Below, in pieces: positions 1 to 64,000 of a stretch of 64,000 bases of DNA (the stretch's first letter is position 1; each line of letters starts with the position of its first letter). This stretch comes from Corallococcus coralloides DSM 2259 (lineage in GTDB: Bacteria; Myxococcota; Myxococcia; Myxococcales; Myxococcaceae). The notes under the pieces were generated by a model. The model saw nothing but the letters and a program-made list of their open reading frames with translations. It was not told the DNA's origin and made no database searches. The stretch covers positions 2,852,001-2,916,000 of the forward strand of contig NC_017030.1 of NCBI RefSeq assembly GCF_000255295.1, read 5' to 3'. The position numbers and the translations under genes are program-made.

Positions 1-1
1 C

Positions 2-3000
2 GAGCTGGAGTACCTGGGCCGCCTGGACTTCCAGGTGAAGGTGCGCGGCTTCCGCATCGAACTGGGCGAGGTCGAGACCGCGCTCGCGCAGCAGCCTGGC
101 GTCAGCGAGGCCGTGGTGCTGGTGCGGGGCGACGGCGCGGACAAGCGGCTCGTCGGCTACGTCGTGGCGAAGGAAGGCCACGCGCTGGACGTGGAGACGC
201 TGCGCACGGGCCTGCGCCAGGGGATGCCCGAGTACATGATCCCCTCGGCGCTGATGGTGCTGGACGCCCTGCCGCTCAACGCGAATGGCAAGGTGGACCG
301 CCGGGCGCTGCCGGAGCCGGATGCAGCGACTGGGGCCGACGCCTACGTGGCCCCGCGCACGGTGACGGAGGCGAAGCTCGCGGCCATCTGGGCGGAGGTG
401 CTGCGCCTGGAGCGCGTGGGCGTGAAGGACAACTTCTTCGCGCTGGGCGGCCACTCCCTGCTGGCGACGCAGGTGGTGTCGCGGCTGCGCACGTCGCTGG
501 GCGTGGAGATGCCGTTGCGCCTGCTGTTCGAGGCGCCCACGGTGGAGGCGTTGGCGCAACGGCTCGCGCAGCTGGGGCGCTCTGGCGTGCCCATGCTGCG
601 CGCCGGAGTGCGTCCGGCGTCGCTGCCGCTGTCCTTCGCGCAGCAGCGGCTGTGGTTCATCGACCAGTTGGAGCCGGGCAGCCCGCTCTACAACGTGCCT
701 GGCGTGGTGCGGCTGGAGGGCGACCTGGACGCCGCGGCGCTGGAGCAGTCGCTGCGGGCGCTCGTGCAACGGCACGAAGCCCTGCGCACGACCTTCGAGG
801 AGGAGTCGGGCCAGCCCGTCCAGCGCATCCACGCGTCCGTGGACGTGTCTCTGAACACCGTGGACCTGTCGGCTTCCGGGGCCACGCGAGAGGACGAGGC
901 CCGGCAGCGGGTGTTGGAGGAGATGGCGAAGCCCTTCGACCTGAGGCGGGGCCCGCTGCTGCGGACGCTGCTGTTGCGCCTGGACGCGCGCGACCACCTG
1001 CTGGTGCTCACGATGCACCACGCCGTGTCCGACGGCTGGTCCGTGGCGGTCCTGCTCCGCGAGCTGGGCACGCTGTACAGCGCGCTGGCGCGGGGACAGG
1101 TGGGGACGCTGCCGGAGCTGCCGGTGCAGTACGCGGACTACGCGGCGTGGCAGCGCGACTGGTTGCAGGGTGCGACGCTCCAGCAGGAGGTGGACTACTG
1201 GAAGCAGTCGTTGACGGGAGCGCCGCCGGTGCTGGAGTTGCCGACGGACCGTCCGCGTCCAGCGGTGCGCACCAATGCCGGCACGACGCTGGGCTTCATG
1301 CTGCCGCTGGAGCTGTCCCAGAAGCTGAGCGCGTTGGCCCAGAAGGAGGGCGCATCGCTGTTCATGGTGCTGCTGGCCGGATGGCAGGTGCTGCTGTCGC
1401 GCTACAGCGGGCAGTCGGACATCAGCGTGGGTTCGCCCATCGCGGGGCGGACGCGTTCGGAGCTGGAAGGGCTCATCGGCTTCTTCGTCAACACGCTGGT
1501 GCTGCGGACGCAGGTGGACGGGGAGGCGTCCTTCCGTGAGCTGCTGAATCAGGTGCGGGGGACGGTGCTGGGCGCGTACGAGCACCAGGAGGTCCCGTTC
1601 GAGAAGCTGGTGGAGGCGCTGCAACCGGAGCGCAGCCTCAGCCACACGCCGCTGTTCCAGACGTTGATGTCGCTCCAGAACGTGCCCACCGAGGAGGCCA
1701 AGCTCCCCGGCCTGGTGCTCAAGCCGGTCGACTTCGAAGGCCGCACGTCGAAGTTCGACGTGAGCCTCTTCTTCACGGAGACGGCGCAGGGCCTGAGTGG
1801 TGCGGTGGAGTACAGCACCGAGTTGTTCGAAGCCGCGACGGTGCGCCGGATGGTGGAGCACCTGCGGGTGCTGTTGGAAGGCGTGGTGGCGAAGCCGGAG
1901 GAAGCAGTGGGCCGGCTGCCCATGCTGACGGAGGCAGAGCGGCAGCAGGTTCTGGTAACGTGGAACCAGCAGCAGGCGGAGTACGCGCGCGACGCGACGA
2001 TTCCGCAGCTCTTCGAGGCGCAGGCAAAGCGGACGCCGAATGCAGTGGCGGTGGTGAGCGGCAAGCAGCGGCTGACGTACCGGGAGGTGGAGGCGAAGGC
2101 GAACCAGTTGGCGCACAAGCTGCGCAAGCTGGGCGTGGGCCCCGAGTCCCGCGTGGGCCTGTGCGTGGAGCGCACGGCGGACGTGGTGGTGGGCACGCTG
2201 GGCATCCTCAAGGCCGGTGGTGCCTACGTGCCGTTGGATCCGAGCTACCCGAAGGAGCGCCTGGGCTGGCTGCTGGAAGACGCGCAGGGTCCGGCGTTGG
2301 TGGCGCACTCGCACCTCTTGGAATCACTGCCTGCCTTCAGCGCGCAGGCGGTGTGCCTGGACCGTGAAGAGGAGTGGGCGGAGGAGTCCTGCTGCCCCGT
2401 GACGTCGGAAGTGCGTCCGGAGAATGTGGCGTACCTCATCTACACGTCGGGAAGCACGGGCCGCCCGAAGGGCGTGGCGGTGACACACCGGAACGCGGTG
2501 GCGTTCCTCGCGTGGGCAACGGAGACGTTCACGGAGGAAGAGACGAAGGCGGTGCTCGCGGCGACGAGCCTGAACTTCGACCTCTCCGTCTTCGAACTCT
2601 TCGCGCCGCTGGTGCGAGGAGGCAGCGTGGTGGTGGTGCGCAACGCCCTGCATCTGGCGGAGGAGAAGCCGGACGCGGAGGTGACGCTCATCAACACGGT
2701 GCCCTCGGCAATGGCTCAGTTGGTGCGGCTGAACGCAGTGCCGCCATCGGTCCAGGTCATCAACCTCGCGGGCGAAGCACTGCCGGAGACGCTGGCGAAG
2801 GCCGTGTACGCAGTGCCGACAGTGAAGAAGCTCTACAACCTGTATGGCCCGTCGGAAGACACGACGTACTCGACGTGGTCGCTGGTGGGTCGTGGAGAAG
2901 TGCCGAACATCGGTCGCCCTCTCACCAACACGCGGGCGTACGTGCTGGACAGGTACCTCCAGCCCGTACCGGTGGGCGTGGCGGGAGAGCTGTTCCTGGC

Positions 3001-6000
3001 GGGCGAAGGCCAGGCGCGCGGCTACCTGCTGAGGCCGGAGTTGACGGCGGAGAAGTTCCTGCCGGAGGTGTACGGGCCCGAAGGCAGCCGCATGTACCGC
3101 ACTGGGGACCGCGTGCGGTACCGGGCGGACGGAGTGCTGGAGTACCTGGGGCGCGCGGACTTCCAGGTGAAGGTGCGCGGCTTCCGCATCGAGCTGGGCG
3201 AAGTCGAAGCCGCCCTTCGCCAGCAGGAGTCGGTGAAGGAAGCAGTGGTGGTGGCGAAGGGGGAGGGCGCGGAGAAGCGCCTCGTGGCGTACGTGGCGCC
3301 GAAGGCCGGCGCGACGCTGGAAGCAGAGGCACTGAAGGCGAGCCTGCGTCAGCGGCTGCCGGAGTACATGGTGCCGGGGGCCGTAGTGGTGCTGGAGGCA
3401 CTGCCGCTCAACTCCAACGGCAAGGTGGACCGCAAGGCCCTGCCGGAGCCAGAGGCTGCCAAGGCCGGGAGCACCTACGAAGCGCCACGCACGGAAACGG
3501 AAGCGAAGCTGGCGGCCATCTGGGCCGAAGTGCTGCGAGTGCCCCAGGTCAGTGTGAAGGACGACTTCTTCGCGCTGGGTGGCCACTCGCTGCTCGCGAC
3601 GCAGGTGGTGTCGAGGGTGCGTGCGGAGACGGGTGCGGAGCTGCCGCTGCGCGCGTTGTTCGAAGCGCCCACGGTGCAAGCCCTCGCCCGTCGGCTGGAG
3701 AAGGCCGGACGTGCGCAGGCGCCGGCCCTTGTGCATGTGTCGGGAGAAGCTGCGTTGCCGCTGTCGTTCGCGCAGCAGCGCCTGTGGTTCATTGATCAGC
3801 TGGAGCCGGGCACCGCCCTCTACAACGTGCCTGTCGCCATCCGTCTGGAAGGCGACTGGGATGCGGGGGCCTTGGAACGGGCTCTGCACGAGGTCGTGCG
3901 CCGTCACGAGGCCCTTCGGACGACGTTCGTCGCGGGCAACCCCGAGCCAGTCCAACAGACCGCGTCTGACAGCGCCTTCACGCTGGAAGTGGAGGACCTG
4001 ACGGCGAACACCGCCGAGGTCCGGCGACGCGTGGAACAGGAAGTGCTGCGGCCCTTCGATCTGGCACAAGGTCCCCTGATCCGGGCGTTGCTGCTGAAGC
4101 TCGGTGCGCGCGAGCACGTGCTCACCGTCACGATGCACCACATCGTGTCGGACGGATGGTCGATCGGCGTGTTGGTCCGCGAAGTCGGCGCGCTCTACGC
4201 GGCGTTCGTACGGGGCCAGCCCTCGCCGCTGCCGGAGCTGCCGGTGCAGTACGCGGGCTACGCGGCGTGGCAGCGCGGCTGGTTGCAGGGCGCGACGCTC
4301 CAGCGGGAAGTGGACTACTGGAAGCAGCAGCTCGCCGGTGCGCCGCCGGTGCTGGAGTTGCCCACGGACCGTCCGCGTCCCGCGGTGCGAGGCAACGCGG
4401 GAGCGACCCAAGGCTTCCTCTGGCCGCAATCGATGGTCCAGGACCTGCGAGCCCTCGCGCAGAGCGAAGGCGCGTCGCTGTACATGGTGCTGCTGGCGGC
4501 GTGGCAGATGCTGCTGTCACGCTACTCAGGGCAGACGGACATCAGTGTGGGTTCGCCCATCGCGGGCCGCACGCGCGCGGAGGTGGAAGGCCTCATCGGC
4601 CTCTTCGTCAACACGCTGGTCCTGCGTGCCCAGGTGGATGGAGATCAGTCCTTCCGGGCGCTTCTGAAGCAGGTGCGAGGGACGGTGCTGGGCGCGTACG
4701 AGCACCAGGACGTGCCGTTCGAGAAGCTGGTGGAAGCGCTCCAGCCGGAGCGCAGCCTGAGCCACACGCCGCTGTTCCAGTCACTGCTGGCATTGCAGAA
4801 CACGCCCGAGGGAGAAGCACAGCTGCCCGGGCTGACGATGAAGCAGCTGGAGCTGGAGAACCGCACGTCGAAGTTCGACCTGAGTGTCTTCTTCACGGAG
4901 ACCGCGGAGGGCCTGAGCGGAAGCGTGGAGTACAGCACCGATCTGTTTGAGGCGGGGACGGTGCGTCGGTTGGTGGAGCACCTGCGCGTGTTGCTGGAAG
5001 GCGTGGTGGCGAAGCCGGAGGAGGCAGTGGGCCGGCTGCCCATGCTGACGGAGGCGGAGCGCCAGCAGGTGCTGGTGACGTGGAACCAGCAGCAGGCGGA
5101 GTACGAGCGCGACGCGACGATTCCGCAGCTCTTCGAAGCGCAAGCGAAGCGGACGCCGAATGCAGTGGCGGTGGTGAGCGGCAAGCAGCGGCTGACGTAC
5201 CGGGAGGTAGAGGCGAAGGCGAACCAATTGGCGCACAAGCTGCGCAAGCTGGGCGTGGGCCCCGAGTCACGGGTAGGCCTGTGCGTGGAGCGCACGGCGG
5301 ACGTGGTGGTGGGCACGCTGGGCATTCTCAAGGCCGGTGGTGCCTACGTGCCGTTGGATCCGAGCTACCCGAAGGAGCGGCTGGGCTGGCTGCTGGAGGA
5401 TGCACAAGGGCCGGCGTTGGTGGCGCACTCGCATCTCTTGGAGGCGCTGCCCGCCTTCAGTGCGCAGGCCGTGTGCCTGGACACCGACGCGACGTTGGCC
5501 ACCGAGCCGAATGAGGCACTGGATGCAGGGCTGCGCCCGGAGAATGTGGCGTACCTCATCTACACCTCGGGAAGCACAGGCCGCCCGAAGGGCGTGGCGG
5601 TGACACACCGGAACGCAGTGGCGTTCCTCGCGTGGGCGACGGAGACGTTCACGGAGGAAGAGACGAAGGCGGTGCTCGCGGCGACGAGCCTGAACTTCGA
5701 CCTCTCCGTCTTCGAACTCTTCGCGCCGCTGGTGCGAGGAGGCAGCGTGGTGGTGGTGCGCAACGCCCTGCATCTGGCGGAGGAGAAGCCGGACGCGGAG
5801 GTGACGCTCATCAACACGGTGCCGTCGGCGATGGCGCAACTGGTGCGGCTGAACGCAGTGCCGCCATCGGTCCAGGTCATCAACCTCGCGGGTGAAGCAC
5901 TGCCTGAGACGCTGGCGAAGGCTGTGTACGCAGTGCCGACGGTGAAGAAGCTCTACAACCTGTACGGCCCGTCGGAAGACACGACGTACTCGACGTGGTC

Positions 6001-9000
6001 GCTGGTGGGTCGTGGAGAAGTGCCGAACATCGGTCGCCCTCTCACCAACACACGGGCATACGTGCTGGACAGGTACCTCCAGCCCGTACCGGTAGGCGTA
6101 GCGGGAGAGCTGTTCCTGGCGGGCGAAGGCCAGGCGCGCGGCTACCTGCTGAGGCCGGAGTTGACGGCGGAGAAGTTCCTGCCGGAAGTCCATGGCCCCG
6201 AAGGCAGCCGCATGTACCGCACTGGGGACCGCGTGCGGTACCGGGCGGACGGAGTGCTGGAGTACCTGGGCCGAGTCGACTTCCAGGTGAAGGTGCGAGG
6301 CTTCCGCATCGAGCTGGGCGAAGTGGAGTCCGCGCTGCGCCAGCAGGAGTCGGTGAAGGAAGCAGTGGTGGTGGCGAAGGGGGAGGGCGCGGAGAAGCGC
6401 CTCGTGGCGTACGTGGCGCCGAAGGCAGGCGCGACGCTGGAAGCAGAGGCACTGAAGGCGAGCCTGCGTCAGCGGCTGCCGGAGTACATGGTGCCCGGAA
6501 CGGTGGTGGTGCTGGAGGCACTGCCGGTCAACTCCAACGGCAAGGTGGACCGCAAGGCGCTGCCGGATCCGGAGGCACCGGTCTCCACCCATACGTACGA
6601 AGCACCGCGGACGGAGATGGAAGCGACGCTGGCGGCCATCTGGGCGGAGGTGCTGCGGGTTCCGCGGGTCGGCGTGAAGGACGACTTCTTCGCGCTGGGC
6701 GGACACTCGCTGCTCGCGACGCAGGTGGTGTCGCGGGTGCGTGCGGAGCTGGGCGCGGAGCTGCCGCTGCGCGCGTTGTTCGAAGCGCCCACGGTGGAAG
6801 CCCTCGCCGGCCGGTTGGACAAGGCCGGACGCGCGAAGGCACCTGCCCTCGTGCCCGTGTCACGGGACGCACCGCTGCCGCTGTCGTTCGCGCAGCAGCG
6901 GCTGTGGTTCATCGATCAGCTGGAGCCGGGCACCGCGCTCTACAACATCCCTGTCGCCATCCGCCTGGAAGGCGACCTGGACGTGCAGGTTCTGGCGCGG
7001 GCCTTGCGTGAGGTCGTGCGCCGTCACGAGGCCCTGCGGACGACGTTTGTCGTGGGCAACCCCGAGCCGAAGCAACGGACCTCGTCCGATAGCGCCTTCT
7101 CGCTGGCGGTGGATGACCTGACGTCGGACACCGCCGCGCTCAAGAAGCGAGTGGAGCAGGAGGTGTTGAGGCCCTTCGAGCTGGCACACGGCCCGCTCCT
7201 CCGCGCGCTCCTGCTGAAGCTCGACGCGCGTGAGCACGTGCTCGTCGTCACGATGCACCACATCGTATCGGATGGATGGTCGCTCGGGGTGTTGGTCCGC
7301 GAGGTCGGTGCGCTCTACACGGCGTTCGTGCAGGGCCAGCCCTCGCCGCTGCCGGAGCTGCCAGTGCAGTACGCGGACTATGCAGCGTGGCAGCGCGGCT
7401 GGTTGCAGGGCGCGACGCTCCAGCGGGAGGTGGACTACTGGAAGCAGCAGCTCGCCGGTGCGCCGCCGGTGCTGGAGTTGCCCACGGACCGTCCGCGTCC
7501 CGCGGTGCGAGGAAACGCGGGAGCGACCCAGGGCTTCCTCTGGCCGCAATCGATGGCCCAGGGCCTGCGAGCCCTCGCGCAGCGCGAAGGAGCCTCGCTG
7601 TACATGGTGCTGCTGGCGGGCTGGCAGGTGCTGCTGTCTCGCTACTCAGGGCAGACGGACATCAGCGTGGGTTCGCCCATCGCGGGCCGCACGCGCGCGG
7701 AGGTGGAAGGCCTCATCGGCTTCTTCGTCAACACGCTGGTGCTGCGCACGAACCTGTCCGGAGACCCCAGCTTCCGGGGCCTGCTCCAGCAGGTGCGTGA
7801 GACGGTCCTGGAGGCGCAGGAGCACCAGGAGGTGCCGTTCGAGAAGCTGGTGGAGGCGCTCCAGCCCGAGCGCAGCCGCAGCCACACGCCGCTGTTCCAG
7901 ACGCTGCTGGCGCTCCAGAACGTGCCCATCGGACAAGCCCGGCTGCCGGGCATGACGCTCAAGCCCGTGGAGATCGCGGGTGGAACGTCGAAGTTCGACC
8001 TGAGCGTCTTCTTCATGGAGACCGCGGAGGGCTTGAGCGGAATGCTGGAGTACAGCACCGACCTGTTCGACGCCGCGACCATGCGCCGGATGGTGGAGCA
8101 CCTGCGCGTGCTGCTGGAGGGTGTGCTGGAACATCCGGAAGCCCTGGTGACACGGCTCCCCCTGCTGGACGCGGCTGAACGTCGACAGGTCGTGGAGGAC
8201 CGGAACCCAACCGCCACGCGGTACCCCCGCGAGGTGCCGGTGCACGCGCACTTCGAGGCCCAGGCACGCAAGACGCCGGACGCGGTGGCGCTGAAGCTCG
8301 GAGCAGGGGAGGGGACCCTGACGTACGGCGAGCTGGACGCGAAGGCGAACCAGCTGGCGCACCACCTGCGGAGCCTGGGCGTGAAGCGCGGCACGCGAGT
8401 GGGCGTGTACGTGGAGCGCTCGTTCGACATGGTCGTCGGACTGCTGGCCATCCTGAAGGCGGGGGGCGCGTACGCTCCGGTGGATCGCAACTACCCGGTG
8501 GAGCGCATCGCGCTGATGCTGGAGGACGCGGGCGTCGAAGTGACGCTCACTCAGCAGTCACTGGTGGAGAAGCTGCCGACGAGCGCGGGCCGACCGCTGT
8601 CGCTGGACACGGCCTGGAGCGAAGTCGCCCATCAGCCGCGGACGGCGCCACGGGTCGAGGTCAACGCCGAAGACCTGGCGTACGTGATGTTCACGTCGGG
8701 AAGCACCGGCCGCCCGAAGGGCGTGTGCATCCCGCACCGGGGCATCACGCGGCTGGTGATGGGCAACGACTTCCTGCACTTCGGGCCGGAGGAGGTCTGG
8801 CTGCAACTGGCACCCGTGGCCTTCGACGCGTCGACGCTGGAACTCTGGGGCGCGCTGCTGCACGGGGCGAAGCTGGTACTGGCGCCGCCGCACGCGTTGA
8901 CACTGGAGGAACTGGGCACGCTCCTGAAGCAGGAGCGCATCAGCGCGCTGTGGCTGACGGCGGCGCTGTACGAGCAGATGGCGCTACACCAGGTGGAGGC

Positions 9001-10831
9001 ACTGGCGGGAGTGGCTCAAGTGCTCGCGGGCGGCGACGTGCTGCCAGCCCAGCGCGTGCGCGAACACCTGAAGCATCTGCCGGAAGGCGCGGTGCTGGTG
9101 AACGGCTACGGCCCGACGGAGAACACCACGTTCTCCACCACGCACACGCTGACGCGTGACACGTCGCTCACCTCATCGGTGCCCATTGGCAAGCCGATTG
9201 GAAACTCGACGGCGTACGTCCTGGACGCGCACGGAGAGGTGGCCGGCGTGGGCGTGCCCGGGGAGCTGTACGTGGGCGGTGAAGGCCTCGCATGGGGGTA
9301 CCTGAACCGTGCGGACCTGACGGCAGAACGCTTCGTCCCCAATGCCTTCAGCACGGAGCCTGGCGCGCGGCTGTACCGCACGGGAGACAAGGCTCGCTGG
9401 AAGGAAGACGGGACGCTGGAGTTCCTCGGCCGCACCGACTTCCAGGTGAAGGTGCGTGGCTTCCGCATCGAGCTGGGCGAAATCGAAGCCGCGCTCCTGC
9501 GCCAGCAGGGCGTGGCGGAAGCCACGGTCGTGGTGCGCGACGTCGGCGGGGACAAACGGCTGGTCGCGTACCTCGTCGCGAAGCCAGGCCAGAACATCGA
9601 CCCGAAGGCCGTGGAGACGGAGCTGCGCAAGCACCTGCCGGAGTATATGGTGCCGTCGGCCATGGGCGTGCTGGACGCACTGCCGCTCACGGCCAACGGC
9701 AAGGTGGACCGCAAGGCCTTGCCGGACCTGGACGTCTCCACGTCCCAGTCCGAGGGCTTCGTCGCGCCCCGTGACGCGCTGGAGTCCCAGCTCGTGGCGG
9801 TGTGGGAAGAGGTCCTGGGCGTGAAGCCCATCGGGGTGCGCACCAGCTTCTTCGCGCTGGGAGGCCACTCGCTGCTCGCGGTCCGTCTGGTGGCCGCGCT
9901 GCGCGAACAGCTGGGCCGTGAAGTCCCCCTGGCCTCGCTCTTCCAGCACCCCACCGTGGAGGAGCTGGCGAAGCTGCTGCGCGCGGAGACGGAGACGTGG
10001 TCGCCGCTCGTCCCGCTGGAGAAGGGCGACGCGGGCCGCCGGCCCCTGTTCCTCGTCCACCCGGGTGGCGGCAACGTGCTCGCCTATCCGGAGCTGGCGC
10101 GGCTCCTGGGGCCCCAGCAGCCCGTCTTCGGTATCCAGGCTCGCGGCCTCCAGGCCGGCCATGCCGTGGTGGAGACCGTGGAGGAGATGGCCGCCCTGTA
10201 CGTGGCCGCCATCCGCGCGGAGCAGCCGGAAGGGCCGTACCTCCTCGCGGGTTGGTCGCTCGGAGGCGTCATCGCCTTCGAGATGGCCCGCCAGCTGCGC
10301 GCGCAGGGCCAGGCCATGGGGCTGCTGGCGCTGGTGGACGCCTTCGTCCCCGGCGTCGGAGCGCCTTCCGGTGACGCCCCCAGGAAGGACCCTGACGCCA
10401 GCACGCGCGTCGCCTTCGCCCAGACGGTGGCCCAGGCCTTCTCCCTGACCCTGCCCGTGTCCGACGAGGCCCTGGAGCGCATGGACGACGAAACCATGCT
10501 GGGGACGCTCCTCGCCGTGGGTGTCCAGGCCGGCCTCCTGGAGGAAGCGACGGGCCGCGAGCAATTGCGCGCCCTGTTCCGCGTCTACCAGGCCAACCTG
10601 CGCGCCATGGACCGCTACGTCCCCAGCCCCTACGACGGACCGGCGCTGCTGCTCGCCGCGACGGAAGCGACCCCCACCCCCGGGGTGCCCCGCCACCGCG
10701 GCTGGGAGCCCTTCGTCCGGGGGGGACTGGACGTGAGGGATGTCCCTGGGGGACACCATCAACTCATGCAGGAGCCGTACGTGCGGCACGTGGCCACGCT
10801 GTTGCGCGAGGCCCTGGAGGACAAGTCATGA
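2..10831 (+). CDS. non-ribosomal peptide synthetase, 3' part (terminal modules with thioesterase)
   Basis: The reading frame is open from base 2, so the gene begins upstream of the window. Domains by nucleotide position: C-terminal part of an adenylation (A) domain (2-345, ending in NGKVDR); carrier (T) about 350-580 (GGHSL); C 620-1900 (HHAVSDG near 1018); A 1960-3430; T 3475-3720; C 3745-5020 (HHIVSDG near 4138); A 5080-6560; T 6600-6840; C 6870-8150; A 8230-9720; T 9760-9990; thioesterase 10030-10820 (GWSLGG near 10253). There are no epimerisation or methyltransferase domains, and the C motifs look like ordinary LCL type. The thioesterase makes this the last protein of the assembly line, so three complete elongation modules plus the product of the partial one are visible. 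The second and third A domains share one specificity code; the fourth differs. The stop overlaps the next start (ATGA). The NRPS call is certain; the product is unknown. Confidence 0.97.
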   Translation, partial: ELEYLGRLDFQVKVRGFRIELGEVETALAQQPGVSEAVVLVRGDGADKRLVGYVVAKEGHALDVETLRTGLRQGMPEYMIPSALMVLDALPLNANGKVDRRALPEPDAATGADAYVAPRTVTEAKLAAIWAEVLRLERVGVKDNFFALGGHSLLATQVVSRLRTSLGVEMPLRLLFEAPTVEALAQRLAQLGRSGVPMLRAGVRPASLPLSFAQQRLWFIDQLEPGSPLYNVPGVVRLEGDLDAAALEQSLRALVQRHEALRTTFEEESGQPVQRIHASVDVSLNTVDLSASGATREDEARQRVLEEMAKPFDLRRGPLLRTLLLRLDARDHLLVLTMHHAVSDGWSVAVLLRELGTLYSALARGQVGTLPELPVQYADYAAWQRDWLQGATLQQEVDYWKQSLTGAPPVLELPTDRPRPAVRTNAGTTLGFMLPLELSQKLSALAQKEGASLFMVLLAGWQVLLSRYSGQSDISVGSPIAGRTRSELEGLIGFFVNTLVLRTQVDGEASFRELLNQVRGTVLGAYEHQEVPFEKLVEALQPERSLSHTPLFQTLMSLQNVPTEEAKLPGLVLKPVDFEGRTSKFDVSLFFTETAQGLSGAVEYSTELFEAATVRRMVEHLRVLLEGVVAKPEEAVGRLPMLTEAERQQVLVTWNQQQAEYARDATIPQLFEAQAKRTPNAVAVVSGKQRLTYREVEAKANQLAHKLRKLGVGPESRVGLCVERTADVVVGTLGILKAGGAYVPLDPSYPKERLGWLLEDAQGPALVAHSHLLESLPAFSAQAVCLDREEEWAEESCCPVTSEVRPENVAYLIYTSGSTGRPKGVAVTHRNAVAFLAWATETFTEEETKAVLAATSLNFDLSVFELFAPLVRGGSVVVVRNALHLAEEKPDAEVTLINTVPSAMAQLVRLNAVPPSVQVINLAGEALPETLAKAVYAVPTVKKLYNLYGPSEDTTYSTWSLVGRGEVPNIGRPLTNTRAYVLDRYLQPVPVGVAGELFLAGEGQARGYLLRPELTAEKFLPEVYGPEGSRMYRTGDRVRYRADGVLEYLGRADFQVKVRGFRIELGEVEAALRQQESVKEAVVVAKGEGAEKRLVAYVAPKAGATLEAEALKASLRQRLPEYMVPGAVVVLEALPLNSNGKVDRKALPEPEAAKAGSTYEAPRTETEAKLAAIWAEVLRVPQVSVKDDFFALGGHSLLATQVVSRVRAETGAELPLRALFEAPTVQALARRLEKAGRAQAPALVHVSGEAALPLSFAQQRLWFIDQLEPGTALYNVPVAIRLEGDWDAGALERALHEVVRRHEALRTTFVAGNPEPVQQTASDSAFTLEVEDLTANTAEVRRRVEQEVLRPFDLAQGPLIRALLLKLGAREHVLTVTMHHIVSDGWSIGVLVREVGALYAAFVRGQPSPLPELPVQYAGYAAWQRGWLQGATLQREVDYWKQQLAGAPPVLELPTDRPRPAVRGNAGATQGFLWPQSMVQDLRALAQSEGASLYMVLLAAWQMLLSRYSGQTDISVGSPIAGRTRAEVEGLIGLFVNTLVLRAQVDGDQSFRALLKQVRGTVLGAYEHQDVPFEKLVEALQPERSLSHTPLFQSLLALQNTPEGEAQLPGLTMKQLELENRTSKFDLSVFFTETAEGLSGSVEYSTDLFEAGTVRRLVEHLRVLLEGVVAKPEEAVGRLPMLTEAERQQVLVTWNQQQAEYERDATIPQLFEAQAKRTPNAVAVVSGKQRLTYREVEAKANQLAHKLRKLGVGPESRVGLCVERTADVVVGTLGILKAGGAYVPLDPSYPKERLGWLLEDAQGPALVAHSHLLEALPAFSAQAVCLDTDATLATEPNEALDAGLRPENVAYLIYTSGSTGRPKGVAVTHRNAVAFLAWATETFTEEETKAVLAATSLNFDLSVFELFAPLVRGGSVVVVRNALHLAEEKPDAEVTLINTVPSAMAQLVRLNAVPPSVQVINLAGEALPETLAKAVYAVPTVKKLYNLYGPSEDTTYSTWSLVGRGEVPNIGRPLTNTRAYVLDRYLQPVPVGVAGELFLAGEGQARGYLLRPELTAEKFLPEVHGPEGSRMYRTGDRVRYRADGVLEYLGRVDFQVKVRGFRIELGEVESALRQQESVKEAVVVAKGEGAEKRLVAYVAPKAGATLEAEALKASLRQRLPEYMVPGTVVVLEALPVNSNGKVDRKALPDPEAPVSTHTYEAPRTEMEATLAAIWAEVLRVPRVGVKDDFFALGGHSLLATQVVSRVRAELGAELPLRALFEAPTVEALAGRLDKAGRAKAPALVPVSRDAPLPLSFAQQRLWFIDQLEPGTALYNIPVAIRLEGDLDVQVLARALREVVRRHEALRTTFVVGNPEPKQRTSSDSAFSLAVDDLTSDTAALKKRVEQEVLRPFELAHGPLLRALLLKLDAREHVLVVTMHHIVSDGWSLGVLVREVGALYTAFVQGQPSPLPELPVQYADYAAWQRGWLQGATLQREVDYWKQQLAGAPPVLELPTDRPRPAVRGNAGATQGFLWPQSMAQGLRALAQREGASLYMVLLAGWQVLLSRYSGQTDISVGSPIAGRTRAEVEGLIGFFVNTLVLRTNLSGDPSFRGLLQQVRETVLEAQEHQEVPFEKLVEALQPERSRSHTPLFQTLLALQNVPIGQARLPGMTLKPVEIAGGTSKFDLSVFFMETAEGLSGMLEYSTDLFDAATMRRMVEHLRVLLEGVLEHPEALVTRLPLLDAAERRQVVEDRNPTATRYPREVPVHAHFEAQARKTPDAVALKLGAGEGTLTYGELDAKANQLAHHLRSLGVKRGTRVGVYVERSFDMVVGLLAILKAGGAYAPVDRNYPVERIALMLEDAGVEVTLTQQSLVEKLPTSAGRPLSLDTAWSEVAHQPRTAPRVEVNAEDLAYVMFTSGSTGRPKGVCIPHRGITRLVMGNDFLHFGPEEVWLQLAPVAFDASTLELWGALLHGAKLVLAPPHALTLEELGTLLKQERISALWLTAALYEQMALHQVEALAGVAQVLAGGDVLPAQRVREHLKHLPEGAVLVNGYGPTENTTFSTTHTLTRDTSLTSSVPIGKPIGNSTAYVLDAHGEVAGVGVPGELYVGGEGLAWGYLNRADLTAERFVPNAFSTEPGARLYRTGDKARWKEDGTLEFLGRTDFQVKVRGFRIELGEIEAALLRQQGVAEATVVVRDVGGDKRLVAYLVAKPGQNIDPKAVETELRKHLPEYMVPSAMGVLDALPLTANGKVDRKALPDLDVSTSQSEGFVAPRDALESQLVAVWEEVLGVKPIGVRTSFFALGGHSLLAVRLVAALREQLGREVPLASLFQHPTVEELAKLLRAETETWSPLVPLEKGDAGRRPLFLVHPGGGNVLAYPELARLLGPQQPVFGIQARGLQAGHAVVETVEEMAALYVAAIRAEQPEGPYLLAGWSLGGVIAFEMARQLRAQGQAMGLLALVDAFVPGVGAPSGDAPRKDPDASTRVAFAQTVAQAFSLTLPVSDEALERMDDETMLGTLLAVGVQAGLLEEATGREQLRALFRVYQANLRAMDRYVPSPYDGPALLLAATEATPTPGVPRHRGWEPFVRGGLDVRDVPGGHHQLMQEPYVRHVATLLREALEDKS
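1930..6560 (+). repeat. tandem NRPS module repeat, 3120-bp period
   Basis: The A-T-C units starting near 1930 and near 5050 align at an offset of exactly 3120 bp (1040 codons). Inside the A domains, 2520-2702 and 5640-5822 are base-for-base identical, including third codon positions, while flanking segments differ at scattered sites. The C domains continue the same periodicity into the next unit near 6870. Such silent-site identity indicates recent duplication or gene conversion within the gene. Long near-identical repeats of this kind can also collapse during genome assembly. Confidence 0.9.
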
Positions 10832-11277
10832 CCGTTGAAACATCCAGCGGGGGCTCACCGTGGCCCAACCGCATCATCCTGGCCATCTGGTTCGTGTGCT
10901 TCTCCGTGGGCTCCCTGGCCCACATCTCCATCGTGGCGAAGTACGGCCTCTTCGCGACGGATCCGGCGGATCCGCTGCCCATGCCGTTCCGCGTGGTGAA
11001 CGAGTTCTTCACGGTGCTCAACCCGCTCACCATCGTGCTGCTCATCTTCAAGCGGCGCGCGGGCATCCTCTCCGCGCTGGGCGTGGTGGCGCTCGTCTTC
11101 GTCCTCAACCTGGCGCTGATGGCGTGGTTCTGGACCGCGAAGCAGCACCTCCACGTCGCGTGGCTGTACCTCAACGGCACCATGGGCGTGTTCATGGCCC
11201 TGACCGCGAAGCGCCTGTGGCGGGCCGCCCCGGAGGCGAAGGCCCTCCCACCCGCCACCACCCCGAGTCCTACCTAG
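10828..11277 (+). CDS. small integral membrane protein coupled to the NRPS
   Basis: This 149-residue protein starts inside the NRPS stop codon (ATGA overlap), so it is probably co-translated with it. It contains about four hydrophobic segments: an N-terminal helix from about residue 15, a stretch rich in L, V and I around 60-75, another around 80-98, and one near 110-130. The tail is rich in Pro and Ala. I do not recognise a family. Its position directly after the thioesterase-bearing NRPS suggests a role tied to the peptide product, such as self-protection, membrane handling or export, but that is inference from context only. Confidence 0.85.
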
Positions 11278-11465
11278 CCCCCGTACCCCTGGCTGGCCGC
11301 CAGCCGGCCGCCACCGGGCCCGGAGCAGGCGTCCCCGAGGAGAAACCCCCGGTCCGGACGCGCATCCTTGAGAAAGGCCGGGGCGGTAGCTATAAGCCCC
11401 GACCCACTACAACGCTGGACCTCCCTCCCATCCTGGGTGGGGGCAAGGCGCACTGGAGAGAAGCC

Positions 11466-11714
11466 ATGAAGCCCGAACTGCACCCGGTCTATCCGCCCTC
11501 CCGCATCACCTGCGCGTGCGGCAACGTCGTCGAGACCAAGTCCACCCGCGGCTCGTTCAGCGTGGAAGTCTGCTCGAACTGCCACCCGTTCTTCACCGGC
11601 AAGTACAAGCTGCTGGACACGGCCGGCCGCATCGACCGCTTCAAGAAGAAGTACGCGAACAACGCGCCGGCCGCCAAGAAGGGCGCCAAGGCCGCCGAGC
11701 CCGAGAAGGCGTAG
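11466..11714 (+). CDS. rpmE: 50S ribosomal protein L31 (zinc-binding type)
   Basis: The protein is 82 residues. The L31 signature is clear: HPVYPP near the N-terminus, CACG (Cys16 and Cys18) and a second Cys pair in CSNCHPF, followed by FTGKYK. The four cysteines identify the zinc-containing C+ form, a component of the large ribosomal subunit. The C-terminal tail is Ala/Lys-rich. Longer frames opening far upstream overlap the preceding gene; the ATG at 11466, preceded by a GAGAG purine stretch, gives the family's usual N-terminus. It is separated by 188 bases from the NRPS-linked membrane gene and is probably expressed from its own promoter. Confidence 0.95.
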
Positions 11715-11746
11715 TCCTTCCGCTCTACAGCATCCGCGGTAGCCCA

Positions 11747-11798
11747 CGAGCAGGGTCGTGGAGGGCCTCGAAAGACAGAGGCGCTCCCGCCCTGCTCG
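11747..11798. terminator. long hairpin downstream of rpmE
   Basis: A 9-bp perfect inverted repeat, CGAGCAGGG (11747-11755) with CCCTGCTCG (11790-11798), encloses a second stem, GCCTC (11765-11769) with GAGGC (11778-11782), and a short GGAG/CTCC pairing between them. It begins 32 bases after the rpmE stop, so transcription termination or 3'-end protection is the likely role. There is no clear T tract. Confidence 0.5.
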
Positions 11799-11944
11799 CG
11801 GTGTTTCAGCTTCACGCGCTCGTCAAATTTTCACGCGCGCTTTCGGTGCTACAGCCAATTACAGGCCAGAAATTCGACGTAGCAGCCAACTGACCGCACA
11901 GTCCGCCGCGTCCCAGAGACGTCTGTCCCAAAGACGGAGGCGTG

Positions 11945-12823
11945 ATGTTCGCGGAAGCTGCTGCCCCTGCCCTGAAGATTGTCCGACGCTCCCAGAACGA
12001 CAGCGTCTTCGCGAAGCGCGGGGAGGCCTACACGCTGCTGCAGGGCGACAGCCTGGAGCTGATGGCCCAGCTGCCCGAGCAGTCCTTCGACCTCATCTTC
12101 GCGGACCCGCCGTACTTCCTCTCCAACGGCGGCACCACCTGCAAGGGTGGCAAGCGCGTCTCCGTGGCGAAGGGCCAGTGGGACGTGTCCCGCGGAGTGG
12201 AGGAGGACCACGCCTTCACCACCAAGTGGCTCGCCGCCTGCCAGCGCCTCCTGCGCCCCACCGGCACGCTGTGGGTGAGCGGCACCCAGCACGTCATCTT
12301 CAACGCCGGCTTCGCCATGCAGAAGCTGGGTTACAAGCTGCTCAACACCGTCACCTGGTACAAGCCCAACGCGAGCCCCAACCTGGCGTGCCGCTACTTC
12401 ACGCACTCCACGGAGCTGCTCATCTGGGCCTCGCCGTCGTCCGGCGGCAAGCTGAAGCACGTCTTCAACTACCAGCGCATGAAGGCGGAGAACGGCGGCA
12501 AGCAGATGCGCGACGTGTGGAACCTGCCGCGCAACGGTGACGAGGAGCTCACCGCCGACGGCGCCGGCCGCATGTGGACGCAGACGGCCCCTCGCGGCGA
12601 GGAGAAGGCCTTCGGCAGCCACCCCACGCAGAAGCCGGTGGCCCTGCTGGAGCGCATCCTGGAGGCGAGCTGCCCGGAGAACTCGCTCATCCTGGACCCC
12701 TTCAACGGCAGCGGCACCACCGGCGTGGCCGCCCTGAAGCACGGCCACCGCTACGTGGGCATCGACATGAACCCGGAGTACCTGGCCCTGTCCAAGAAGC
12801 GCCTGGACGCTGCCCTCAAGTAG
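11945..12823 (+). CDS. site-specific DNA methyltransferase (beta-class, adenine-N6 type)
   Basis: This 292-residue protein has the amino-methyltransferase motifs in beta-class order: catalytic DPPY near residue 55 (FADPPYFLSN), then the target-recognition middle, then the SAM-binding motif FNGSGTTG near residue 253. DPPY favours N6-adenine methylation, as in the HinfI/CcrM-like group, although N4-cytosine enzymes share the fold. I chose ATG 11945 because GGAGG lies four bases upstream; a GTG at 11942 is also in frame. No restriction endonuclease gene adjoins it, so it looks like an orphan methyltransferase with a regulatory or epigenetic role. Its recognition sequence cannot be read from the protein. 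Confidence 0.9.
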   Translation: MFAEAAAPALKIVRRSQNDSVFAKRGEAYTLLQGDSLELMAQLPEQSFDLIFADPPYFLSNGGTTCKGGKRVSVAKGQWDVSRGVEEDHAFTTKWLAACQRLLRPTGTLWVSGTQHVIFNAGFAMQKLGYKLLNTVTWYKPNASPNLACRYFTHSTELLIWASPSSGGKLKHVFNYQRMKAENGGKQMRDVWNLPRNGDEELTADGAGRMWTQTAPRGEEKAFGSHPTQKPVALLERILEASCPENSLILDPFNGSGTTGVAALKHGHRYVGIDMNPEYLALSKKRLDAALK

Positions 12824-12832
12824 CCCCGCGTC

Positions 12833-14587
12833 TCACGCGCGGGCGAGGATGAGCTCCACGCCCTGTCGGGCGATGGGGTGGTACCTCGCCCCGTTCTTCT
12901 CGAACGCCGCGCGCGCCACCTTGCGGTGGTCGCGCGACGAGGCGAGCACGCTGTAGAGCGGCTTGAGGTACTTCATCCGGCCCACCTCGCCGAGGAACTC
13001 CTCGGCCCGGCCGAGCGGAGCATCGAAGCCCGCGCGCAGCGCCGCCACCAGCCACGCCACCAGCACCTCCGAGTTGCGGCTGCCCGTGAGCGAGTACTTC
13101 GCGTCCAGCTCGCGGAAGACGTCCTGGGACGTGTCCTGCGGCATGGACTCCAGGAACAGCTGCCACTCGGTGGGCGTCCAGTCCTTCGTGTCCGCTTGCG
13201 AAGGCACCTTTCCGCGCAGCTTCTCCAGCGCCTCCAGCCGCGCGGAGGTGGGCCGGGGCGCGCTCTGCGGCACGCCGGGCCGGTTGAGGTACGCGTCCGC
13301 GTCCACCTTCGCCAGGGCACCCGGCAGCTCGCTTTCCGTGAAGCGGACGAACTCCTCCGTGGTGAGCGCCTGGAAGCGGTACTTCGCCAGGTAGCGGCGC
13401 AGGAAGCCGTCGAACGTGGGGCGGCCCACCGCGTCCTCCAGCGCGCGCAGCAGCAGGTAGCCCTTCTCGTAGGGAATCTGGGAGAAGGCCTCGTCCGGGT
13501 CCACGCCGGACAGGTGCGTGCGCAGCGCGGTGAGCTGCGGGTGCGCGCGGAAGTGGTGCAGCGCTTCGTCCAGCGAACGGCGCCCCAGGGCCGCGTGCAG
13601 CGCCGCGACCTCCGGCCCCGCCAGCGCCTCCAGGATGCGGCGCTCCGCGAAGACGGTGAAGCCTTCGTTCAGCCAGAAGTGCTCCGCGGACGCGTTCGTC
13701 ACCAGGTTGCCCGTCCACGAGTGCGCAAGCTCATGCGCCACCACGTTCACCAGGCTCTTGTCCCCCGCGATGAGCGTGGGCGTGAGGAACGTCAGGCGCG
13801 GGTTCTCCATGCCGCCGTAGGGGAACGACGGCGGCATGAGCAAGAGGTCGAAGCGCTCCCAGTCGTACGGCCCGAAGAGCGACTCCGCGGCCTTGAGCAT
13901 GTCGTCCACGCCCGCGAACTCGTCCGCCGCGTCCTCCAGCGCCTCCGGCTCCGCCCACACCCGCGAGCGCGGCCCCAATTCCTTGGACGTGAGGCTGCCC
14001 ACCGCGAACGCCAGCAGGTACGGGGGCACCGGCTGCGGCATCTCGTAGTGCTCCTCCGCCTCCACGCCGTGCTCCTCGCGCGCCACGAAGGACGCCGCCA
14101 TCACGGACTTGAGCTGCTTGGGCACGCGCAGGGACGCGCGGTAGCGGATGCGGATGCGCGGCGTGTCCTGCAGCGGCACCACGCTGCGCGCGTGAATGGC
14201 CTGGCACTGGCTGAACAGGAACGGCTGCTGCCCACCCGCCGTCTGTGACGGCGTCAGCCACTGCAGCGCGCTCGCCTCCGGCGACGTCCGGTAGCGCACC
14301 GTCAGCTGCTTCACCCCCGAGGGCAGCTCGATGCGAAGGCGGCTGCCGAGGATGGGCTCAGGAGGGGAGAGGATGTAGGGCAAGGGGCGACCCTGGGCAT
14401 CCACCACGCCGCGGATGTCCAGGTCGCGGGTGTCCAGGTCGAGGGGACCGGCTGACGCCTCCTTGAGGGTCAGCGTGGCCTCCGCGTGCAGGCGCCGCGT
14501 CCGGAAATCGACGCGGGCCTTCCAGTCCAGCGTTTCGGTCTCAGGCTGCGTGCTGTCGTTGTACGAGTGCGGGTCGAGGCGAGCCAT
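12833..14587 (-). CDS. M1-family zinc aminopeptidase
   Basis: The protein is about 584 residues. The gluzincin active site is intact: HELAHSW supplies HExxH, followed by the downstream zinc-ligand motif NEGFT, and the M1 exopeptidase motif GGMEN lies upstream. The N-terminal half is the beta-sandwich domain of the aminopeptidase N / leukotriene A4 hydrolase superfamily. It should remove N-terminal residues from peptides and is probably cytoplasmic, as no signal peptide is seen. The start is uncertain: ATG 14587 gives a sensible N-terminus (MARLDPHSYND), whereas a GTG at 14632 lies beside AGGAGG but adds residues that look non-homologous. It converges with the methyltransferase gene, nine bases apart. 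Confidence 0.9.
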   Translation of the reverse strand: MARLDPHSYNDSTQPETETLDWKARVDFRTRRLHAEATLTLKEASAGPLDLDTRDLDIRGVVDAQGRPLPYILSPPEPILGSRLRIELPSGVKQLTVRYRTSPEASALQWLTPSQTAGGQQPFLFSQCQAIHARSVVPLQDTPRIRIRYRASLRVPKQLKSVMAASFVAREEHGVEAEEHYEMPQPVPPYLLAFAVGSLTSKELGPRSRVWAEPEALEDAADEFAGVDDMLKAAESLFGPYDWERFDLLLMPPSFPYGGMENPRLTFLTPTLIAGDKSLVNVVAHELAHSWTGNLVTNASAEHFWLNEGFTVFAERRILEALAGPEVAALHAALGRRSLDEALHHFRAHPQLTALRTHLSGVDPDEAFSQIPYEKGYLLLRALEDAVGRPTFDGFLRRYLAKYRFQALTTEEFVRFTESELPGALAKVDADAYLNRPGVPQSAPRPTSARLEALEKLRGKVPSQADTKDWTPTEWQLFLESMPQDTSQDVFRELDAKYSLTGSRNSEVLVAWLVAALRAGFDAPLGRAEEFLGEVGRMKYLKPLYSVLASSRDHRKVARAAFEKNGARYHPIARQGVELILARA

Positions 14588-14648
14588 GGGGCCTGACTTG
14601 TAGTCGGGGAGCCGACCTCCTGGCGAGCACACCCGACGGCAATGCCGG

Positions 14649-14675
14649 TTGACTTCCGGGTCAATCGCCTACATT
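14649..14675 (+). promoter_or_regulatory. candidate fadN promoter with overlapping palindrome
   Basis: TTGACT (14649-14654) and TACATT (14670-14675) resemble sigma70 -35 and -10 boxes, but the 15-base spacing is short. The -35 overlaps an inverted repeat, TTGAC-N6-GTCAA (14649-14664), a plausible repressor site. The fadN ATG is at 14716. This call rests on pattern only. Confidence 0.35.
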
Positions 14676-14715
14676 TGTGCAGTCCCCTACTTCCTTTCAT
14701 GGGAGCCGATTTCCG

Positions 14716-17106
14716 ATGACGACCCGGATCCGAAAAGTGGCGGTGCTTGGCGCTGGCGTGATGGGCAGCGGCATCGCCGCGCATCTGGCCAACTCCGGCG
14801 TGCGCGCCCTGTTGCTGGACATCGTTCCGCCCCAGGCCGCTCCGGGCGAGGACACCGCTTCCAAGGCGTTCCGCAACAAGTTCTCGCAGGGCGCCATCGC
14901 GAACCTGCGCAAGGCGAAGCCCAGCCCCATCGTGTCCGAGCAGGTGCTCGCCGCCATCGAAGTGGGCAACCTGGAGGACGACCTCGCGCGCCTGGGCGAG
15001 TGCGATTGGATCATCGAGGTGGTGAAGGAGGACCTGGCCGTCAAGCAGGCCCTGTTCGCCAAGGTGGAGAAGCACGCCCGCAGGGACGCCATCATCTCCT
15101 CCAACACCTCCGGTCTCTCCATCGTGGGCATGACCGAGGGCCGCGGCGCGGAGTTCAAGAAGAACTTCCTCGTCACGCACTTCTTCAACCCCGTTCGCTA
15201 CATGAAGCTGCTGGAACTCGTGGCGGGCCAGGAGACGAACCCGGACGTCGTGAAGACGATCCACAAGTTCGGTGAAGAGGTGCTCGGCAAGGGCATCGTC
15301 TACGGCAAGGACACCACCAACTTCATCGCGAACCGCATCGGCGTGTACGGGATGATGCGGACCATCTCCGAGATGCAGAAGTCGGAGATGACCATCGAAG
15401 AGGTGGACAAGATCTTTGGCCCGGCCATGGGCCGTCCCAAGTCCGCCGTGTTCCGCACCGCGGACATCGTGGGTCTGGACACGTTCACCCACGTGGCGAA
15501 GAACTGTTACGACACGCTGACGCACGACGAAGAGCGCGACGTCTTCGCCGCCCCGGACTTCCTCCAGAAGATGGTGGAGAAGAAGATGCTGGGCGACAAG
15601 ACCGGCGGCGGCTTCTACAAGAAGGACCGCTCCTCCGGTGGCAAGGACATCCTCGCGCTGGACCTGAAGACGCTGGAGTACCGGCCGCAGGGCAAGGTGC
15701 GCTTCGACTCGCTGGGCGCCGCGAAGGGCATCGACGACGTGAAGGAGCGCGTGGCGTCCGTGATGAACGCGGACGACAAGGCCGGCAAGTTCGCCGAGCG
15801 CGTCACCCTGGACGTGCTGGCGTACTCCAGCCGCCGCATCCCGGAGATCGCGGACGACCTGGTCAACGTGGACCGCGGCGTGCGCTGGGGCTTCGGCTGG
15901 GACCTGGGGCCCTTCGAGGTCTGGGACGCCTACGGTGTCCAGAAGGGCGTGGAGCGCATGAAGGCGCTGGGCCTCAAGCCCGCCGCCTGGGTGGAGGAGA
16001 TGCTGGCCAAGGGCCGCACGTCCTTCTACGGCGTGCAGGACGGCCGCGACACCTACTGGGACATCCCGTCCAAGTCCGTGAAGCCGGTGGTGGAGAACGC
16101 GCGCACGTCCCGCGTGGAGTACCTGAAGCGCGGCAACAAGAAGATCGCCGGCAACGACAGCGCTTCGCTGTGGGATGCGGGCGACGGCGTCACGCTCCTG
16201 GAGTTCCACTCCAAGATGAACTCCATCGACGATGACATCATCGCGATGATGAACACCGCGCTGGATGAGACGGAGAAGAACTTCAAGGGCCTCGTGATTG
16301 GCAACGACGGCTCCAACTTCTCCGCCGGCGCGAACATCATGGCCATGCTGATGGCGGCCAAGAGCGAGGACTTCGACTCCATCCGCAAGATGGCGTCCGC
16401 GTTCCAGGCGGCCAACCAGCGCATGCGCTACAGCCCCGTGCCCGTCGTGACGGCGCCCTTCAACCTCACGCTGGGCGGCGGCGCGGAGGTCACCATGGGT
16501 GGCAACGCGGTGCAGGCCAGCGCGGAGCTGTACATGGGCCTCGTGGAAGTGGGCGTGGGCCTCATCCCGGGCGGCGGCGGCACCATGATGCTGCTGCGCA
16601 ACGTGTTCGGCACCTACGCGGCGGACAAGGACTTCGACGCGCTGCCCTTCCTCAAGAAGGTGTTCCTCGCCATCGGCATGGCGAAGGTGGCCACGAGCGC
16701 GGAAGAGGCGCGCGAGATGGGCTTCCTGTCGCAGCAGGACGGCATCACGGGCAACCGCGACTTCCTCCTGTCGGACGCGAAGTCGCGCGTGCTGGGCCTG
16801 GCGAACGGCGGCTTCCGCCCGCCGCGTCCCACGCGCTTCCGGCTGCCGGGCCCCAACGGCGCGGCCACCATCGACATGATGCTGTACGACATGCAGCTCA
16901 ACAATCAGATCAGCGCCCACGACCGGAAGATCGCGCAGAAGCTGGCGCGCGTGCTGTCCGGTGGTGACACCAGCCCCTCCGTGCTGGTGACCGAGGAGAA
17001 GCTGCTGGAGCTGGAGATGGAAGCGTTCCTGAGCCTCATCGGCGAGGAGAAGACCCAGGACCGCATGATGTTCATGCTCGAGAAGGGCAAGCCGCTGCGC
17101 AACTAG
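14716..17106 (+). CDS. fadN: 3-hydroxyacyl-CoA dehydrogenase / enoyl-CoA hydratase
   Basis: This 796-residue bifunctional beta-oxidation enzyme begins with a Rossmann NAD-binding motif (GAGVMGSGIAAHL, residues 10-22). The 3-hydroxyacyl-CoA dehydrogenase domains follow (catalytic-type HFFNPV), and the C-terminal half is a crotonase fold (oxyanion region NFSAGAN and GGGAEVTMGG). This order, dehydrogenase first and hydratase second, matches Bacillus FadN rather than E. coli FadB. It converts enoyl-CoA to 3-ketoacyl-CoA, which the thiolase encoded 81 bases downstream then cleaves. ATG 14716 follows GGGAG and gives the standard N-terminus; the longer frame from 14677 adds non-conserved residues. 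The symbol follows domain order. Confidence 0.93.
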   Translation: MTTRIRKVAVLGAGVMGSGIAAHLANSGVRALLLDIVPPQAAPGEDTASKAFRNKFSQGAIANLRKAKPSPIVSEQVLAAIEVGNLEDDLARLGECDWIIEVVKEDLAVKQALFAKVEKHARRDAIISSNTSGLSIVGMTEGRGAEFKKNFLVTHFFNPVRYMKLLELVAGQETNPDVVKTIHKFGEEVLGKGIVYGKDTTNFIANRIGVYGMMRTISEMQKSEMTIEEVDKIFGPAMGRPKSAVFRTADIVGLDTFTHVAKNCYDTLTHDEERDVFAAPDFLQKMVEKKMLGDKTGGGFYKKDRSSGGKDILALDLKTLEYRPQGKVRFDSLGAAKGIDDVKERVASVMNADDKAGKFAERVTLDVLAYSSRRIPEIADDLVNVDRGVRWGFGWDLGPFEVWDAYGVQKGVERMKALGLKPAAWVEEMLAKGRTSFYGVQDGRDTYWDIPSKSVKPVVENARTSRVEYLKRGNKKIAGNDSASLWDAGDGVTLLEFHSKMNSIDDDIIAMMNTALDETEKNFKGLVIGNDGSNFSAGANIMAMLMAAKSEDFDSIRKMASAFQAANQRMRYSPVPVVTAPFNLTLGGGAEVTMGGNAVQASAELYMGLVEVGVGLIPGGGGTMMLLRNVFGTYAADKDFDALPFLKKVFLAIGMAKVATSAEEAREMGFLSQQDGITGNRDFLLSDAKSRVLGLANGGFRPPRPTRFRLPGPNGAATIDMMLYDMQLNNQISAHDRKIAQKLARVLSGGDTSPSVLVTEEKLLELEMEAFLSLIGEEKTQDRMMFMLEKGKPLRN

Positions 17107-17187
17107 CGCGAGGCGTTTACCCAATGGTTTTCCAGACGCGAATTCCGAAGCACGCCCGGACGCTGTCCGGGCAGGGAGACATCTAAA

Positions 17188-18360
17188 ATGTCCGGTCGAG
17201 TCGTGATTGCCAGCGCGGTGCGCACCCCCTTCACCCGCGCCCACAAGGGAGAGTTCAAGGACACGCGGCCGGATACGCTCGCGGCCCTTGCCATCAAGGA
17301 GGCCGTCGCCCAGGTCCCCGGCTTGAAGCCGGCGGACGTGGAGGACGTCATCATGGGCTGTGCCATGCCGGAGGCGGAGCAGGGCATGAACGTGGCCCGC
17401 AACGCGAGCCTGCTCGCCGGCCTGCCGGACACCGTTCCGGGCCTGACCATCAACCGCTTCTGTTCCTCCGGCGTGCAGTCCGTGGCGCAGGCGGCGCAGG
17501 GCATCAAGTCCGGCATGCTCCAGGTGGCCGTGGCCGGTGGCACCGAGTCCATGACCATGGTGCCCATGGGCGGCAACAAGGTCTCCGCCAACCCGGAGAT
17601 CATGCAGAAGCTGCCGGAGGTCTACACCTCCATGGGCGCGACGGCGGAGAACATCGCCTCCCGCTACAGCGTCACCCGTGAGGACGCGGACAAGTTCGCC
17701 GCCGAGTCCCAGCGCCGCGCGGCCACCGCCCGCGAGCAGGGGAAGTTCAAGGAGGAGATCTTCCCCGTCACCACCACGATGTTCGACGAGGACGGCAACC
17801 AGAAGCAGGTGACCGTCACGGTGGACACCATCCTGCGCCCGGAGACGACGGTGGAGGGCCTGGCCAAGCTGCGCCCGGCCTTCAACGCCAAGGGCGTGGT
17901 GACGGCCGGTAACGCGTCGCCGCTGACGGACGGCGCGGCGGCCGCGGTGGTGATGAGCGAGGAGAAGGCGAAGGAGCTCAACGTCAAGCCGCTGGGCTAC
18001 TTCGTGGACTACGTGGTCGCCGGCGTGCCGCCCGAAATCATGGGCGTGGGCCCGGTGCCCGCCATCCGCAAGCTCCTGGAGCGCAACAAGCTGAAGATTG
18101 AGGACATCAGCGTGTTCGAGCTCAACGAGGCCTTCGCGGCGCAGGCGCTGCACTGCATCCGTGAGCTGGGCATCCCCCAGGACAAGGTGAACCCGAACGG
18201 CGGCGCCATCGCCCTGGGCCACCCGCTGGGCGTGTCCGGTGCGCGCATGGTGGCCACCATCCTGCGCGAGCTGAAGCGCCGGGACGGCCGCTACGGCGTG
18301 GTGAGCATGTGCATCGGCGGCGGCATGGGTGCCGCGGCGCTGGTGGAACTGGCGAAGTAA
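17188..18360 (+). CDS. fadA: acetyl-CoA acyltransferase (3-ketoacyl-CoA thiolase)
   Basis: The protein is 390 residues, a typical thiolase length. The nucleophile Cys lies in NRFCSSG (about residue 91), the catalytic His in GHPLG near residue 350, and the second active-site Cys in the C-terminal CIGGGMG. It catalyses thiolytic cleavage of 3-ketoacyl-CoA, the last step of each beta-oxidation cycle. It lies 81 bases after fadN with GGGAG upstream of the ATG and is probably co-transcribed, as in the fadNA arrangement of other bacteria. A strong hairpin follows the stop. Confidence 0.95.
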   Translation: MSGRVVIASAVRTPFTRAHKGEFKDTRPDTLAALAIKEAVAQVPGLKPADVEDVIMGCAMPEAEQGMNVARNASLLAGLPDTVPGLTINRFCSSGVQSVAQAAQGIKSGMLQVAVAGGTESMTMVPMGGNKVSANPEIMQKLPEVYTSMGATAENIASRYSVTREDADKFAAESQRRAATAREQGKFKEEIFPVTTTMFDEDGNQKQVTVTVDTILRPETTVEGLAKLRPAFNAKGVVTAGNASPLTDGAAAAVVMSEEKAKELNVKPLGYFVDYVVAGVPPEIMGVGPVPAIRKLLERNKLKIEDISVFELNEAFAAQALHCIRELGIPQDKVNPNGGAIALGHPLGVSGARMVATILRELKRRDGRYGVVSMCIGGGMGAAALVELAK

Positions 18361-18371
18361 TCCGCTTCCCG

Positions 18372-18405
18372 TTCGCGCCCCCTGTTGGCTTCAAGGGGGC
18401 GCGAA
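18372..18405. terminator. bidirectional hairpin terminator between fadA and the mutS-like gene
   Basis: A perfect 12-bp stem, TTCGCGCCCCCT (18372-18383) with AGGGGGCGCGAA (18394-18405), has a 10-base loop. It lies between convergent stop codons and can serve both strands. There is no long T run. Confidence 0.75.
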
Positions 18406-18413
18406 GGGGATTG

Positions 18414-20282
18414 TCAGGAGGCCGGGGCGTCCGGGTCATTCACCGGGACGCCCGCCAGGCGCAGCACCCGCAGCGCGTTGGTGGTGTCCACCACCCCCTG
18501 CCGGAGCCGGTAGTCGAACACCATCTTCCCGTCCTCCAGGTGGTCGCGGAAGTGGACGTTCACCACGTGCGAGCCCGGCTCGTCCGCCAGCACCGCCAGG
18601 GACAAATCATGCGTCGTCACCGCGCCACACGCGCCGGAGGCGAGCAGCAGCCGCAGCACCTCGCGTGAGGCAATCTGGCGCTCGCGGGTGTTGGTGCCCA
18701 GCAGGATTTCGTCCAGCAGGAAGAGGGCCTGGCCCTTCGCGGCCGCCGCCGCGTCCAGCACCATCTTCAGCCGCAGCACCTCCGCGTGGAAGTACGACAC
18801 GCCGCGCTCCAGCGAGTCCTTCACGCGCATGCTGGTGAGCACCTGCACCGGGGACAGCCGGAACGACGCCGCGGCCACCGGGGCGCCCGCCAGCGCCAGC
18901 ACCACGTTCGCGCCCAGCGCGCGCATCAGCGTCGTCTTGCCGCTCATGTTGGAGCCGGTGATCAGCAGCGCGTGGCGCGGGCCGGGCAGGGACACGTCGT
19001 TGGGCACGGGCGCGTCCAGGAGCGGGTGCCCCAGCGCGGTGGCCTCCACGCTCGGGCCCTCTGCCTGCATCTGGGGCCAGATGAAGGCAGGGCGGTCATG
19101 GGCGAGGCCTCCCAGGCAGCAGAGGGCCTCCAGCTCCGCGAGCCCCTCGAACCACTGGCGCACGTCGCGGCCGTGGGCGGCGCGCCAGTTCTCCAGCGCG
19201 AAGAGGGCGTGGATGTCCCAGAGCGTGAGCCAGTGGACCAGGGGGTGGAACTGATGCCGCTTGAACTCGATGAGCGAGTACAGCCGGCTGAAGCGCTGGA
19301 ACAGCGCGGACACCGGCGGGCCGCCCTGCGCCGTCAGTCCTGACTGGAGCTGCTTGAGGCGCGGGTGCTCGAAGGACTGCTTCTCCACGCGCTCGAAGAG
19401 GGACGCGTAGCGCGCGAAGCCGCGCTCGCCGCGCTCCACGCCTTCGTCCATCTGCCGCAGCGTGCGGCGCGTGGCCACGGCGATGCCCAGCTGCGCGAGC
19501 AGCCCCAGCCAGACGAGGCTGTCCGGAATCACGCCGACCGTGCCCAGGATGAAGAGGGTGAGCGTCACCAGGGGCAGCAGGATGGCTAGGGGCCGCGCCC
19601 AGCGGATGGCGTCCAGCGACGGGCCGGCCTCCGCCCACTGGATGAAGAGGGCAGGGTCCGCCTTGTCCTTCGCCACCACGCGGGCGTCCACGCAGAGGTC
19701 CTGACGGAAGTCCACGCGCGGGGCCAGCTCTCGCGCGGCGCCCTGGCGGGTCACCACCGTCTCCGCCGTGGCGGGCGCGGACAGCCACGCCGCCAGCCGC
19801 TCCTCGCCCGCGCGCGTCGCCGTCTCATTGATCAGCTGGAAGAGGCTGCCCTGTCCAAAGACATCCAGGTCCGTGGCGTAGAGGTGGTTGGGTGAGAGGA
19901 ACCGCTCCCCCGTGTCCGTGAAGGAATGCCAGCCGCCCTCCAGCCGCGCCAGGCCGCGCTCGTTGAGCAGCACGAAAAGGCGCGCGCGCTGCTCCTTGAG
20001 GAACACCTGGTGGTGCAGCACCGCCAGCACGCCATAGACGGCGAGCGCCCCGGCCGCCGCCCACCACCAGGGCTTGGGCAGCCGGCCCATCAGCGTCAGC
20101 GCGGCCACGACGAGCGCCGCCACGAAAGCCACGGTGCGCAGGTTGGCGTACCTGGCGCTGACGCGGTCCAGCTCCGTCAGGTCCGCCTGGGCGGCGGCGC
20201 GGCGGTCGGTGTACGTGCGATGCGGGCTCTGGGACTCGGTCGGGACGGGCACGATGGTCGCGCATGCTGTGCGGCCCCCCAT
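18414..20282 (-). CDS. membrane-anchored MutS-like ATPase
   Basis: This protein of about 622 residues carries the MutS core and ATPase region at its C-terminus: Walker A GSNMSGKTT, a Walker B ending in LFLLDE, and a following TTHDLSL switch. Instead of the MutS mismatch-recognition domain it has two adjacent hydrophobic helices near residues 35-80 and another pair around 215-260, so it is probably inner-membrane bound. This is the MutS-related family often annotated simply as mismatch repair protein, but it lacks the mispair-binding domain and is unlikely to perform canonical repair. The start is uncertain: ATG 20282, GTG 20252 and a GTG at 20396 are all in frame, and none has a convincing ribosome site. 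Confidence 0.85.
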   Translation of the reverse strand: MGGRTACATIVPVPTESQSPHRTYTDRRAAAQADLTELDRVSARYANLRTVAFVAALVVAALTLMGRLPKPWWWAAAGALAVYGVLAVLHHQVFLKEQRARLFVLLNERGLARLEGGWHSFTDTGERFLSPNHLYATDLDVFGQGSLFQLINETATRAGEERLAAWLSAPATAETVVTRQGAARELAPRVDFRQDLCVDARVVAKDKADPALFIQWAEAGPSLDAIRWARPLAILLPLVTLTLFILGTVGVIPDSLVWLGLLAQLGIAVATRRTLRQMDEGVERGERGFARYASLFERVEKQSFEHPRLKQLQSGLTAQGGPPVSALFQRFSRLYSLIEFKRHQFHPLVHWLTLWDIHALFALENWRAAHGRDVRQWFEGLAELEALCCLGGLAHDRPAFIWPQMQAEGPSVEATALGHPLLDAPVPNDVSLPGPRHALLITGSNMSGKTTLMRALGANVVLALAGAPVAAASFRLSPVQVLTSMRVKDSLERGVSYFHAEVLRLKMVLDAAAAAKGQALFLLDEILLGTNTRERQIASREVLRLLLASGACGAVTTHDLSLAVLADEPGSHVVNVHFRDHLEDGKMVFDYRLRQGVVDTTNALRVLRLAGVPVNDPDAPAS

Positions 20283-20412
20283 CCCAGGGCAAGCGCGCAA
20301 CGCAAGGGATGTCCCAGGGGCCTCAAGTTGACTCCCAGGGGGCCCCCGGGATTTGAATGCGGCCCATGAGGGACGGTCGGGCCGGCCGTGTCTCACCGAG
20401 GGGGCTCACCCC

Positions 20413-21324
20413 ATGTCGTTACCCAAGGTCGTGCTGGGCGGAGGGCTCCTCGCGAGCCTGCTCGCCGCGCCTCCCGCCGAGGCCCGCTTCGGCAAGCGCT
20501 CGGACTCCCACGAATCGTCGAAGCCCGTCCACGAGGCGACCGCCATCGGTTCGGACAGGGACGACGATTCGAAGAAGGACGACGACGAGAACAAGAACCG
20601 CTCGTCCAGGAGCAAGAGGACGACGCTGTCTTCCACGGATGACGACTATGCATTCAACTCGAGCGCCTCCGACGATGCCGTCGCCGTCGTCCTGGGTGCG
20701 CTCTTCGAGCTGATGTTCCGTGGAGTGGGGGAGGCCATCGCCAGCATGGGCACCCACCATGGCCACGACATCAACGCTCCGGACGCGCAGCCCCAGCGCA
20801 ACTCGCTCCGGCACGCCACGCCGTTCTCCTTGCGCATGGGCGCGCTGGTGTCACCCCTCAGGGGCGGCATCGGCGTGGACTTCGACCTCGGCTGGGAGGC
20901 CCAGCGCTTCGGCATGGACCTGCGGCTGTCGCGGCTGACGGGGACGTGGGACACCTCGGCGTACCGCAACACGCGCACCCTGGGGGAGATGCATGTGACC
21001 TACTCCCCCCTCGTCCGGGAGGCGCTCCGCCTGCGCGTGGAAGCCGGCGTCTCCACCCTGGACGCGCCCGGGCGCGTCTACGTGGCCCCCAGCCTGGGCA
21101 TGTCCGTGGAGGCGTGCCTCCTGGGCCCCCTGGACGTGGAAGGGCGCCTGCAGATGACGCCCGGGCCCTACCAGCAGCTGGACGCGCGCGGAGGGCTCGC
21201 GCTGCACCTGGGCGGACTCATGCTGCGCGGCGGGGTGCGCTACCTCAACCTGGACTCCGAGGTCGCCCCGCTGGGGATGGCCCTCGGCTTCACCCCTGAG
21301 TTCGGCCTGGGCTTCGTGTTCTGA
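20413..21324 (+). CDS. secreted, probable outer-membrane beta-barrel protein
   Basis: This 303-residue protein has a signal peptide (hydrophobic GGGLLASLLAAP, cleavage probably after AEA near residue 24). A very acidic and basic low-complexity segment follows (about residues 35-75, rich in D, K, S and R). The rest has alternating polar/hydrophobic strands typical of an outer-membrane barrel and ends in Phe (GFVF), as barrel proteins usually do. ATG 20413 follows GAGGGGG and is the only start giving a proper signal peptide. No specific family is recognised. It is divergent from the mutS-like gene and convergent with mrpC, from which a hairpin separates it. Confidence 0.8.
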   Translation: MSLPKVVLGGGLLASLLAAPPAEARFGKRSDSHESSKPVHEATAIGSDRDDDSKKDDDENKNRSSRSKRTTLSSTDDDYAFNSSASDDAVAVVLGALFELMFRGVGEAIASMGTHHGHDINAPDAQPQRNSLRHATPFSLRMGALVSPLRGGIGVDFDLGWEAQRFGMDLRLSRLTGTWDTSAYRNTRTLGEMHVTYSPLVREALRLRVEAGVSTLDAPGRVYVAPSLGMSVEACLLGPLDVEGRLQMTPGPYQQLDARGGLALHLGGLMLRGGVRYLNLDSEVAPLGMALGFTPEFGLGFVF

Positions 21325-21345
21325 ACGCCATGCGCTGAAAACACC

Positions 21346-21383
21346 ACGGGCCCGGCCGCGGATGCTCTCGCGGTCAGGCCCGT
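21346..21383. terminator. hairpin between the barrel gene and mrpC
   Basis: ACGGGCC (21346-21352) pairs with GGCCCGT (21377-21383) between convergent genes. An inner CCGCG/CGCGG pairing is also possible. The left flank CTGAAAACACCACGGGCC is repeated exactly at the terminator near 52806, suggesting a common terminator type. Confidence 0.6.
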
Positions 21384-21417
21384 TGGACGTCACGGTCCCT
21401 TGGAAGGGACGTGGGGT

Positions 21418-22164
21418 CTACTTCTCCTTGGAGGCCAGCTTGCGCAGGGCCTTCTGGTCGCGCACGCAGAGGATGCGGCCGACGTTGCCGAGCACGCCCT
21501 CGCGCTTCATCTCGTTGATGAGCGTGGACACGAAGGAGCGCGAGGCGCCCACCAGGTCCGCCAGGTCCTGCTGGGTGATGCCGCGCAGGTCCGTCTCACC
21601 GCCGTGCGGGCAGCGCTCGCCGTGCGCCTCCACCAGCGTGAGCAGGGTGTCCGCCAGCCGGGCCGGAACCTCCTTGAAGGTCAGGCCCAGGACGCGCTTG
21701 CGCAGCGAGCGCACGCGGTCCGCGTAGGCGCGCACCACGTCCACCGCCAGGGCCGGACGGGCCTCCAGCTGGGCGCGGAAGTCACGGCCCTCGATGCTCC
21801 ACACCTCGGCCTCGCCCGCCGCCACGGCCATCTCCTCGATGGGCGTGCCTTCCGGGCGGAACAGCTCGCCGAACAGGTCGCCCGGGCGCAGGATGGACAC
21901 CACCGAGCGGGTGCTGTTCTTGCCAATGCGCATCAGGCGCACACGGCCGGACTTCAGCAGGTACACGCGGTCCGACGTGTCGCCGGGGCGGTAGATGGTC
22001 GAGTTGTGCGGGAAGGACTCGACCTTGAAGTACCCCTTGAAGTCGATGGCCTCCTGGCCGGGGACCAGCTTGTTCGCGGTCACCATCATGCCGGACGACG
22101 TCGCCTGCAGCGGCGCCACGACGTTGGAACCGATGGGGCCGAGGGGGCGGTTGAAGCCGTGCAT
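21418..22164 (-). CDS. mrpC: Crp/Fnr-family developmental regulator MrpC
   Basis: The protein has 248 residues, the length I recall for Myxococcus xanthus MrpC. An unstructured N-terminal arm precedes a cNMP-binding-type beta-roll (about residues 40-150, with RPGDLFGELF) and a C-terminal winged helix-turn-helix (TQQDLADLVGASRSFVSTLI). In M. xanthus MrpC is the central activator of fruiting-body development (fruA and many targets) and represses its own gene. Residue 26 is Met, the start of the shorter MrpC2 form described there. ATG 22164 has AGGAG seven bases upstream. The gene lies downstream of mrpAB with its own promoter region. Family and locus context together make the name secure. Confidence 0.93.
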   Translation of the reverse strand: MHGFNRPLGPIGSNVVAPLQATSSGMMVTANKLVPGQEAIDFKGYFKVESFPHNSTIYRPGDTSDRVYLLKSGRVRLMRIGKNSTRSVVSILRPGDLFGELFRPEGTPIEEMAVAAGEAEVWSIEGRDFRAQLEARPALAVDVVRAYADRVRSLRKRVLGLTFKEVPARLADTLLTLVEAHGERCPHGGETDLRGITQQDLADLVGASRSFVSTLINEMKREGVLGNVGRILCVRDQKALRKLASKEK

Positions 22165-22237
22165 GGGAGTCTCCTGGAAAGACGGAAAGGGATGGGGAAG
22201 GTTGGTCGCTGCTGCTGCTGCGGACGGACCTTGCCCT

Positions 22238-22254
22238 TTCCAAGAGGCGTGCCA
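22238..22254 (-). promoter_or_regulatory. sigma54-type promoter of mrpC
   Basis: On the minus strand the sequence reads TGGCACG-CCTC-TTGGAA. The -24 box (22248-22254) matches the sigma54 consensus; the -12 region keeps the GG-N10 spacing but reads TTGG instead of TTGC. Transcription would begin near 22228, about 64 bases before the mrpC ATG. MrpB, encoded next door, has the sigma54-contacting GAFTGA motif. Confidence 0.65.
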
Positions 22255-22336
22255 TGAGCACTTGAAGTATTCCCGGGGGAACAGTTCGAGGAATGCCGGG
22301 TACTTAGCGCTACACCCCGGTTCGGCCCCCCCCACT

Positions 22337-22354
22337 GTGTCCAAAACCTGAAAC
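22337..22354. promoter_or_regulatory. MrpC-like operator, GTGTC-N8-GAAAC
   Basis: GTGTC (22337-22341), eight bases, then GAAAC (22350-22354). This differs at one position from the MrpC consensus I recall, GTGTC-N8-GACAC. It is centred about 118 bases upstream of the predicted mrpC transcription start and fits the known autoregulation. Confidence 0.5.
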
Positions 22355-22358
22355 AGAA

Positions 22359-22386
22359 CGTTCAAACAGTCTGATCAGTTTGAACG
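22359..22386. promoter_or_regulatory. 28-bp palindrome upstream of mrpC, candidate MrpB enhancer
   Basis: CGTTCAAAC (22359-22367), ten bases containing TGATCA, then GTTTGAACG (22378-22386): a perfect 9-bp inverted repeat 130-160 bases upstream of the predicted start, the normal distance for an NtrC-type enhancer site. The factor that binds it is inferred. Confidence 0.5.
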
Positions 22387-22409
22387 AAACGTTAAAGCGC
22401 CGCACCGGT

Positions 22410-22427
22410 TTGTCCGGGCTGGGACAG
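22410..22427. promoter_or_regulatory. second MrpC-like operator, TTGTC-N8-GACAG
   Basis: TTGTC (22410-22414), eight bases, GACAG (22423-22427), matching the GTGTC-N8-GACAC consensus at four of five positions on each arm. It ends three bases before the mrpB stop codon. Confidence 0.4.
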
Positions 22428-22429
22428 TG

Positions 22430-23896
<1,467 letters not shown>

Positions 23897-23903
23897 GGGG
23901 TCC

Positions 23904-24890
23904 TCAGGCGGCGAACGTCAGCGTGAACACCATCCCCGGTTCCGCGCTCCCCTGGGCCGCCACATCGCCCCCCACGCCCGTCATCACCCGCCGCAGGGCA
24001 GCCAGGGACAGCCCCGCGCCTCGCGCCAGCCGCGAGCCGAAGGGGTCGAACAGCGTGCCCCGCTCCTCGGGAGGCAGGGCCGCGGCCGGATCATCCAGGA
24101 TGAGACTGACGTGGCCGGGGTCGTCCTGGCGCAGCGTCACCTGGACGCGGCCCTCTTCTGGCAGGCCCATGGCCACGTTGAGCAGGACTTGAGCGAGCAC
24201 GGGCCTCAACCGGTTGGGATCCACCCTCACGCGGGGCAGGTCCGCCTCTTCCTTCACGTCCACCTCGATGCGGCGCTCGGCCAGTTCCGGGGCCACCATG
24301 GCGGTCGCCTCCTGGACGACCGAGCGCAGGGCGTGGGCGTCCAGGTTCGCGACGCTCTCGCGGCCGTACTCGGAGAGCAGCCAGAGCATGCGCTCCATGG
24401 TCCGGATCTCGCGGTTGGCGATGGTGAGCCGCCGCTTGTCCCGGTCCGACAGGCCGGTGTTCCGGGCCAGCGTCTGCACCGCCATCTTCACGGAGGACAG
24501 CGGGTTGCGGATCTCATGGCTGAGCGACGAAGACAGCTTGGAGATCTGCACCGGCGGGGCGCCCTCCAGCACGGCGCCCAGGTCGAGCACGCCCGCGGCG
24601 GCCTCCTCGCCGTCCATGCCCAGCACGAGCCGCAGGTGGTGGGGGGGCGGGGTGCCGCCGGGGCCTCCCGCGGAGACGGTGACGAACTCCACCGCGCGGC
24701 GGTCCTCGCGCGCTCGCGCATCCAGTTCGCGGGCGCGCTCCTGCGGGACCCCGAGCGCGGTGTGCAGGGGCATGCCCACGAGCGCCTTGGCGTCGCGGCG
24801 CAGCACCTGGGCGCAGTCACCTTCGGCGCGTGTCACCCGGAGGTGGGGGGACCAGGCGAGTTGCGCGGCTTGCAGGAGATGGGCGTTCAT
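23904..24890 (-). CDS. mrpA: sensor histidine kinase MrpA
   Basis: This 328-residue kinase has a short N-terminal sensor region without membrane helices, a HisKA dimerisation helix with phospho-acceptor His125 (SLSHEIRNPLSS), and a C-terminal HATPase region that is somewhat degenerate: the N box reads LLNVAMGL and the G1 box DDPAAAL. It is probably cytoplasmic. In M. xanthus the partner of MrpB is thought to act largely as its phosphatase, which the weak ATPase boxes could fit. ATG 24890 was preferred to an upstream frame from 24998 that overlaps the divergent gene. Only 43 bases separate it from that gene's start. Confidence 0.85.
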   Translation of the reverse strand: MNAHLLQAAQLAWSPHLRVTRAEGDCAQVLRRDAKALVGMPLHTALGVPQERARELDARAREDRRAVEFVTVSAGGPGGTPPPHHLRLVLGMDGEEAAAGVLDLGAVLEGAPPVQISKLSSSLSHEIRNPLSSVKMAVQTLARNTGLSDRDKRRLTIANREIRTMERMLWLLSEYGRESVANLDAHALRSVVQEATAMVAPELAERRIEVDVKEEADLPRVRVDPNRLRPVLAQVLLNVAMGLPEEGRVQVTLRQDDPGHVSLILDDPAAALPPEERGTLFDPFGSRLARGAGLSLAALRRVMTGVGGDVAAQGSAEPGMVFTLTFAA

Positions 24891-24933
24891 TGGTGGACCT
24901 GAAACATACCGGGTAACGTCGAGCGCTGTCCTT

Positions 24934-27819
24934 ATGACCAGCACTCCACGTCCTCCGAAGAACCTTGTGGCCGCCCTTCTGTTCCTGTCCGGGGCCACGG
25001 CGCTCGTCTACGAACTCGTCTGGTCCAAATACCTGGGGAACGTGCTGGGCAACAGCGGCCAGGCGCACGCCGTCGTGCTGGCCACGTTCATGGGGGGGCT
25101 GGCGCTGGGGGCGTTTGTCTTCGGGCGGACAGCGGACCGGGTGAAGAACCCCCTGGCGCTCTACGGCGTGCTGGAACTGGGCGTGGGCCTGTACGCGCTG
25201 GCGTTCCCGTACGTCCTGGGGGCGCTGGAGCACCTGTGGCTGGCCCTGGCGCCCCACGTGCCGGAGGGCCTGCGGGTGGCGCCGCGCCTGCTCGTGTCCT
25301 CGCTGTCCCTGGTGGTGCCCACGCTGCTCATGGGCGGCACGCTGCCGGCGTTGGTGCGCCACTTCGCGGCGAGCCTCGCCAGCGTGCGCAAGGAGCTGGC
25401 GCGCCTGTATGCCATCAACAGCCTGGGCGCGGCGGTAGGCGTGTACGTGGCGGGCACGCGGCTGGTGCCGCTGGTGGGCCTGTCCGCGTCCGCTCAAATC
25501 GCCGCCGCGCTCAACGTGTTCCTCGCGCTGGCGGCGCTGGCGCTGGCCCGGCGGCACCCACCGGCGGTGGTGGTGGGGGCCGCGCCGGGGGCGGAGGACG
25601 TGGCCTATCCCCGGCGGGCGGTGCGGGCGGCGCTCATTGGCGTGATGCTGTCAGGCTTCACGTCCATGCTGTATCAGGTGACGTGGATCCGCCTGCTGGC
25701 CATCGTGCTGGGGGCGTCCACGTATGCCTTCACGCTCATCCTGACGGCGTTCATCCTGGGCATTGGCCTGGGCAGCTTCTGGCTGATGACGCGCAAGGAG
25801 GGCGGGGACTCGCTGAAATTGTATGGGTGGACGCAGGTGGGGCTGGTGTTGAGCCTCTGCGTGGCGCTGCCCCTGTACGTGCGGCTGCCGCACCTGTTCC
25901 GCTGGTCGGAGTGGATGCTCACCCGCGCGGTGGAGACGTGGCCCATCTTCCAGGGCGTCACCTTCGCGTTCTGCTGCGCGGTGCTGCTGGTGCCCACGTT
26001 CATCATGGGCGTGGCGTTCCCGGCGGCGGCCCGCGTGGCCACGGCGAAGGTGTCCGAGGTGGGGCGCGAGCTGGGCGGCGTCTACCTGTGGAACACGGCG
26101 GGCACGCTGTCCGGCTCCGTGCTGGGCGGCCTGGTGCTGATGCCCTTCTGGGGCATGCAGGGCAACTTCATCGCGGGCGCGGTGGCGAACCTCGTCGCCG
26201 CGGGGCTGGCGTTCCACGCGCTGTCCGCGACGAAGGAGGGGCAGGGGGCCCCGGCGGTGGTGCCCGCGTGGCGGACGCTCTTGCCGGTGGGCGTGGCGGC
26301 GGTGCTGGCGGCGGTGGTGCTGGGCGGCATGCACGGCTGGCCGCAGCGGCTGTCTGGCATCGCGGCGGTGCGCGCATATCAGAAGCCGCCGGAGAGCTAC
26401 GCGAAGCTGGTGGAGGACACGGAGCGGGCCATCGAGCCGCGCTTCTACGAGGACGACACGTTCGCCTCGGTGATGGTGGGGGACCTGACGAGCGAGAGCC
26501 TCCGCTTCATGAAGATCAACGGCAAGACGGACGCCACCAACGGAGGCGACATCGAGACGCAGGTGATGGCGGGCCACCTGGGCGTGCTCCTGCATCCGCG
26601 CGACCCGAAGAACGTGCTGGTCGTCGGGTCCGGCGCCGCCATCACCACGGGCAGCGTGCTGGCGCACCCGGTGGAGCGGCTGGACATGGTGGAGATCTCA
26701 CCGGCGGTCATCGAGGCGGCGCGCCTGTTCAAGGCGGACAACCGCAACGCGGTGGATGATCCGCGCACGCACGTGCATATCGACGACGCGAAGACGTTCA
26801 TGGCGCTGGCGCCCATCCAGTACGACCTCATCGTCAGCGTGCCGTCCAATCCCTGGGTGACGGGCGTGTCCGGCCTGTTCACGCGCGACTTCTTCCAACT
26901 GGTGGACAAGCACCTGACGGACGATGGCGTGCTGGTGCAGTGGATCCACACCTATGAGAGCAACACCGAGCTGGTGAAGCTGGTGATGCGCACGCTGCAC
27001 GACACCTTCCCGCATGCCACGACGTGGCTGGGGCCGGAGGACCTGGTGATGGTGGCCAGCCGCAAGCCGCTGTCGTTCGACGCGGCGGCGGTGGCGGCGC
27101 GCATGGCCCGGCCGGATGTGAAGGCGGACCTGGCGCGGGTGGAGATCCACGACCTGTTCGGCCTCCTGTCCAAGCAGGTGCACACCGAGGAGGGGCAGAA
27201 GGACTTCGCGGGCGAGGGGCCCATCAACACGGACGACCACAACCTGCTGGAGTACGCCTCGCCGGTGGCCTTCTTCCTCGCGAACCTGGACGTGCGCGTG
27301 AAGGACGAGCGCCGGTCGCCGGAGCTGGGGCCGGGGCTGCTCCTGCACCAGTACCTGCGCGAGCACCCGCCCACCGCCGAGCAGGTCGCGGGGCTGTACC
27401 GCAACGTGGAGCGCTACCATTCGGAGAAGAACCCGGTGGTCCGGGGGGTCGCGGCGCTGTGGCATTCGCTGGCGCCGGAGGACCCCGCGGCGGCGCTCGC
27501 GCTGGGCCGGACCGTCCTGGCGCAGGGCGACCTGACGTTGGCGGCGTCCCTCCTGGAGCCGGAGGTGGCGCGGGGCGGCCGTTCACCGGAGCTGGTGACG
27601 GAATACCTCAAGCTGGTGACCGCCCGGACGTGGGCGTCGCGCACGGTGTGGACGCCGGTGGACGCGAACGGGGCGCTGGAGGTGGCCCGGGAGGTGGTGG
27701 CCCGCCACCCCCAGGACAAGAAGCTGCAGAAGGCGTTCAAGGCCTACTGCGAGTCCCTTCCGCCGGGGGCCTGCGGGAGTCCCCCTCGTGCGCCCACGGC
27801 GGCGCCCGGCGAGCCCTGA
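24934..27819 (+). CDS. membrane-fused spermidine-synthase-like protein with TPR-like tail
   Basis: The protein has 961 residues. The N-terminal half (about 10-470) consists of many transmembrane helices resembling a transporter-like domain. It is followed by a SAM-methyltransferase-like spermidine synthase fold (about 540-770) with the nucleotide motif VLVVGSGAAITTGSV. The C-terminal 190 residues are helical and TPR-like. The segment normally reading VDSTDP in true spermidine synthases here reads SVPSNPW, so the catalytic Asp is absent; this is typical of the large membrane-fused subfamily, whose function is unknown. ATG 24934 follows the mrpA start divergently; longer frames overlap mrpA. 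It is unlikely to be a housekeeping polyamine enzyme. Confidence 0.85.
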   Translation: MTSTPRPPKNLVAALLFLSGATALVYELVWSKYLGNVLGNSGQAHAVVLATFMGGLALGAFVFGRTADRVKNPLALYGVLELGVGLYALAFPYVLGALEHLWLALAPHVPEGLRVAPRLLVSSLSLVVPTLLMGGTLPALVRHFAASLASVRKELARLYAINSLGAAVGVYVAGTRLVPLVGLSASAQIAAALNVFLALAALALARRHPPAVVVGAAPGAEDVAYPRRAVRAALIGVMLSGFTSMLYQVTWIRLLAIVLGASTYAFTLILTAFILGIGLGSFWLMTRKEGGDSLKLYGWTQVGLVLSLCVALPLYVRLPHLFRWSEWMLTRAVETWPIFQGVTFAFCCAVLLVPTFIMGVAFPAAARVATAKVSEVGRELGGVYLWNTAGTLSGSVLGGLVLMPFWGMQGNFIAGAVANLVAAGLAFHALSATKEGQGAPAVVPAWRTLLPVGVAAVLAAVVLGGMHGWPQRLSGIAAVRAYQKPPESYAKLVEDTERAIEPRFYEDDTFASVMVGDLTSESLRFMKINGKTDATNGGDIETQVMAGHLGVLLHPRDPKNVLVVGSGAAITTGSVLAHPVERLDMVEISPAVIEAARLFKADNRNAVDDPRTHVHIDDAKTFMALAPIQYDLIVSVPSNPWVTGVSGLFTRDFFQLVDKHLTDDGVLVQWIHTYESNTELVKLVMRTLHDTFPHATTWLGPEDLVMVASRKPLSFDAAAVAARMARPDVKADLARVEIHDLFGLLSKQVHTEEGQKDFAGEGPINTDDHNLLEYASPVAFFLANLDVRVKDERRSPELGPGLLLHQYLREHPPTAEQVAGLYRNVERYHSEKNPVVRGVAALWHSLAPEDPAAALALGRTVLAQGDLTLAASLLEPEVARGGRSPELVTEYLKLVTARTWASRTVWTPVDANGALEVAREVVARHPQDKKLQKAFKAYCESLPPGACGSPPRAPTAAPGEP

Positions 27820-27908
27820 AACAGGGGGGGAATGAAACCTTGAGTGGGGCCAGACCCGCGATATTCCTTGATCCGGCCCCCCATCCTCCCGATGACGGAT
27901 GGAGGCGC

Positions 27909-27937
27909 TTGCCCGCCCGTTGTACTGTCTGTATCGA
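27909..27937 (+). promoter_or_regulatory. candidate sigma70-type promoter of the pilin gene
   Basis: TTGCCC (27909-27914) and TATCGA (27932-27937) are separated by the ideal 17 bases. Transcription would begin near 27944, about 50 bases before the pilin ATG. The 175-base gap between the stop at 27819 and 27995 otherwise holds nothing recognisable. Confidence 0.45.
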
Positions 27938-27994
27938 CCCTGACTTCCCGCAGGGTGTGTCTTTCCACCGCTGCAACGACCCCCGGAGTTTCCC

Positions 27995-28258
27995 ATGAAC
28001 GCGATCGCGAAGGCCCCGAAGAAGCAGTTCCGCAAGAACCGTGGTCAGGGCATGACCGAGTACATCATCATCGTTGCCCTCATCGCGATCGCCGCCATCG
28101 GCGTCATCACCCTGTTCGGCGACAACATCCGCAAGCTGTTCGGCGCCTCCGCGGCGGCGCTGGCCGGTGAGGACAACGTCGCGAACGACGGCCAGATCGC
28201 GACCGACGCGCTGAAGAAGAAGACGATGAAGAACTTCGGCCAGAACAACACCTACTGA
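27995..28258 (+). CDS. Flp-type prepilin
   Basis: This 87-residue protein has a short basic leader (KKQFRKNRG) and then QGMTEY followed by a long hydrophobic helix (IIIVALIAIAAIGVITLF). Cleavage after the leader Gly would place Glu at +5 and Tyr at +6, the Flp/Tad pilin signature. The remainder is a short polar tail. It would be processed by a prepilin peptidase and assembled into a thin pilus or pseudopilus. No tad secretion or peptidase gene lies nearby, so it depends on machinery encoded elsewhere. GGAG sits six bases before the ATG, and a strong terminator follows, so it is monocistronic and probably well expressed. Confidence 0.85.
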   Translation: MNAIAKAPKKQFRKNRGQGMTEYIIIVALIAIAAIGVITLFGDNIRKLFGASAAALAGEDNVANDGQIATDALKKKTMKNFGQNNTY

Positions 28259-28279
28259 GCCACGCTCGGCGGTGCGCGG

Positions 28280-28319
28280 AAATGGCAGGTCCCTCCATCT
28301 GGAAGGGCCTGCCATTTTT
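28280..28319 (+). terminator. intrinsic terminator of the pilin gene
   Basis: AAATGGCAGG (28280-28289) pairs perfectly with CCTGCCATTT (28308-28317), continuing into TTTTT. This is the most canonical rho-independent terminator in the window. With A residues on its left it may also serve the convergent membrane-protein gene. Confidence 0.9.
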
Positions 28320-28347
28320 GCTTTTGCGAGGTGGAGGACCCCCGGGC

Positions 28348-29520
28348 TCAGGGGGTGGAGAAGCCCAGGCGGCGCAGCATCACCTTGCGGATGGAGGGGA
28401 TGCGGAAGCGGAAGATGAAGGCGTCCGCGAAGTAGTGCGCGAGCACGCACGCGAAGCCCAGCGAGGTGAACGCACGCAGCAGGGGATGCGCCTGCGCGCC
28501 GCCGCCGATGCCCAGCGAGCCGCGCATGGGGCCATCCAGCAGGAAGCCATGCACCACGCCCAGCGCGAACAGCGGGAGCATGGACACGACCATGGCGGGC
28601 CAGATGAGTTTCTGTCCCAGGCGGGGAGCATCGCCCTCGCGAGGCTCCAGCATGCGGGCGCTGAGGACGTAGTACTCCAGGCCGTGCATGCCCGGGAGCA
28701 TCACGTAGCCCCAGGACGGCGCCACGAGCGCCAGGCCGGTCGCGGTCGCCATGCCCAGGAGGTACAGCACCTTGGGGCCGCTGGCGGTGCCGGAGCGGAG
28801 CACGCTGCGGAAGAGCAGGAGGAAGTAGCCCAGCCAGACGGCGATGAGCAGGGGCAGCGTCTGCCACGGGAGGACTGCGCCCTGGCCCACGTCGAGGTAG
28901 GGGGCGGCGCCCGGAGCGGCGGACTCGGCGACGAAGAAGATGCGGGTGAGGAGGACGGTGAGGAGCAGCGGGACGTAGAGCTGCTGGAGCTTGCGCTCGA
29001 GCGGTGAGGGCGGGGAGAGGCCCTCCTGTCCGCCGCGCAGGCCGTGCAGGGACCACAGGCCCCGGTGCTGCGACAGCGTGTGGTGCATGCCGAAGACGTT
29101 GAAGATGACGGCCACGGCGAAGGTGTGGATGGAGCGATCGGCGTAGAAGGTGAAGAACAGCGCCGCGCCCACGCCGAGCATGGCCAGCGTGCCGGCCAGG
29201 ATGTTTCGCGGCTGGTGGGGTGCGGCGGTGAGCACGTCGCGGTGCACGCCGAAGAGCAGGAACGTGAGGATGACGTGTGTGGCATTGCCCAGGAGGTTCT
29301 GGGCCGTCCATCCCAGGAGCCGGTGGGCGTTGTCCGCGGCGGAAGGGGCGAGGAACGCGCTGGCGACGGCGGCCACCCCGGTCAGGGCCAGGGGGATGCC
29401 CAGGATGGCGAGGTCGGCCCGGGGGGAGAACAGCCACAGGCGGCGAAAGCGCAGGGAGCCGGGCGCGGCCGGCGTGTCCTGCTCCGTGGCGGTGGCGACT
29501 CCGGGGCTCAGCGGTGTCAT
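28348..29520 (-). CDS. polytopic membrane protein with conserved-looking histidines
   Basis: The protein has 390 residues and about eight hydrophobic segments. Histidines lie in or next to membrane segments: GNATHVILTFLLFGVHRDV, FGMHHTLSQHRGLW, MLPGMHGLEYYV and LAHYFADAF. Clustered membrane histidines of this kind are seen in metal-dependent membrane enzymes such as the Brp/Blh carotenoid-cleaving family and di-iron desaturases, but I cannot place it in either with confidence. ATG 29520 was chosen; an upstream frame to 29616 overlaps the divergent gene and adds no hydrophobic or conserved sequence. It converges with the pilin gene across the terminator. Confidence 0.75.
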   Translation of the reverse strand: MTPLSPGVATATEQDTPAAPGSLRFRRLWLFSPRADLAILGIPLALTGVAAVASAFLAPSAADNAHRLLGWTAQNLLGNATHVILTFLLFGVHRDVLTAAPHQPRNILAGTLAMLGVGAALFFTFYADRSIHTFAVAVIFNVFGMHHTLSQHRGLWSLHGLRGGQEGLSPPSPLERKLQQLYVPLLLTVLLTRIFFVAESAAPGAAPYLDVGQGAVLPWQTLPLLIAVWLGYFLLLFRSVLRSGTASGPKVLYLLGMATATGLALVAPSWGYVMLPGMHGLEYYVLSARMLEPREGDAPRLGQKLIWPAMVVSMLPLFALGVVHGFLLDGPMRGSLGIGGGAQAHPLLRAFTSLGFACVLAHYFADAFIFRFRIPSIRKVMLRRLGFSTP

Positions 29521-29608
29521 GGGACTGGGAGTATACCGGGTCTCCAGGGGCCCAGAACCCGGGCCCCTCGTGCTGTCCTGCCTGCCGGGCAGGAGGGGGT
29601 GACTCCCG

Positions 29609-30064
29609 ATGGACACGCCAGAGGCACCCGTTCTGTTTCGCGCTTCGCTGGGAAGACCCCAGGCCTGGTGGGACCGGCTCTTCCTGGGCCTGGTGTCGAC
29701 GGTCGCAGCGCTGTTCTACGCCGGCTTCGGAGTCCCCTGGTCCGGAAGCCATCTGGCGCCGGGACTCACCGAGGAGAAGGTCCGCTCCGTATCGTCGGGG
29801 ATGTCCGAAGATGAGGTGATTCAACGCCTGGGCATGCCCCTGGCGCGGGAGGTGAGTCCATCCGGGAGGCTCTATTGGAACTACGCGAAGCCGGTTGAGA
29901 AGGTCCGGCAGTATCCGAAGGTCTACGTCTCCTTCGAGTCAGGACGCGTCTTCGCGGTCGAGGTGGAACTCAAGACCTTCTGGGGTGTCGATGAGGAGGT
30001 CCTCTATCTGCGCACTGCTGAGCGCATCATTGAAAGGCCTGACCTCGATGACGTCCTTCCTTGA
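29609..30064 (+). CDS. BamE/SmpA-like small membrane protein
   Basis: This 151-residue protein has an N-terminal hydrophobic anchor (LGLVSTVAALFYAGFGV, about residues 25-42) and then a domain with the BamE/SmpA-type helix-strand pattern (GMSEDEVIQRLGMPLAREV, then GRLYWNYA). In outer-membrane assembly factors this domain binds membrane proteins; here the anchor is not a lipobox, so it is a relative rather than BamE itself. AGGAGG lies about 12 bases before the ATG. It is the first gene of an island of closely packed small genes, and the next gene overlaps it by 17 bases. Confidence 0.7.
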   Translation: MDTPEAPVLFRASLGRPQAWWDRLFLGLVSTVAALFYAGFGVPWSGSHLAPGLTEEKVRSVSSGMSEDEVIQRLGMPLAREVSPSGRLYWNYAKPVEKVRQYPKVYVSFESGRVFAVEVELKTFWGVDEEVLYLRTAERIIERPDLDDVLP

Positions 30065-30395
30065 ACTGAGCTGTCGGCAGCGCGTTGTCGCGATGATGCT
30101 GTTCGTCCTGCCCGGCGTGTTGATGGGCTGCCAGCGGGAATCGAGAGCCAGGGAGGTCCCCGCGGGCGCTCTTGAGCGGATTGGCTCGGAGTGTCTGCCA
30201 GAAGGGGGCTGCGGGCAGGGGCTGGTGTGTGCCCAGCGCACGAACTTCGCTCACGTCGATGCGGGGTTTGCCTGTGAGCTTGTTTGTGATGCCAGGAGCG
30301 ACCCGTCGTGTCCCGAGGGGTGGGTCTGCGTGAAGGCCTTCGACGGACGAGCCGCGGGGCTTCCCGGACATTGCCTCCGGGCTTCGGAGATGTAA
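30048..30395 (+). CDS. small cysteine-rich lipoprotein
   Basis: The protein has 115 residues. The n-region MTSFLELSCRQR and hydrophobic stretch VVAMMLFVLPGVLMGC end in a lipobox (LMGC), so it should be lipid-anchored. The mature part has about eight further cysteines in spaced pairs (CLPEGGCGQGLVC, CELVC, CPEGWVC, HC), consistent with a disulfide-bonded EGF-like or knottin-like fold seen in many myxobacterial surface proteins. Translation may instead begin at the ATG pair at 30093. Its start lies inside the preceding gene, implying coupling. Confidence 0.7.
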   Translation: MTSFLELSCRQRVVAMMLFVLPGVLMGCQRESRAREVPAGALERIGSECLPEGGCGQGLVCAQRTNFAHVDAGFACELVCDARSDPSCPEGWVCVKAFDGRAAGLPGHCLRASEM

Positions 30396-30422
30396 CGGAG
30401 GTGAGCCATCAACAGGAACTGG

Positions 30423-30770
30423 GTGTGGACGCTGGCGGCAATTTTGCTGATCGGCGTGGCGATGGTTGCGATTGCCAGCTATCTGATGGGAAGAACGCGC
30501 ATTGTCCTCGTGAACGAAACCGGAAGGGAGCTGCGTGTCCTGACGGCTCGGATTCCTGGCGAGCAATGTGTTTTTGAGAAGGTCCCGGTTCATGGCCGTG
30601 TCGTCTGTCAGGGACGCGCGAACGGGGATGGGGACCTGTTCATTGACCTTGAGTTCACGGATGGCAGCAAGGTCCAGTTGGGAACCGGTGCGTTCGTGAA
30701 TCCGCTGTTCGGATTGCGAGGAGTCGCCACCGTGAACGCGGACGGTGGAGTCAGCCTGGAGTGGGACTGA
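30423..30770 (+). CDS. small single-pass membrane protein, unknown function
   Basis: This 115-residue protein begins at a GTG with AGGA just upstream; the only in-frame stop before it is at 30402. Residues 3-20 (LAAILLIGVAMVAIASYL) form a transmembrane or uncleaved signal segment, followed by a beta-rich soluble domain facing outward. No family is recognised. It lies 27 bases after the lipoprotein gene in the same direction. Confidence 0.65.
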   Translation: MWTLAAILLIGVAMVAIASYLMGRTRIVLVNETGRELRVLTARIPGEQCVFEKVPVHGRVVCQGRANGDGDLFIDLEFTDGSKVQLGTGAFVNPLFGLRGVATVNADGGVSLEWD

Positions 30771-30831
30771 TTGCCGCCAGGGATCTTCCCGGATTTGTAA
30801 GGGCCTCCGTTGCGCAGTGAGGTTGAAGGTC

Positions 30832-31401
30832 ATGGCTTCAGTGAAGAGAGAGGTCCTGGAGGTGGCTGGGGATGTCTGCATGCAGTTGGACCGGCAGCAG
30901 CGCCTTGACGCCGTGCTGGAGCGTGCGTGGCGGTCGTCGACGCACTTCGCGCTCATCCGGCGGGGACGGATGCGGGTCGACGGCGCGGACGTCGTCGTGC
31001 CCACGCCGGAGCTGAAGCGCCTTCAGCGTGACTTCGAGCGGATCCGGGGGGCGGCGGTGGAGTCGCGGTGGGTTTCGTCCTGGCCGGGGACGACTTCTGG
31101 GTCCAGTGCCGCGCTGTGGGTGCGGTGCCGGACGAATGGCGGCGTGCGCCTGCCCCTGAACGAAGAGAGCCTCTGGAACGGAATCGACAGGTGGGACGAC
31201 TTCCAGCTGTTCGAAGGACCCAAACTGAAGCTGTTCGTCTGCAGCCACGAGGGGTTTGGCACCGTCTGGGGAAACGAGCGATTCTTCCGGGACCTGGGGA
31301 TTGCTCCCTCGCGGTGGAAGCCCGAGACGCATGAGCTGGTAGGTGAGCCCATGGCACCTGCTGCCTGGTCACTGCTCATGCAGGGAACACCCATTCCGTA
31401 G
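30832..31401 (+). CDS. hypothetical soluble protein
   Basis: The protein has 189 residues and no signal peptide or membrane segment. It is rich in Arg and Trp, with a possible amphipathic N-terminal helix and a motif-like stretch WGNERFFRDLGI. ATG 30832 is preceded by GAGGTTGAAGG; an upstream frame to 30745 overlaps the preceding gene. Codon use is less GC3-biased than in housekeeping genes nearby. No family is recognised; a role as a cytoplasmic partner or immunity-type protein is possible but unsupported. Confidence 0.6.
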   Translation: MASVKREVLEVAGDVCMQLDRQQRLDAVLERAWRSSTHFALIRRGRMRVDGADVVVPTPELKRLQRDFERIRGAAVESRWVSSWPGTTSGSSAALWVRCRTNGGVRLPLNEESLWNGIDRWDDFQLFEGPKLKLFVCSHEGFGTVWGNERFFRDLGIAPSRWKPETHELVGEPMAPAAWSLLMQGTPIP

Positions 31402-31448
31402 GATGGTCATGCGCTTCGAGCGCCGGAACCAGAAGAGGGAGGGGCGGC

Positions 31449-31853
31449 ATGGTGACCGTCTTTGACATGGCCCGTATCATGGGCGCCGCGATTGGGGCGG
31501 GCCTCGGGATGGGCGTGGGGCACGTAGAGGCAGGGCTCATCGGTGGCATCGTGGGGGGCGTGCTGGGGCTCCTTGTGGGTGAGCGGCTGGGACGGCTGCC
31601 GCTCTTTCTCGCCCGCCGACAGCTATCGAAAGAACTCTCGCGGGCGACCGTGGCGGAGCTGGAGCGACGGCTGGTGGAGGAGTGCTTCCTGTCACACCTC
31701 ATCCTGGCGGAGTTGCAGAGGAGGGGCGTGGACCTGGCCCCCTATGAACCGCTGCTCCTGGATTGGATCCACTCCGATTCGCCGATGCGACAGCAGTTCG
31801 GGAGGGTCAGCCTCCAGATCTTCTTCCCTCAACGGGCCGCGACACTGAAATGA
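31449..31853 (+). CDS. glycine-zipper membrane protein, unknown function
   Basis: In this 134-residue protein residues 9-45 form a glycine-rich hydrophobic region (GAAIGAGLGMGVG, GLIGGIVGGVLGLLVG) with small residues every fourth position, the glycine-zipper pattern of helix packing. The C-terminal half is helical and charged. GGGAGGGG precedes the ATG. Its stop overlaps the next start (ATGA), so the two are translationally coupled and may form a complex. Confidence 0.65.
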   Translation: MVTVFDMARIMGAAIGAGLGMGVGHVEAGLIGGIVGGVLGLLVGERLGRLPLFLARRQLSKELSRATVAELERRLVEECFLSHLILAELQRRGVDLAPYEPLLLDWIHSDSPMRQQFGRVSLQIFFPQRAATLK

Positions 31854-32458
31854 AGACATCTACCCGCTGTGGAATCATCGGATTGCTGGGCTGGTTCGTG
31901 CCATCGGTGGGCGTCGCGGTCGTACTGATTGGCTTGGGGCTTGCCGGATTCTCGTCGTTGGATGCGCACCCTTTCCCTGGCGATCCGGCTGTCGCGGACC
32001 TGCTGGTGGAGGTGGCGCTCTGCGGGTGGCTGTTCCTTCTGGTCGGCTATGGTTTCTTCTTCGTCGCTCGGAAGGAGTCCGATCGGATCGTCCGGCTCTG
32101 GCGGTGGGTGCTTCCTCCGCTCACCTTGCTGTCATTCCTCGCGATGTCGCCGGCCCTTGCAGAGGTTGCCGGCAGGCATTGGGGGGAGTGGGGCCGCCTC
32201 AAGACCATGCTTCAGGACAACGAGCCCCGGGTTCGGGCCTTTTCAAGCCGGGCCGATGGGGTCTTGTCGAACGAGGAGTACGAGCGGGCGAAGGCGTGGC
32301 TGCTGGAGCAGTCCGTCACCTTCCAGTTCAAGACAGAACCTGAACCCGTCAGGCTTCGCCTCATGAGGACCGTCCCTCCCTACGTGGGCGTCGATTTCGG
32401 CCGGGGACAGAACGCGGTCTTCGATCCGGTGACGATGCACTGCATCTATTCGGATTGA
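31850..32458 (+). CDS. membrane protein of unknown function, coupled to the glycine-zipper gene
   Basis: This 202-residue protein has hydrophobic segments near residues 8-35, 50-72 and 85-105, then a soluble C-terminal half beginning with a charged helical region (RLKTMLQDNEPRVRAF). Its ATG overlaps the preceding stop by four bases, and the following gene begins ten bases after it ends. No family is recognised. Confidence 0.65.
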   Translation: MKTSTRCGIIGLLGWFVPSVGVAVVLIGLGLAGFSSLDAHPFPGDPAVADLLVEVALCGWLFLLVGYGFFFVARKESDRIVRLWRWVLPPLTLLSFLAMSPALAEVAGRHWGEWGRLKTMLQDNEPRVRAFSSRADGVLSNEEYERAKAWLLEQSVTFQFKTEPEPVRLRLMRTVPPYVGVDFGRGQNAVFDPVTMHCIYSD

Positions 32459-32467
32459 GAGGTGTCG

Positions 32468-32935
32468 ATGAGAAAAGATTGGACCTGGCCTACTGAGGCA
32501 TTGGCCGGCGTTGTTTCGGGCCTGGAGTTGCTCGGCCCGGAGTTGTCGCAGGAACTGCGCGACCAATGGTGGCAGACCTTCCTGCCTGGATTGTCCACGT
32601 CAGGGCCATTTTATTCTTTCATTTTTGACTTCGCCAAGAAGGTCCAGGTGAAGATCGCTCTGAAGGCAGAGGTGCACTACTCGCGGCAGCAGCAGGGCGG
32701 TGTATTCCACGTCGTGTCCGAGCCCTTGCTTCCGGTCCTTCGCATCGAGGCTGCGTCACCCCCGCCCCTGAACATCCTGGAGGCAATGGTCTGGGAGCCT
32801 CCGAGACTCGGATCCCCTGGGTGGTGCGCCATCTGCCCCGAGTCCATGGAGTGGTCCATGGTCGTGGCGCATGACGGCCCGTTCTTCCTGAAACCCGCGC
32901 CCTGCATGGATCCGCCCTTCGAGGACTCTCCGTAG
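32468..32935 (+). CDS. hypothetical protein closing the small-gene island
   Basis: The protein has 155 residues from ATG 32468, which has GAGAGG six bases upstream; a GTG at 32462 is also in frame. It has no signal peptide or membrane helix. The N-terminal part is helical and Trp-rich (RKDWTWP, DQWWQTF), and the C-terminal part is Pro-rich with four Met/Cys-containing turns (GWCAICPESMEW). No family is recognised. Confidence 0.6.
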   Translation: MRKDWTWPTEALAGVVSGLELLGPELSQELRDQWWQTFLPGLSTSGPFYSFIFDFAKKVQVKIALKAEVHYSRQQQGGVFHVVSEPLLPVLRIEAASPPPLNILEAMVWEPPRLGSPGWCAICPESMEWSMVVAHDGPFFLKPAPCMDPPFEDSP

Positions 32936-32957
32936 GACGGGGTTCATCCTCCACCCA

Positions 32958-32975
32958 CCCCGTGCTAAAACGGGG
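32958..32975 (+). promoter_or_regulatory. hairpin occluding the ribosome site of the amidohydrolase gene
   Basis: CCCCGT (32958-32963), six-base loop, ACGGGG (32970-32975), directly followed by ATGTCCATG. The only Shine-Dalgarno-like GGGG is within the 3' arm, so the stem would hide it from ribosomes. Confidence 0.4.
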
Positions 32976-32981
32976 ATGTCC

Positions 32982-34310
32982 ATGGAAGGCCGACTGCTTC
33001 TGAAGAACTGCGCCGTGTTCCGTGCGGACGGTCGCGTCCGCCACGGCATGGCCGTCGTGGTCGAAGAGGGCATCATCCGCCGCGTCGCCCCGGACGCCGA
33101 GGTGCCCGTGCTCCCCGGTGACTGGGAAGTGGCCTGTCGAGGCCGCCTCGTCGCCCCCGGGCTCGTGGACTGTCACTCGCACATGGTCAACGGGCAGCTC
33201 TTGCCCCCCAATGGCGACTTCCTCCTGCGCCAGCCCCGCTCGCGCCTGGAGCGCATGCGTTCGGTGGCCAACCTCCTCACCGCCGAGGACGTGGAGGTCC
33301 TGGCCCGCTTCGCCTCCGCCCGCGCGCTGCTCGATGGCGTCAGCCTCGTCGTGGACCACCTGTCGTGCCCCACCGACGTCGCCGGTGGCCTGGAGGCCCA
33401 GGCCCGCGCCGCGAACGCGCTGGGCATTCGACTCGTCACGTCCCACTCCACGCACAGCCTGGATGGCGCGGATGTGGCCAACGCCCAGGCGGACGCCAAC
33501 GCAGACTTCGTCCGCCGCTACCGCGAACACCCCCGCGTCCGTGGCGCGCTCGGCTTCCATGCGTCCTACACCTGCGAGGATGCCCTCCTTTCCCGCATCG
33601 CGGGGCTGCGCAAGGAGCTGAACGCCGCCGTCGTGTTCCACCTGGCGGAGAACGAGGACGACCTCTCCACCACCTACGCCACGCACGGCCGCCGCGTCGT
33701 GCCGCGCCTGGACGCGCTGGGCCTCTTGGGCCCCCACGCCATCGCCGGCTACCCGCGCGCCGTGGAGCGCTCCGAGTCCGAGCGGCTGGCCGCCTCCGGC
33801 ACCTTCATCGCCCTCACACCCCGCGCCACCCGCTCCATGGACCGCGCGGCCGAGTCCGCCGACGGCGCGCTGTCCAGCCTCCACCTCGTGGGCCTGGGCA
33901 CCGGCGGCCATGGCACCCTCCAGGAGGAGCTGGCCGGGGCGCTCGTCAGCATGCTGTCCCTGGCGCGCTCCGGGCGCATGCCGGACCTGGATGACTCGCT
34001 GGCGCACCTGTTCGTCAGCGGCCCCGCGGAGCTGTGCACCCGCCTGTACGGCAAGCCGTCGGGCGGCGTGGAGGAGGGCAGCATCGCGGACCTCGTCGTC
34101 TACGACGCCATCCCCGCCGCGGACCCGGAGACGGGCTACTCGCCCTTCCTCCTGGGGCAGCTGACCGCCGCCCGCGTGGCGTGGACCATCGTGGATGGCC
34201 GCGTCTGCGTCCGCGAGGGACAGCTGCTGGGCAGCGACTTCGTGGACCTGGCCCGCGACGCCGCTGCCGCGCTCGGCCGTGTCTGGTCCCGCGCACGGCT
34301 GGGTTCGTAG
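32982..34310 (+). CDS. amidohydrolase-superfamily protein, SsnA-like, active site incomplete
   Basis: This protein of about 442 residues has the amidohydrolase TIM barrel. The N-terminal metal motif DCHSH, the GVSLVVDH segment and LGFHAS / VFHLAENED align with SsnA and chlorohydrolase-type enzymes. Two expected elements are missing: the histidine of the usual LVAHGLYLS-type segment (here IAGYPRAVE) and the catalytic Asp of LGTDG (here LGTGGHG). It may have lost hydrolase activity or use altered chemistry. I prefer ATG 32982, six bases after GGGG, over ATG 32976, which abuts it. The following methyltransferase gene starts 14 bases downstream. Confidence 0.8.
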   Translation: MEGRLLLKNCAVFRADGRVRHGMAVVVEEGIIRRVAPDAEVPVLPGDWEVACRGRLVAPGLVDCHSHMVNGQLLPPNGDFLLRQPRSRLERMRSVANLLTAEDVEVLARFASARALLDGVSLVVDHLSCPTDVAGGLEAQARAANALGIRLVTSHSTHSLDGADVANAQADANADFVRRYREHPRVRGALGFHASYTCEDALLSRIAGLRKELNAAVVFHLAENEDDLSTTYATHGRRVVPRLDALGLLGPHAIAGYPRAVERSESERLAASGTFIALTPRATRSMDRAAESADGALSSLHLVGLGTGGHGTLQEELAGALVSMLSLARSGRMPDLDDSLAHLFVSGPAELCTRLYGKPSGGVEEGSIADLVVYDAIPAADPETGYSPFLLGQLTAARVAWTIVDGRVCVREGQLLGSDFVDLARDAAAALGRVWSRARLGS

Positions 34311-34324
34311 GGTAGAAGGGGCGC

Positions 34325-35311
34325 GTGAGTGCCCTGCCTCCCCGCCTCGTGGACCTGCTGCGCGCCTCCCGCGCCCGCCGGGGTCCGCTGCTCGCTGACT
34401 CCGCCACCTCGGCCTTCCGCCTGCTGAATGGCGCCGCGGACGGCGTGCCGGACGTGACCGCGGACCTCTTCGGCGACGTCGTCGTGGTCAGCCTCTACCG
34501 GGACCTGACCGATGCCGAGGAGGTCACCCTGCTCGATGCCGCCGTCGCCGCATGGACACCCCGGAGCGTCTACCTGAAGCGCCGCCCGCGTGAGGCCCGT
34601 GTGCTCGCCAACGTGGCGAAGGACGCGCTCGCTCCGGAGTCCGCCGCGCGGGGTGAACCCGTGGAGGACTTCGTCGCGAAGGAGAACGGCCTGTCCTTCC
34701 ACATCCACCCCGGACAGGGCCTCTCCGTGGGCCTCTACCTGGACATGCGCGACACCCGCGCGTGGCTCCAGGCCCAGGCCTCCGGCCTCACCGTGCTCAA
34801 CCTCTTCGCGTACACCTGCGCCTTCGGCGTCGCCGCGACCGCCGGGGGCGCGAAGCGCGTGCTCAACATGGACGCCAGCCGCCGCGTGCTCGAGTGGGGC
34901 GAGGAGAACGCGCGCCTCAACGGCCAGGCCGTGGATCGCTACGACTACGTGGCGGGCGATGTCTTCGATTGGCTCGGGCGGCTCGCGAAGAAGGGGGAGT
35001 CCTTCGACGTCGTGGTCGCGGACCCTCCGTCGTTCTCCACCACCAAGACGACGCGCTTCTCCGCCGCTCGCGACTACGCCCGGCTGGCCGAGGCCGCCGC
35101 GAAGGTGGTGGCTCCCAGGGGCCGGCTGGTCGCCTGCTGCAACCTGGCGGGACTGCCTTCGCGCCGCTTCGAAGCCATGGTGCTGGAAGGCGTGACGCGG
35201 GCTGGCAGGAACGGGAAGACAGTGGGGTCGCTCGGTCCCTCGGGGCTCGACTTTCCGACACCTCCGGGTGAGGAACCGGCGCTCAAGGTGCACGTCGTCC
35301 AACTTCGTTAG
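34325..35311 (+). CDS. RlmI-like SAM-dependent methyltransferase (23S rRNA m5C type)
   Basis: The protein has 328 residues from a GTG start. The fold matches the RlmI/RlmK family: an N-terminal substrate-binding part, then a Rossmann methyltransferase domain with the SAM motif LNLFAYTCAFGVAA (about residue 155), an acidic ribose-binding NMDAS, and a DPPSFS motif near residue 237. Enzymes of this family methylate a cytosine in 23S rRNA. It is shorter than E. coli RlmI (about 396 residues) and seems to lack the N-terminal PUA domain, so its target may differ. It may be co-transcribed with the amidohydrolase gene. Confidence 0.82.
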   Translation: MSALPPRLVDLLRASRARRGPLLADSATSAFRLLNGAADGVPDVTADLFGDVVVVSLYRDLTDAEEVTLLDAAVAAWTPRSVYLKRRPREARVLANVAKDALAPESAARGEPVEDFVAKENGLSFHIHPGQGLSVGLYLDMRDTRAWLQAQASGLTVLNLFAYTCAFGVAATAGGAKRVLNMDASRRVLEWGEENARLNGQAVDRYDYVAGDVFDWLGRLAKKGESFDVVVADPPSFSTTKTTRFSAARDYARLAEAAAKVVAPRGRLVACCNLAGLPSRRFEAMVLEGVTRAGRNGKTVGSLGPSGLDFPTPPGEEPALKVHVVQLR

Positions 35312-35344
35312 CGCCTCCGGGCGGGGCGCGGCTACATTGCTTCC

Positions 35345-36565
35345 ATGGCTCCCGCCGCCTCCTCGCCCCCGCGCGATGCGTTCCGCTTCGGCAACTACCG
35401 GCTCATCGATCGGATTGCCGTGGGGGGCATGGCGGAGATCTTCCTCGCGCACCAGTTGGATGCCAGCGGTGACGAGACGCCCATCGTCATCAAGCGCATC
35501 CGCCCGCATCTGTCCAAGCACGCGGCCTTCGTGAAGATGTTCCTCAACGAGGCGCGGCTGGCCGCCCAGCTCAACCACCCCAACATCGTGCAGATCCACG
35601 ACCTGGGGAAGATCGTCGACAGCTACTTCATCGCCATGGAGTACGTGTCCGGCCGCGACATGCGCCGCGTCGTGCCCAAGGCCGAGTCCCTGGGGATTCC
35701 CTTCCCCATGGTGTACGCGCTGAAGATCGCATCCTGCGTCTGCGCGGGCCTGCACTACGCGCACCAGAAGAAGGACCGCTACGGCAACCCGCTCAACATC
35801 GTCCACCGCGACGTGACGCCGGAGAACATCGTCGTCGCGTTCGACGGCTCGGTGAAGGTGCTGGACTTCGGCATCGCCAAGGCCGCCAACCAGGTGGAGG
35901 AGACGCGGTCGGGGGAAATCAAGGGCAAGCTCAGCTACCTCTCCCCGGAGCAGTGTCTGGGCCGGCCGCTGGACTGCCGCAGCGACATCTTCTCGCTGGG
36001 CACCGTCCTCTACGAGTGGCTCACCGGCTTCAAGTTGTTCACCGGCGAATCCGACGTCGCCGTCATGCGCAGCATCACCGAAGCGAAAATCTACGCGCCG
36101 TCGTACTTCCGCGAGGACCTGCCGGAGCGCGTGGAGGCCATCCTGATGCGCGCGCTCGCCCGCGATCGCGAACGGCGCTACCAGACGGCGCTGGAGATGC
36201 AGCGCGACCTGGACGCCTTCCTGGAGTCCTACGACTTCACGCCCTCGCCGCTGCACCTGGCCAACTTCGTCAAGCAGCTCTTCGAGGACGAGCGCCCGCA
36301 GGAATTGAAGCGCCTGTCCACGCGCCAGTCCTCCGCGCCCACGTCGGAGATGGCGCTGGAGCTGGCGGAGGTGGCGGCGCACGTGGATGGCCCGCCCACG
36401 GAGGCCATGCGCATGGATGATCTCCCCGCCACCGAGCCGCGCCTGCTCGCGCTGACGTTGGATCCGGCGCTGTACGAGAAGCTGGAGTCCCAGGCGCGCA
36501 AGGCGAATGTCTCCCTGGCGAAGCTCGCGGCGGATGTGCTGGAGGGATGGCTGAAGTCGCGCTGA
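35345..36565 (+). CDS. Hanks-type serine/threonine protein kinase
   Basis: The protein has 406 residues. The kinase domain spans about 15-290, with glycine loop VGGMAEIF, ATP Lys in VIKRI, catalytic HRDVTPEN, metal-binding DFGIAK and the APE-equivalent LSPEQ. The remaining 110 residues are Ala/Glu-rich and end in a small helical segment (LYEKLESQARKANVSLAKLAADVLEGWLKS) resembling a ribbon-helix-helix or dimerisation unit. It has no transmembrane segment and is therefore cytoplasmic. All catalytic residues are present, so it should be active. Its substrate is unknown. truA follows 25 bases later. Confidence 0.93.
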   Translation: MAPAASSPPRDAFRFGNYRLIDRIAVGGMAEIFLAHQLDASGDETPIVIKRIRPHLSKHAAFVKMFLNEARLAAQLNHPNIVQIHDLGKIVDSYFIAMEYVSGRDMRRVVPKAESLGIPFPMVYALKIASCVCAGLHYAHQKKDRYGNPLNIVHRDVTPENIVVAFDGSVKVLDFGIAKAANQVEETRSGEIKGKLSYLSPEQCLGRPLDCRSDIFSLGTVLYEWLTGFKLFTGESDVAVMRSITEAKIYAPSYFREDLPERVEAILMRALARDRERRYQTALEMQRDLDAFLESYDFTPSPLHLANFVKQLFEDERPQELKRLSTRQSSAPTSEMALELAEVAAHVDGPPTEAMRMDDLPATEPRLLALTLDPALYEKLESQARKANVSLAKLAADVLEGWLKSR

Positions 36566-36590
36566 CCGCGTGCCTTGGCTTGCCTTGCCC

Positions 36591-37391
36591 ATGCCCCGGC
36601 TGAAGTTGACGCTCGAATACGAAGGCACCCGGTACGTGGGCTGGCAGGTGCAGCCCAATGGCCCGTCCATCCAGTCCACGCTCCAGGACGCGCTCCAGAA
36701 GCTCCTGGGCGAAGAACGCGTGTTCGTGGCCTCCGCCGGACGCACCGACTCGGGCGTGCACGCGACGGGGCAGGTGGCCAGCTTCGACACGCAGCGCGTG
36801 CTGCCAATGAAGGCCTACACCATGGGCCTCAACAGCATCCTCCCGCCGGACATCGCGGTGGTGGCCGCGGAGGAGGTGTCGCCGGAGTTCGACCCGCGCC
36901 GTTGGTCGCGCGGCAAGCGCTACCGCTACCGGGTGAGCAACCGGCGCACGCGCTCTCCACTGCTGCGCACGACGCACTGGGAGCTGTTCGCCCCGCTGGA
37001 CGTGGAGGCCATGCGCCGCGCGGCCCAGGCGCTCGTGGGCCGGCATGACTTCTCCGCGTTCCGCGCCGCGGACTGCCAGGCGAAGCACGCGGTGCGCGAA
37101 ATCCGGCAGGTGCGCGTGGAGGGCGCCTCCGGCGACACGGTGGCCTTCGTGGTGGAGGGCACCGCCTTCCTCAAGCACATGGTGCGCAACCTGGTGGGCA
37201 CGCTGGTGGAGGTGGGCAAGGGCCGCCGCCCCGAGGCCTGGGTGGCCGAAGTGCTGGCCTCGCGCGAGCGCAAGCTGGCCGGGGTCACCGCGCCGCCGCA
37301 GGGGCTGGTGATGGAGGAGGTCTTCTACGGCGACGGCCCGCCTCCTCGCTCGGCGGGGGACGCGGCTGTCGGGGAAGAGGACGAAGGGTGA
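36591..37391 (+). CDS. truA: tRNA pseudouridine(38-40) synthase
   Basis: The protein has 266 residues. The TruA signature AGRTDSGVHA carries the catalytic Asp (about residue 50). Other family motifs are LEYEGTRYVGWQ at the N-terminus, GKRYRY, and FLKHMVRNLVG near residue 200. It converts uridines 38-40 of the tRNA anticodon stem to pseudouridine. The C-terminus has a short acidic extension. ATG 36591 gives the normal family start; a frame from 36570 adds seven residues. Confidence 0.97.
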   Translation: MPRLKLTLEYEGTRYVGWQVQPNGPSIQSTLQDALQKLLGEERVFVASAGRTDSGVHATGQVASFDTQRVLPMKAYTMGLNSILPPDIAVVAAEEVSPEFDPRRWSRGKRYRYRVSNRRTRSPLLRTTHWELFAPLDVEAMRRAAQALVGRHDFSAFRAADCQAKHAVREIRQVRVEGASGDTVAFVVEGTAFLKHMVRNLVGTLVEVGKGRRPEAWVAEVLASRERKLAGVTAPPQGLVMEEVFYGDGPPPRSAGDAAVGEEDEG

Positions 37392-37413
37392 GAGTGCGAT
37401 AGGCTTTCGGGCC

Positions 37414-38124
37414 GTGAGCTCCAAGCCCAGTGTCCTCGAACCCCTGCGCGTCCGCGTCCGCCGCTTCCAGTTCATCGTCGGACTGGGCTTCCTGTCGCTG
37501 GTGGTGGGCGCCATGCTCAGCGTGTCGCTGGTGCTGCGGCTGCACGCGCGGGTGAACGCGCTGCCGTCCGACTTCCTGCGCATTCCGGTGGCGGTGGTGC
37601 TGGAGGACCTGTGGGTGCTCGCGGTGCTGCCGGTGCTCTGCTACGGCGCCGCGCGCATCGTCGCGCTGCGCACGTGGACCACCGCCGTGGGGGCCGCGGT
37701 GTCCGGCGGCGTGTTCGTGATCGCGCTCAACTTTGTGCGCGACGGCTTCGAGGGACTCGCCACGGGCTGGGGCTTCGCGTCGGCATTGAGGATCGTGGCC
37801 TTCGTGGGAGGCATCCTGCTGAGCGCCCGGGCCATCCGCGCGGGCCGTGCCGCCGCCGAGAAGGGCTCCGCGGAAGCCGAGGCGAAGGCCGCCGCCCGCA
37901 AGTCGGAGTACGACGAGTTCCTCAAGGCTGCGGAAGCCGGGGGCGCGAGGCTGGAACAGCGCGAGGGGAGCGCCGCCGCCGAAGCTCCGGCCGCATCCCA
38001 GGGAACGCCCGCCGTTGGGGATTCCGCCGCGACGCAGGCACCTGCCGCCACCGCCCAGACGGGCGATGCGAGCAGCGTGGGAGAGGCCACCTCGAGCGAC
38101 GTGCCGAAGACGCCCGCGGCTTGA
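37414..38124 (+). CDS. membrane protein with Ala/Glu-rich tail
   Basis: This 236-residue protein starts at GTG 37414. Four hydrophobic segments lie in the first 145 residues (for example FIVGLGFLSLVVGAMLSVSLV and LEDLWVLAVLPVLCYGAA). The C-terminal third is low-complexity and hydrophilic, rich in A, E, T and S, and probably disordered. No family is recognised. It follows truA by 22 bases and may be co-transcribed with it. Confidence 0.75.
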   Translation: MSSKPSVLEPLRVRVRRFQFIVGLGFLSLVVGAMLSVSLVLRLHARVNALPSDFLRIPVAVVLEDLWVLAVLPVLCYGAARIVALRTWTTAVGAAVSGGVFVIALNFVRDGFEGLATGWGFASALRIVAFVGGILLSARAIRAGRAAAEKGSAEAEAKAAARKSEYDEFLKAAEAGGARLEQREGSAAAEAPAASQGTPAVGDSAATQAPAATAQTGDASSVGEATSSDVPKTPAA

Positions 38125-38167
38125 GCGCGCGGGACGGGCTCGGCCGCACGGATGACGGCCAACGACA

Positions 38168-38200
38168 GAGGCGGCCCCGGCTCCTCGCCGAAGCCGCCTC
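38168..38200. terminator. hairpin between the membrane-protein gene and argC
   Basis: GAGGCGGC (38168-38175) pairs with GCCGCCTC (38193-38200) between convergent stop codons and could end transcription on both strands, including the arginine operon. No T tract is present. Confidence 0.55.
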
Positions 38201-38212
38201 GGGCTCAACGAC

Positions 38213-39283
38213 CTACGGGTAGCAGGCCGCCTGGCGCAGGCCGGTGTCCTCGGGGAAGCCGAGGGCCACGTTGAAGTTCTGCACGGCCTGGCCGGCCATG
38301 CCCTTCACCAGGTTGTCCAGCGCCGCCATCACCGCCACGGAGCGGCCCTTCGTCGCCACGGAGATGTCGCAGAAATTGCTGCCCGCCACGGCCGCCACGC
38401 GCGGCGTGCCCTCCACGATGCGCACGAACTTCGAGCCCTCGTAGTAGCGGCGGTACTTCTCCGTCAGCGACTGCGTCACCACCGCGCCGCCGTGCTCCGG
38501 CCACTCGAACTGCACCGTGGCGAAGATGCCGCGCACCATGGGCGCCGAGTGCGGCACGAAGGCCAGCCGGTGCCGCTGCGCGCCGTGCGCCACCAGCATC
38601 ACCTCCACCTCCGCCTCGTGCTGGTGCTCCAGCGGCTTGTACGCGCGGAAGTCATGCGCGCGCGTCGGGTGGTGCGTGCCCTCGCCCGGCAGCGAACCGG
38701 AGCCGGACGAGCCCGTCACACCCGACACCGCCAGCAGCCCCAGCCCTGGCGTGGCCGCGATGGGCAGGAGCGCCAGCTGCACCGCCGTGGCGAAGCAGCC
38801 CGGGTTGGCGATGCGCTTCGCCGTCTTCACCTGCTCGCGCTTCCACTCCGTGAGGCCGTAGGTGAACGTGCCCAGCAGGTCCGGCGCCGGGTGCGGCCGG
38901 CCGTAGGCGCCCGCGTACCGGCCCGGGTGGTCCAGGCGGAAGTCGGACGACAGGTCCACCAGCAGCAGCCGGTCCGTGAGGCCCGCGTCCGCCCACTGCT
39001 TCTCCATCCCGGCGAACTGCGACGCCAGGTCGCCGTGCCCCAGCGCGCTGAACACCACCGGGCGCTGCGAGTCCGCCAGCCAGCGCCAGTCCGGCTCCGC
39101 CTCGAAGCGGCCGTCCACCAGGCCGCGCAGGTGTGGGTGCACCTTGTGGATGGGCGAACCCGCGTGGTGCCGGGACACCACGCGGATGCCGGCGTTGCCG
39201 GGGTGGCCCGCGAGCAGCCGCAACAGCTCGCCTCCGCCGAAACCGGAGGCCCCCAGGATGTAGATGTGCGCAGGCGACGTCAT
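38213..39283 (-). CDS. argC: N-acetyl-gamma-glutamyl-phosphate reductase
   Basis: The protein has 356 residues. The NAD(P)-binding start YILGASGFGGGELLRLL and the catalytic Cys in NPGCFAT (about residue 158) identify ArgC, followed by GSSGSGS and the His-containing HRLAFVPHSAPMVRG segment. It reduces N-acylglutamyl phosphate to the semialdehyde, the third step of arginine synthesis. It is the last gene of the minus-strand operon; its ATG overlaps the DUF1611 gene stop (ATGA), so the two are translationally coupled. Substrate acyl group (acetyl or succinyl) cannot be decided from this sequence. Confidence 0.93.
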   Translation of the reverse strand: MTSPAHIYILGASGFGGGELLRLLAGHPGNAGIRVVSRHHAGSPIHKVHPHLRGLVDGRFEAEPDWRWLADSQRPVVFSALGHGDLASQFAGMEKQWADAGLTDRLLLVDLSSDFRLDHPGRYAGAYGRPHPAPDLLGTFTYGLTEWKREQVKTAKRIANPGCFATAVQLALLPIAATPGLGLLAVSGVTGSSGSGSLPGEGTHHPTRAHDFRAYKPLEHQHEAEVEVMLVAHGAQRHRLAFVPHSAPMVRGIFATVQFEWPEHGGAVVTQSLTEKYRRYYEGSKFVRIVEGTPRVAAVAGSNFCDISVATKGRSVAVMAALDNLVKGMAGQAVQNFNVALGFPEDTGLRQAACYP

Positions 39284-40341
39284 GACTTCCTCCCCGCTCC
39301 CAGCTTGGGCGCGAGCTTCTCCACGATGAGATTCCCCAGGGCGTTCGGATCCGCGCGCGCGTTGCGAGCGGGCAGCCCCACCACCTGCTCCACGAAGCGC
39401 ACGCCCACCGCGTTGTCCGTCGCGGGCCCGGCCACCATGTCCATCTCGATGCCGTACACCTCGCGCAGGTGCCGCACGCCGCCGGCCGCGCCCACGGGGT
39501 CGTTCGCGCACAGGATGTACGCGCCGCCCAGCGCCTTGAGCTCCGGGTCCGCCAGGATGGCCTGCACGCCGTACTCACCCATGATGCCGTCGCCCGTCTC
39601 CGCGACGATGACGTCCACGTCCTGGGCCGCCATCTCCGAAAAGACGATCCGCGCCACCTTGGACGCGGTGCGCGCGCCGGTGCACACGACGCCCGCGTCG
39701 GTGAAGTCCATCACCACGTCCGCGCCGCTGTCCTGCATGGACAGGGTGTCACGCATCAGCGACACGCCCGTGAGCTTCGCGCCGCCCACGCGGTAGCCCG
39801 CCTGGGAGAGCTTCCGCACCACCACGCTGGCCGCGTACGTCTTGCCCGCGTTCATGCAGGTGCCCACCACGTACACCACCGGGCACGTCACCGCCCGCGA
39901 CGTGCCCTTGAGCGCGCCGGTGGAGATGTGCGCGTGCTGGCCCGCGCGCGACTGGAACTCCGGGAAGGTGAGGACCTGGCCCAGCACCTCCGCCTCGAAC
40001 GGCGCGCCCACGCCCGGGTTGTGCGACGTGCACTTCCCGATGACGCCGCCCATGTTGAGGATGTGGAGCCTGTCGCCCACCGTGACGGACGCGGGCACGA
40101 TGCCCTCGTAGCCGTGCAGGGCGTTGCGGTGGCCCAGCGCGCCCACGACGATGTCGCCCGCGTGGAGCGTGACGAGCCGGCCGTTCACGTCCTCCAGCTG
40201 GTTGTAGACGCTCTTCTCCCCGTGGATGCGCACCGCGATGACGGCGCCTTCCTCGCACTTGACCTCATCCGTGAGGTGCACCGTGCGCCCCACCTGGAGG
40301 TTGCGCGTGACACTTCCCACCTTGTCGACGTGGATCTTCAT
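39280..40341 (-). CDS. DUF1611-family P-loop protein, DgcN-like, in the arginine operon
   Basis: The protein has 353 residues. The N-terminal 145 residues are beta-rich (HLTDEVKCEEGAVIAVRI, GDRLHILNMGGVIG). The C-terminal domain begins with a P-loop, GTCMNAGKT (residues 160-168), and continues with GGAKLTGVSL and IVAETGDGIMG, as in DUF1611. A characterised DUF1611 member, DgcN, is an N-acetyltransferase acting on D-glutamate. This gene lies between argG and argC, four bases after argG and overlapping argC by four, so it belongs to the operon. No argA or argJ is present, and it may supply the initial N-acylation of L-glutamate. The family call is firm; the function is inference. ATG 40341 was chosen over an upstream frame that overlaps argG. 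Confidence 0.8.
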   Translation of the reverse strand: MKIHVDKVGSVTRNLQVGRTVHLTDEVKCEEGAVIAVRIHGEKSVYNQLEDVNGRLVTLHAGDIVVGALGHRNALHGYEGIVPASVTVGDRLHILNMGGVIGKCTSHNPGVGAPFEAEVLGQVLTFPEFQSRAGQHAHISTGALKGTSRAVTCPVVYVVGTCMNAGKTYAASVVVRKLSQAGYRVGGAKLTGVSLMRDTLSMQDSGADVVMDFTDAGVVCTGARTASKVARIVFSEMAAQDVDVIVAETGDGIMGEYGVQAILADPELKALGGAYILCANDPVGAAGGVRHLREVYGIEMDMVAGPATDNAVGVRFVEQVVGLPARNARADPNALGNLIVEKLAPKLGAGRKS

Positions 40342-40345
40342 GTCA

Positions 40346-41533
40346 TCACTTCGCTTTCTGCGAGAGCATCTGCGCGACGCCGTAGAGCTTGGCGAACCCC
40401 GCCGCCTCCGTCCCCGTCCACAACACATTGGCCTCACCGTACGTGGCCACCTTCGCGTCCATCAGCGAGTGCGGCGAACGCACGCCTTCCACGACGTGGG
40501 CGCGCGGGGTGAGCACCAGCTTCACCTCGCCCGTCACGCGGTCCTGCGAGGAGGCGAGGAACGCCTCCAGGTCCTTCACCACCGGGTCGAAGAAGTGCCC
40601 TTCATGCAAGAGCGACCCGTACAGGTTGCCCACCGTCTCCTTCCAGAAGAGCTGCTTGCCCGACAGCACCAGCTTCTCCAGCTCACGGTGCGACGCGATG
40701 AGCAGGTGCGCCGCGGGAGCCTCGAAACCCACGCGGCCCTTGATGCCCAGGATGGTGTCGCCCAGGTGCACGCCCCGGCCGATGCCGTACGGACGGCCGA
40801 TGGCGTTGAGCTTCTCCACCACGTCCACCGCGGACAGCGCCTTGCCGTCGAGCGCCACCGGCACGCCCTTCTCGAAGGAGATGATCAGCGGCTGGGGCTT
40901 CAGGTCGGTGGGGATCTCGCCCCCGGGGAAGGCCGCCTCCGGCAGGGTGCTCCACGAGTCCAGCGTCTCGCGGCCACCCACGGACGTGCCCCACATGCCC
41001 TCGTTGACGGAGTACGTGCCCGTCTTCGCCGGCATGTGGAAGCCGCGCTCCGCGAGGAAGGAGATCTCCTGCTGACGGGAGAGCGCCAGGTCGCGGATGG
41101 GGGTAATCAGCTGGAGCTGCGGCGCGAGCGTGCGGAAGGCCACGTCGAAGCGGACCTGATCATTCCCCGCGCCGGTGCTGCCGTGGGCCACGGCCTGCAC
41201 GCCCAGCTTCTCCGCCATGCGCACCGCTTCCACGGCCTGGCAGGCGCGCTCGGCGGAGACGCTCAGCGGGTAGAGCTGGCCGCGCAGCACGTTGCCGGCG
41301 ATGAGGAAGCGCAGGTAGCCCTGGAACAGGGTGTCGCGCGCGTCCACCGTGTGGTGCGCCACCGCGCCCAGCTTCTGGGACAGGGCCTGGATGCGCTCCA
41401 GCTGCTCGGGCGGGAAGCCGCCCGTGTCCACGGTGACGGTGGTGACGTCCCAGCCCTGCTCGCGCAGGTACACCGTGCAGAAGGCGGTATCGAGGCCGCC
41501 GGAGAACGCCAGCACCACGGACTTCTTGCTCAT
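40346..41533 (-). CDS. argG: argininosuccinate synthase
   Basis: The protein has 395 residues. The N-terminal pyrophosphatase-type ATP motif AFSGGLDTAFC and downstream HGSTGAGNDQVRF and GVHLGDTILGIKGR match ArgG. It condenses citrulline with aspartate using ATP. The sequence is closer in style to the Xanthomonas-type than the E. coli-type synthase, as judged from the N-terminal motif. ATG 41533 is the conserved start; longer frames overlap argH. It lies 40 bases after argH and is followed four bases later by the DUF1611 gene. Confidence 0.93.
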   Translation of the reverse strand: MSKKSVVLAFSGGLDTAFCTVYLREQGWDVTTVTVDTGGFPPEQLERIQALSQKLGAVAHHTVDARDTLFQGYLRFLIAGNVLRGQLYPLSVSAERACQAVEAVRMAEKLGVQAVAHGSTGAGNDQVRFDVAFRTLAPQLQLITPIRDLALSRQQEISFLAERGFHMPAKTGTYSVNEGMWGTSVGGRETLDSWSTLPEAAFPGGEIPTDLKPQPLIISFEKGVPVALDGKALSAVDVVEKLNAIGRPYGIGRGVHLGDTILGIKGRVGFEAPAAHLLIASHRELEKLVLSGKQLFWKETVGNLYGSLLHEGHFFDPVVKDLEAFLASSQDRVTGEVKLVLTPRAHVVEGVRSPHSLMDAKVATYGEANVLWTGTEAAGFAKLYGVAQMLSQKAK

Positions 41534-41573
41534 CTTCGGACTCCTGTTGCTGCGAAAGGGGGTGAGGAAGGGT

Positions 41574-42923
41574 TCAGGGGGCCCAGACGCGAGAGGCGGC
41601 CTGGGCCTGCTGTGCGTGGGTGCGCGTGAGCCAGTCGCGCGCATCCGCCAGTTCCTCGCGCGCGGTGGCGAGGCCCAGGTTTCCGGCGCCACCCAGGTGG
41701 GTGGCCGTCAGCGCGCCGCGGTCCGGCTGGAAGCTGCCGTCGTTGAGCTGACGGCCCACCTCCCGGTACGCGTCGCGGAAGGGCTGGCCCTTCGCCACGA
41801 GCGCGTAGGCGTGGTGCGCGGCGTAGAGCGTGTCGTCGCACGCCGCGCGCGCCTTCTCCGCGTTCACCTTCAGCGCGGGCACCAGCCGCGAGAGCACCTC
41901 CAACAGCGCCTTCGCGCTGGTGAGGGCCTGGAGGGTGGGGCGCTTCAGCAGCTGGAAGTCACGGTGGTAGCTGGAGGGAAGCCCGCCGGCCACCGCCTCC
42001 ACCTGGTGCGCAAGGCCGCGCAGCTCGCGGCAGCGGCCCCGGGCCAGCTCCACCACGTCCGGGTTCTTCTTCTGCGGCATGATGGACGAGCCGGTCGTGA
42101 AGGCATCCGGCAGGGCCAGGAAGCCGAACTCGTCCATGCTGTAGAGCTGCACGTCCCAAAGCCACTTCTCCAGAGTGCCCGCCACCGAGCACGCCCAGGT
42201 GAGCAGCGCCGCTTCATGCCGCCCCCGACTGTCCTGCGCGTCGATGGGGCTGCGTTGAACGCGACTAAAACCGAGCAACCGCGCGACATATTCACGGTCG
42301 ATGGGCAGCGGAACACCAAAGCCCGCGGCGGCGCCCAGCGGGCAGCGGTCGAGCCGCCCCCACACGCCCTTCAGCGCCTCCAGCTCCTCCAGCAGTCCTT
42401 CGGCGAACGCCATGCCCCACAGGCCGAAGGTGGACGGCATCGCGCGGCGCAGGTGCGTGTAGCCGGGCAGGGGCAGGTCCGCATGCGCTTCCGCGAAGTC
42501 CAGGAACGTGCCGGCGAGCTCCGCCGTGCGCGCGCCCAGCGCGAGCAGCTCCTCGCGCATGAACAGGCGCAGGGCCAGCAGCACCTGGTCGTTGCGCGAG
42601 CGCGCCAGGTGGATGCGCTTGCCCGCCTCGCCGGTGCGCTCCACGAGCGCGGCCTCCAGCGCGGTGTGGCCGTCCTCCTGCTCCGGGCGGATGGTGAAGC
42701 GGCCCGCGCGCGCCTCGTCGTGGAGCGCGTGCAGGGCGCTCACGAGTGACGTGGCGGCCTCCGGCGCGAGCAGCCCCACGTGCGCGAGCATGCGCGCGTG
42801 CGCGGCGCTGCCCAGCGCGTCGTGCGGAACGAGCGACAGGTCCACCACGGGGTCGTCGCCCACGGTGAAGGCGTGGATGGCCGCGTCCAGCGGCTGGCCC
42901 TTGCCCCACAATGTCTCAGCCAC
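41574..42923 (-). CDS. argH: argininosuccinate lyase
   Basis: The protein has 449 residues. The fumarase/aspartase-superfamily signature GSSIMPQKKNP, the N-terminal HLARSRNDQV and the central GYTHLRRAMP are all present. It splits argininosuccinate into arginine and fumarate, the last step of the pathway. I chose the GTG at 42923 because GGGGAGG lies six bases upstream; an ATG-like frame to 42941 is longer by six residues. Either start overlaps the end of the deacetylase gene, so translation is coupled. Confidence 0.94.
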   Translation of the reverse strand: MAETLWGKGQPLDAAIHAFTVGDDPVVDLSLVPHDALGSAAHARMLAHVGLLAPEAATSLVSALHALHDEARAGRFTIRPEQEDGHTALEAALVERTGEAGKRIHLARSRNDQVLLALRLFMREELLALGARTAELAGTFLDFAEAHADLPLPGYTHLRRAMPSTFGLWGMAFAEGLLEELEALKGVWGRLDRCPLGAAAGFGVPLPIDREYVARLLGFSRVQRSPIDAQDSRGRHEAALLTWACSVAGTLEKWLWDVQLYSMDEFGFLALPDAFTTGSSIMPQKKNPDVVELARGRCRELRGLAHQVEAVAGGLPSSYHRDFQLLKRPTLQALTSAKALLEVLSRLVPALKVNAEKARAACDDTLYAAHHAYALVAKGQPFRDAYREVGRQLNDGSFQPDRGALTATHLGGAGNLGLATAREELADARDWLTRTHAQQAQAASRVWAP

Positions 42924-43977
42924 GCGACACCTCCCCGGCATAGCCGTGCAGCAGTCGTCGATAGAACGCGAGCCCCGCCTCCAGCTCCGCGCGCGTGAGG
43001 TACTCGTTCGCCTGGTGGCTCCGCAGCGTGTCGCCCGGGCCCACCTTCACCGCCGGGATGTCTCCCAGGAACGCCCAGTCGGACGTGGTGCTGGAGCCCA
43101 CCGTGTCCTGGCCCGACGCCACCACCGCCGCGCGCACCAGCGGGTGCGACGCGTCCGTGCCCTTGGGCAGGTAGCGCGCGGAGTGCACCACGACCTCGCT
43201 CTCCAGCGCCCGGCCCACGTCCTCCGCCACCTTCGCGTGGTCCATGCCCGGCGTGGTGCGCAGGTCCACGAAGAACTCGCACCGGTCCGGCACCTGGTTG
43301 CGAGCCAGTCCGCCGGATACCTGCGTCACCTGCGCCCGCGCCTCACCCAGCAGCGGGTGCGCGGGGAAGCGCAAGGCGGACACGGCCTGGATGTCCCGGG
43401 CCGCCTTGAGGATGGCGTTGTCCAGCCCTCCCGTGTGCGCGTGCGCCACGTGGCCGCTCTTGCCGTGCGCCACGCAGCGCAACAGCAACATGCCCCGCTG
43501 CGCCGTGCAGGGCTTGAGCGACGTGGGCTCACCCACGATGGCGGCGTCCAGCGGCCCCAGCGTGGAGAGCAGCGGCCCCAGCCCCTTGCCGCCCGTCTCC
43601 TCCTCGGCGGTGAGCGCGAAGACGCACTCCACACCCTTCGGCGCGCCTTCTTCCAGGAGCGCCTTCGCGGTGAGGAGCATGGCGGTGACGCAGCCCTTGG
43701 CGTCGTTGGCGCCCAGGCCGTAGAGCGTGTCGTCCTTCCACACGGCCTCGTGCGGCTCCGTGGTCCACCCGGCGCACGGCTTCACCGTGTCCAGGTGGGA
43801 GTTCACGAGCAGGCGCTTCGGCCCGCTGCCCACGCTGAACCACACGTTGTGGCCCTGGCGGTGCACGCGGGCACCCCAGGACTCCGCATGGCCCGCGACG
43901 AGGTCCGCGATGCGGGCCTCGTCGCCGGAGACGCTGGGCGTGGCGACCAGCGCGGTGAGCAGCTCGGCGGGGTTCAA
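42916..43977 (-). CDS. argE': M20-family N-acylcitrulline (or N-acylornithine) deacylase
   Basis: The protein has 353 residues and begins with a TTG overlapping the argB stop (TTGA). Metal-site motifs are NSHLDTVKP (His/Asp) and YGLGANDAKG, with the catalytic Glu pair in TAEEETGG and EPTSLKP. The motif set NVW...NSHLDTVKP...LYGLGAND closely resembles the Bacteroidetes ArgE' that removes succinyl from N-succinylcitrulline, rather than E. coli ArgE. Combined with the N-acylornithine transcarbamylase upstream, it should release citrulline from N-acylcitrulline. The acyl group is uncertain; an N-acetylornithine deacetylase is the alternative. Confidence 0.8.
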   Translation of the reverse strand: MNPAELLTALVATPSVSGDEARIADLVAGHAESWGARVHRQGHNVWFSVGSGPKRLLVNSHLDTVKPCAGWTTEPHEAVWKDDTLYGLGANDAKGCVTAMLLTAKALLEEGAPKGVECVFALTAEEETGGKGLGPLLSTLGPLDAAIVGEPTSLKPCTAQRGMLLLRCVAHGKSGHVAHAHTGGLDNAILKAARDIQAVSALRFPAHPLLGEARAQVTQVSGGLARNQVPDRCEFFVDLRTTPGMDHAKVAEDVGRALESEVVVHSARYLPKGTDASHPLVRAAVVASGQDTVGSSTTSDWAFLGDIPAVKVGPGDTLRSHQANEYLTRAELEAGLAFYRRLLHGYAGEVSRG

Positions 43978-44900
43978 CCCTTGGCCTCGCCGTGCTTCAC
44001 CGGGTGCTCGCGCACGACCATGGTGCCGCTGCCCTCGTTGGTGAAGACCTCCTCCAACAGCGCATCGGACTGCTTGCCGCTCACCAGGTGCACGCTGCCC
44101 ACGCCACCCACGAGCGCGTGGCGCATGGCGTGCGCCTTGGGACGCATTCCACCCGTGAGCCGGCCTTCGGCCTCCAGGGAGGCCAGGTCCGACAGCGTGG
44201 CCAGCGAGATGAGCGACGACGGGTCGGAGACGTCCTTGAGGAGCCCCGGCACCTCTACCAGGAAGAAGAGCTTCTCCGCGTGCAGCGCCGCCGCCAGGGC
44301 CGCCGCCACCGTGTCCGCGTTGGTGTTGTAGACAGCGCCGTCCTGGCCGCCCGACAGCGGGGCGATGACGGGCACGTAGTCCGCGGAGCGCAGGTGCTCC
44401 ACGACGCGCGTGTCCACGGACTCGATGTCGCCCACGAGGCCGTAGTCCACCATGCGCCCTTGCGTCTCGCCGGGCTCCGTCACCAGCACGGGCGGGCGCT
44501 TGCGCGCCTTGATGAGGCCCGCGTCCACGCCGGACAGGCCCACCGCGGGCACCCCCGCGGCCTGGAGGTCCGCGAGCAGGTCCGTGTGCAGCTTGCCCGC
44601 CAGCACCATCTTCGCCGCGTCCAGCACGGGCGCGGAGGTGACGCGGCGGCCGGCCACCTTCTCGATGGGCAGGTGCAGGGCGTCACAGAGCGAGTCCAGC
44701 TCCGGACCGCCGCCGTGCACGACGACGGGGCGGATGGAGAAGGCCCACAGGAGGGCGATCTGCTCGCACGCGGCCTTGCGGGTGCGCGGATCCGTCAGCA
44801 CGGCTCCGCCCAGCTTCACCACGAAGGTCTTGCTGCGGAACTGCTTCACGTACTTCGCCGCGTTGCGAAGTGCGGCGTACGGGTCGGGAGACAAAGGCAC
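43974..44900 (-). CDS. argB: N-acetylglutamate kinase (amino-acid kinase family)
   Basis: The protein has 308 residues. The kinase motifs are clear: VVKLGGAVL at the N-terminus, VVVHGGGPELD, the AGRRVTSAPVLDAA substrate region, YNTNADTVAAALA, and GGMRPKAHAM at the C-terminus. It phosphorylates N-acylglutamate, the second step of arginine synthesis. No C-terminal GNAT domain is attached, unlike the bifunctional kinase-synthase of Xanthomonas, so it cannot supply N-acetylglutamate itself. The start is GTG 44900 with AGAGG six bases upstream; the frame extends far upstream without sense because it overlaps argF'. Confidence 0.92.
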   Translation of the reverse strand: MPLSPDPYAALRNAAKYVKQFRSKTFVVKLGGAVLTDPRTRKAACEQIALLWAFSIRPVVVHGGGPELDSLCDALHLPIEKVAGRRVTSAPVLDAAKMVLAGKLHTDLLADLQAAGVPAVGLSGVDAGLIKARKRPPVLVTEPGETQGRMVDYGLVGDIESVDTRVVEHLRSADYVPVIAPLSGGQDGAVYNTNADTVAAALAAALHAEKLFFLVEVPGLLKDVSDPSSLISLATLSDLASLEAEGRLTGGMRPKAHAMRHALVGGVGSVHLVSGKQSDALLEEVFTNEGSGTMVVREHPVKHGEAKG

Positions 44901-44961
44901 GGTGGACCTCTGGAAATTCGAAAAGGGACGAAGAAGGGTGGGGCGGCGGGCTGCTACGGCT

Positions 44962-45966
44962 TTAGCCGCCGCGCATCCAGGCCAGGAGGGCGCGCTGCAC
45001 GTGGTAGCGGTTGCCCGCCTCATCCACGACGCGGCTGCTGGCGTGATCCAACACCTCGTCGGCGACCTCCACGTTGCGGCGCACGGGCAGGCAGTGCAGG
45101 AACGCCGCGTCCTTCGCGGCCTTCGCCATGTGCCGGCGCGTGGGCATCCAGCCCGAGTACGACGCGAGCAGCGCCGCCACGTCCGTGGGCGTGCTCGCCG
45201 TCTGGGCGGTGGGGCCCCAGGACTTCGCGTACACGGCGCGGCTGCCCACCAGCGCCTCGTCCTGGTCGTGCGTGTACGTGATGCTGCCGCCGGTGGCCTT
45301 GGCGTACGCCTCCGCCTCCGCGCGCACGGCCGGGTGCAGGTCGAAGCCCGGCGGATGCGCCACGCGCACCTCACAGCCCGCGGCCGCCGCGGACAGGAGG
45401 AAGGAGTTGGGCACGGCCTTGGGCAGCGGCTTGATGTGCGGCGCCCAGGTGAGCGTCACCGGCAGCTTCTTCGTGGTGCCGAACGTCTCGCGCAGGGTGA
45501 GCGCGTCCGCCAGGCCCTGGCAGGGGTGCTCACGCGCGGACTCCATGCTCACCACCGGCACGGTGGCCCACTTGCGGAAGGCGTTGATGACGGGGTCGGC
45601 CTCGTCCTCCTCGTCACCGCCACCCTGGGAGAAGGTGCGGATGCCGAGCATGTCCACGAAGCGCGACAGGACGGGCGACGCCTCCTTGATGTGCTCCGCG
45701 CGGTCCGCGTTCATCACCGCGCCGGGCCGGTCCTCCAGCTTCCACACGCCAGAGCCCACGTCGAGCACGATGGCGTGCCCGCCCGCGCGCAGCATCACCG
45801 CCTCGAAGGACGTGCGCGTGCGCAGGGACGGGTTGAAGAACACCATGCCCAGGAGCTTCCCCGGGAAGATGTGCCCCGGATCCTTCTGCTTCCACGCGGC
45901 CGCCTGCGAGAGGACCGCCTCGACGCCTTCCGGGCCCAGGTCCTGAATGCGGGTGACATGCTTCAT
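44962..45966 (-). CDS. argF': N-acylornithine carbamoyltransferase
   Basis: The protein has 334 residues. The carbamoyl-phosphate motif is FFNPSLRTRTSFE (about 43-55), with HPCQGLAD and the C-terminal HCLPVRRN. HCLPVRRN, YAKSWG and TWAPHIKPLPKAVPNSF are hallmarks of the N-acetyl- and N-succinylornithine transcarbamylases, not ordinary ornithine transcarbamylase. The known specificity residue (Glu92 in Xanthomonas AOTCase, Pro90 in Bacteroides SOTCase) is Ala90 here, which leans towards the succinyl substrate. The enzyme should make N-acylcitrulline. It is the first gene of the operon, downstream of an ArgR-like operator. Confidence 0.88.
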   Translation of the reverse strand: MKHVTRIQDLGPEGVEAVLSQAAAWKQKDPGHIFPGKLLGMVFFNPSLRTRTSFEAVMLRAGGHAIVLDVGSGVWKLEDRPGAVMNADRAEHIKEASPVLSRFVDMLGIRTFSQGGGDEEDEADPVINAFRKWATVPVVSMESAREHPCQGLADALTLRETFGTTKKLPVTLTWAPHIKPLPKAVPNSFLLSAAAAGCEVRVAHPPGFDLHPAVRAEAEAYAKATGGSITYTHDQDEALVGSRAVYAKSWGPTAQTASTPTDVAALLASYSGWMPTRRHMAKAAKDAAFLHCLPVRRNVEVADEVLDHASSRVVDEAGNRYHVQRALLAWMRGG

Positions 45967-46010
45967 GGGCTTCGTGCTCCCCCGGCCGCGCCGGATGGAT
46001 GGGGACTGCT

Positions 46011-46038
46011 GAATATGCACTTGAATTCGTGCATATTC
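46011..46038. promoter_or_regulatory. ArgR-type operator in the argF'-argR divergent region
   Basis: GAATATGCAC (46011-46020), eight bases containing GAATTC, then GTGCATATTC (46029-46038): a perfect 10-bp inverted repeat 45-72 bases upstream of argF'. Its TGAAT/ATTC character matches ARG boxes. The 180-base divergent region (45967-46146) is markedly AT-richer than its surroundings and has further ATTC and GCAT elements nearer argR, suggesting autoregulation. Confidence 0.7.
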
Positions 46039-46146
46039 GCTGAGGAGGCGCGGATATTATGCAGAACGGCGCAGCGCGCAAGAACATTCACTGGGATTTT
46101 TCATGCGCCTTGCGTGCGTATTCAGCCGCATGCATGGTGAACGTGA

Positions 46147-46566
46147 ATGAACCTGGACGACGCCATCCTTCAGCTCATCTCCCGGCAGGACGTGCCGGAT
46201 CAGTTCGTCCTGCAGTCGTTGCTGGAAGAGGCGGGGCACACGCCCAGCCAGTCCACGCTGTCGCGGCGGCTGAAGAAGCTGAGCGTGCAGAAGGTGAACG
46301 GGCGCTATCAGCGCGCCGAGCCGCCAGTGGCGCCCGTGCCGCTCGCGCCGCGCGTGACGATCATCGAAGCGCCGCCCAACATGCTGGTGCTGAAGACGGC
46401 GCCCGGCTACGCGCAGATCTTCGGGCTGGCGCTGGACCGCGAGGAGGTGGAGGGCCTGGCGGGCACGGTGGCGGGCGACGACACCATCTTCATCGCGGTG
46501 AGGGATCCATCGTACCTGCGCGACGTGCGCGAGGCGGTGGAGGAGCTCATCCAGCGCGGCCCGTGA
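46147..46566 (+). CDS. argR: arginine repressor
   Basis: The protein has 139 residues. The N-terminal winged helix has the ArgR motif SQSTLSRRLKKLSVQKVNGRY. The C-terminal oligomerisation and arginine-binding domain ends with GTVAGDDTIFIAV, matching the GTIAGDDT family motif. It should repress the divergent arginine operon when arginine is abundant, probably as a hexamer. Its 3' end overlaps the convergent ligase-like gene by 20 bases. Confidence 0.95.
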   Translation: MNLDDAILQLISRQDVPDQFVLQSLLEEAGHTPSQSTLSRRLKKLSVQKVNGRYQRAEPPVAPVPLAPRVTIIEAPPNMLVLKTAPGYAQIFGLALDREEVEGLAGTVAGDDTIFIAVRDPSYLRDVREAVEELIQRGP

Positions 46567-47071
46567 ACGGGAAGCGGCGCACGGACTCCCAAGGGCCTCC
46601 GAGGTAGCGCCAGAGCAGCAGCGCGGGGGCGTGCGAGTCGAAGGCGGACCAGCCCGCGCCCAGCTCCGCGAGGGCGGCCTTCGCCTCCTCCAAGGTGGCC
46701 TTGTTCATCAGCGTGACGTGGGGCCGGAAGGACTGACGGTCCTGCGGCGTGAGCCACTCCGCGTAGGCGCGGGTCAATTCGCGGTGCACGGGCGCAAGGC
46801 CGGGGGCCTCCACGTCCACCGCCATGCCGCGTCCCAGGCTCCGCAACTTCGTGAAGCGCAGCGTGGGGGCAGGGCGCTCGGTGACGACCTCGAGCGCGGC
46901 CTCCACGGCGTCCTGCTCGTGCGCGGGCAGGTGGTGGAAGAGGGAGACGTGCGCCGGGATGACGTTGCGCTCAGGCGGGAAGTAGCGGCGGCGCAGGCCA
47001 TCCAGGCGCGCGAACGCCTCTGGCTCCAGCTCGGCGGTGATGAGCAGCGGGGCTTCGGGGAGGGCGGCCAT
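46547..47071 (-). CDS. 2H-phosphoesterase (2'-5' RNA ligase-like)
   Basis: The protein has 174 residues with two H-x-[ST] motifs, HVSLF and HVTLM, about 75 residues apart, the signature of the 2H phosphoesterase superfamily that includes ThpR/LigT. Members open or form 2',5'-linked or cyclic phosphodiesters in RNA or nucleotides. ATG 47071 has GAAGG ten bases upstream; a GTG at 47080 adds three residues. The physiological substrate cannot be inferred. It converges on argR with a 20-base overlap of coding ends. Confidence 0.85.
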   Translation of the reverse strand: MAALPEAPLLITAELEPEAFARLDGLRRRYFPPERNVIPAHVSLFHHLPAHEQDAVEAALEVVTERPAPTLRFTKLRSLGRGMAVDVEAPGLAPVHRELTRAYAEWLTPQDRQSFRPHVTLMNKATLEEAKAALAELGAGWSAFDSHAPALLLWRYLGGPWESVRRFPFTGRAG

Positions 47072-47116
47072 GCGGCGCACACCTTCGGTCCGAAGCCCCG
47101 GGGGGACAAGAGGGGC

Positions 47117-47815
47117 CTACTTCTGCGACGCGAAGAAGGCCCGCAGCGAATCGTCGGCCTTCTTGCGGTACTCCGGCAGGCGCGAGCGCTCGGCCTCGGC
47201 GAGAGCCTTCTTCACGCCCGGCGCGTCGAAGTCGTGGGTGTAGACCGGCGTGCCGGGCTGCTGGCGCCACGAGTCGGCGAGGCTGCCCGCGTCGATGGCG
47301 TCGAAGCCCAGCTCCTCCACCAGCTTGAGCACCTTCGCGCGGTGCTCGGGGGGATCTCCCGCGACGGGCAGCGCGACCCGGCCGGGCGCGCCCTTCGGAA
47401 GGCCCTTGTCCAGGAGGCTCTGGAAGAAGATGTTGTTGAAGGCCTTGATGACGGGGCGGCCGAGATGGCTCGCGACCCACTCGCTCTCCGTCGCGCCGCC
47501 GAGGAGGTCCGGGATCTGCCCATCGCGCACGGGGTAGTAGTTCCCCGTGTCGATGATGACGACGTCCTTCGGCACGTTCGCGAACAGGCCCTTCGGCAGG
47601 TCGGGGACCGCCTTCTGGGGGATGGTCACGACGACGACCTCGCCCGCCTTCGCCGCCTCTTCGACGGTGACGGCCTTCGCGCCCGTCTCCTTCGCGAGGT
47701 CGCGCAGGGTGTCCGGCCCGCGTGAGTTCGCGATGGACACCTCATGGCCCAGCCTGGTCCACCTGCGAGCAAGGGTCCCGCCGATCAGCCCCGCGCCAAT
47801 GATTCCGATCTTCAT
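47117..47815 (-). CDS. NADPH-dependent F420-reductase-like oxidoreductase
   Basis: The protein has 232 residues. The N-terminal dinucleotide motif GAGLIGGTLARRW is followed by SIANSRGPDTL (NADP phosphate binding) and VVVTIPQKAVPDL, as in the F420-dependent NADP reductase family (COG2085). Many bacterial members do not use F420 and have unknown substrates. ATG 47815 has GAGG six bases upstream; a longer frame to 47974 overlaps the divergent promoter region. The gap 47816-48011 (196 bases) before the sigma-factor gene holds no recognisable motif. Confidence 0.85.
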   Translation of the reverse strand: MKIGIIGAGLIGGTLARRWTRLGHEVSIANSRGPDTLRDLAKETGAKAVTVEEAAKAGEVVVVTIPQKAVPDLPKGLFANVPKDVVIIDTGNYYPVRDGQIPDLLGGATESEWVASHLGRPVIKAFNNIFFQSLLDKGLPKGAPGRVALPVAGDPPEHRAKVLKLVEELGFDAIDAGSLADSWRQQPGTPVYTHDFDAPGVKKALAEAERSRLPEYRKKADDSLRAFFASQK

Positions 47816-48011
47816 GTCGTCCTCGTCCGGGAAGTGAGTCCTGCGACTGCTAGCGCCGGTCGGATGCCCGACCTTTTTCCGCGATGCGCGGGACCTGGCG
47901 GGTTTTCCCCGCGGCCCCCGAGCAGGGAGGCCCGGGAGGGGGCCTTCCGCAGGGGCGGGCCCTTTCGCTAGCATTCCTGCTTAACCGGTCCTTGGGGGCC
48001 CGGCCGTTGCC

Positions 48012-48899
48012 ATGGCAAACATTCCATCCGAGCTGGTCGCGGCATTCCGGGGGGCCGCGCGACCCCTGACCTCCGAGGAGGAGGCGGGGCTCCTTCCCGC
48101 ACTCACCGACGTCCTGGCGCGCTGCGAAGCGGCGTGGTCCGGCATCCGGCTGGAGCCCGGAGTCTTCGCCGCGCACCTGGGGAGGCACACGCCCTCGGGT
48201 GAGCCTCTCGCGCAGGCCCTGGCCGCGCTGCACTGCGAGGACCTGTACCTGGCGCTGGCGGCGTTGGAAGGCCAGCGGACCGCGCAGGATGCGCTGGAGT
48301 CCGCCGTGCTGGTGCCCGCGGGGCGAGCCGTGCGCCGCGTGGAGGACTCGGACGCGTTCGTGGACGAGGTGCTCCAGCTCACGCGCCTGCGGCTCCTGGT
48401 GGAGGAGGGGGGCCGCGCGCCGCGCCTCACGGAGTACGCGGGCCGGGGACCGCTGCGGCGGTGGACCGAGGCCGTGGCGCTGGGTATCGCGCTGTCGCTC
48501 AAGCGCAAGCCGGAGCGGAGCACTCCGCTGGATGACGCGCTCATCGCCGCGGACCTGGGCGCGGCGGATCCCGAGCTGGAGCACATCCGCCACCGCTACC
48601 GTCCCGCCTTCCGTGCCGCCTTCACGGAGGCCCTGGGCTCACTCTCGCCGCGCGACCGCAACCTGCTGCGCATGGGGCTGGTGCAGGGTCTGGGCGTGGA
48701 GTCGCTGGGGGCCCTGCACCAGGTGCATGCCTCCACGGTGTCGCGGTGGATGGCGAAGGCGCGTGAAGCGCTCCTGGAGCACACCCGGCAGGGGCTGGCG
48801 CGGCGGCTCGCGCTCAATACGTCCCAGTTGGACAGCCTGCTGCGCGTGCTCGACGGCAGCCTGGAGCTCAGCCTCGCGTCCCTCCTGAAGGAAGGGTGA
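48012..48899 (+). CDS. ECF-type sigma factor, Myxococcales family
   Basis: This 295-residue protein has a sigma region-4-like helix-turn-helix near the C-terminus (ALGSLSPRDRNLLRMGLVQGLGVESLGALHQVHASTVSRW). The middle (about 100-170) is a degenerate region-2-like segment. It matches the myxobacterial sigma family I know as Myxococcales family 1. It should direct RNA polymerase to a specific promoter set. Its stop overlaps a possible GTG start of the next gene (GTGA), so it is co-translated with a zinc-finger kinase that probably controls it. Confidence 0.8.
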   Translation: MANIPSELVAAFRGAARPLTSEEEAGLLPALTDVLARCEAAWSGIRLEPGVFAAHLGRHTPSGEPLAQALAALHCEDLYLALAALEGQRTAQDALESAVLVPAGRAVRRVEDSDAFVDEVLQLTRLRLLVEEGGRAPRLTEYAGRGPLRRWTEAVALGIALSLKRKPERSTPLDDALIAADLGAADPELEHIRHRYRPAFRAAFTEALGSLSPRDRNLLRMGLVQGLGVESLGALHQVHASTVSRWMAKAREALLEHTRQGLARRLALNTSQLDSLLRVLDGSLELSLASLLKEG

Positions 48900-48907
48900 T
48901 TCCCTCC

Positions 48908-51900
48908 ATGCCCGAGTCCACTGCCCACCTCGACGAGGTCGAGCTGCTCGACCTCGCGGACGGCATCCCGTCCCAGTCCCTGCGCGAGCGCGCGGAAGCC
49001 CACCTGGACGCCTGCGCGTCATGCCGCGAGTCCCTGGCGGAGTTCCTGCGCGTGCGCGCCGTGCCCGCGCCGGACGTGCACGCCGCGCGCACGGCGGTGA
49101 TGCTGTCGGATCCGCTGACCCGCTCCGTCAAGCCGCGCATCCCGCAGGTGGCGCAGGGGACGCTGCTGGGGCGCTACGTGGTGTTGGAGCGGCTGGGCGC
49201 GGGAGGCATGGGCGTCGTCCACGCGGCGTATGATCCGAGCCTCGACCGCCGCATCGGACTGAAGCTCCTGCGCGCGCCGCCCTCGGCTGGAGGCTCTCAG
49301 GGCGGAACGGAGCGGCTCCTTCGGGAGGCCCAGGCCGCCGCGCGCACGCGCCACCCGCACGTCGTCGCGGTGCACGACGTGGGGACGTTCGGGGACGTGG
49401 TCTTCATCGCGATGGAGCTGGTGGACGGCGGCACGCTGCGCCAGCACCTGCGGGAGGCCACCCGCCCGTGGCGCGACGTGGTGCGGCTGTACCTCCAGGC
49501 GGGCAGGGGGCTCGCGGCGGCGCACGCGGCGGGTGTCGTGCACCGCGACTTCAAGCCGGACAACGTGCTCGTGGACAAGGAGGGCCGAGCCCGCGTGACG
49601 GACTTCGGCCTGGCCCGCCTGGAGTCCCCCGACGACGTGGGCCCCGCCGCGGCCATCCCCGCGCTGCCCCCTGGAGATGCCACGCCGCCGAAGGGCGCTC
49701 CGCTGGTCACCAGTGTCGCGGGTACGCCGGGGTACATCGCGCCGGAGGTGCTCACGGGCTCTCCTGCCGACGCGCGGTCGGATCAGTACGCGTTCTGTGT
49801 CTCGCTGTACGAAGGGCTGCACGGCCAGAAACCCTCCGCCTCTGAGTCCGGCGGCCTGGCGAACCGGAGCAATGTCCCGCGCGCCGTGCACACGCTCGTC
49901 GTGCGCGGGCTGTCAGCGGATCCGGCCGCCCGCCATCCCTCCATGCCGGTCCTGCTCGACGCGCTGGAGCGCGCGGCCTTCCCACGCACCAGCGCGAAGA
50001 TGGCGGCGGCGGGCGTGGGCGTGGGCCTGCTCGCCATCGCGGCAGCAGTGGTTGTTACCCGGAGCCCCTCGCCCTGCGCGGATGACCCCACGCGGCTCCA
50101 GGGCATCTGGGACGCGGACCGCAAGGCGGCGCTGCTCAAGGCCTTCCAGGCCACGGGCGCTCCAGACGCCGTCGCCACCTACGAAACCACCGCCCGGACG
50201 CTGGACGCCTATGCCTCCGGCTGGAACGACAGCCGCCGAGATGCCTGCCTGGCCACGCACGAACACGGCACGCAGTCCACGGCGATGCTGGACCTGCGAA
50301 CCCACTGCCTGGAGCGTCGCCGGCGGGAGCTGACCGCGCTCACGGAGGTGCTCTTCTCCGCGGACCGGGTGGGCGTCGCCAGCGCTCCCGAAGCCGCGCA
50401 GGCGCTGAGCCCGCTGTCGCGTTGCGCGGACGTGGAGGCCCTGTCCCAACCCGTGCCCCCGCCGGAGCGGCCCGAGGTCGCCGCTCGCGTGAAGGCCGCG
50501 TACGCGAAGCTGGACGACGCGCGGGCCCGCCTGAACGCGGACCGGTGGCAGGACGCCGTGGACCGCGTCGCCCCCATCGTGAAGGAGGCGGAGGGCCTGG
50601 GCTACAAGCCGCTGTTGGGCGAAGCCCTGCTCATCGAAGGCGAGGCCCGCGCCTTCCTGCGCGACGAGTCCGCGGAACCGGCGCTGCGCCGCGCGATGCT
50701 CGCATCCCTGTCGGGCCGCGACGACCTGCGCGCCGCGGAGGCCGTCGTCTACCAGGTCTTCGTCGACGGCGAAGTGACCCAGCGTCCGGAGCAGGCCAAG
50801 GCCCACGCCGACGAGGCCCGCGCGCTCCTGGAGCGCTCCGGAGGCAACCTGGAGCTGGAGTCCCAGCTGCTCGCGTACGAAGGCAACTCACTGGAGCAGC
50901 AGTCGCGCTCGTCGGAGGCGCTGCCCGTGATCCAGCAGGCGCTGGCGCTCCAGGAGCGGTTGCATGGTCGCGACTCGCCACGACTCGCCCGCGCGCTGCT
51001 CACGATGGCCTCCACCCAGCGGTCGATGGGGCGCGCGGAGGATGCGCTCGCCACCATCCGGCGCGCCAAGGACGCGCTGGAGAAGGCGTACGGCCCGGAC
51101 CACCCGAAGGTCGCCATCACCATCAACAACATGGGCGGCACCCTGGTGGAGCTGCGGCGCTACGAGGAGGGATATGCGGCCTTCCTGGAGACCCTGCGCC
51201 GCTACGAGCGCATCTACGGCCCCGACCACCAGCCCCAGCGCTACGTCGCCGGCCTGCGGTCGAACCTGAGCGCGGCGGCCTTCCGCATGGGGCGCTACGA
51301 GGAGTCCGAGCGCCGCATGCTGGAAGCCCGGGCCATCTACAAACAGCTGTTTCCCAAGGGCTCCGTCTTCCGCATCCGCTCGGGCACCAACCTGTCCCAG
51401 ATCCTCATGAACCAGAGCCGGGTGGCGGACGCCCAGGGGCTGCTCCAGGAGATGGAAGAGGAGGTGGCGGCGGCCCGGGCCGATGGCCGCAGCGATCCCA
51501 TCTTCGCGGCGGTGCCGCGATGCCAGGCGGAAGCCTGGATGCGGCTGGGACAGACCGAGCGCGCCGTCGCGGCGGCGAAGCACTCCGTGGCCATCGTGCG
51601 GGAGCTGAAGGGGGAGACCGAGCTGGGAGAATCGCTGCGAGTCCTGACCGTGGCCCTCACCCGCGCGAAGAAGCTCAACGAGGCCCGGGACGTGGCGCGC
51701 GAGCTGTTGGCCCTGCACCACAAGCTCGCGGGCGAAGAGACCCGGCCTCCCATGGAGATGGAGGAGATGATGGCCGAGCTGTCCCTGGCGCGGGGCGAGG
51801 TGGACGAAGCCCGGAAGTGGGGGGAGCGCTCGCTGGAGGCTTGGAGCCAGACGGCGGCCCCACCCCTGGAGATGGCCAACATCCGCTTCACCCTGGCCCG

Positions 51901-52036
51901 CGCGCTGCGCAAGTCCCAACTGGAGCCGGAGCGGGCCCGTGCCCTGGCCACCGCCGCCCGCGACGCCGTGCTCCCCACCGCCGAGCCCCGGCTGCTCAAG
52001 CTCGCCGAACTGGACGCGTTCCTGCGGGAGCACTGA
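48908..52036 (+). CDS. zinc-finger / Ser-Thr kinase / TPR signalling protein
   Basis: The protein has about 1042 residues. The N-terminal zinc-finger anti-sigma-like segment is AEAHLDACASCRESL (H-x3-C-x2-C, about residues 30-45). The kinase domain spans about 85-345, with GAGGMGVV, catalytic HRDFKPDN and DFGLA. A single transmembrane helix follows (MAAAGVGVGLLAIAAAVVV, about 360-380), then a 650-residue TPR-rich region, presumably periplasmic. The arrangement fits a membrane sensor that holds or phosphorylates the sigma factor encoded just upstream. GTG 48896, overlapping the sigma stop, is an alternative start. Confidence 0.9.
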   Translation: MPESTAHLDEVELLDLADGIPSQSLRERAEAHLDACASCRESLAEFLRVRAVPAPDVHAARTAVMLSDPLTRSVKPRIPQVAQGTLLGRYVVLERLGAGGMGVVHAAYDPSLDRRIGLKLLRAPPSAGGSQGGTERLLREAQAAARTRHPHVVAVHDVGTFGDVVFIAMELVDGGTLRQHLREATRPWRDVVRLYLQAGRGLAAAHAAGVVHRDFKPDNVLVDKEGRARVTDFGLARLESPDDVGPAAAIPALPPGDATPPKGAPLVTSVAGTPGYIAPEVLTGSPADARSDQYAFCVSLYEGLHGQKPSASESGGLANRSNVPRAVHTLVVRGLSADPAARHPSMPVLLDALERAAFPRTSAKMAAAGVGVGLLAIAAAVVVTRSPSPCADDPTRLQGIWDADRKAALLKAFQATGAPDAVATYETTARTLDAYASGWNDSRRDACLATHEHGTQSTAMLDLRTHCLERRRRELTALTEVLFSADRVGVASAPEAAQALSPLSRCADVEALSQPVPPPERPEVAARVKAAYAKLDDARARLNADRWQDAVDRVAPIVKEAEGLGYKPLLGEALLIEGEARAFLRDESAEPALRRAMLASLSGRDDLRAAEAVVYQVFVDGEVTQRPEQAKAHADEARALLERSGGNLELESQLLAYEGNSLEQQSRSSEALPVIQQALALQERLHGRDSPRLARALLTMASTQRSMGRAEDALATIRRAKDALEKAYGPDHPKVAITINNMGGTLVELRRYEEGYAAFLETLRRYERIYGPDHQPQRYVAGLRSNLSAAAFRMGRYEESERRMLEARAIYKQLFPKGSVFRIRSGTNLSQILMNQSRVADAQGLLQEMEEEVAAARADGRSDPIFAAVPRCQAEAWMRLGQTERAVAAAKHSVAIVRELKGETELGESLRVLTVALTRAKKLNEARDVARELLALHHKLAGEETRPPMEMEEMMAELSLARGEVDEARKWGERSLEAWSQTAAPPLEMANIRFTLARALRKSQLEPERARALATAARDAVLPTAEPRLLKLAELDAFLREH

Positions 52037-52067
52037 GGCACGCGGGGCTGCTAGGGTCCCGCCCCCT

Positions 52068-52808
52068 ATGCGAATCCTCGTCGGACTGACCTCGTCGGGC
52101 TGGACGGAGAAGGCCCGGTGGGCGTTGGACCACCACCGCGTCGCCTACCGCTACCAGGACTACGTCCCCCTCATCCAGGAGCCCTGGCTGCGCAAGCAGG
52201 TGGGGCCCGGCGTGAAGCCCTCCGTGCCGCTGCTCGTGGACCCGCCCCAGCCGGCCACGCACGGCTCGTTCGCCATCGCGAAGCACGCGGAAGCGGTGGG
52301 GCAGGGCAGCCCGCTCTTCCCGGCCGCGCAGGTGGACGCCATCACCGCGTGGAACGACATCAGCGAACACGTGCTGGACCTGGCGCGCGCGTACGCCATG
52401 CCGCGCATGCTCACGAACGCCCGCGCCCAGGCGGAGATGCTGCCGAAGTTCGTCCCCCGCTGGCTGCGCCCGGTGTTCGCGCCCTCCGCGCGCCTGGGCA
52501 TGCGCTTCGTGGTGAAGAAGCACCAGGTGGCGGACACCTCTCCGGACGCCATCGAGGCCGCCGTCGCCCCCTCCTACGAGAAGCTGCGCGCCGCGCTGGG
52601 CGGCCGGCCCTACCTGCTGGACGAGGCCTTCACCTACGCGGACATCACCACCGCGGCGATGCTCGTGCTCCTGGGGCCGCCCGCGGACCGGCACCTGCCC
52701 ATGGGGCCGGGCACGCGCGAGGTGTGGACCCATCCGGGGCTCGCCGCCCGCTTCCCGGACCTGCTCGCGTGGCGCGACGCGCTCTACGACAAGCACCGCC
52801 GCACCTGA
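52068..52808 (+). CDS. glutathione S-transferase family protein
   Basis: The protein has 246 residues. The N-terminal thioredoxin-like half has the binding loop LTSSGWTEKARWALDHH and the cis-Pro SVPLLVD segment. The C-terminal half is helical with DEAFTYADITTAAML, the N-capping-box motif of GSTs. It should conjugate or reduce electrophiles with glutathione, or serve as a GST-fold protein without catalysis; myxobacterial substrates are unknown. It is separated from the kinase gene by 31 bases and ends at a terminator shared with clpB. Confidence 0.88.
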   Translation: MRILVGLTSSGWTEKARWALDHHRVAYRYQDYVPLIQEPWLRKQVGPGVKPSVPLLVDPPQPATHGSFAIAKHAEAVGQGSPLFPAAQVDAITAWNDISEHVLDLARAYAMPRMLTNARAQAEMLPKFVPRWLRPVFAPSARLGMRFVVKKHQVADTSPDAIEAAVAPSYEKLRAALGGRPYLLDEAFTYADITTAAMLVLLGPPADRHLPMGPGTREVWTHPGLAARFPDLLAWRDALYDKHRRT

Positions 52809-52814
52809 AAACAC

Positions 52815-52850
52815 CACGGGCCGCCTCCCCAGGTGGAAGGCGGCCCGCCG
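52815..52850. terminator. bidirectional hairpin between the GST gene and clpB
   Basis: GGGCCGCCT (52818-52826) pairs with AGGCGGCCC (52838-52846); CACGG and CCGTG extend it with a bulge. The left flank CTGAAAACACCACGGGCC is identical to that of the hairpin near 21334. Confidence 0.75.
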
Positions 52851-52876
52851 TGTGAATCACCGGTGCGTGAAGCGCG

Positions 52877-55501
52877 CTAGCCCGCCTGCTTCACGCCCTT
52901 CGAGTTGTCCACCAGCACCTTGGCGAAGGTGAGCCCGTCGGGGCCCGCGTCCGCCTGGATGTGCTCGCCCGGCGCGAACTCGCCGTTCAGCACCTTGATG
53001 GCGAGCGGATCCAGCAGGTACTTCTGCACCGCGCGCTTCAGCGGCCGGGCGCCGTAGGTGGGGTCGTAGCCGCGCTCCGCCAGGAGCTCCCGCGCGCTGT
53101 CCGTGAGGTCCAGCGTGAGGCGCTTGGCCTGGAGCAGCTTCTGGAGCTTGCCCAGCTGGATGTCCACGATGCGGTAGATGTCCTTCTTGCGCAGCGGCTC
53201 GAAGATGACGATTTCGTCCACGCGGTTGAGGAACTCCGGCCGGAAGTGGGCGCGCAGCGCTTCCATCACCTCGCCGCGCGTCTTCTCGTTGAGCGTGTCC
53301 GTGCCCGCCATGCCCTCCTGGATGGCCTGCGAGCCGATGTTCGACGTGAGGATGAGCACCGTGTTGCGGAAGTCCACCGTGCGGCCCTGGCTGTCCGTCA
53401 CCCGGCCTTCGTCGAGGATTTGCAGCAGGATGTTGAACACGTCGTGGTGGGCCTTCTCGATCTCGTCGAAGAGCACCACCGTGTACGGCCTGCGGCGCAC
53501 GGCCTCCGTCAGCTGGCCGCCCTCCTCGTAGCCCACGTAGCCCGGGGGCGCGCCCACGAGCCGGGACACCGCGTGCTTCTCCATGTACTCGGACATGTCG
53601 ATGCGGACCATGGCCGTGTCGTCGTCGAAGAGGAACTCCGCCAGCGCCTTCGCCGTCTCCGTCTTGCCCACGCCCGTGGGGCCCAGGAAGATGAACGAAC
53701 CGATGGGGCGGTTGGGGTCCTGCAGTCCGCTGCGCGCGCGGCGCACGGCGTTGGACACGGCCTCGATGGGGCTGCGCTGGCCAATCACGCGCTCGGCGAG
53801 CCGGTCCTCCATCTTGACCAGCTTCTGCATCTCGCCCTCCATCAGCTTGGAGACCGGGATGCCCGTCCACTTGGCCACCACGGAGGCGATGTCCTCGGAG
53901 TCCACCTCCTCCTTGAGGAACTTCTGGTTCTTCTGAAGCTCCGCCAGCTTCTCGTTCTGCGCGGCGACCTCCTTCTCCAGCGAGGGGATGACGCCGAACT
54001 TCAGCTCCGCCGCGCGGTTCAGGTCGCCCTGGCGCTCGGCCGCGGCCTGATCATTGCGCGCCTTCTCCTGCTTCTCCTTGAGCGAGCGCAGGGCCGCGAT
54101 GGCCTTCTTCTCCTCGTCCCAGTGGGCCTTGAGCGAGTTGAACTTCTCGTTCAGGTTCGCGAGCTCCTTCTCGATGGTGGACAGGCGCTCACGCGAGTGC
54201 GGGTCCGTCTCCTTGCGCAGGCCCTCGCGTTCAATCTCCAGCTGCGTCACCTTGCGGCGGATGTCGTCGATCTCCGTGGGCATGGAGTCGATTTCGATGC
54301 GCAGGCGGCTGGAGGCCTCGTCGACCAGGTCGATGGCCTTGTCCGGCAGGAAGCGGTCCGAGATGTACCGGTGGCTGAGCGTGGCCGCCGCGACGAGCGC
54401 GGAGTCCTGGATGCGCACGCCGTGGTGCACCTCGTAGCGCTCCTTCAGGCCCCGCAGGATGCTGATGGTGTCGTGCACCGTGGGCTCGCCCACGAACACC
54501 GGCTGGAAGCGGCGCTCCAGCGCGGCGTCCTTTTCAATGTGCTTGCGGTACTCGTCCAGCGTCGTCGCGCCAATGCAGTGCAGCTCGCCGCGCGCGAGCG
54601 CCGGCTTGAGCATGTTGCCCGCGTCCATGGCGCCTTCGGCCTTCCCGGCGCCCACGAGCGTGTGCATCTCGTCGATGAAGAGGATGATTTCGCCCGCCGC
54701 GTCCGCGACCTCCTTGAGGACCGCCTTGAGGCGCTCCTCGAACTCGCCGCGGTACTTGGCGCCGGCCACCATGGCGCCCAGGTCCAGGGTGATGAGGCGC
54801 TTGTTCTTCAAGCCCTCTGGCACGTCGCCGTCCACGATGCGGCGCGCGAGCCCTTCCGCGATGGCCGTCTTGCCCACGCCCGGCTCACCGATGAGCACCG
54901 GGTTGTTCTTGGTGCGGCGGCTCAAGACCTGGATGCAGCGGCGGATCTCCTCGTCGCGGCCGATGACGGGGTCCAGCTTCCCGCTTCGCGCGGCCTCCGT
55001 GAGGTCGCGGCCGTACTTCTCCAGCGCCTGGTAGGTGGACTCCGCGTCGGCGCTCGTCACGCGCGAGGAGCCACGCACTTCCTTCAGGCCCGCCTGCACG
55101 CGCTCGCGCGTCACGCCGGAGGACTTCATGGCCTCGCCGACGGCGCCCTTGTCCTGGGTCAGCGCGAGCAGCAGGTGCTCGGACGAGGTGAACTCGTCCT
55201 TCAGCGCCTTGGCCTCGTCCTCGGCCTTGTCGAAGGTCTTCATCAGGCGCTGGCTGAGGATTGCGCTCTCGCCGCCCTGGATGCGCGGGAGCTTCTGGAG
55301 CGCTTCGCCCAGCCGGCCCGCGAACAGCTTCACGTCCACGCCAATCTTGCGCAGAAGAGGGTCGACGATGCCGTCCTTCTGCCCCAGCAGTGCCGCGGCA
55401 AGGTGCTCCGGCTCGTAATGGGGATTGTCGGCCCGGCGGGCCAGGGACTGACCCTCCTGGATCGCCTCCTGTGCCTTCACCGTGTATTTGTCGAGTCGCA
55501 T
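52877..55501 (-). CDS. clpB: ATP-dependent disaggregase ClpB
   Basis: The protein has 874 residues, the normal ClpB length. The N-domain begins [17 protein letters not shown]. The first AAA+ module has Walker [10 protein letters not shown] (near residue 207) and [13 protein letters not shown] long coiled-coil middle domain (about 400-540, very rich in K and E) and the second AAA+ module with Walker [10 protein letters not shown] near residue 605 follow. It cooperates with DnaK to resolubilise aggregated proteins. The ATG at 55501 is the conserved start. No clear heat-shock-sigma promoter is evident upstream, though the 219-base gap contains AT-richer stretches. Confidence 0.97.
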
Positions 55502-55720
55502 GATCTCAACGTAAGGGCCGGGGACCCCTTGGCAAGGCGACACTGCCCGTATGCCCTGCGTTTTCCCCGGAATACTTTGAGCCGCTGGAAGCGGCCGGGT
55601 AATCGTGGTGGCGAAGTTGCCAGGGGGTGGGGGGGTCGGTTATAGGCGGCGCCCATCCTCGGGGGCTTCACTCTGGACGCGCACGGCGGCTATCTCGTTC
55701 GACTCGACACCTTCTCCGGG

Positions 55721-56275
55721 TTGGCGCTCGTGCGTCTGGCCCGGGAGGCCCTGTCGATGGACAGCGTCCTGTCCGCCACGGCGCTGCGCGTCACCATCAA
55801 CCGCCGCCGCAAGGTGGTGCGCCTGGCCTTCCTGGGGCCCTTCTCCCAGGGCCGGCAGGGCGCCCACTGGTACGCGGCGCACCACGCCATGGCCCGCCTC
55901 CTGTCCGCCGCCGCCAACGCGACCGTGCACGCCTACGTGTACGACGCGGACGAGGGCGAGGAAGTCATCGCCTACGGGAACGGCCGCCGGGTGGGTGGGG
56001 AGAAGGTGGTGTACGAGGACGCGGAGCTGCCGTGCCCCCTGGAGGAGCTGGACGACGAGGCCTTCGCCCGGCTCCAGTCCCGCTGGCCCATGGGGCACCT
56101 GGCGTACGTGTTCGGGCTGACGAGGGACGAGCTCCTGCGCATCCCCCAGGCCCCGCTGGCCCGCGTGCTGCCGCTGGAGGGCACGGCCGCCGTCTCGGAA
56201 GCGGACGCGATGGCCGCCCTGGAGGCGCTGCTCCTGGGGCCCGCGCTGCCTCGCGCGGAGACGGACGCGGGCTGA
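55721..56275 (+). CDS. conserved-looking hypothetical protein with unclear start
   Basis: The protein has at least 184 residues, taken here from a TTG. It has no signal peptide or transmembrane segment; it is hydrophilic with acidic stretches (YDADEGEEV, LEELDDEAF) and a Trp/His-rich patch (GAHWYAAHHAMARLL). The same frame is open back to a TAG at 55643, and the upstream codons read like protein (DAHGGYLVRLDTFSGL), yet contain no ATG or GTG. Function is unknown. It is divergent from clpB. Confidence 0.7.
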   Translation: MALVRLAREALSMDSVLSATALRVTINRRRKVVRLAFLGPFSQGRQGAHWYAAHHAMARLLSAAANATVHAYVYDADEGEEVIAYGNGRRVGGEKVVYEDAELPCPLEELDDEAFARLQSRWPMGHLAYVFGLTRDELLRIPQAPLARVLPLEGTAAVSEADAMAALEALLLGPALPRAETDAG

Positions 56276-56326
56276 AGCAGCACGGACGGCCTGTTCGCGC
56301 CGCGCCGCGTCAGCCCTGCTGGGACT

Positions 56327-56989
56327 TCAGGGGTCTTCCGTGGGCCCGTCGAGCGTGACGATGGCGTCGCGCACGCCCTCGCTGCGGAAGTACTGTGCGA
56401 GCACCGCGAAGCCACCGGCAACGAGCACCGTGGGCACCACCGCGGTGAGGGTCATCAGGGACGGGACGAGCGCGTAGAGCTGCTGCGCCGTGGCCGGGTC
56501 CTGGAACTCCGGCAGGCCCTTGAGCCCCTCCACCATGGCCTGGCTGGTGTGGCGGGCCACGACGGTCCACTGGGCCCCGTCGATGGTGCGCATCAGCGCG
56601 GCGAAGATGCCCGCGCCGCCGATCAGCTGCCGGAAGCCGTCCCGGGGGATGCCGTCGGGGGAGCGCAGCATGCGGCTGGAGGCGAAGAAGAGCAGGGTGC
56701 AGGCCACCGTCAGCCCGGTCAGCACCAGGGCGCGGGACTCGCGCATGGGGGAGAGCGCGGACAGCTGCGCCTCCATGATGGCCTGGGTGACGGCGGGGTC
56801 CTTGCCCAGCAGGGCAATGGTGGGGGTGTGCTCCCGCTGCGCTTCGCGGTGGGCCTCGAAGTTCATCATGACGGAGGCCTCGCTGCAGGCGAGGAACCCC
56901 GTCAGGGTGGAGAGCATCAGGCACAGCCCGGCGGCGATCCGCACACCCCGGGGCAACCCCCCCGGGCGGGTGACTTCAGGAGGCTTCAC
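56327..56989 (-). CDS. membrane protein, last gene of the DUF1844 trio
   Basis: This 220-residue protein begins at a GTG that overlaps the DUF1844 gene stop. Its hydrophobic segments are an N-terminal one (VRIAAGLCLMLSTLTGFLAC), one near 95-112 (VLTGLTVACTLLFFA) and one near 178-200 (VVPTVLVAGGFAVLAQY). No family is recognised. Translational coupling suggests it acts with the two small proteins upstream. Confidence 0.72.
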   Translation of the reverse strand: MKPPEVTRPGGLPRGVRIAAGLCLMLSTLTGFLACSEASVMMNFEAHREAQREHTPTIALLGKDPAVTQAIMEAQLSALSPMRESRALVLTGLTVACTLLFFASSRMLRSPDGIPRDGFRQLIGGAGIFAALMRTIDGAQWTVVARHTSQAMVEGLKGLPEFQDPATAQQLYALVPSLMTLTAVVPTVLVAGGFAVLAQYFRSEGVRDAIVTLDGPTEDP

Positions 56990-57297
56990 TTCCGGCTTGC
57001 CTCCACGTAGCGCAGGCGAAGGTCGGACAGGAGGTTGTCCACCAGCTTCTCCTCCTCCGCGGTGAGGTTGCCGCGAGTCTTCTCGCGGAGCATCGCCAGG
57101 AGGTCCAGGTTCTGCCGGGCCGAAGGCAGGTCCTTCTCCAGGCGGCCCGTCTCCGGGTTCGGCGCCCCACCCAGGTGGATGAGGACGGCGGAGCCCAGTC
57201 CGACGACGAAGGTGCTGAACGACAGGGACTCCTCGGAGGCGGGGCTCGCATCCCCCGTCATCACGAAGGTCTCACCCCGCTTCTCCGAAGGGCTCAT
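56986..57297 (-). CDS. DUF1844 family protein
   Basis: The protein has 103 residues. It matches DUF1844: the core FSTFVVGLGSAVLIHLG followed by NPETGRLEKDLPSARQNLDLL and EEEKLVDNLLSDLRLRY. The family is widespread in Myxococcota and other Proteobacteria-like groups but uncharacterised; the hydrophobic FVVGLGSAVLIHLG may contact the membrane. The start overlaps the stop of the acidic-protein gene (ATGA), and its stop overlaps the membrane-protein start. Confidence 0.88.
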   Translation of the reverse strand: MSPSEKRGETFVMTGDASPASEESLSFSTFVVGLGSAVLIHLGGAPNPETGRLEKDLPSARQNLDLLAMLREKTRGNLTAEEEKLVDNLLSDLRLRYVEASRK

Positions 57298-57578
57298 TCG
57301 GACGCCTTGTCCTCTTCGTCGGCCGGCTCGTCGGCGTCGTCGGACTCGTCCGCCTCGTCCTCGTCGGAGGCGTCGTCGTCCGTGTCGTCCTCGTCCTCGT
57401 CATCGAAGTCGTCGTCGATGTCGCCGTCCATCTGCGTGTCGATGGGAACGGCCTTGTCGGCCACGTCCGGCAGCTCCTCGAGGTGCTTCTTGTACGCTTC
57501 CTCGTCCACCTGGCCGCTGCGCTGGTAGCGCTCGGCGGTGCGCTTGTCGAGGTGCTTCGGGTTGATGCCTTCGGCCAT
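57294..57578 (-). CDS. acidic low-complexity protein
   Basis: The protein has 94 residues. The N-terminal 45 look folded (INPKHLDKRTAERYQRSGQ, then DEEAYKKHLEELPDVADKA). The rest is almost entirely Asp and Glu with some Ala and Ser, and must be disordered and strongly negative. It is the first gene of a coupled trio with DUF1844 and the membrane protein. A chaperone-like or nucleic-acid-mimicking role is conceivable but unsupported. Confidence 0.8.
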   Translation of the reverse strand: MAEGINPKHLDKRTAERYQRSGQVDEEAYKKHLEELPDVADKAVPIDTQMDGDIDDDFDDEDEDDTDDDASDEDEADESDDADEPADEEDKASE

Positions 57579-57671
57579 GATTCAAATCCTCGGAATTGCT
57601 TGGAAAACAGCGCGGCACCTTATAGCAGGAGGGGCGCCTGTCAACGCTGGTGTCCCCAGGCCCGGAAACCG

Positions 57672-58331
57672 ATGAACGTCTCGCCCCGCCCCCCGCTTCC
57701 CCAAGGCCCCTACCTGCTGTGCGACGACAGCATCCGCCCGGAGCTGCCCCTGGTGGACAAGGCCGGGCGCCTGCTCGAAGGCGGTGCCCGGGTCATCCAG
57801 CTGCGCATGAAGCACGCCCCTCCCCGGGAGGCACTGGCGGCGGCCCGCGCGGTGGTGGCCCTGTGCCGGCGGGCGGGCGCGGTGTGTCTCATCAACGACC
57901 GGGTGGACCTGGCGCTCCTGTCGGACGCGCACGGGGTGCACGTGGGCGACGAGGACCTGCCCCCGGAGGCGGCGCGGGAGCTGCTGGGCCCGGGCCGGTA
58001 CGTGGGCGTGACGGCGCGGGGGACGGAAGGGGCGAAGGCGGCCCGGGCGGCGGGGGCGGACTACGTGGGCGTGGGGCCGCTGTTCGGCACGACGACGAAG
58101 GTGGTGGCGGCGCCGGTGCTGGGGTTGGAGGCCTTCCGGCGGGTGGTGGCGGACAGCCCGCTGCCGGTGGTGGGCATTGGCGGGGTGGGCCTGTCCAACA
58201 TCGCGAGCGTGGCCGCGACGGGAGCGCACGGCGCGGCGGTGGTGTCCGACGCCCTGCTCGCCCAGGACATCGCCGAGCGGGTGCGGCAGCTGGCGGCGGC
58301 GTTTGACAGCGCGCGGGGGACTGGCCTCTAA
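57672..58331 (+). CDS. thiE: thiamine-phosphate synthase
   Basis: The protein has 219 residues. The TIM-barrel ThiE motifs are visible: VIQLRMKHAP near the N-terminus, LINDRVDLAL, GVHVGDEDLPPEAAR, GADYVGVGPLFGTTTK and VVGIGGVG. It couples hydroxymethylpyrimidine pyrophosphate to the thiazole phosphate to make thiamine phosphate. ATG 57672 is conserved; the longer frame overlaps the divergent gene. A class-I amidotransferase gene follows 17 bases later. Confidence 0.95.
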   Translation: MNVSPRPPLPQGPYLLCDDSIRPELPLVDKAGRLLEGGARVIQLRMKHAPPREALAAARAVVALCRRAGAVCLINDRVDLALLSDAHGVHVGDEDLPPEAARELLGPGRYVGVTARGTEGAKAARAAGADYVGVGPLFGTTTKVVAAPVLGLEAFRRVVADSPLPVVGIGGVGLSNIASVAATGAHGAAVVSDALLAQDIAERVRQLAAAFDSARGTGL

Positions 58332-58348
58332 GAGGCGGTACCCCCACC

Positions 58349-59116
58349 ATGAACCATCCGCCTCCGCGTCATCACGGGACGACGCCGCGTCGTCCCAACA
58401 TCGGCCTCAGCCCGGACTGGGCCCAGCCGGCCGACTCCGCCTTCCCCCGCTACGAGTTGAAGGTGCCCTACGCGGAGGCGGTGCTTCGCGCGGGGGGCCT
58501 GCCCTTCGTGCTGCCGTACACCGACGACCCGTCCTGCGTGGACGCCTACCTGGAGCGGGTGTCCGGGCTGGTGGTGACGGGCGGCGCGTTCGACATCCCT
58601 CCGTCCGCGTACGGCGAGGAGGTGCGCGAAGGCATGGGGCCGCTGAAGGAGGGCCGCACGGCCTTCGAGGCGCAGCTCATCCGCGGCGCGCTCAAGCGCA
58701 ACCTGCCGGTGCTGGGCGTGTGCGGGGGCATGCAGCTGCTCGCCGTGGTGCTGGGCGGCACGCTGTTCCAGGACATCCTGCGCGAGGTGCCGGGCGCGCG
58801 CGACCACGAGCAGAAGCACGACCGCACCCAGCCGCAGCACCCGGTGGAGGTGAAGAACGGCACGATGCTGGCGGAGGCCGTGGGGCACGGGCAGCTGATG
58901 GTGAACTCCACGCACCACCAGGCGGTGAACAAGCCGGGCACGGACGTGACGGTGAGCGCGGTGTCGCCGGACGGCGTGGTGGAGGCGATTGAGTCCACCG
59001 CGCACACCTTCGCGCTGGGCGTGCAGTGGCACCCGGAGCTGATGCTGGGGACCATCCCGGTGCACCTGGGCGTCTACAAGGCGCTGGTGCAGAAGGCGCG
59101 AGAGCACCGCCGGTGA
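58349..59116 (+). CDS. class-I glutamine amidotransferase-like hydrolase (peptidase C26, PuuD-like)
   Basis: The protein has 255 residues. The catalytic triad is present: Cys in GVCGGMQ (about residue 130), and His and Glu in GVQWHPE near residue 225. There is no fused synthetase, so it resembles gamma-glutamyl-GABA hydrolase (PuuD) and related free-standing hydrolases. Its position between thiE and thiD in one operon is unusual; a role hydrolysing a thiamine-related amide or gamma-glutamyl compound is possible. Its stop overlaps the thiD start. Confidence 0.88.
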   Translation: MNHPPPRHHGTTPRRPNIGLSPDWAQPADSAFPRYELKVPYAEAVLRAGGLPFVLPYTDDPSCVDAYLERVSGLVVTGGAFDIPPSAYGEEVREGMGPLKEGRTAFEAQLIRGALKRNLPVLGVCGGMQLLAVVLGGTLFQDILREVPGARDHEQKHDRTQPQHPVEVKNGTMLAEAVGHGQLMVNSTHHQAVNKPGTDVTVSAVSPDGVVEAIESTAHTFALGVQWHPELMLGTIPVHLGVYKALVQKAREHRR

Positions 59117-59853
59117 GGCCGCGCGTCCTGCTCCTGGCGGGACTGGAGCCCACGGGCAGGGCCGGGCTCCTGGCGGACGTGGCCGCGGTGCGGGCGCGGG
59201 GCGGCGACGCGGTGGCGGTGCCCACGGCCCAGACGGCGCAGGGCTCGCACACCTTCGCGGTGGTGCCGGCGTCCCCGCGCATGCTCACCGCGCAGGTGAC
59301 GGCCGCGCGCGAGTGGGGCCCCCTGCACGCGGTGAAGTGGGGCGTGGTGCCCGGGCCGTCGCAGCTGTCCACGGCGAGGGCGGCGCTCAAGGGCGCGGAC
59401 GCGTGGTGGGTGGTGGACCCGGTGGTGCGCTCCTCCCGGGGGCAGGTGCTGTCACGGCTGACGCCCCGGCACTACCTGGCGCTCGCGGGCCCGCGCGTGC
59501 TGGTGACGCCGAACCTGGAGGAGGCCGCGTGGCTGTTGGGCCGGCCCGCGCTGGGCACGGTGGAGGACGCGCAGGAGGCGGCGGAGGCGCTGTGTCAGCG
59601 CGGCTTCGGCGCGGTGCTGGTGAAGGGCGGGCACCTGCCGGAAGGGCAGGGGCTGGCGGACGTGCTGGCGTACTCCGGGCGCACGGTGGTGATGCGGGGG
59701 CGCCGGTTGAAGCGGCCTCCCGAGCGCCGGGGCACGGGCTGCCGGCTGGCGTCCGCGCTGGCGGCGGAGCTGGGCCGGGGCACGGGGCCGGAGGCCTCGG
59801 TGCGGGCGGCCCGTGAGCACGTCACGGGCTACCTGCGCACCGGCCGGGACTGA
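59113..59853 (+). CDS. thiD: hydroxymethylpyrimidine/phosphomethylpyrimidine kinase
   Basis: This 246-residue protein starts at a GTG that overlaps the preceding stop (GTGA). It has the ribokinase-family fold: LLAGLEPTGRAGLLADV at the N-terminus, VTPNLEEAAWLLG, VLVKGGHLPEG, and the anion-hole motif GTGCRLASALAAELG near the C-terminus. It phosphorylates hydroxymethylpyrimidine twice to provide the ThiE substrate. The N-terminal LEPTGRAGLLAD replaces the more common SDPSGGAGIQAD, a modest deviation. Confidence 0.85.
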   Translation: MRPRVLLLAGLEPTGRAGLLADVAAVRARGGDAVAVPTAQTAQGSHTFAVVPASPRMLTAQVTAAREWGPLHAVKWGVVPGPSQLSTARAALKGADAWWVVDPVVRSSRGQVLSRLTPRHYLALAGPRVLVTPNLEEAAWLLGRPALGTVEDAQEAAEALCQRGFGAVLVKGGHLPEGQGLADVLAYSGRTVVMRGRRLKRPPERRGTGCRLASALAAELGRGTGPEASVRAAREHVTGYLRTGRD

Positions 59854-59861
59854 CTCGGGGA

Positions 59862-61259
59862 CTACTCGCTCCGGGCGCGGCTTTCGAAGCGCGTGTACTC
59901 CGCGAGGAACACCAGCTCGACGGACCCGATGGGGCCGTTTCGCTGCTTGGCGACGATGAGCTCCACGGGGATGACCGTGTTGCCTCCGCCACCGCCGCCT
60001 CCTCCGCCACCACCCCCGCCTCCGCCTCCGCCTCCCTCGCCGTCCTCCTCCGTCTCACGGTGGATGAACATCACCACGTCGGCGTCCTGCTCGATGGAGC
60101 CGGACTCACGCAGGTCGGAGAGCATGGGCTTGCCGCCCTTGCGTTCCTCCACCTTACGGCTGAGCTGGCTGAGCGCGATGATGGGCACCTCCAGCTCCTT
60201 GGCCAGCTGCTTGAGCGCGCGGGAGATTTCAGCGACTTCCAACTGGCGGCTCTCCACCTTGCCCTTCTGGTGCATCAGCTGGAGGTAGTCGATGACGATG
60301 AGCGACAGGCGCGGGTCCTTCTGCTTCACGCGCCGCGCCTTCGCGCGCAGGTCGAACGGGGACAGGCCGCCGGAGTCGTCGATGTAGATGGGCGCGTTGT
60401 AGAGAGCGCCCGCCATCTCCTGGAACTTCTCCTCGTCGTGCGGGGACAGCCGGCCGCCGCGCAGCTTCTTCATGTCCACGCGCGCGGTGGACGCGAGCAG
60501 ACGCATGAGCAGCTGATCCGCGGGCATTTCCAGGCTGAAGATGCCGACGGCCTTGTTCTCCTTCAGCGCCGCGTGCACCGCGATGTTCATGGCGAAGGAC
60601 GTCTTGCCGATGCCGGGACGCGCCGCGAGGATGATGAGCTCACCGGCGTGCAGGCCGGTCAGCTGGTTGTCCAGGTCGATGTAGCCCGTGGACAGGCCCG
60701 TGACGCCCGTCGCCGCGGTCTTCATCTTGTCCAGCAGGTCGAGCGTCTGCTCCATCAGCTCGCTGACCGGACGCAGGTCGCCTTCGCGCTTCTTCTCCGC
60801 GAGGAGGAAGACCTTGCGCTCGGCCTCGTCGAGCAGGACCTCCAGCTCGCCCGTCTCCTGGCTGGCGAGGTCTTGAATCTCCCGGCCCACGTTGGCCAGG
60901 CGCCGGCGCAGCGCCTGGTCCTTGACGATGTGGGCGTACTGGACGGCGTTGGCCGCCAGCGGCACCACCTGGTCCAGGCCCATCAGGTACGCGGGGCCGC
61001 CCACCGCGACGAGCTGGCCGAGGACCTTGAGCTCCTCCGCGAGCGTCAGGTGGTCCACCTGCTTGCTCTGCTGATCCAGCCGCATCATCGCGGCGAAGAT
61101 CTGCGCGTGCGAAGGGCTGGCGAAGTCGTCCGCGTGGACGACCTCCGCCACGGGCGTGATGAGCCCGTTGTCCGCCAGCACGGCGCCCAGCACCGCGCGC
61201 TCCGCGGCGAGATCCTCGTGGACCCGCCGTCCTTCCCTACCGTCCAGGACGTTCTGCAT
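59862..61259 (-). CDS. dnaB: replicative DNA helicase
   Basis: The protein has 465 residues. The N-terminal helical domain (AAERAVLGAVLADN) is followed by the RecA-like helicase domain with Walker A RPGIGKTS (about residue 222), Walker B LIVIDYLQLM and the arginine-finger region DLRESGSIEQDADVV. It unwinds DNA ahead of the replisome. An 18-glycine run (residues 409-426) interrupts the loop before IPVELIVAKQRNGPIG; this is not usual in DnaB. The ATG at 61259 is conserved. It converges with thiD, eight bases apart. Confidence 0.97.
   Translation of the reverse strand: MQNVLDGREGRRVHEDLAAERAVLGAVLADNGLITPVAEVVHADDFASPSHAQIFAAMMRLDQQSKQVDHLTLAEELKVLGQLVAVGGPAYLMGLDQVVPLAANAVQYAHIVKDQALRRRLANVGREIQDLASQETGELEVLLDEAERKVFLLAEKKREGDLRPVSELMEQTLDLLDKMKTAATGVTGLSTGYIDLDNQLTGLHAGELIILAARPGIGKTSFAMNIAVHAALKENKAVGIFSLEMPADQLLMRLLASTARVDMKKLRGGRLSPHDEEKFQEMAGALYNAPIYIDDSGGLSPFDLRAKARRVKQKDPRLSLIVIDYLQLMHQKGKVESRQLEVAEISRALKQLAKELEVPIIALSQLSRKVEERKGGKPMLSDLRESGSIEQDADVVMFIHRETEEDGEGGGGGGGGGGGGGGGGGGNTVIPVELIVAKQRNGPIGSVELVFLAEYTRFESRARSE
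59982..60035 (-). repeat. 18-codon glycine tract in dnaB
   Basis: Eighteen consecutive glycine codons using GGC, GGA, GGT and GGG in mixed order, so it is not a pure trinucleotide microsatellite. It lies in the C-terminal helicase domain, between an acidic stretch (ETEEDGE) and the conserved DNA-binding segment. Confidence 0.95.
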
Positions 61260-61417
61260 GGCTGCTTGGAACCTCTACAGGCAGCGTCTGACACGTTCCA
61301 GCGGACGTCCAGTTTCCAGGCAACAGACCTGTAGCACCCGGTAGGTCCGGGAGGGATGCCACGACCCGCCGTAGGACATCCGCCCGGTCTCCCGGTGAAC
61401 CGACCCGGCGCGTCGGG

Positions 61418-62188
61418 CTATTCGGCGGCGCCCCACTGCTGGAGGAAGGCCTCCCGGTAGGTGCGGCTGAGGATCACCGTGGAGCCGTCCTTGAGCACCA
61501 GGATGCCGTCCCCATGCGTCCAGGGCTCCAGCCGGGCCACGGCCTCCAGGTTCACCAGGTCGCTTCTGTGCACGCGCACGAAGCGGGTGGGGTCCAGGCG
61601 CTCCTCCAGGGCCCGGAGCGTCTGGCGCACCAGGTGTTCTCCCTGGGCGGTGAAGAGCCGGACGTACTTGTCCTCCGAGGACAGGCGCCACACGGTGTCC
61701 AGGCGCAGGGGCACCCAGCCTTCGCCCACCTTCACCACCAGCCGCTCCAGGGGGCGTTCCGGGCGGGCCTTCGCCACGGTGGCGAGCAGGGCGTCCAGCG
61801 CGGCGGAGCCGTGCGTGCCCGCGCTCAAGAGCGCATGGGCCTTGTCGAGCGCCCGGGTGAAGCGGCCGGCGTCATAGGGCTTGAGGAGGTAGTCCGCCGC
61901 GTGGGCCTCGAAGGCCTGGAGCGCGAAGCGCTCATAGGCGGTGGAGAAGATGACCGCGGGGCAGGCGTCCGGCCCGAGCGCCTCCAGGACCTCGAAGCCG
62001 GTGAGCCCGGGCATCTGCACGTCCAGCACCACCAGGTCCGGCCGCAGCGCTTCGATGCGCGCGAGCGCCTCCGTCCCGTCCGAGGCCTCGCCCACGCAGG
62101 TGAAGCGCGCGTCTGCCGTCAGCAGGCGCTTCACCTTCGCGCGAGCCGGCGCCTCGTCGTCCACCACCAGCACGCGGAACACCGTCAT
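61418..62188 (-). CDS. LytTR-family response regulator
   Basis: The protein has 256 residues. The receiver domain has phosphoacceptor Asp56 (LVVLDVQMPG) and Lys in LLKPY. The C-terminal LytTR DNA-binding domain shows LDTVWRLSSEDKYVRLFTA and FVRVHRSDLVNL. It should bind direct repeats upstream of target genes after phosphorylation by the LytS-like kinase encoded just upstream on the same strand; the two genes overlap by four bases (ATGA). Between it and the dnaB start lie 158 bases with nothing distinctive. Regulated genes are unknown. Confidence 0.93.
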   Translation of the reverse strand: MTVFRVLVVDDEAPARAKVKRLLTADARFTCVGEASDGTEALARIEALRPDLVVLDVQMPGLTGFEVLEALGPDACPAVIFSTAYERFALQAFEAHAADYLLKPYDAGRFTRALDKAHALLSAGTHGSAALDALLATVAKARPERPLERLVVKVGEGWVPLRLDTVWRLSSEDKYVRLFTAQGEHLVRQTLRALEERLDPTRFVRVHRSDLVNLEAVARLEPWTHGDGILVLKDGSTVILSRTYREAFLQQWGAAE

Positions 62189-63300
62189 GCGACCTCCACC
62201 CGGGGCAGCCACACCGTCACGCGCGCGCCGCCCTCGGGCCCCGCGCCTCGCTCCAGTTGGGCCCGGTCGCCGTGCAGCAGCGTGAGCACGCGCGCAAGCT
62301 GCGTCAGCCCCACTCCAGGCCCGGAGGCAGGGGAGGGTGCCCCGAAGCCGCGTCCGGTGTCCTCCACCTCCAGCGCCCAGCGGTCGGCTTCAGCTCGCGC
62401 GCGGATGCGCACCTCCAGCGCGCCGCGCAGGTCCTGGTTGTGCTTCACCGCGTTCTCCACCAGCGTCTGCAGCGCGAAGCTGGGCACGCGCTGGGCCTCC
62501 AGCCCCGGCGCCACGTCCCAGCGCACCTCCAGCCGGTCGCCGAAGCGCGCCGCGAGCAGCGCGACGAAGCGCTCGGTGTGCCCGCGCTCCTCGGCCAGCG
62601 TCCAGGTGGGCTCGGTGCGCTCCAGGCTCGCGCGCAGCAGCTGGCCCAGGTCGCTCAGCAGCCGGTCCGTGCGCGGCAGGTCCTCGTACATCACCGACCC
62701 GATGGTGTGCAGCGCGTTGAAGAGGAAGTGCGGGTGCAACTGGCCCGTGAGCGACTGGAGCTGCGCGGCCCTCAGCTCGCCCTCCAGCTCCGCCGAGCGC
62801 AGCGCGCGGGCCTGCCGCTCCCGCCACTCGTGCAGGAGCGAGATGACCGCGCAGCCCAGGCCGTAGGTGATCAGGTCCTTCTGCGCCTCCATGGGGAGCG
62901 CGTACACGGGCGGCCCCAGGTCGTAGTCCCCCAGCTCCATCAGCGCGTAGACGCCATGCCGCAGCCCCGCCATCAGCGCGATGTGCAGCGACGTGAAGAC
63001 CATGAACGCCGCCGCGTGGATGCCCAGGAAGCGCGCCCAGCCCACCCGCGGCGACGGCGCGTTGAGCACCGCCGTCATCAGGACGGGGAGCAGCAGCGTG
63101 ACGGCGATCGCGCTGGTCATCTCCCAGATGAACGCGGGTGCCCAATGGCCCGGATGCGGCCGCATGAGCTGCATCAGCCGCACCGCGCTGCCCTGCCACA
63201 CGCCCAGGACCAGCCCGAACGCCAGGACCTTCAGCGCCGGGCGCATGCGCACCCGGGGCCAGCGCCACCGCGTGGATGCAACGTCGTCCCAGGCGCTCAC
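62185..63300 (-). CDS. LytS-like sensor histidine kinase
   Basis: The protein has 371 residues from GTG 63300, which overlaps the upstream gene stop (GTGA). Four to five hydrophobic helices lie in the first 170 residues. The His kinase domain (HPHFLFNALHTIGS) has the phosphoacceptor His characteristic of the LytS family, and the ATPase region contains LVENAVKHN and DTGRGFG. It should sense a membrane or extracellular signal and phosphorylate the LytTR regulator encoded next. It is translationally coupled to both neighbours. Confidence 0.92.
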   Translation of the reverse strand: MSAWDDVASTRWRWPRVRMRPALKVLAFGLVLGVWQGSAVRLMQLMRPHPGHWAPAFIWEMTSAIAVTLLLPVLMTAVLNAPSPRVGWARFLGIHAAAFMVFTSLHIALMAGLRHGVYALMELGDYDLGPPVYALPMEAQKDLITYGLGCAVISLLHEWRERQARALRSAELEGELRAAQLQSLTGQLHPHFLFNALHTIGSVMYEDLPRTDRLLSDLGQLLRASLERTEPTWTLAEERGHTERFVALLAARFGDRLEVRWDVAPGLEAQRVPSFALQTLVENAVKHNQDLRGALEVRIRARAEADRWALEVEDTGRGFGAPSPASGPGVGLTQLARVLTLLHGDRAQLERGAGPEGGARVTVWLPRVEVA

Positions 63301-64000
63301 CCCACGGCCTCCGGGGTGAGGACGGCCGGACACGCGGCCCGGGGCTTCATGCCGAAGAGCGGCCGGAGCCACGACACGCGGGACACGCCCTCGCACAGCG
63401 CCAGCGTGACGGCGAAGGACAGCGTGAGCACCGCGAAGAGCATGGCCCAGGGACCTACTGGCAGCCGCAGACACAGGTAGCCCACGCAGAGGATGACCGT
63501 CTGGTGGAAGATGTAGAACGGATACGACAGCGCCTGCGCGTGCGAAAGCCACGCGGGGGCCGTGCGCACGTGGTGCCGCGCGAAGGCCATCGCCGTCAGC
63601 AGCCCGCTCCAGATGAGCACCGTGCCCCCCACGATGGCGGGCACCACCGGCATCACCGGCCACGGCCACACCAGCTCCACGATGAGTGCCGCCACCGTCA
63701 CGGCCAGGAGCCCGTGGCGCAGCGCCACCAGCCGGCCCCACACGCCCGGGCAGCGGCCCAGCAGGTGCCCGTAGAGGAACAGCAGGCCGTAGTGCACGAA
63801 CGTGCGCGGATCATCCAGCAGTGCGTGCGTCTCTGGGAAGTCGCGCAAGAGCACCCGGTTGAGCGCCAGCGGCACGACAAGCCACAGCACGTTCACCCCT
63901 CGCGACAGCCACGCGTCCGCCCACGCGAGGAACCGTCCCCCGGCCTGCGTGCGCAGCGCCGCGAAGAGGGGCAGGGCCAGGAGGCAGTAGACGAACAGGT
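63297..64000 (-). CDS. membrane acyltransferase-family protein, 5' end beyond the window
   Basis: The frame is open to the window edge, giving at least 233 residues; an internal GTG at 63896 is not likely to be the true start because the upstream codons also encode hydrophobic protein (LFVYCLLALPLFAALR). About seven transmembrane segments are visible, along with DDPRTFVHYGLLFLYGHLLG and a YPFYIFHQTVIL motif resembling the acyltransferase 3 (OafA/OpgC) family. Such proteins modify glycans or lipids with acyl groups. Its stop overlaps the LytS start, so it is first in this three-gene operon as seen here. Confidence 0.8.
   Translation of the reverse strand, partial: LFVYCLLALPLFAALRTQAGGRFLAWADAWLSRGVNVLWLVVPLALNRVLLRDFPETHALLDDPRTFVHYGLLFLYGHLLGRCPGVWGRLVALRHGLLAVTVAALIVELVWPWPVMPVVPAIVGGTVLIWSGLLTAMAFARHHVRTAPAWLSHAQALSYPFYIFHQTVILCVGYLCLRLPVGPWAMLFAVLTLSFAVTLALCEGVSRVSWLRPLFGMKPRAACPAVLTPEAVG

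Follow-up and report, generated by a model that had tools for sequence, protein, structure and literature searches.

The arginine operon of Corallococcus coralloides DSM 2259 contains a gene, here called X, whose product is probably the missing N-acylglutamate synthase that carries out the first step of arginine synthesis. We infer this role from the neighborhood of the gene, the mutual exclusion of X and ArgJ, the failure of the N-acetylglutamate synthase (NAGS) models tested to reach their cut-offs, the conservation and predicted fold of X, and the residues of the linked carbamoyltransferase, ArgF'. X was located in a window of 64,000 nucleotides, the whole stretch of DNA that was analyzed, where it reads without internal stops from an ATG at 40341 to a TGA at 39280-39282. 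Four bases (TGAC) separate its start from the argG stop codon (40346), and the argC ATG at 39283 shares the bases ATGA with the X stop codon, as the first-pass annotation had described in placing the gene in the operon between argG and argC. The operon order in the window is argF'-argB-argE-argH-argG-X-argC, with argR divergent. The features are as follows.

38213 to 39283, minus strand: argC, N-acylglutamyl-phosphate reductase (TIGR01850, 326.1 bits, over the cut-off)
39280 to 40341, minus strand: X, proposed N-acyl(succinyl)-L-glutamate synthase, 353 amino acids (context, profile and fold evidence)
39283 to 39900, minus strand: C-terminal P-loop domain of X, residues 148-353 (predicted fold)
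39598 to 39600, minus strand: Glu248 of X within VAETGDG, candidate Mg2+ ligand (analogy with BioD VEGAGG and PyrG VEIGG)
39775 to 39777, minus strand: Lys189 of X, 22 residues past P-loop Lys167 (same spacing in BioD and CTP synthase)
39838 to 39864, minus strand: P-loop GTCMNAGKT of X, residues 160-168 (conserved in the 41-sequence X alignment)
39901 to 40341, minus strand: N-terminal beta-rich domain of X, residues 1-147, with the invariant GHRNALHGY at 70-78 (residues 1-149 predicted alone)
40346 to 41533, minus strand: argG (TIGR00032, 311.5 bits, over the cut-off)
41574 to 42941, minus strand: argH, start uncertain (TIGR00838, 302.4 bits, over the cut-off)
42916 to 43977, minus strand: argE-like M20 deacylase, TTG start as listed (Pfam M20, over the cut-off)
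43974 to 44849, minus strand: argB, N-acylglutamate kinase, 291 amino acids, no GNAT fusion (TIGR00761, 206 bits, over the cut-off)
44962 to 46020, minus strand: argF', knotted carbamoyltransferase, start uncertain (NF003384, 447.6 bits; cut-off, 288)
46147 to 46566, plus strand: argR, divergent (Pfam Arg_repressor and Arg_repressor_C, over the cut-offs; TIGR01529, 84 bits, below its cut-off of 130.45)

NCBIfam and Pfam calls on the neighbors confirmed that the C. coralloides operon holds no argA, no argJ, no GNAT gene and no GNAT-fused argB, and the P-loop noted at first pass is present. The best NCBIfam match of the argE-like protein was acetylornithine deacetylase at 141.9 bits (cut-off 297.7), and the protein fell below every NCBIfam cut-off shown; we propose that it is an N-acylcitrulline deacylase.

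X was found in 53 of 120 genomes of the class to which Corallococcus belongs, and the same 53 carry an NF003384 carbamoyltransferase over the cut-off. The order argR<>F'-B-E-H-G-X-C was identical in all 17 Myxococcaceae loci read (17 of the 53 X genomes), a count that overstates independence, as do the others that include this family, since its rows are near-duplicates with some genomes entered twice (L064-L080, L085-L108) and take in one locus titled Comamonas (L104). Outside the Myxococcaceae, X loci occur in some planctomycetes, Holophagaceae and Fimbriimonas, among others, and arginine genes surround X in 38/38 loci. There, argC is the next arginine gene downstream, within 703 bases, in all 36 loci that extend far enough (the argC query of this neighborhood analysis lacked its first Met), and argG lies directly upstream in each of the 35 loci that have it. 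All 10 ORFs tested for an ArgD-type transaminase inside X operons proved to be one. Across 71 loci, the distance correlation of X with argF, argC and argB was 0.957, 0.972 and 0.955, respectively. Three loci (L127, L143 and L145) comprise argR, D, F', B, E, H, G and C in addition to X, so that step 1 alone is otherwise missing. Such complete operons, lacking only the first step, and the failure of the ArgJ, full-length ArgA and short-NAGS models to pass their cut-offs in the X genomes searched make X very probably the missing synthase. Not every X operon fits this description: outside the Myxococcaceae, argE was found in only 22 of 38 loci, and gammaproteobacterial X operons otherwise long enough to hold the gene showed none. 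Shorter arrangements were also found: X with argR-argC-argD-argF'-argB (L144) and X with argF'-argB-argC (L124), argG, argE and argH being unseen in either locus. These loci were collected by a contig scan with two peptide patterns, which more distant X escape.

The first-pass annotation had regarded X as a DUF1611 protein homologous to DgcN, and this part of its proposal did not stand. X scored 23.3 bits against PF07755 with hmmscan (24.1 by genome search; cut-off, 25) over profile positions 4-48 of 201. The C. coralloides genome holds a separate, true DgcN relative (L001), to which hhalign aligned X at the P-loop alone, with a probability of 5. An ATGQTG motif following the P-loop, derived here from four DUF1611 members (L001, 7xrj, 2obn and 2g0t), is replaced by KLTG in X. 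X resembles DUF1611/DgcN proteins in the fold of its C-terminal P-loop domain, its one clearly related part, and in similar length and possibly a glutamate substrate; it differs in its place in an arginine operon and in an N-terminal domain without a fold match. X was likewise rejected as MobB (TIGR00176, 23.1 of 76.2 bits) and as BioD (TIGR00347, 16.3 of 83.3 bits; E 0.0083). A phmmer search of the PDB gave no matches at E values up to 10, and we recognized no description of X in the open-license literature among the matches listed.

The predicted P-loop domain matched several structures with VIA-align: TM0796 (2g0t; Z 17.2), Escherichia coli CTP synthase (1s1m; 16.0), DUF1611 protein 2obn (15.8), BioD (3of5; 15.7) and DgcN (7xrj; 14.8). 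CTP synthase and BioD thus score about as high as the DUF1611 structures, and the likeness is unspecific for DUF1611. Foldseek ranked the matches of the whole model differently, with SRP GTPases and BioD at the top. Whole-model alignments to DUF1611 chains begin only at residue 97-98. Residues 1-149 modeled alone gave a pLDDT of 88.4, for which Foldseek returned no match at 1e-3 and VIA-align a best Z of 3.1, with DgcN not listed. Within the P-loop, G160, T161, C162, M163, G166, K167 and T168 are invariant among the 41 aligned X sequences. By ungapped spacing from the P-loop (global hhalign against BioD, PyrG and the DgcN relative was meaningless), all 41 have a lysine at +22 from the P-loop lysine, where L001, 7xrj, 2obn and 2g0t have alanine. 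Glu248 is also invariant, and its correspondence by eye to the acidic V-E-x-G motif of BioD and PyrG makes it a candidate Mg2+ ligand. X shares the P-loop domain fold, the lysine spacing and apparently the acidic motif with BioD and the amidoligase domain of CTP synthase; it departs from them in its weak sequence matches, its extra N-terminal domain and its arginine operon.

The linked carbamoyltransferases bear on the acyl group. According to a passage in PMC4581275, succinyl-type enzymes have A/S/P/V/Q, P and V/I/E at positions 92, 185 and 302 of the X. campestris acetylornithine carbamoyltransferase (AOTC). ArgF' of the window has A, P and E, succinyl-type at all three positions, as do 70 of 73 ArgF' sequences in all (42 of the 73 from Myxococcaceae, with repeats), and the acetyl-type Glu92 or Asn185 occurs in none of the 73. 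The exceptions are L144, with T, P and K, and L124 and L128, with T at the first position. These N-succinylornithine-type residues suggest that the acyl group is probably succinyl rather than acetyl.

A DgcN-like, acetyl-CoA-dependent N-acetylglutamate synthase, for which the ArgF' residues would be misleading, is a variant of the same explanation and not exclusive of it. DgcN uses acetyl-CoA, and the related P-loop domain of 7xrj belongs to a structure titled N-acetyltransferase. In overall score, ArgF' of the window is closer to the X. campestris AOTC (244.4 bits) than to the Bacteroides fragilis succinylornithine enzyme (SOTC; 199 bits), and the NF003384 family that it matches bears the name acetylornithine carbamoyltransferase. 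A passage in PMC1382215 also cites Myxococcus xanthus with an acetylornithinase ArgE. The residue pattern in 70 of 73 ArgF' and the lack of ATGQTG in X argue against this variant, which we consider unlikely.

Known N-acetylglutamate synthases are GNAT-type proteins or ArgJ, as outlined in parts of PMC4490483 and PMC3827942. X would share its reaction and pathway position with ArgA, NAGS-K, S-NAGS, ArgO, ArgH-A, C-NAGS and ArgJ, whereas it matches neither type: at E values up to 1, it had no match to GNAT families (Pfam, NCBIfam) or to ArgJ (PF01960, Pfam), and its predicted fold is a P-loop domain. A genome-wide search for ArgJ, put forward at first pass, found no PF01960 match in C. coralloides. 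In its class, ArgJ is present in 60 of 120 genomes, in none of the 53 with X and in 60 of the other 67 (Fisher p 2e-26; the genomes are related, and the p value is not independent); seven genomes lack both. ArgJ is likewise absent from all 19 close-X genomes of a planctomycete class and present in 183 of 277 others (p 4e-9, again not independent among related genomes; sample of 296, X and ArgJ counts taken as the same draw since their handles agree, with four genomes that have only weak X matches of 19-25 bits placed in neither group). None of 20 non-Myxococcaceae X genomes carries it (20 of 38 loci; completeness unstated, two being just 0.9 and 1.2 Mb). This exclusion partly follows from the type of pathway, since a pathway through acylcitrulline is unable to recycle by ArgJ. 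It indicates that a synthase is needed; the identity of X as that synthase does not follow from it.

The companion search covered argA and GNAT-type synthases. Full-length ArgA (TIGR01890) was over the cut-off in 0/27 X genomes, covering 18 of 38 non-Myxococcaceae loci (genome completeness unstated), with a model whose cut-off 1 of 14 control genomes passed. Short NAGS was over the cut-off in none of 19 X genomes (14 of 38 non-Myxococcaceae loci, completeness again unstated; best, 35 of 180 bits), and none of the 14 controls passed either. Sub-cut-off GNAT matches to the short-NAGS model occurred in 13 of the 19, and one GNAT (G120:C31), with 36.5 bits to TIGR01890 and 35.1 to short NAGS, could conceivably act as a NAGS. 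The C. coralloides genome itself has 44 GNAT ORFs. One of these might be an unrecognized synthase, with X an accessory or regulatory ATPase such as an arginine sensor or a channeling partner of ArgC. GNAT synthases are very diverse, judging from passages in PMC4490483 and PMC3827942, the short-NAGS model passed its cut-off in no control genome, and X is itself a P-loop protein. Nevertheless, no NAGS family appeared for any of the 44 among 25 NCBIfam families listed at 1e-12, and the GNAT closest to the operon is still about 0.4 Mb away. Pfam searches of ten additional ORFs beside X operons (nine loci) gave no GNAT; the matches were to TetR, hydrolase, M20 and aminotransferase families and, weakly, to PIN or Vasohibin, and four ORFs had no match. 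A regulatory role would also leave unexplained why complete operons want only step 1 and yet hold X. We regard a distant GNAT as quite improbable.

Two further assignments fare worse. The P-loop domain and lysine spacing would suit another carbamoyl or arginine step, such as BioD-like formation of carbamate or carbamoyl phosphate for ArgF'; we rejected X as a carbamoyl phosphate source given that the large subunit of carbamoyl-phosphate synthase (carB) was over the cut-off in 22/22 X genomes tested, and with argC following X in every extending locus and the later arginine steps having genes of their own, any such role is very doubtful. DgcN has a racemase partner, and L001, which is close to DgcN (7xrj, E 2.8e-121), might with an N-acetylglutamate racemase supply N-acetyl-L-glutamate and leave X to do something else. 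This idea, in keeping with a passage in PMC12363236 that describes a racemization pathway as irreversible and dgcN as its key gene, is hardly credible, as no racemase was recognized by inspection among the ORFs in 3.6 kb around L001 and the arginine operons are tied to X, not DgcN.

The acylation of L-glutamate that the first-pass annotation assigned to X is thus likely on the grounds of context, elimination and ArgJ exclusion, in a protein that is no proper member of the DUF1611/DgcN family. X would N-acylate L-glutamate as the committed first step of a linear pathway running through X, ArgB, ArgC, ArgD, the knotted ArgF', ArgE, ArgG and ArgH, most likely with succinyl as the acyl group. The C-terminal P-loop domain may bind an activating nucleotide (ATP-Mg) or the phosphates of CoA, and the glutamate/acyl site probably owes its shape to the N-terminal beta domain. 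As a tentative possibility suggested by the likeness to BioD and CTP synthase, X could be an ATP-dependent N-succinyl-L-glutamate ligase, in which succinate or another acid would be converted to an acyl phosphate by the chemistry of those enzymes and joined to glutamate; the residue pattern of X is compatible with such an amidoligase.

Such a pathway would resemble the N-succinyl arginine pathway of Bacteroides in its knotted carbamoyltransferase with succinyl-type residues and in its proposed succinylated intermediates. The two would differ at the first step, performed by X rather than by a protein of the BT3761/Cabys_1732 type, which is a GNAT. BT3761 is the proposed N-succinylglutamate synthase of Bacteroides (as stated in part of PMC7311316), and its type is described in a passage of PMC5317091 as confined to Bacteroidetes and Caldithrix; no title of the 62 X loci names either group.

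Distant X-like proteins (27-33% identity) lie outside arginine loci, and ArgJ is present in 8 of 13 genomes carrying one; the wider family therefore does other things. Its members include some that adjoin ABC exporters or lie in a biosynthetic cluster on a plasmid.

If the assignment of X is correct, a textbook reaction, the first arginine step, would have a new solution in a P-loop protein, and a protein without an assigned family would gain a function. The arginine gap would be closed in Myxococcus, Corallococcus, some planctomycetes, Holophagaceae and Fimbriimonas. Succinylated intermediates would be predicted, and the acetyl labels on these arginine genes may be wrong. The wider X family would be a place to seek related N-acylations. 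The ligase reading, if true, would mean an N-acylglutamate synthase without a GNAT fold and perhaps without CoA, in a Bacteroides-like succinyl pathway spread over about five phyla.

The gene X lies in the arginine operon of Corallococcus coralloides DSM 2259, whose genome is a single contig of 10.08 Mb. Three features of the window are referred to here:

39280-40341, minus strand: X, from ATG at 40341 to TGA at 39280, 353 residues
44962-46020: argF', encoding a knotted carbamoyltransferase
32976-34310, plus strand: amidohydrolase-family ORF, about 4 kb past argC, with no operon link seen

The gene order in the window is argF'-argB-argE-argH-argG-X-argC with argR divergent, and the operon order was identical in all 17 Myxococcaceae loci read. 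As the first-pass annotation had described, X sits between argG and argC: a 4-base gap separates it from the end of argG upstream, and the start of argC downstream (39283) overlaps its stop codon as ATGA. The closest X proteins (94 to 99% identity) came from ten loci, nine titled Corallococcus and one Myxococcaceae. In M. xanthus, upregulation of the arginine cluster during predation is reported in two papers, for MXAN_5104-5111 (PMC10196010) and for MXAN_5105-5110 (PMC9548883); the former range comprises eight loci, equal in number to the operon genes plus argR.

Within the host's class, X was present in 53 of 120 genomes, representing 5 of 43 genera, all Myxococcaceae. The knotted carbamoyltransferase model NF003384 exceeded its cut-off in the same 53 genomes; a carbamoyltransferase-family match was obtained in 29 of 30 X-lacking relatives examined, at no more than 39% identity to the window ArgF'. 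ArgJ was detected in 60 of the 120 genomes, never together with X, and seven genomes had neither. A lineage of Myxococcaceae thus carbamoylates before deacylation, where most relatives have ArgJ. Because a carbamoylation-first pathway drops the acyl group at each turn, it requires an N-acylglutamate synthase. The first intermediate of arginine synthesis, N-acylglutamate, is very probably the product of X.

When GTDB contigs were scanned with ten X proteins, 62 loci were obtained, 24 of which were counted as Myxococcaceae. These include L104, a record titled Comamonas sp. KCTC 72670 that is probably mislabelled or contaminated, its X being Myxococcus-like (84% identity). In the other 38 loci (49 to 66% identity), the record titles name Gammaproteobacteria, Acidobacteria (Holophagaceae, Vicinamibacterales), Planctomycetes (Phycisphaerae and others), Fimbriimonas, and two more myxobacterial or deltaproteobacterial MAGs; read from these titles, X outside Myxococcaceae spans about five phyla. 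X is flanked by arg genes in all 38. In each of the 36 loci that extend far enough, argC is the next arg gene past X, 12 to 703 bases away; all 35 loci with argG have it ahead of X. At E 1e-10, with several contigs short, argF' was found in 31 of the 38 loci, argB in 33, argE in 22, argH in 28, and argR in 30. No gammaproteobacterial X operon had argE between argB and argH at this threshold; X operons without argE at that position are L109, L110, L115, L116, L117, L119, L130, and L140. An ORF of 370 to 398 residues in ten operons matched an acetylornithine transaminase model best in each case, at scores under the model cut-offs. Three loci (L127, L143, and L145) contain argR, D, F', B, E, H, G, and C plus X, so that all steps from glutamate but the first are encoded. 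The order argR-X-argC-argD-argF'-argB in L144 indicates that X keeps company with early pathway steps. Pairwise distances of X correlated with those of argF' (0.957), argC (0.972), and argB (0.955) across 71 loci, and at 0.913, 0.943, and 0.926, respectively, across 30 non-Myxococcaceae loci, as expected if X and the arg genes were inherited as one unit.

Searches for the known synthases supported the assignment of X to the first step. ArgJ was absent from all 20 non-Myxococcaceae X genomes tested; in the planctomycete class of genome G133 (L138, titled Phycisphaerae; 296 genomes drawn), it occurred in none of the 19 genomes with a close X (530 to 586 bits) versus 183 of the 277 others. Full-length ArgA exceeded the cut-off in 0 of 27 X genomes, 0 of 3 ArgJ relatives, and 1 of 14 controls. 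Short NAGS stayed below its own cut-off in all 19 X genomes searched, with at most 35 of 180 bits; this test is weaker, since no control exceeded that cut-off either. A divergent GNAT encoded elsewhere might still act as the synthase, and the best outlier, in gammaproteobacterial MAG G120, reached 36.5 bits. The 45 GNAT hits in the host genome represent 44 ORFs; none of the families listed for these at 1e-12 is a NAGS model, and the nearest ORF is 0.4 Mb from the operon; no GNAT was found among ten other ORFs beside X operons. The G120 outlier (L197, G120:C31:36735-36998) is a 180-residue GNAT frame scoring 35 to 36.5 bits against the short and full NAGS models, and G120 also carries X.

The first-pass annotation was about right on function in proposing X for the missing first acylation of L-glutamate, but its placement in DUF1611 was too close, and it did not settle which acyl group is used. 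X was rejected as a standard DUF1611 protein: its match to PF07755 spans 45 positions surrounding the P-loop and, at 23.3 bits, stays below the cut-off of 25. A true DUF1611 protein, distinct from X, is encoded elsewhere in the host genome (L001, 1051-2127; G000:C1 ~5936900-5937980). Its nearest solved relative is DgcN (7xrj), to which it is closely related; it adjoins an ORF called YebC-like by eye, not a recognised racemase. An AlphaFold2 model of X built with 41 X sequences (pLDDT 91.4, pTM 0.90) predicts a P-loop domain from about residue 150, with Z scores of 17.2 to TM0796, about 15 to 16 to CTP synthases, 15.8 to a DUF1611 protein, 15.7 to BioD, and 14.8 to DgcN. With DUF1611 chains the aligned range starts at residue 97 or 98; residues 1 to 149 alone (pLDDT 88.4) had no structural match (best Z, 3.1). 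All 41 X sequences have a lysine 22 residues after the P-loop lysine, a feature shared by all 13 distant paralogs and by BioD and CTP synthase of E. coli, whereas L001, 7xrj, 2obn, and 2g0t have alanine. Asp198 and Glu248 are invariant in X; the corresponding lysine and acids of BioD and CTP synthase handle ATP-Mg and phosphoryl transfer. Given this likeness, ATP-dependent activation of a free acid would be about as likely as acyl-CoA transfer.

The acyl group may be read from ArgF'. According to PMC4581275, Glu92, Asn185, and Lys302 mark acetylornithine carbamoyltransferase, and the succinyl enzyme has A/S/P/V/Q, P, and V/I/E at these positions. Columns 92 and 302 were fixed by mutant chains in PDB alignments, and 185 was taken from the numbering. 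The window ArgF' has A, P, and E. Among 73 X-linked ArgF' proteins (the window and 72 loci), we found APE in 49 (42 Myxococcaceae), PPE in 11, APV in 10, TPE in 2, and TPK in 1, with Glu92 or Asn185 in none. We therefore think that the pathway uses succinyl intermediates, as in Bacteroides (PMC7311316). Two points speak against this reading: PMC1382215 refers to the ArgE of M. xanthus as an acetylornithinase, and the window ArgF' scores higher overall against the acetyl enzyme. The NCBIfam label for 44962-46020 and linked ArgF' proteins is N-acetylornithine carbamoyltransferase, possibly an annotation error in Myxococcaceae given the succinyl-type residues.

More distant X-like proteins (27 to 33% identity) occur in thirteen genomes of the G133 class (L207-L219), eight of which have ArgJ. 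All 13 keep the +22 lysine, and no arg genes were found in the surrounding stretches, some of them short; of eight neighbouring ORFs scanned, two resemble DksA, three resemble ABC exporters, and three are unnamed. Plasmids also carry relatives (25 to 32% identity). Three of eight such records were read: L225 and L226, outside arg loci and beside ABC transporters, and L227 (5899-6960, Priestia megaterium plasmid NZ_CP085446.1, 25% identity), clustered with ornithine carbamoyltransferase-like, two ATP-grasp, TPP enzyme, M20 peptidase, and PEP mutase-family genes, an arrangement suggestive of natural-product synthesis that employs N-acyl protection. The occurrence of X-like proteins outside arg loci indicates that arginine-linked X is one branch of a bigger family, to the rest of which its function should not be extended. 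X would be a new type of protein for a known pathway step.
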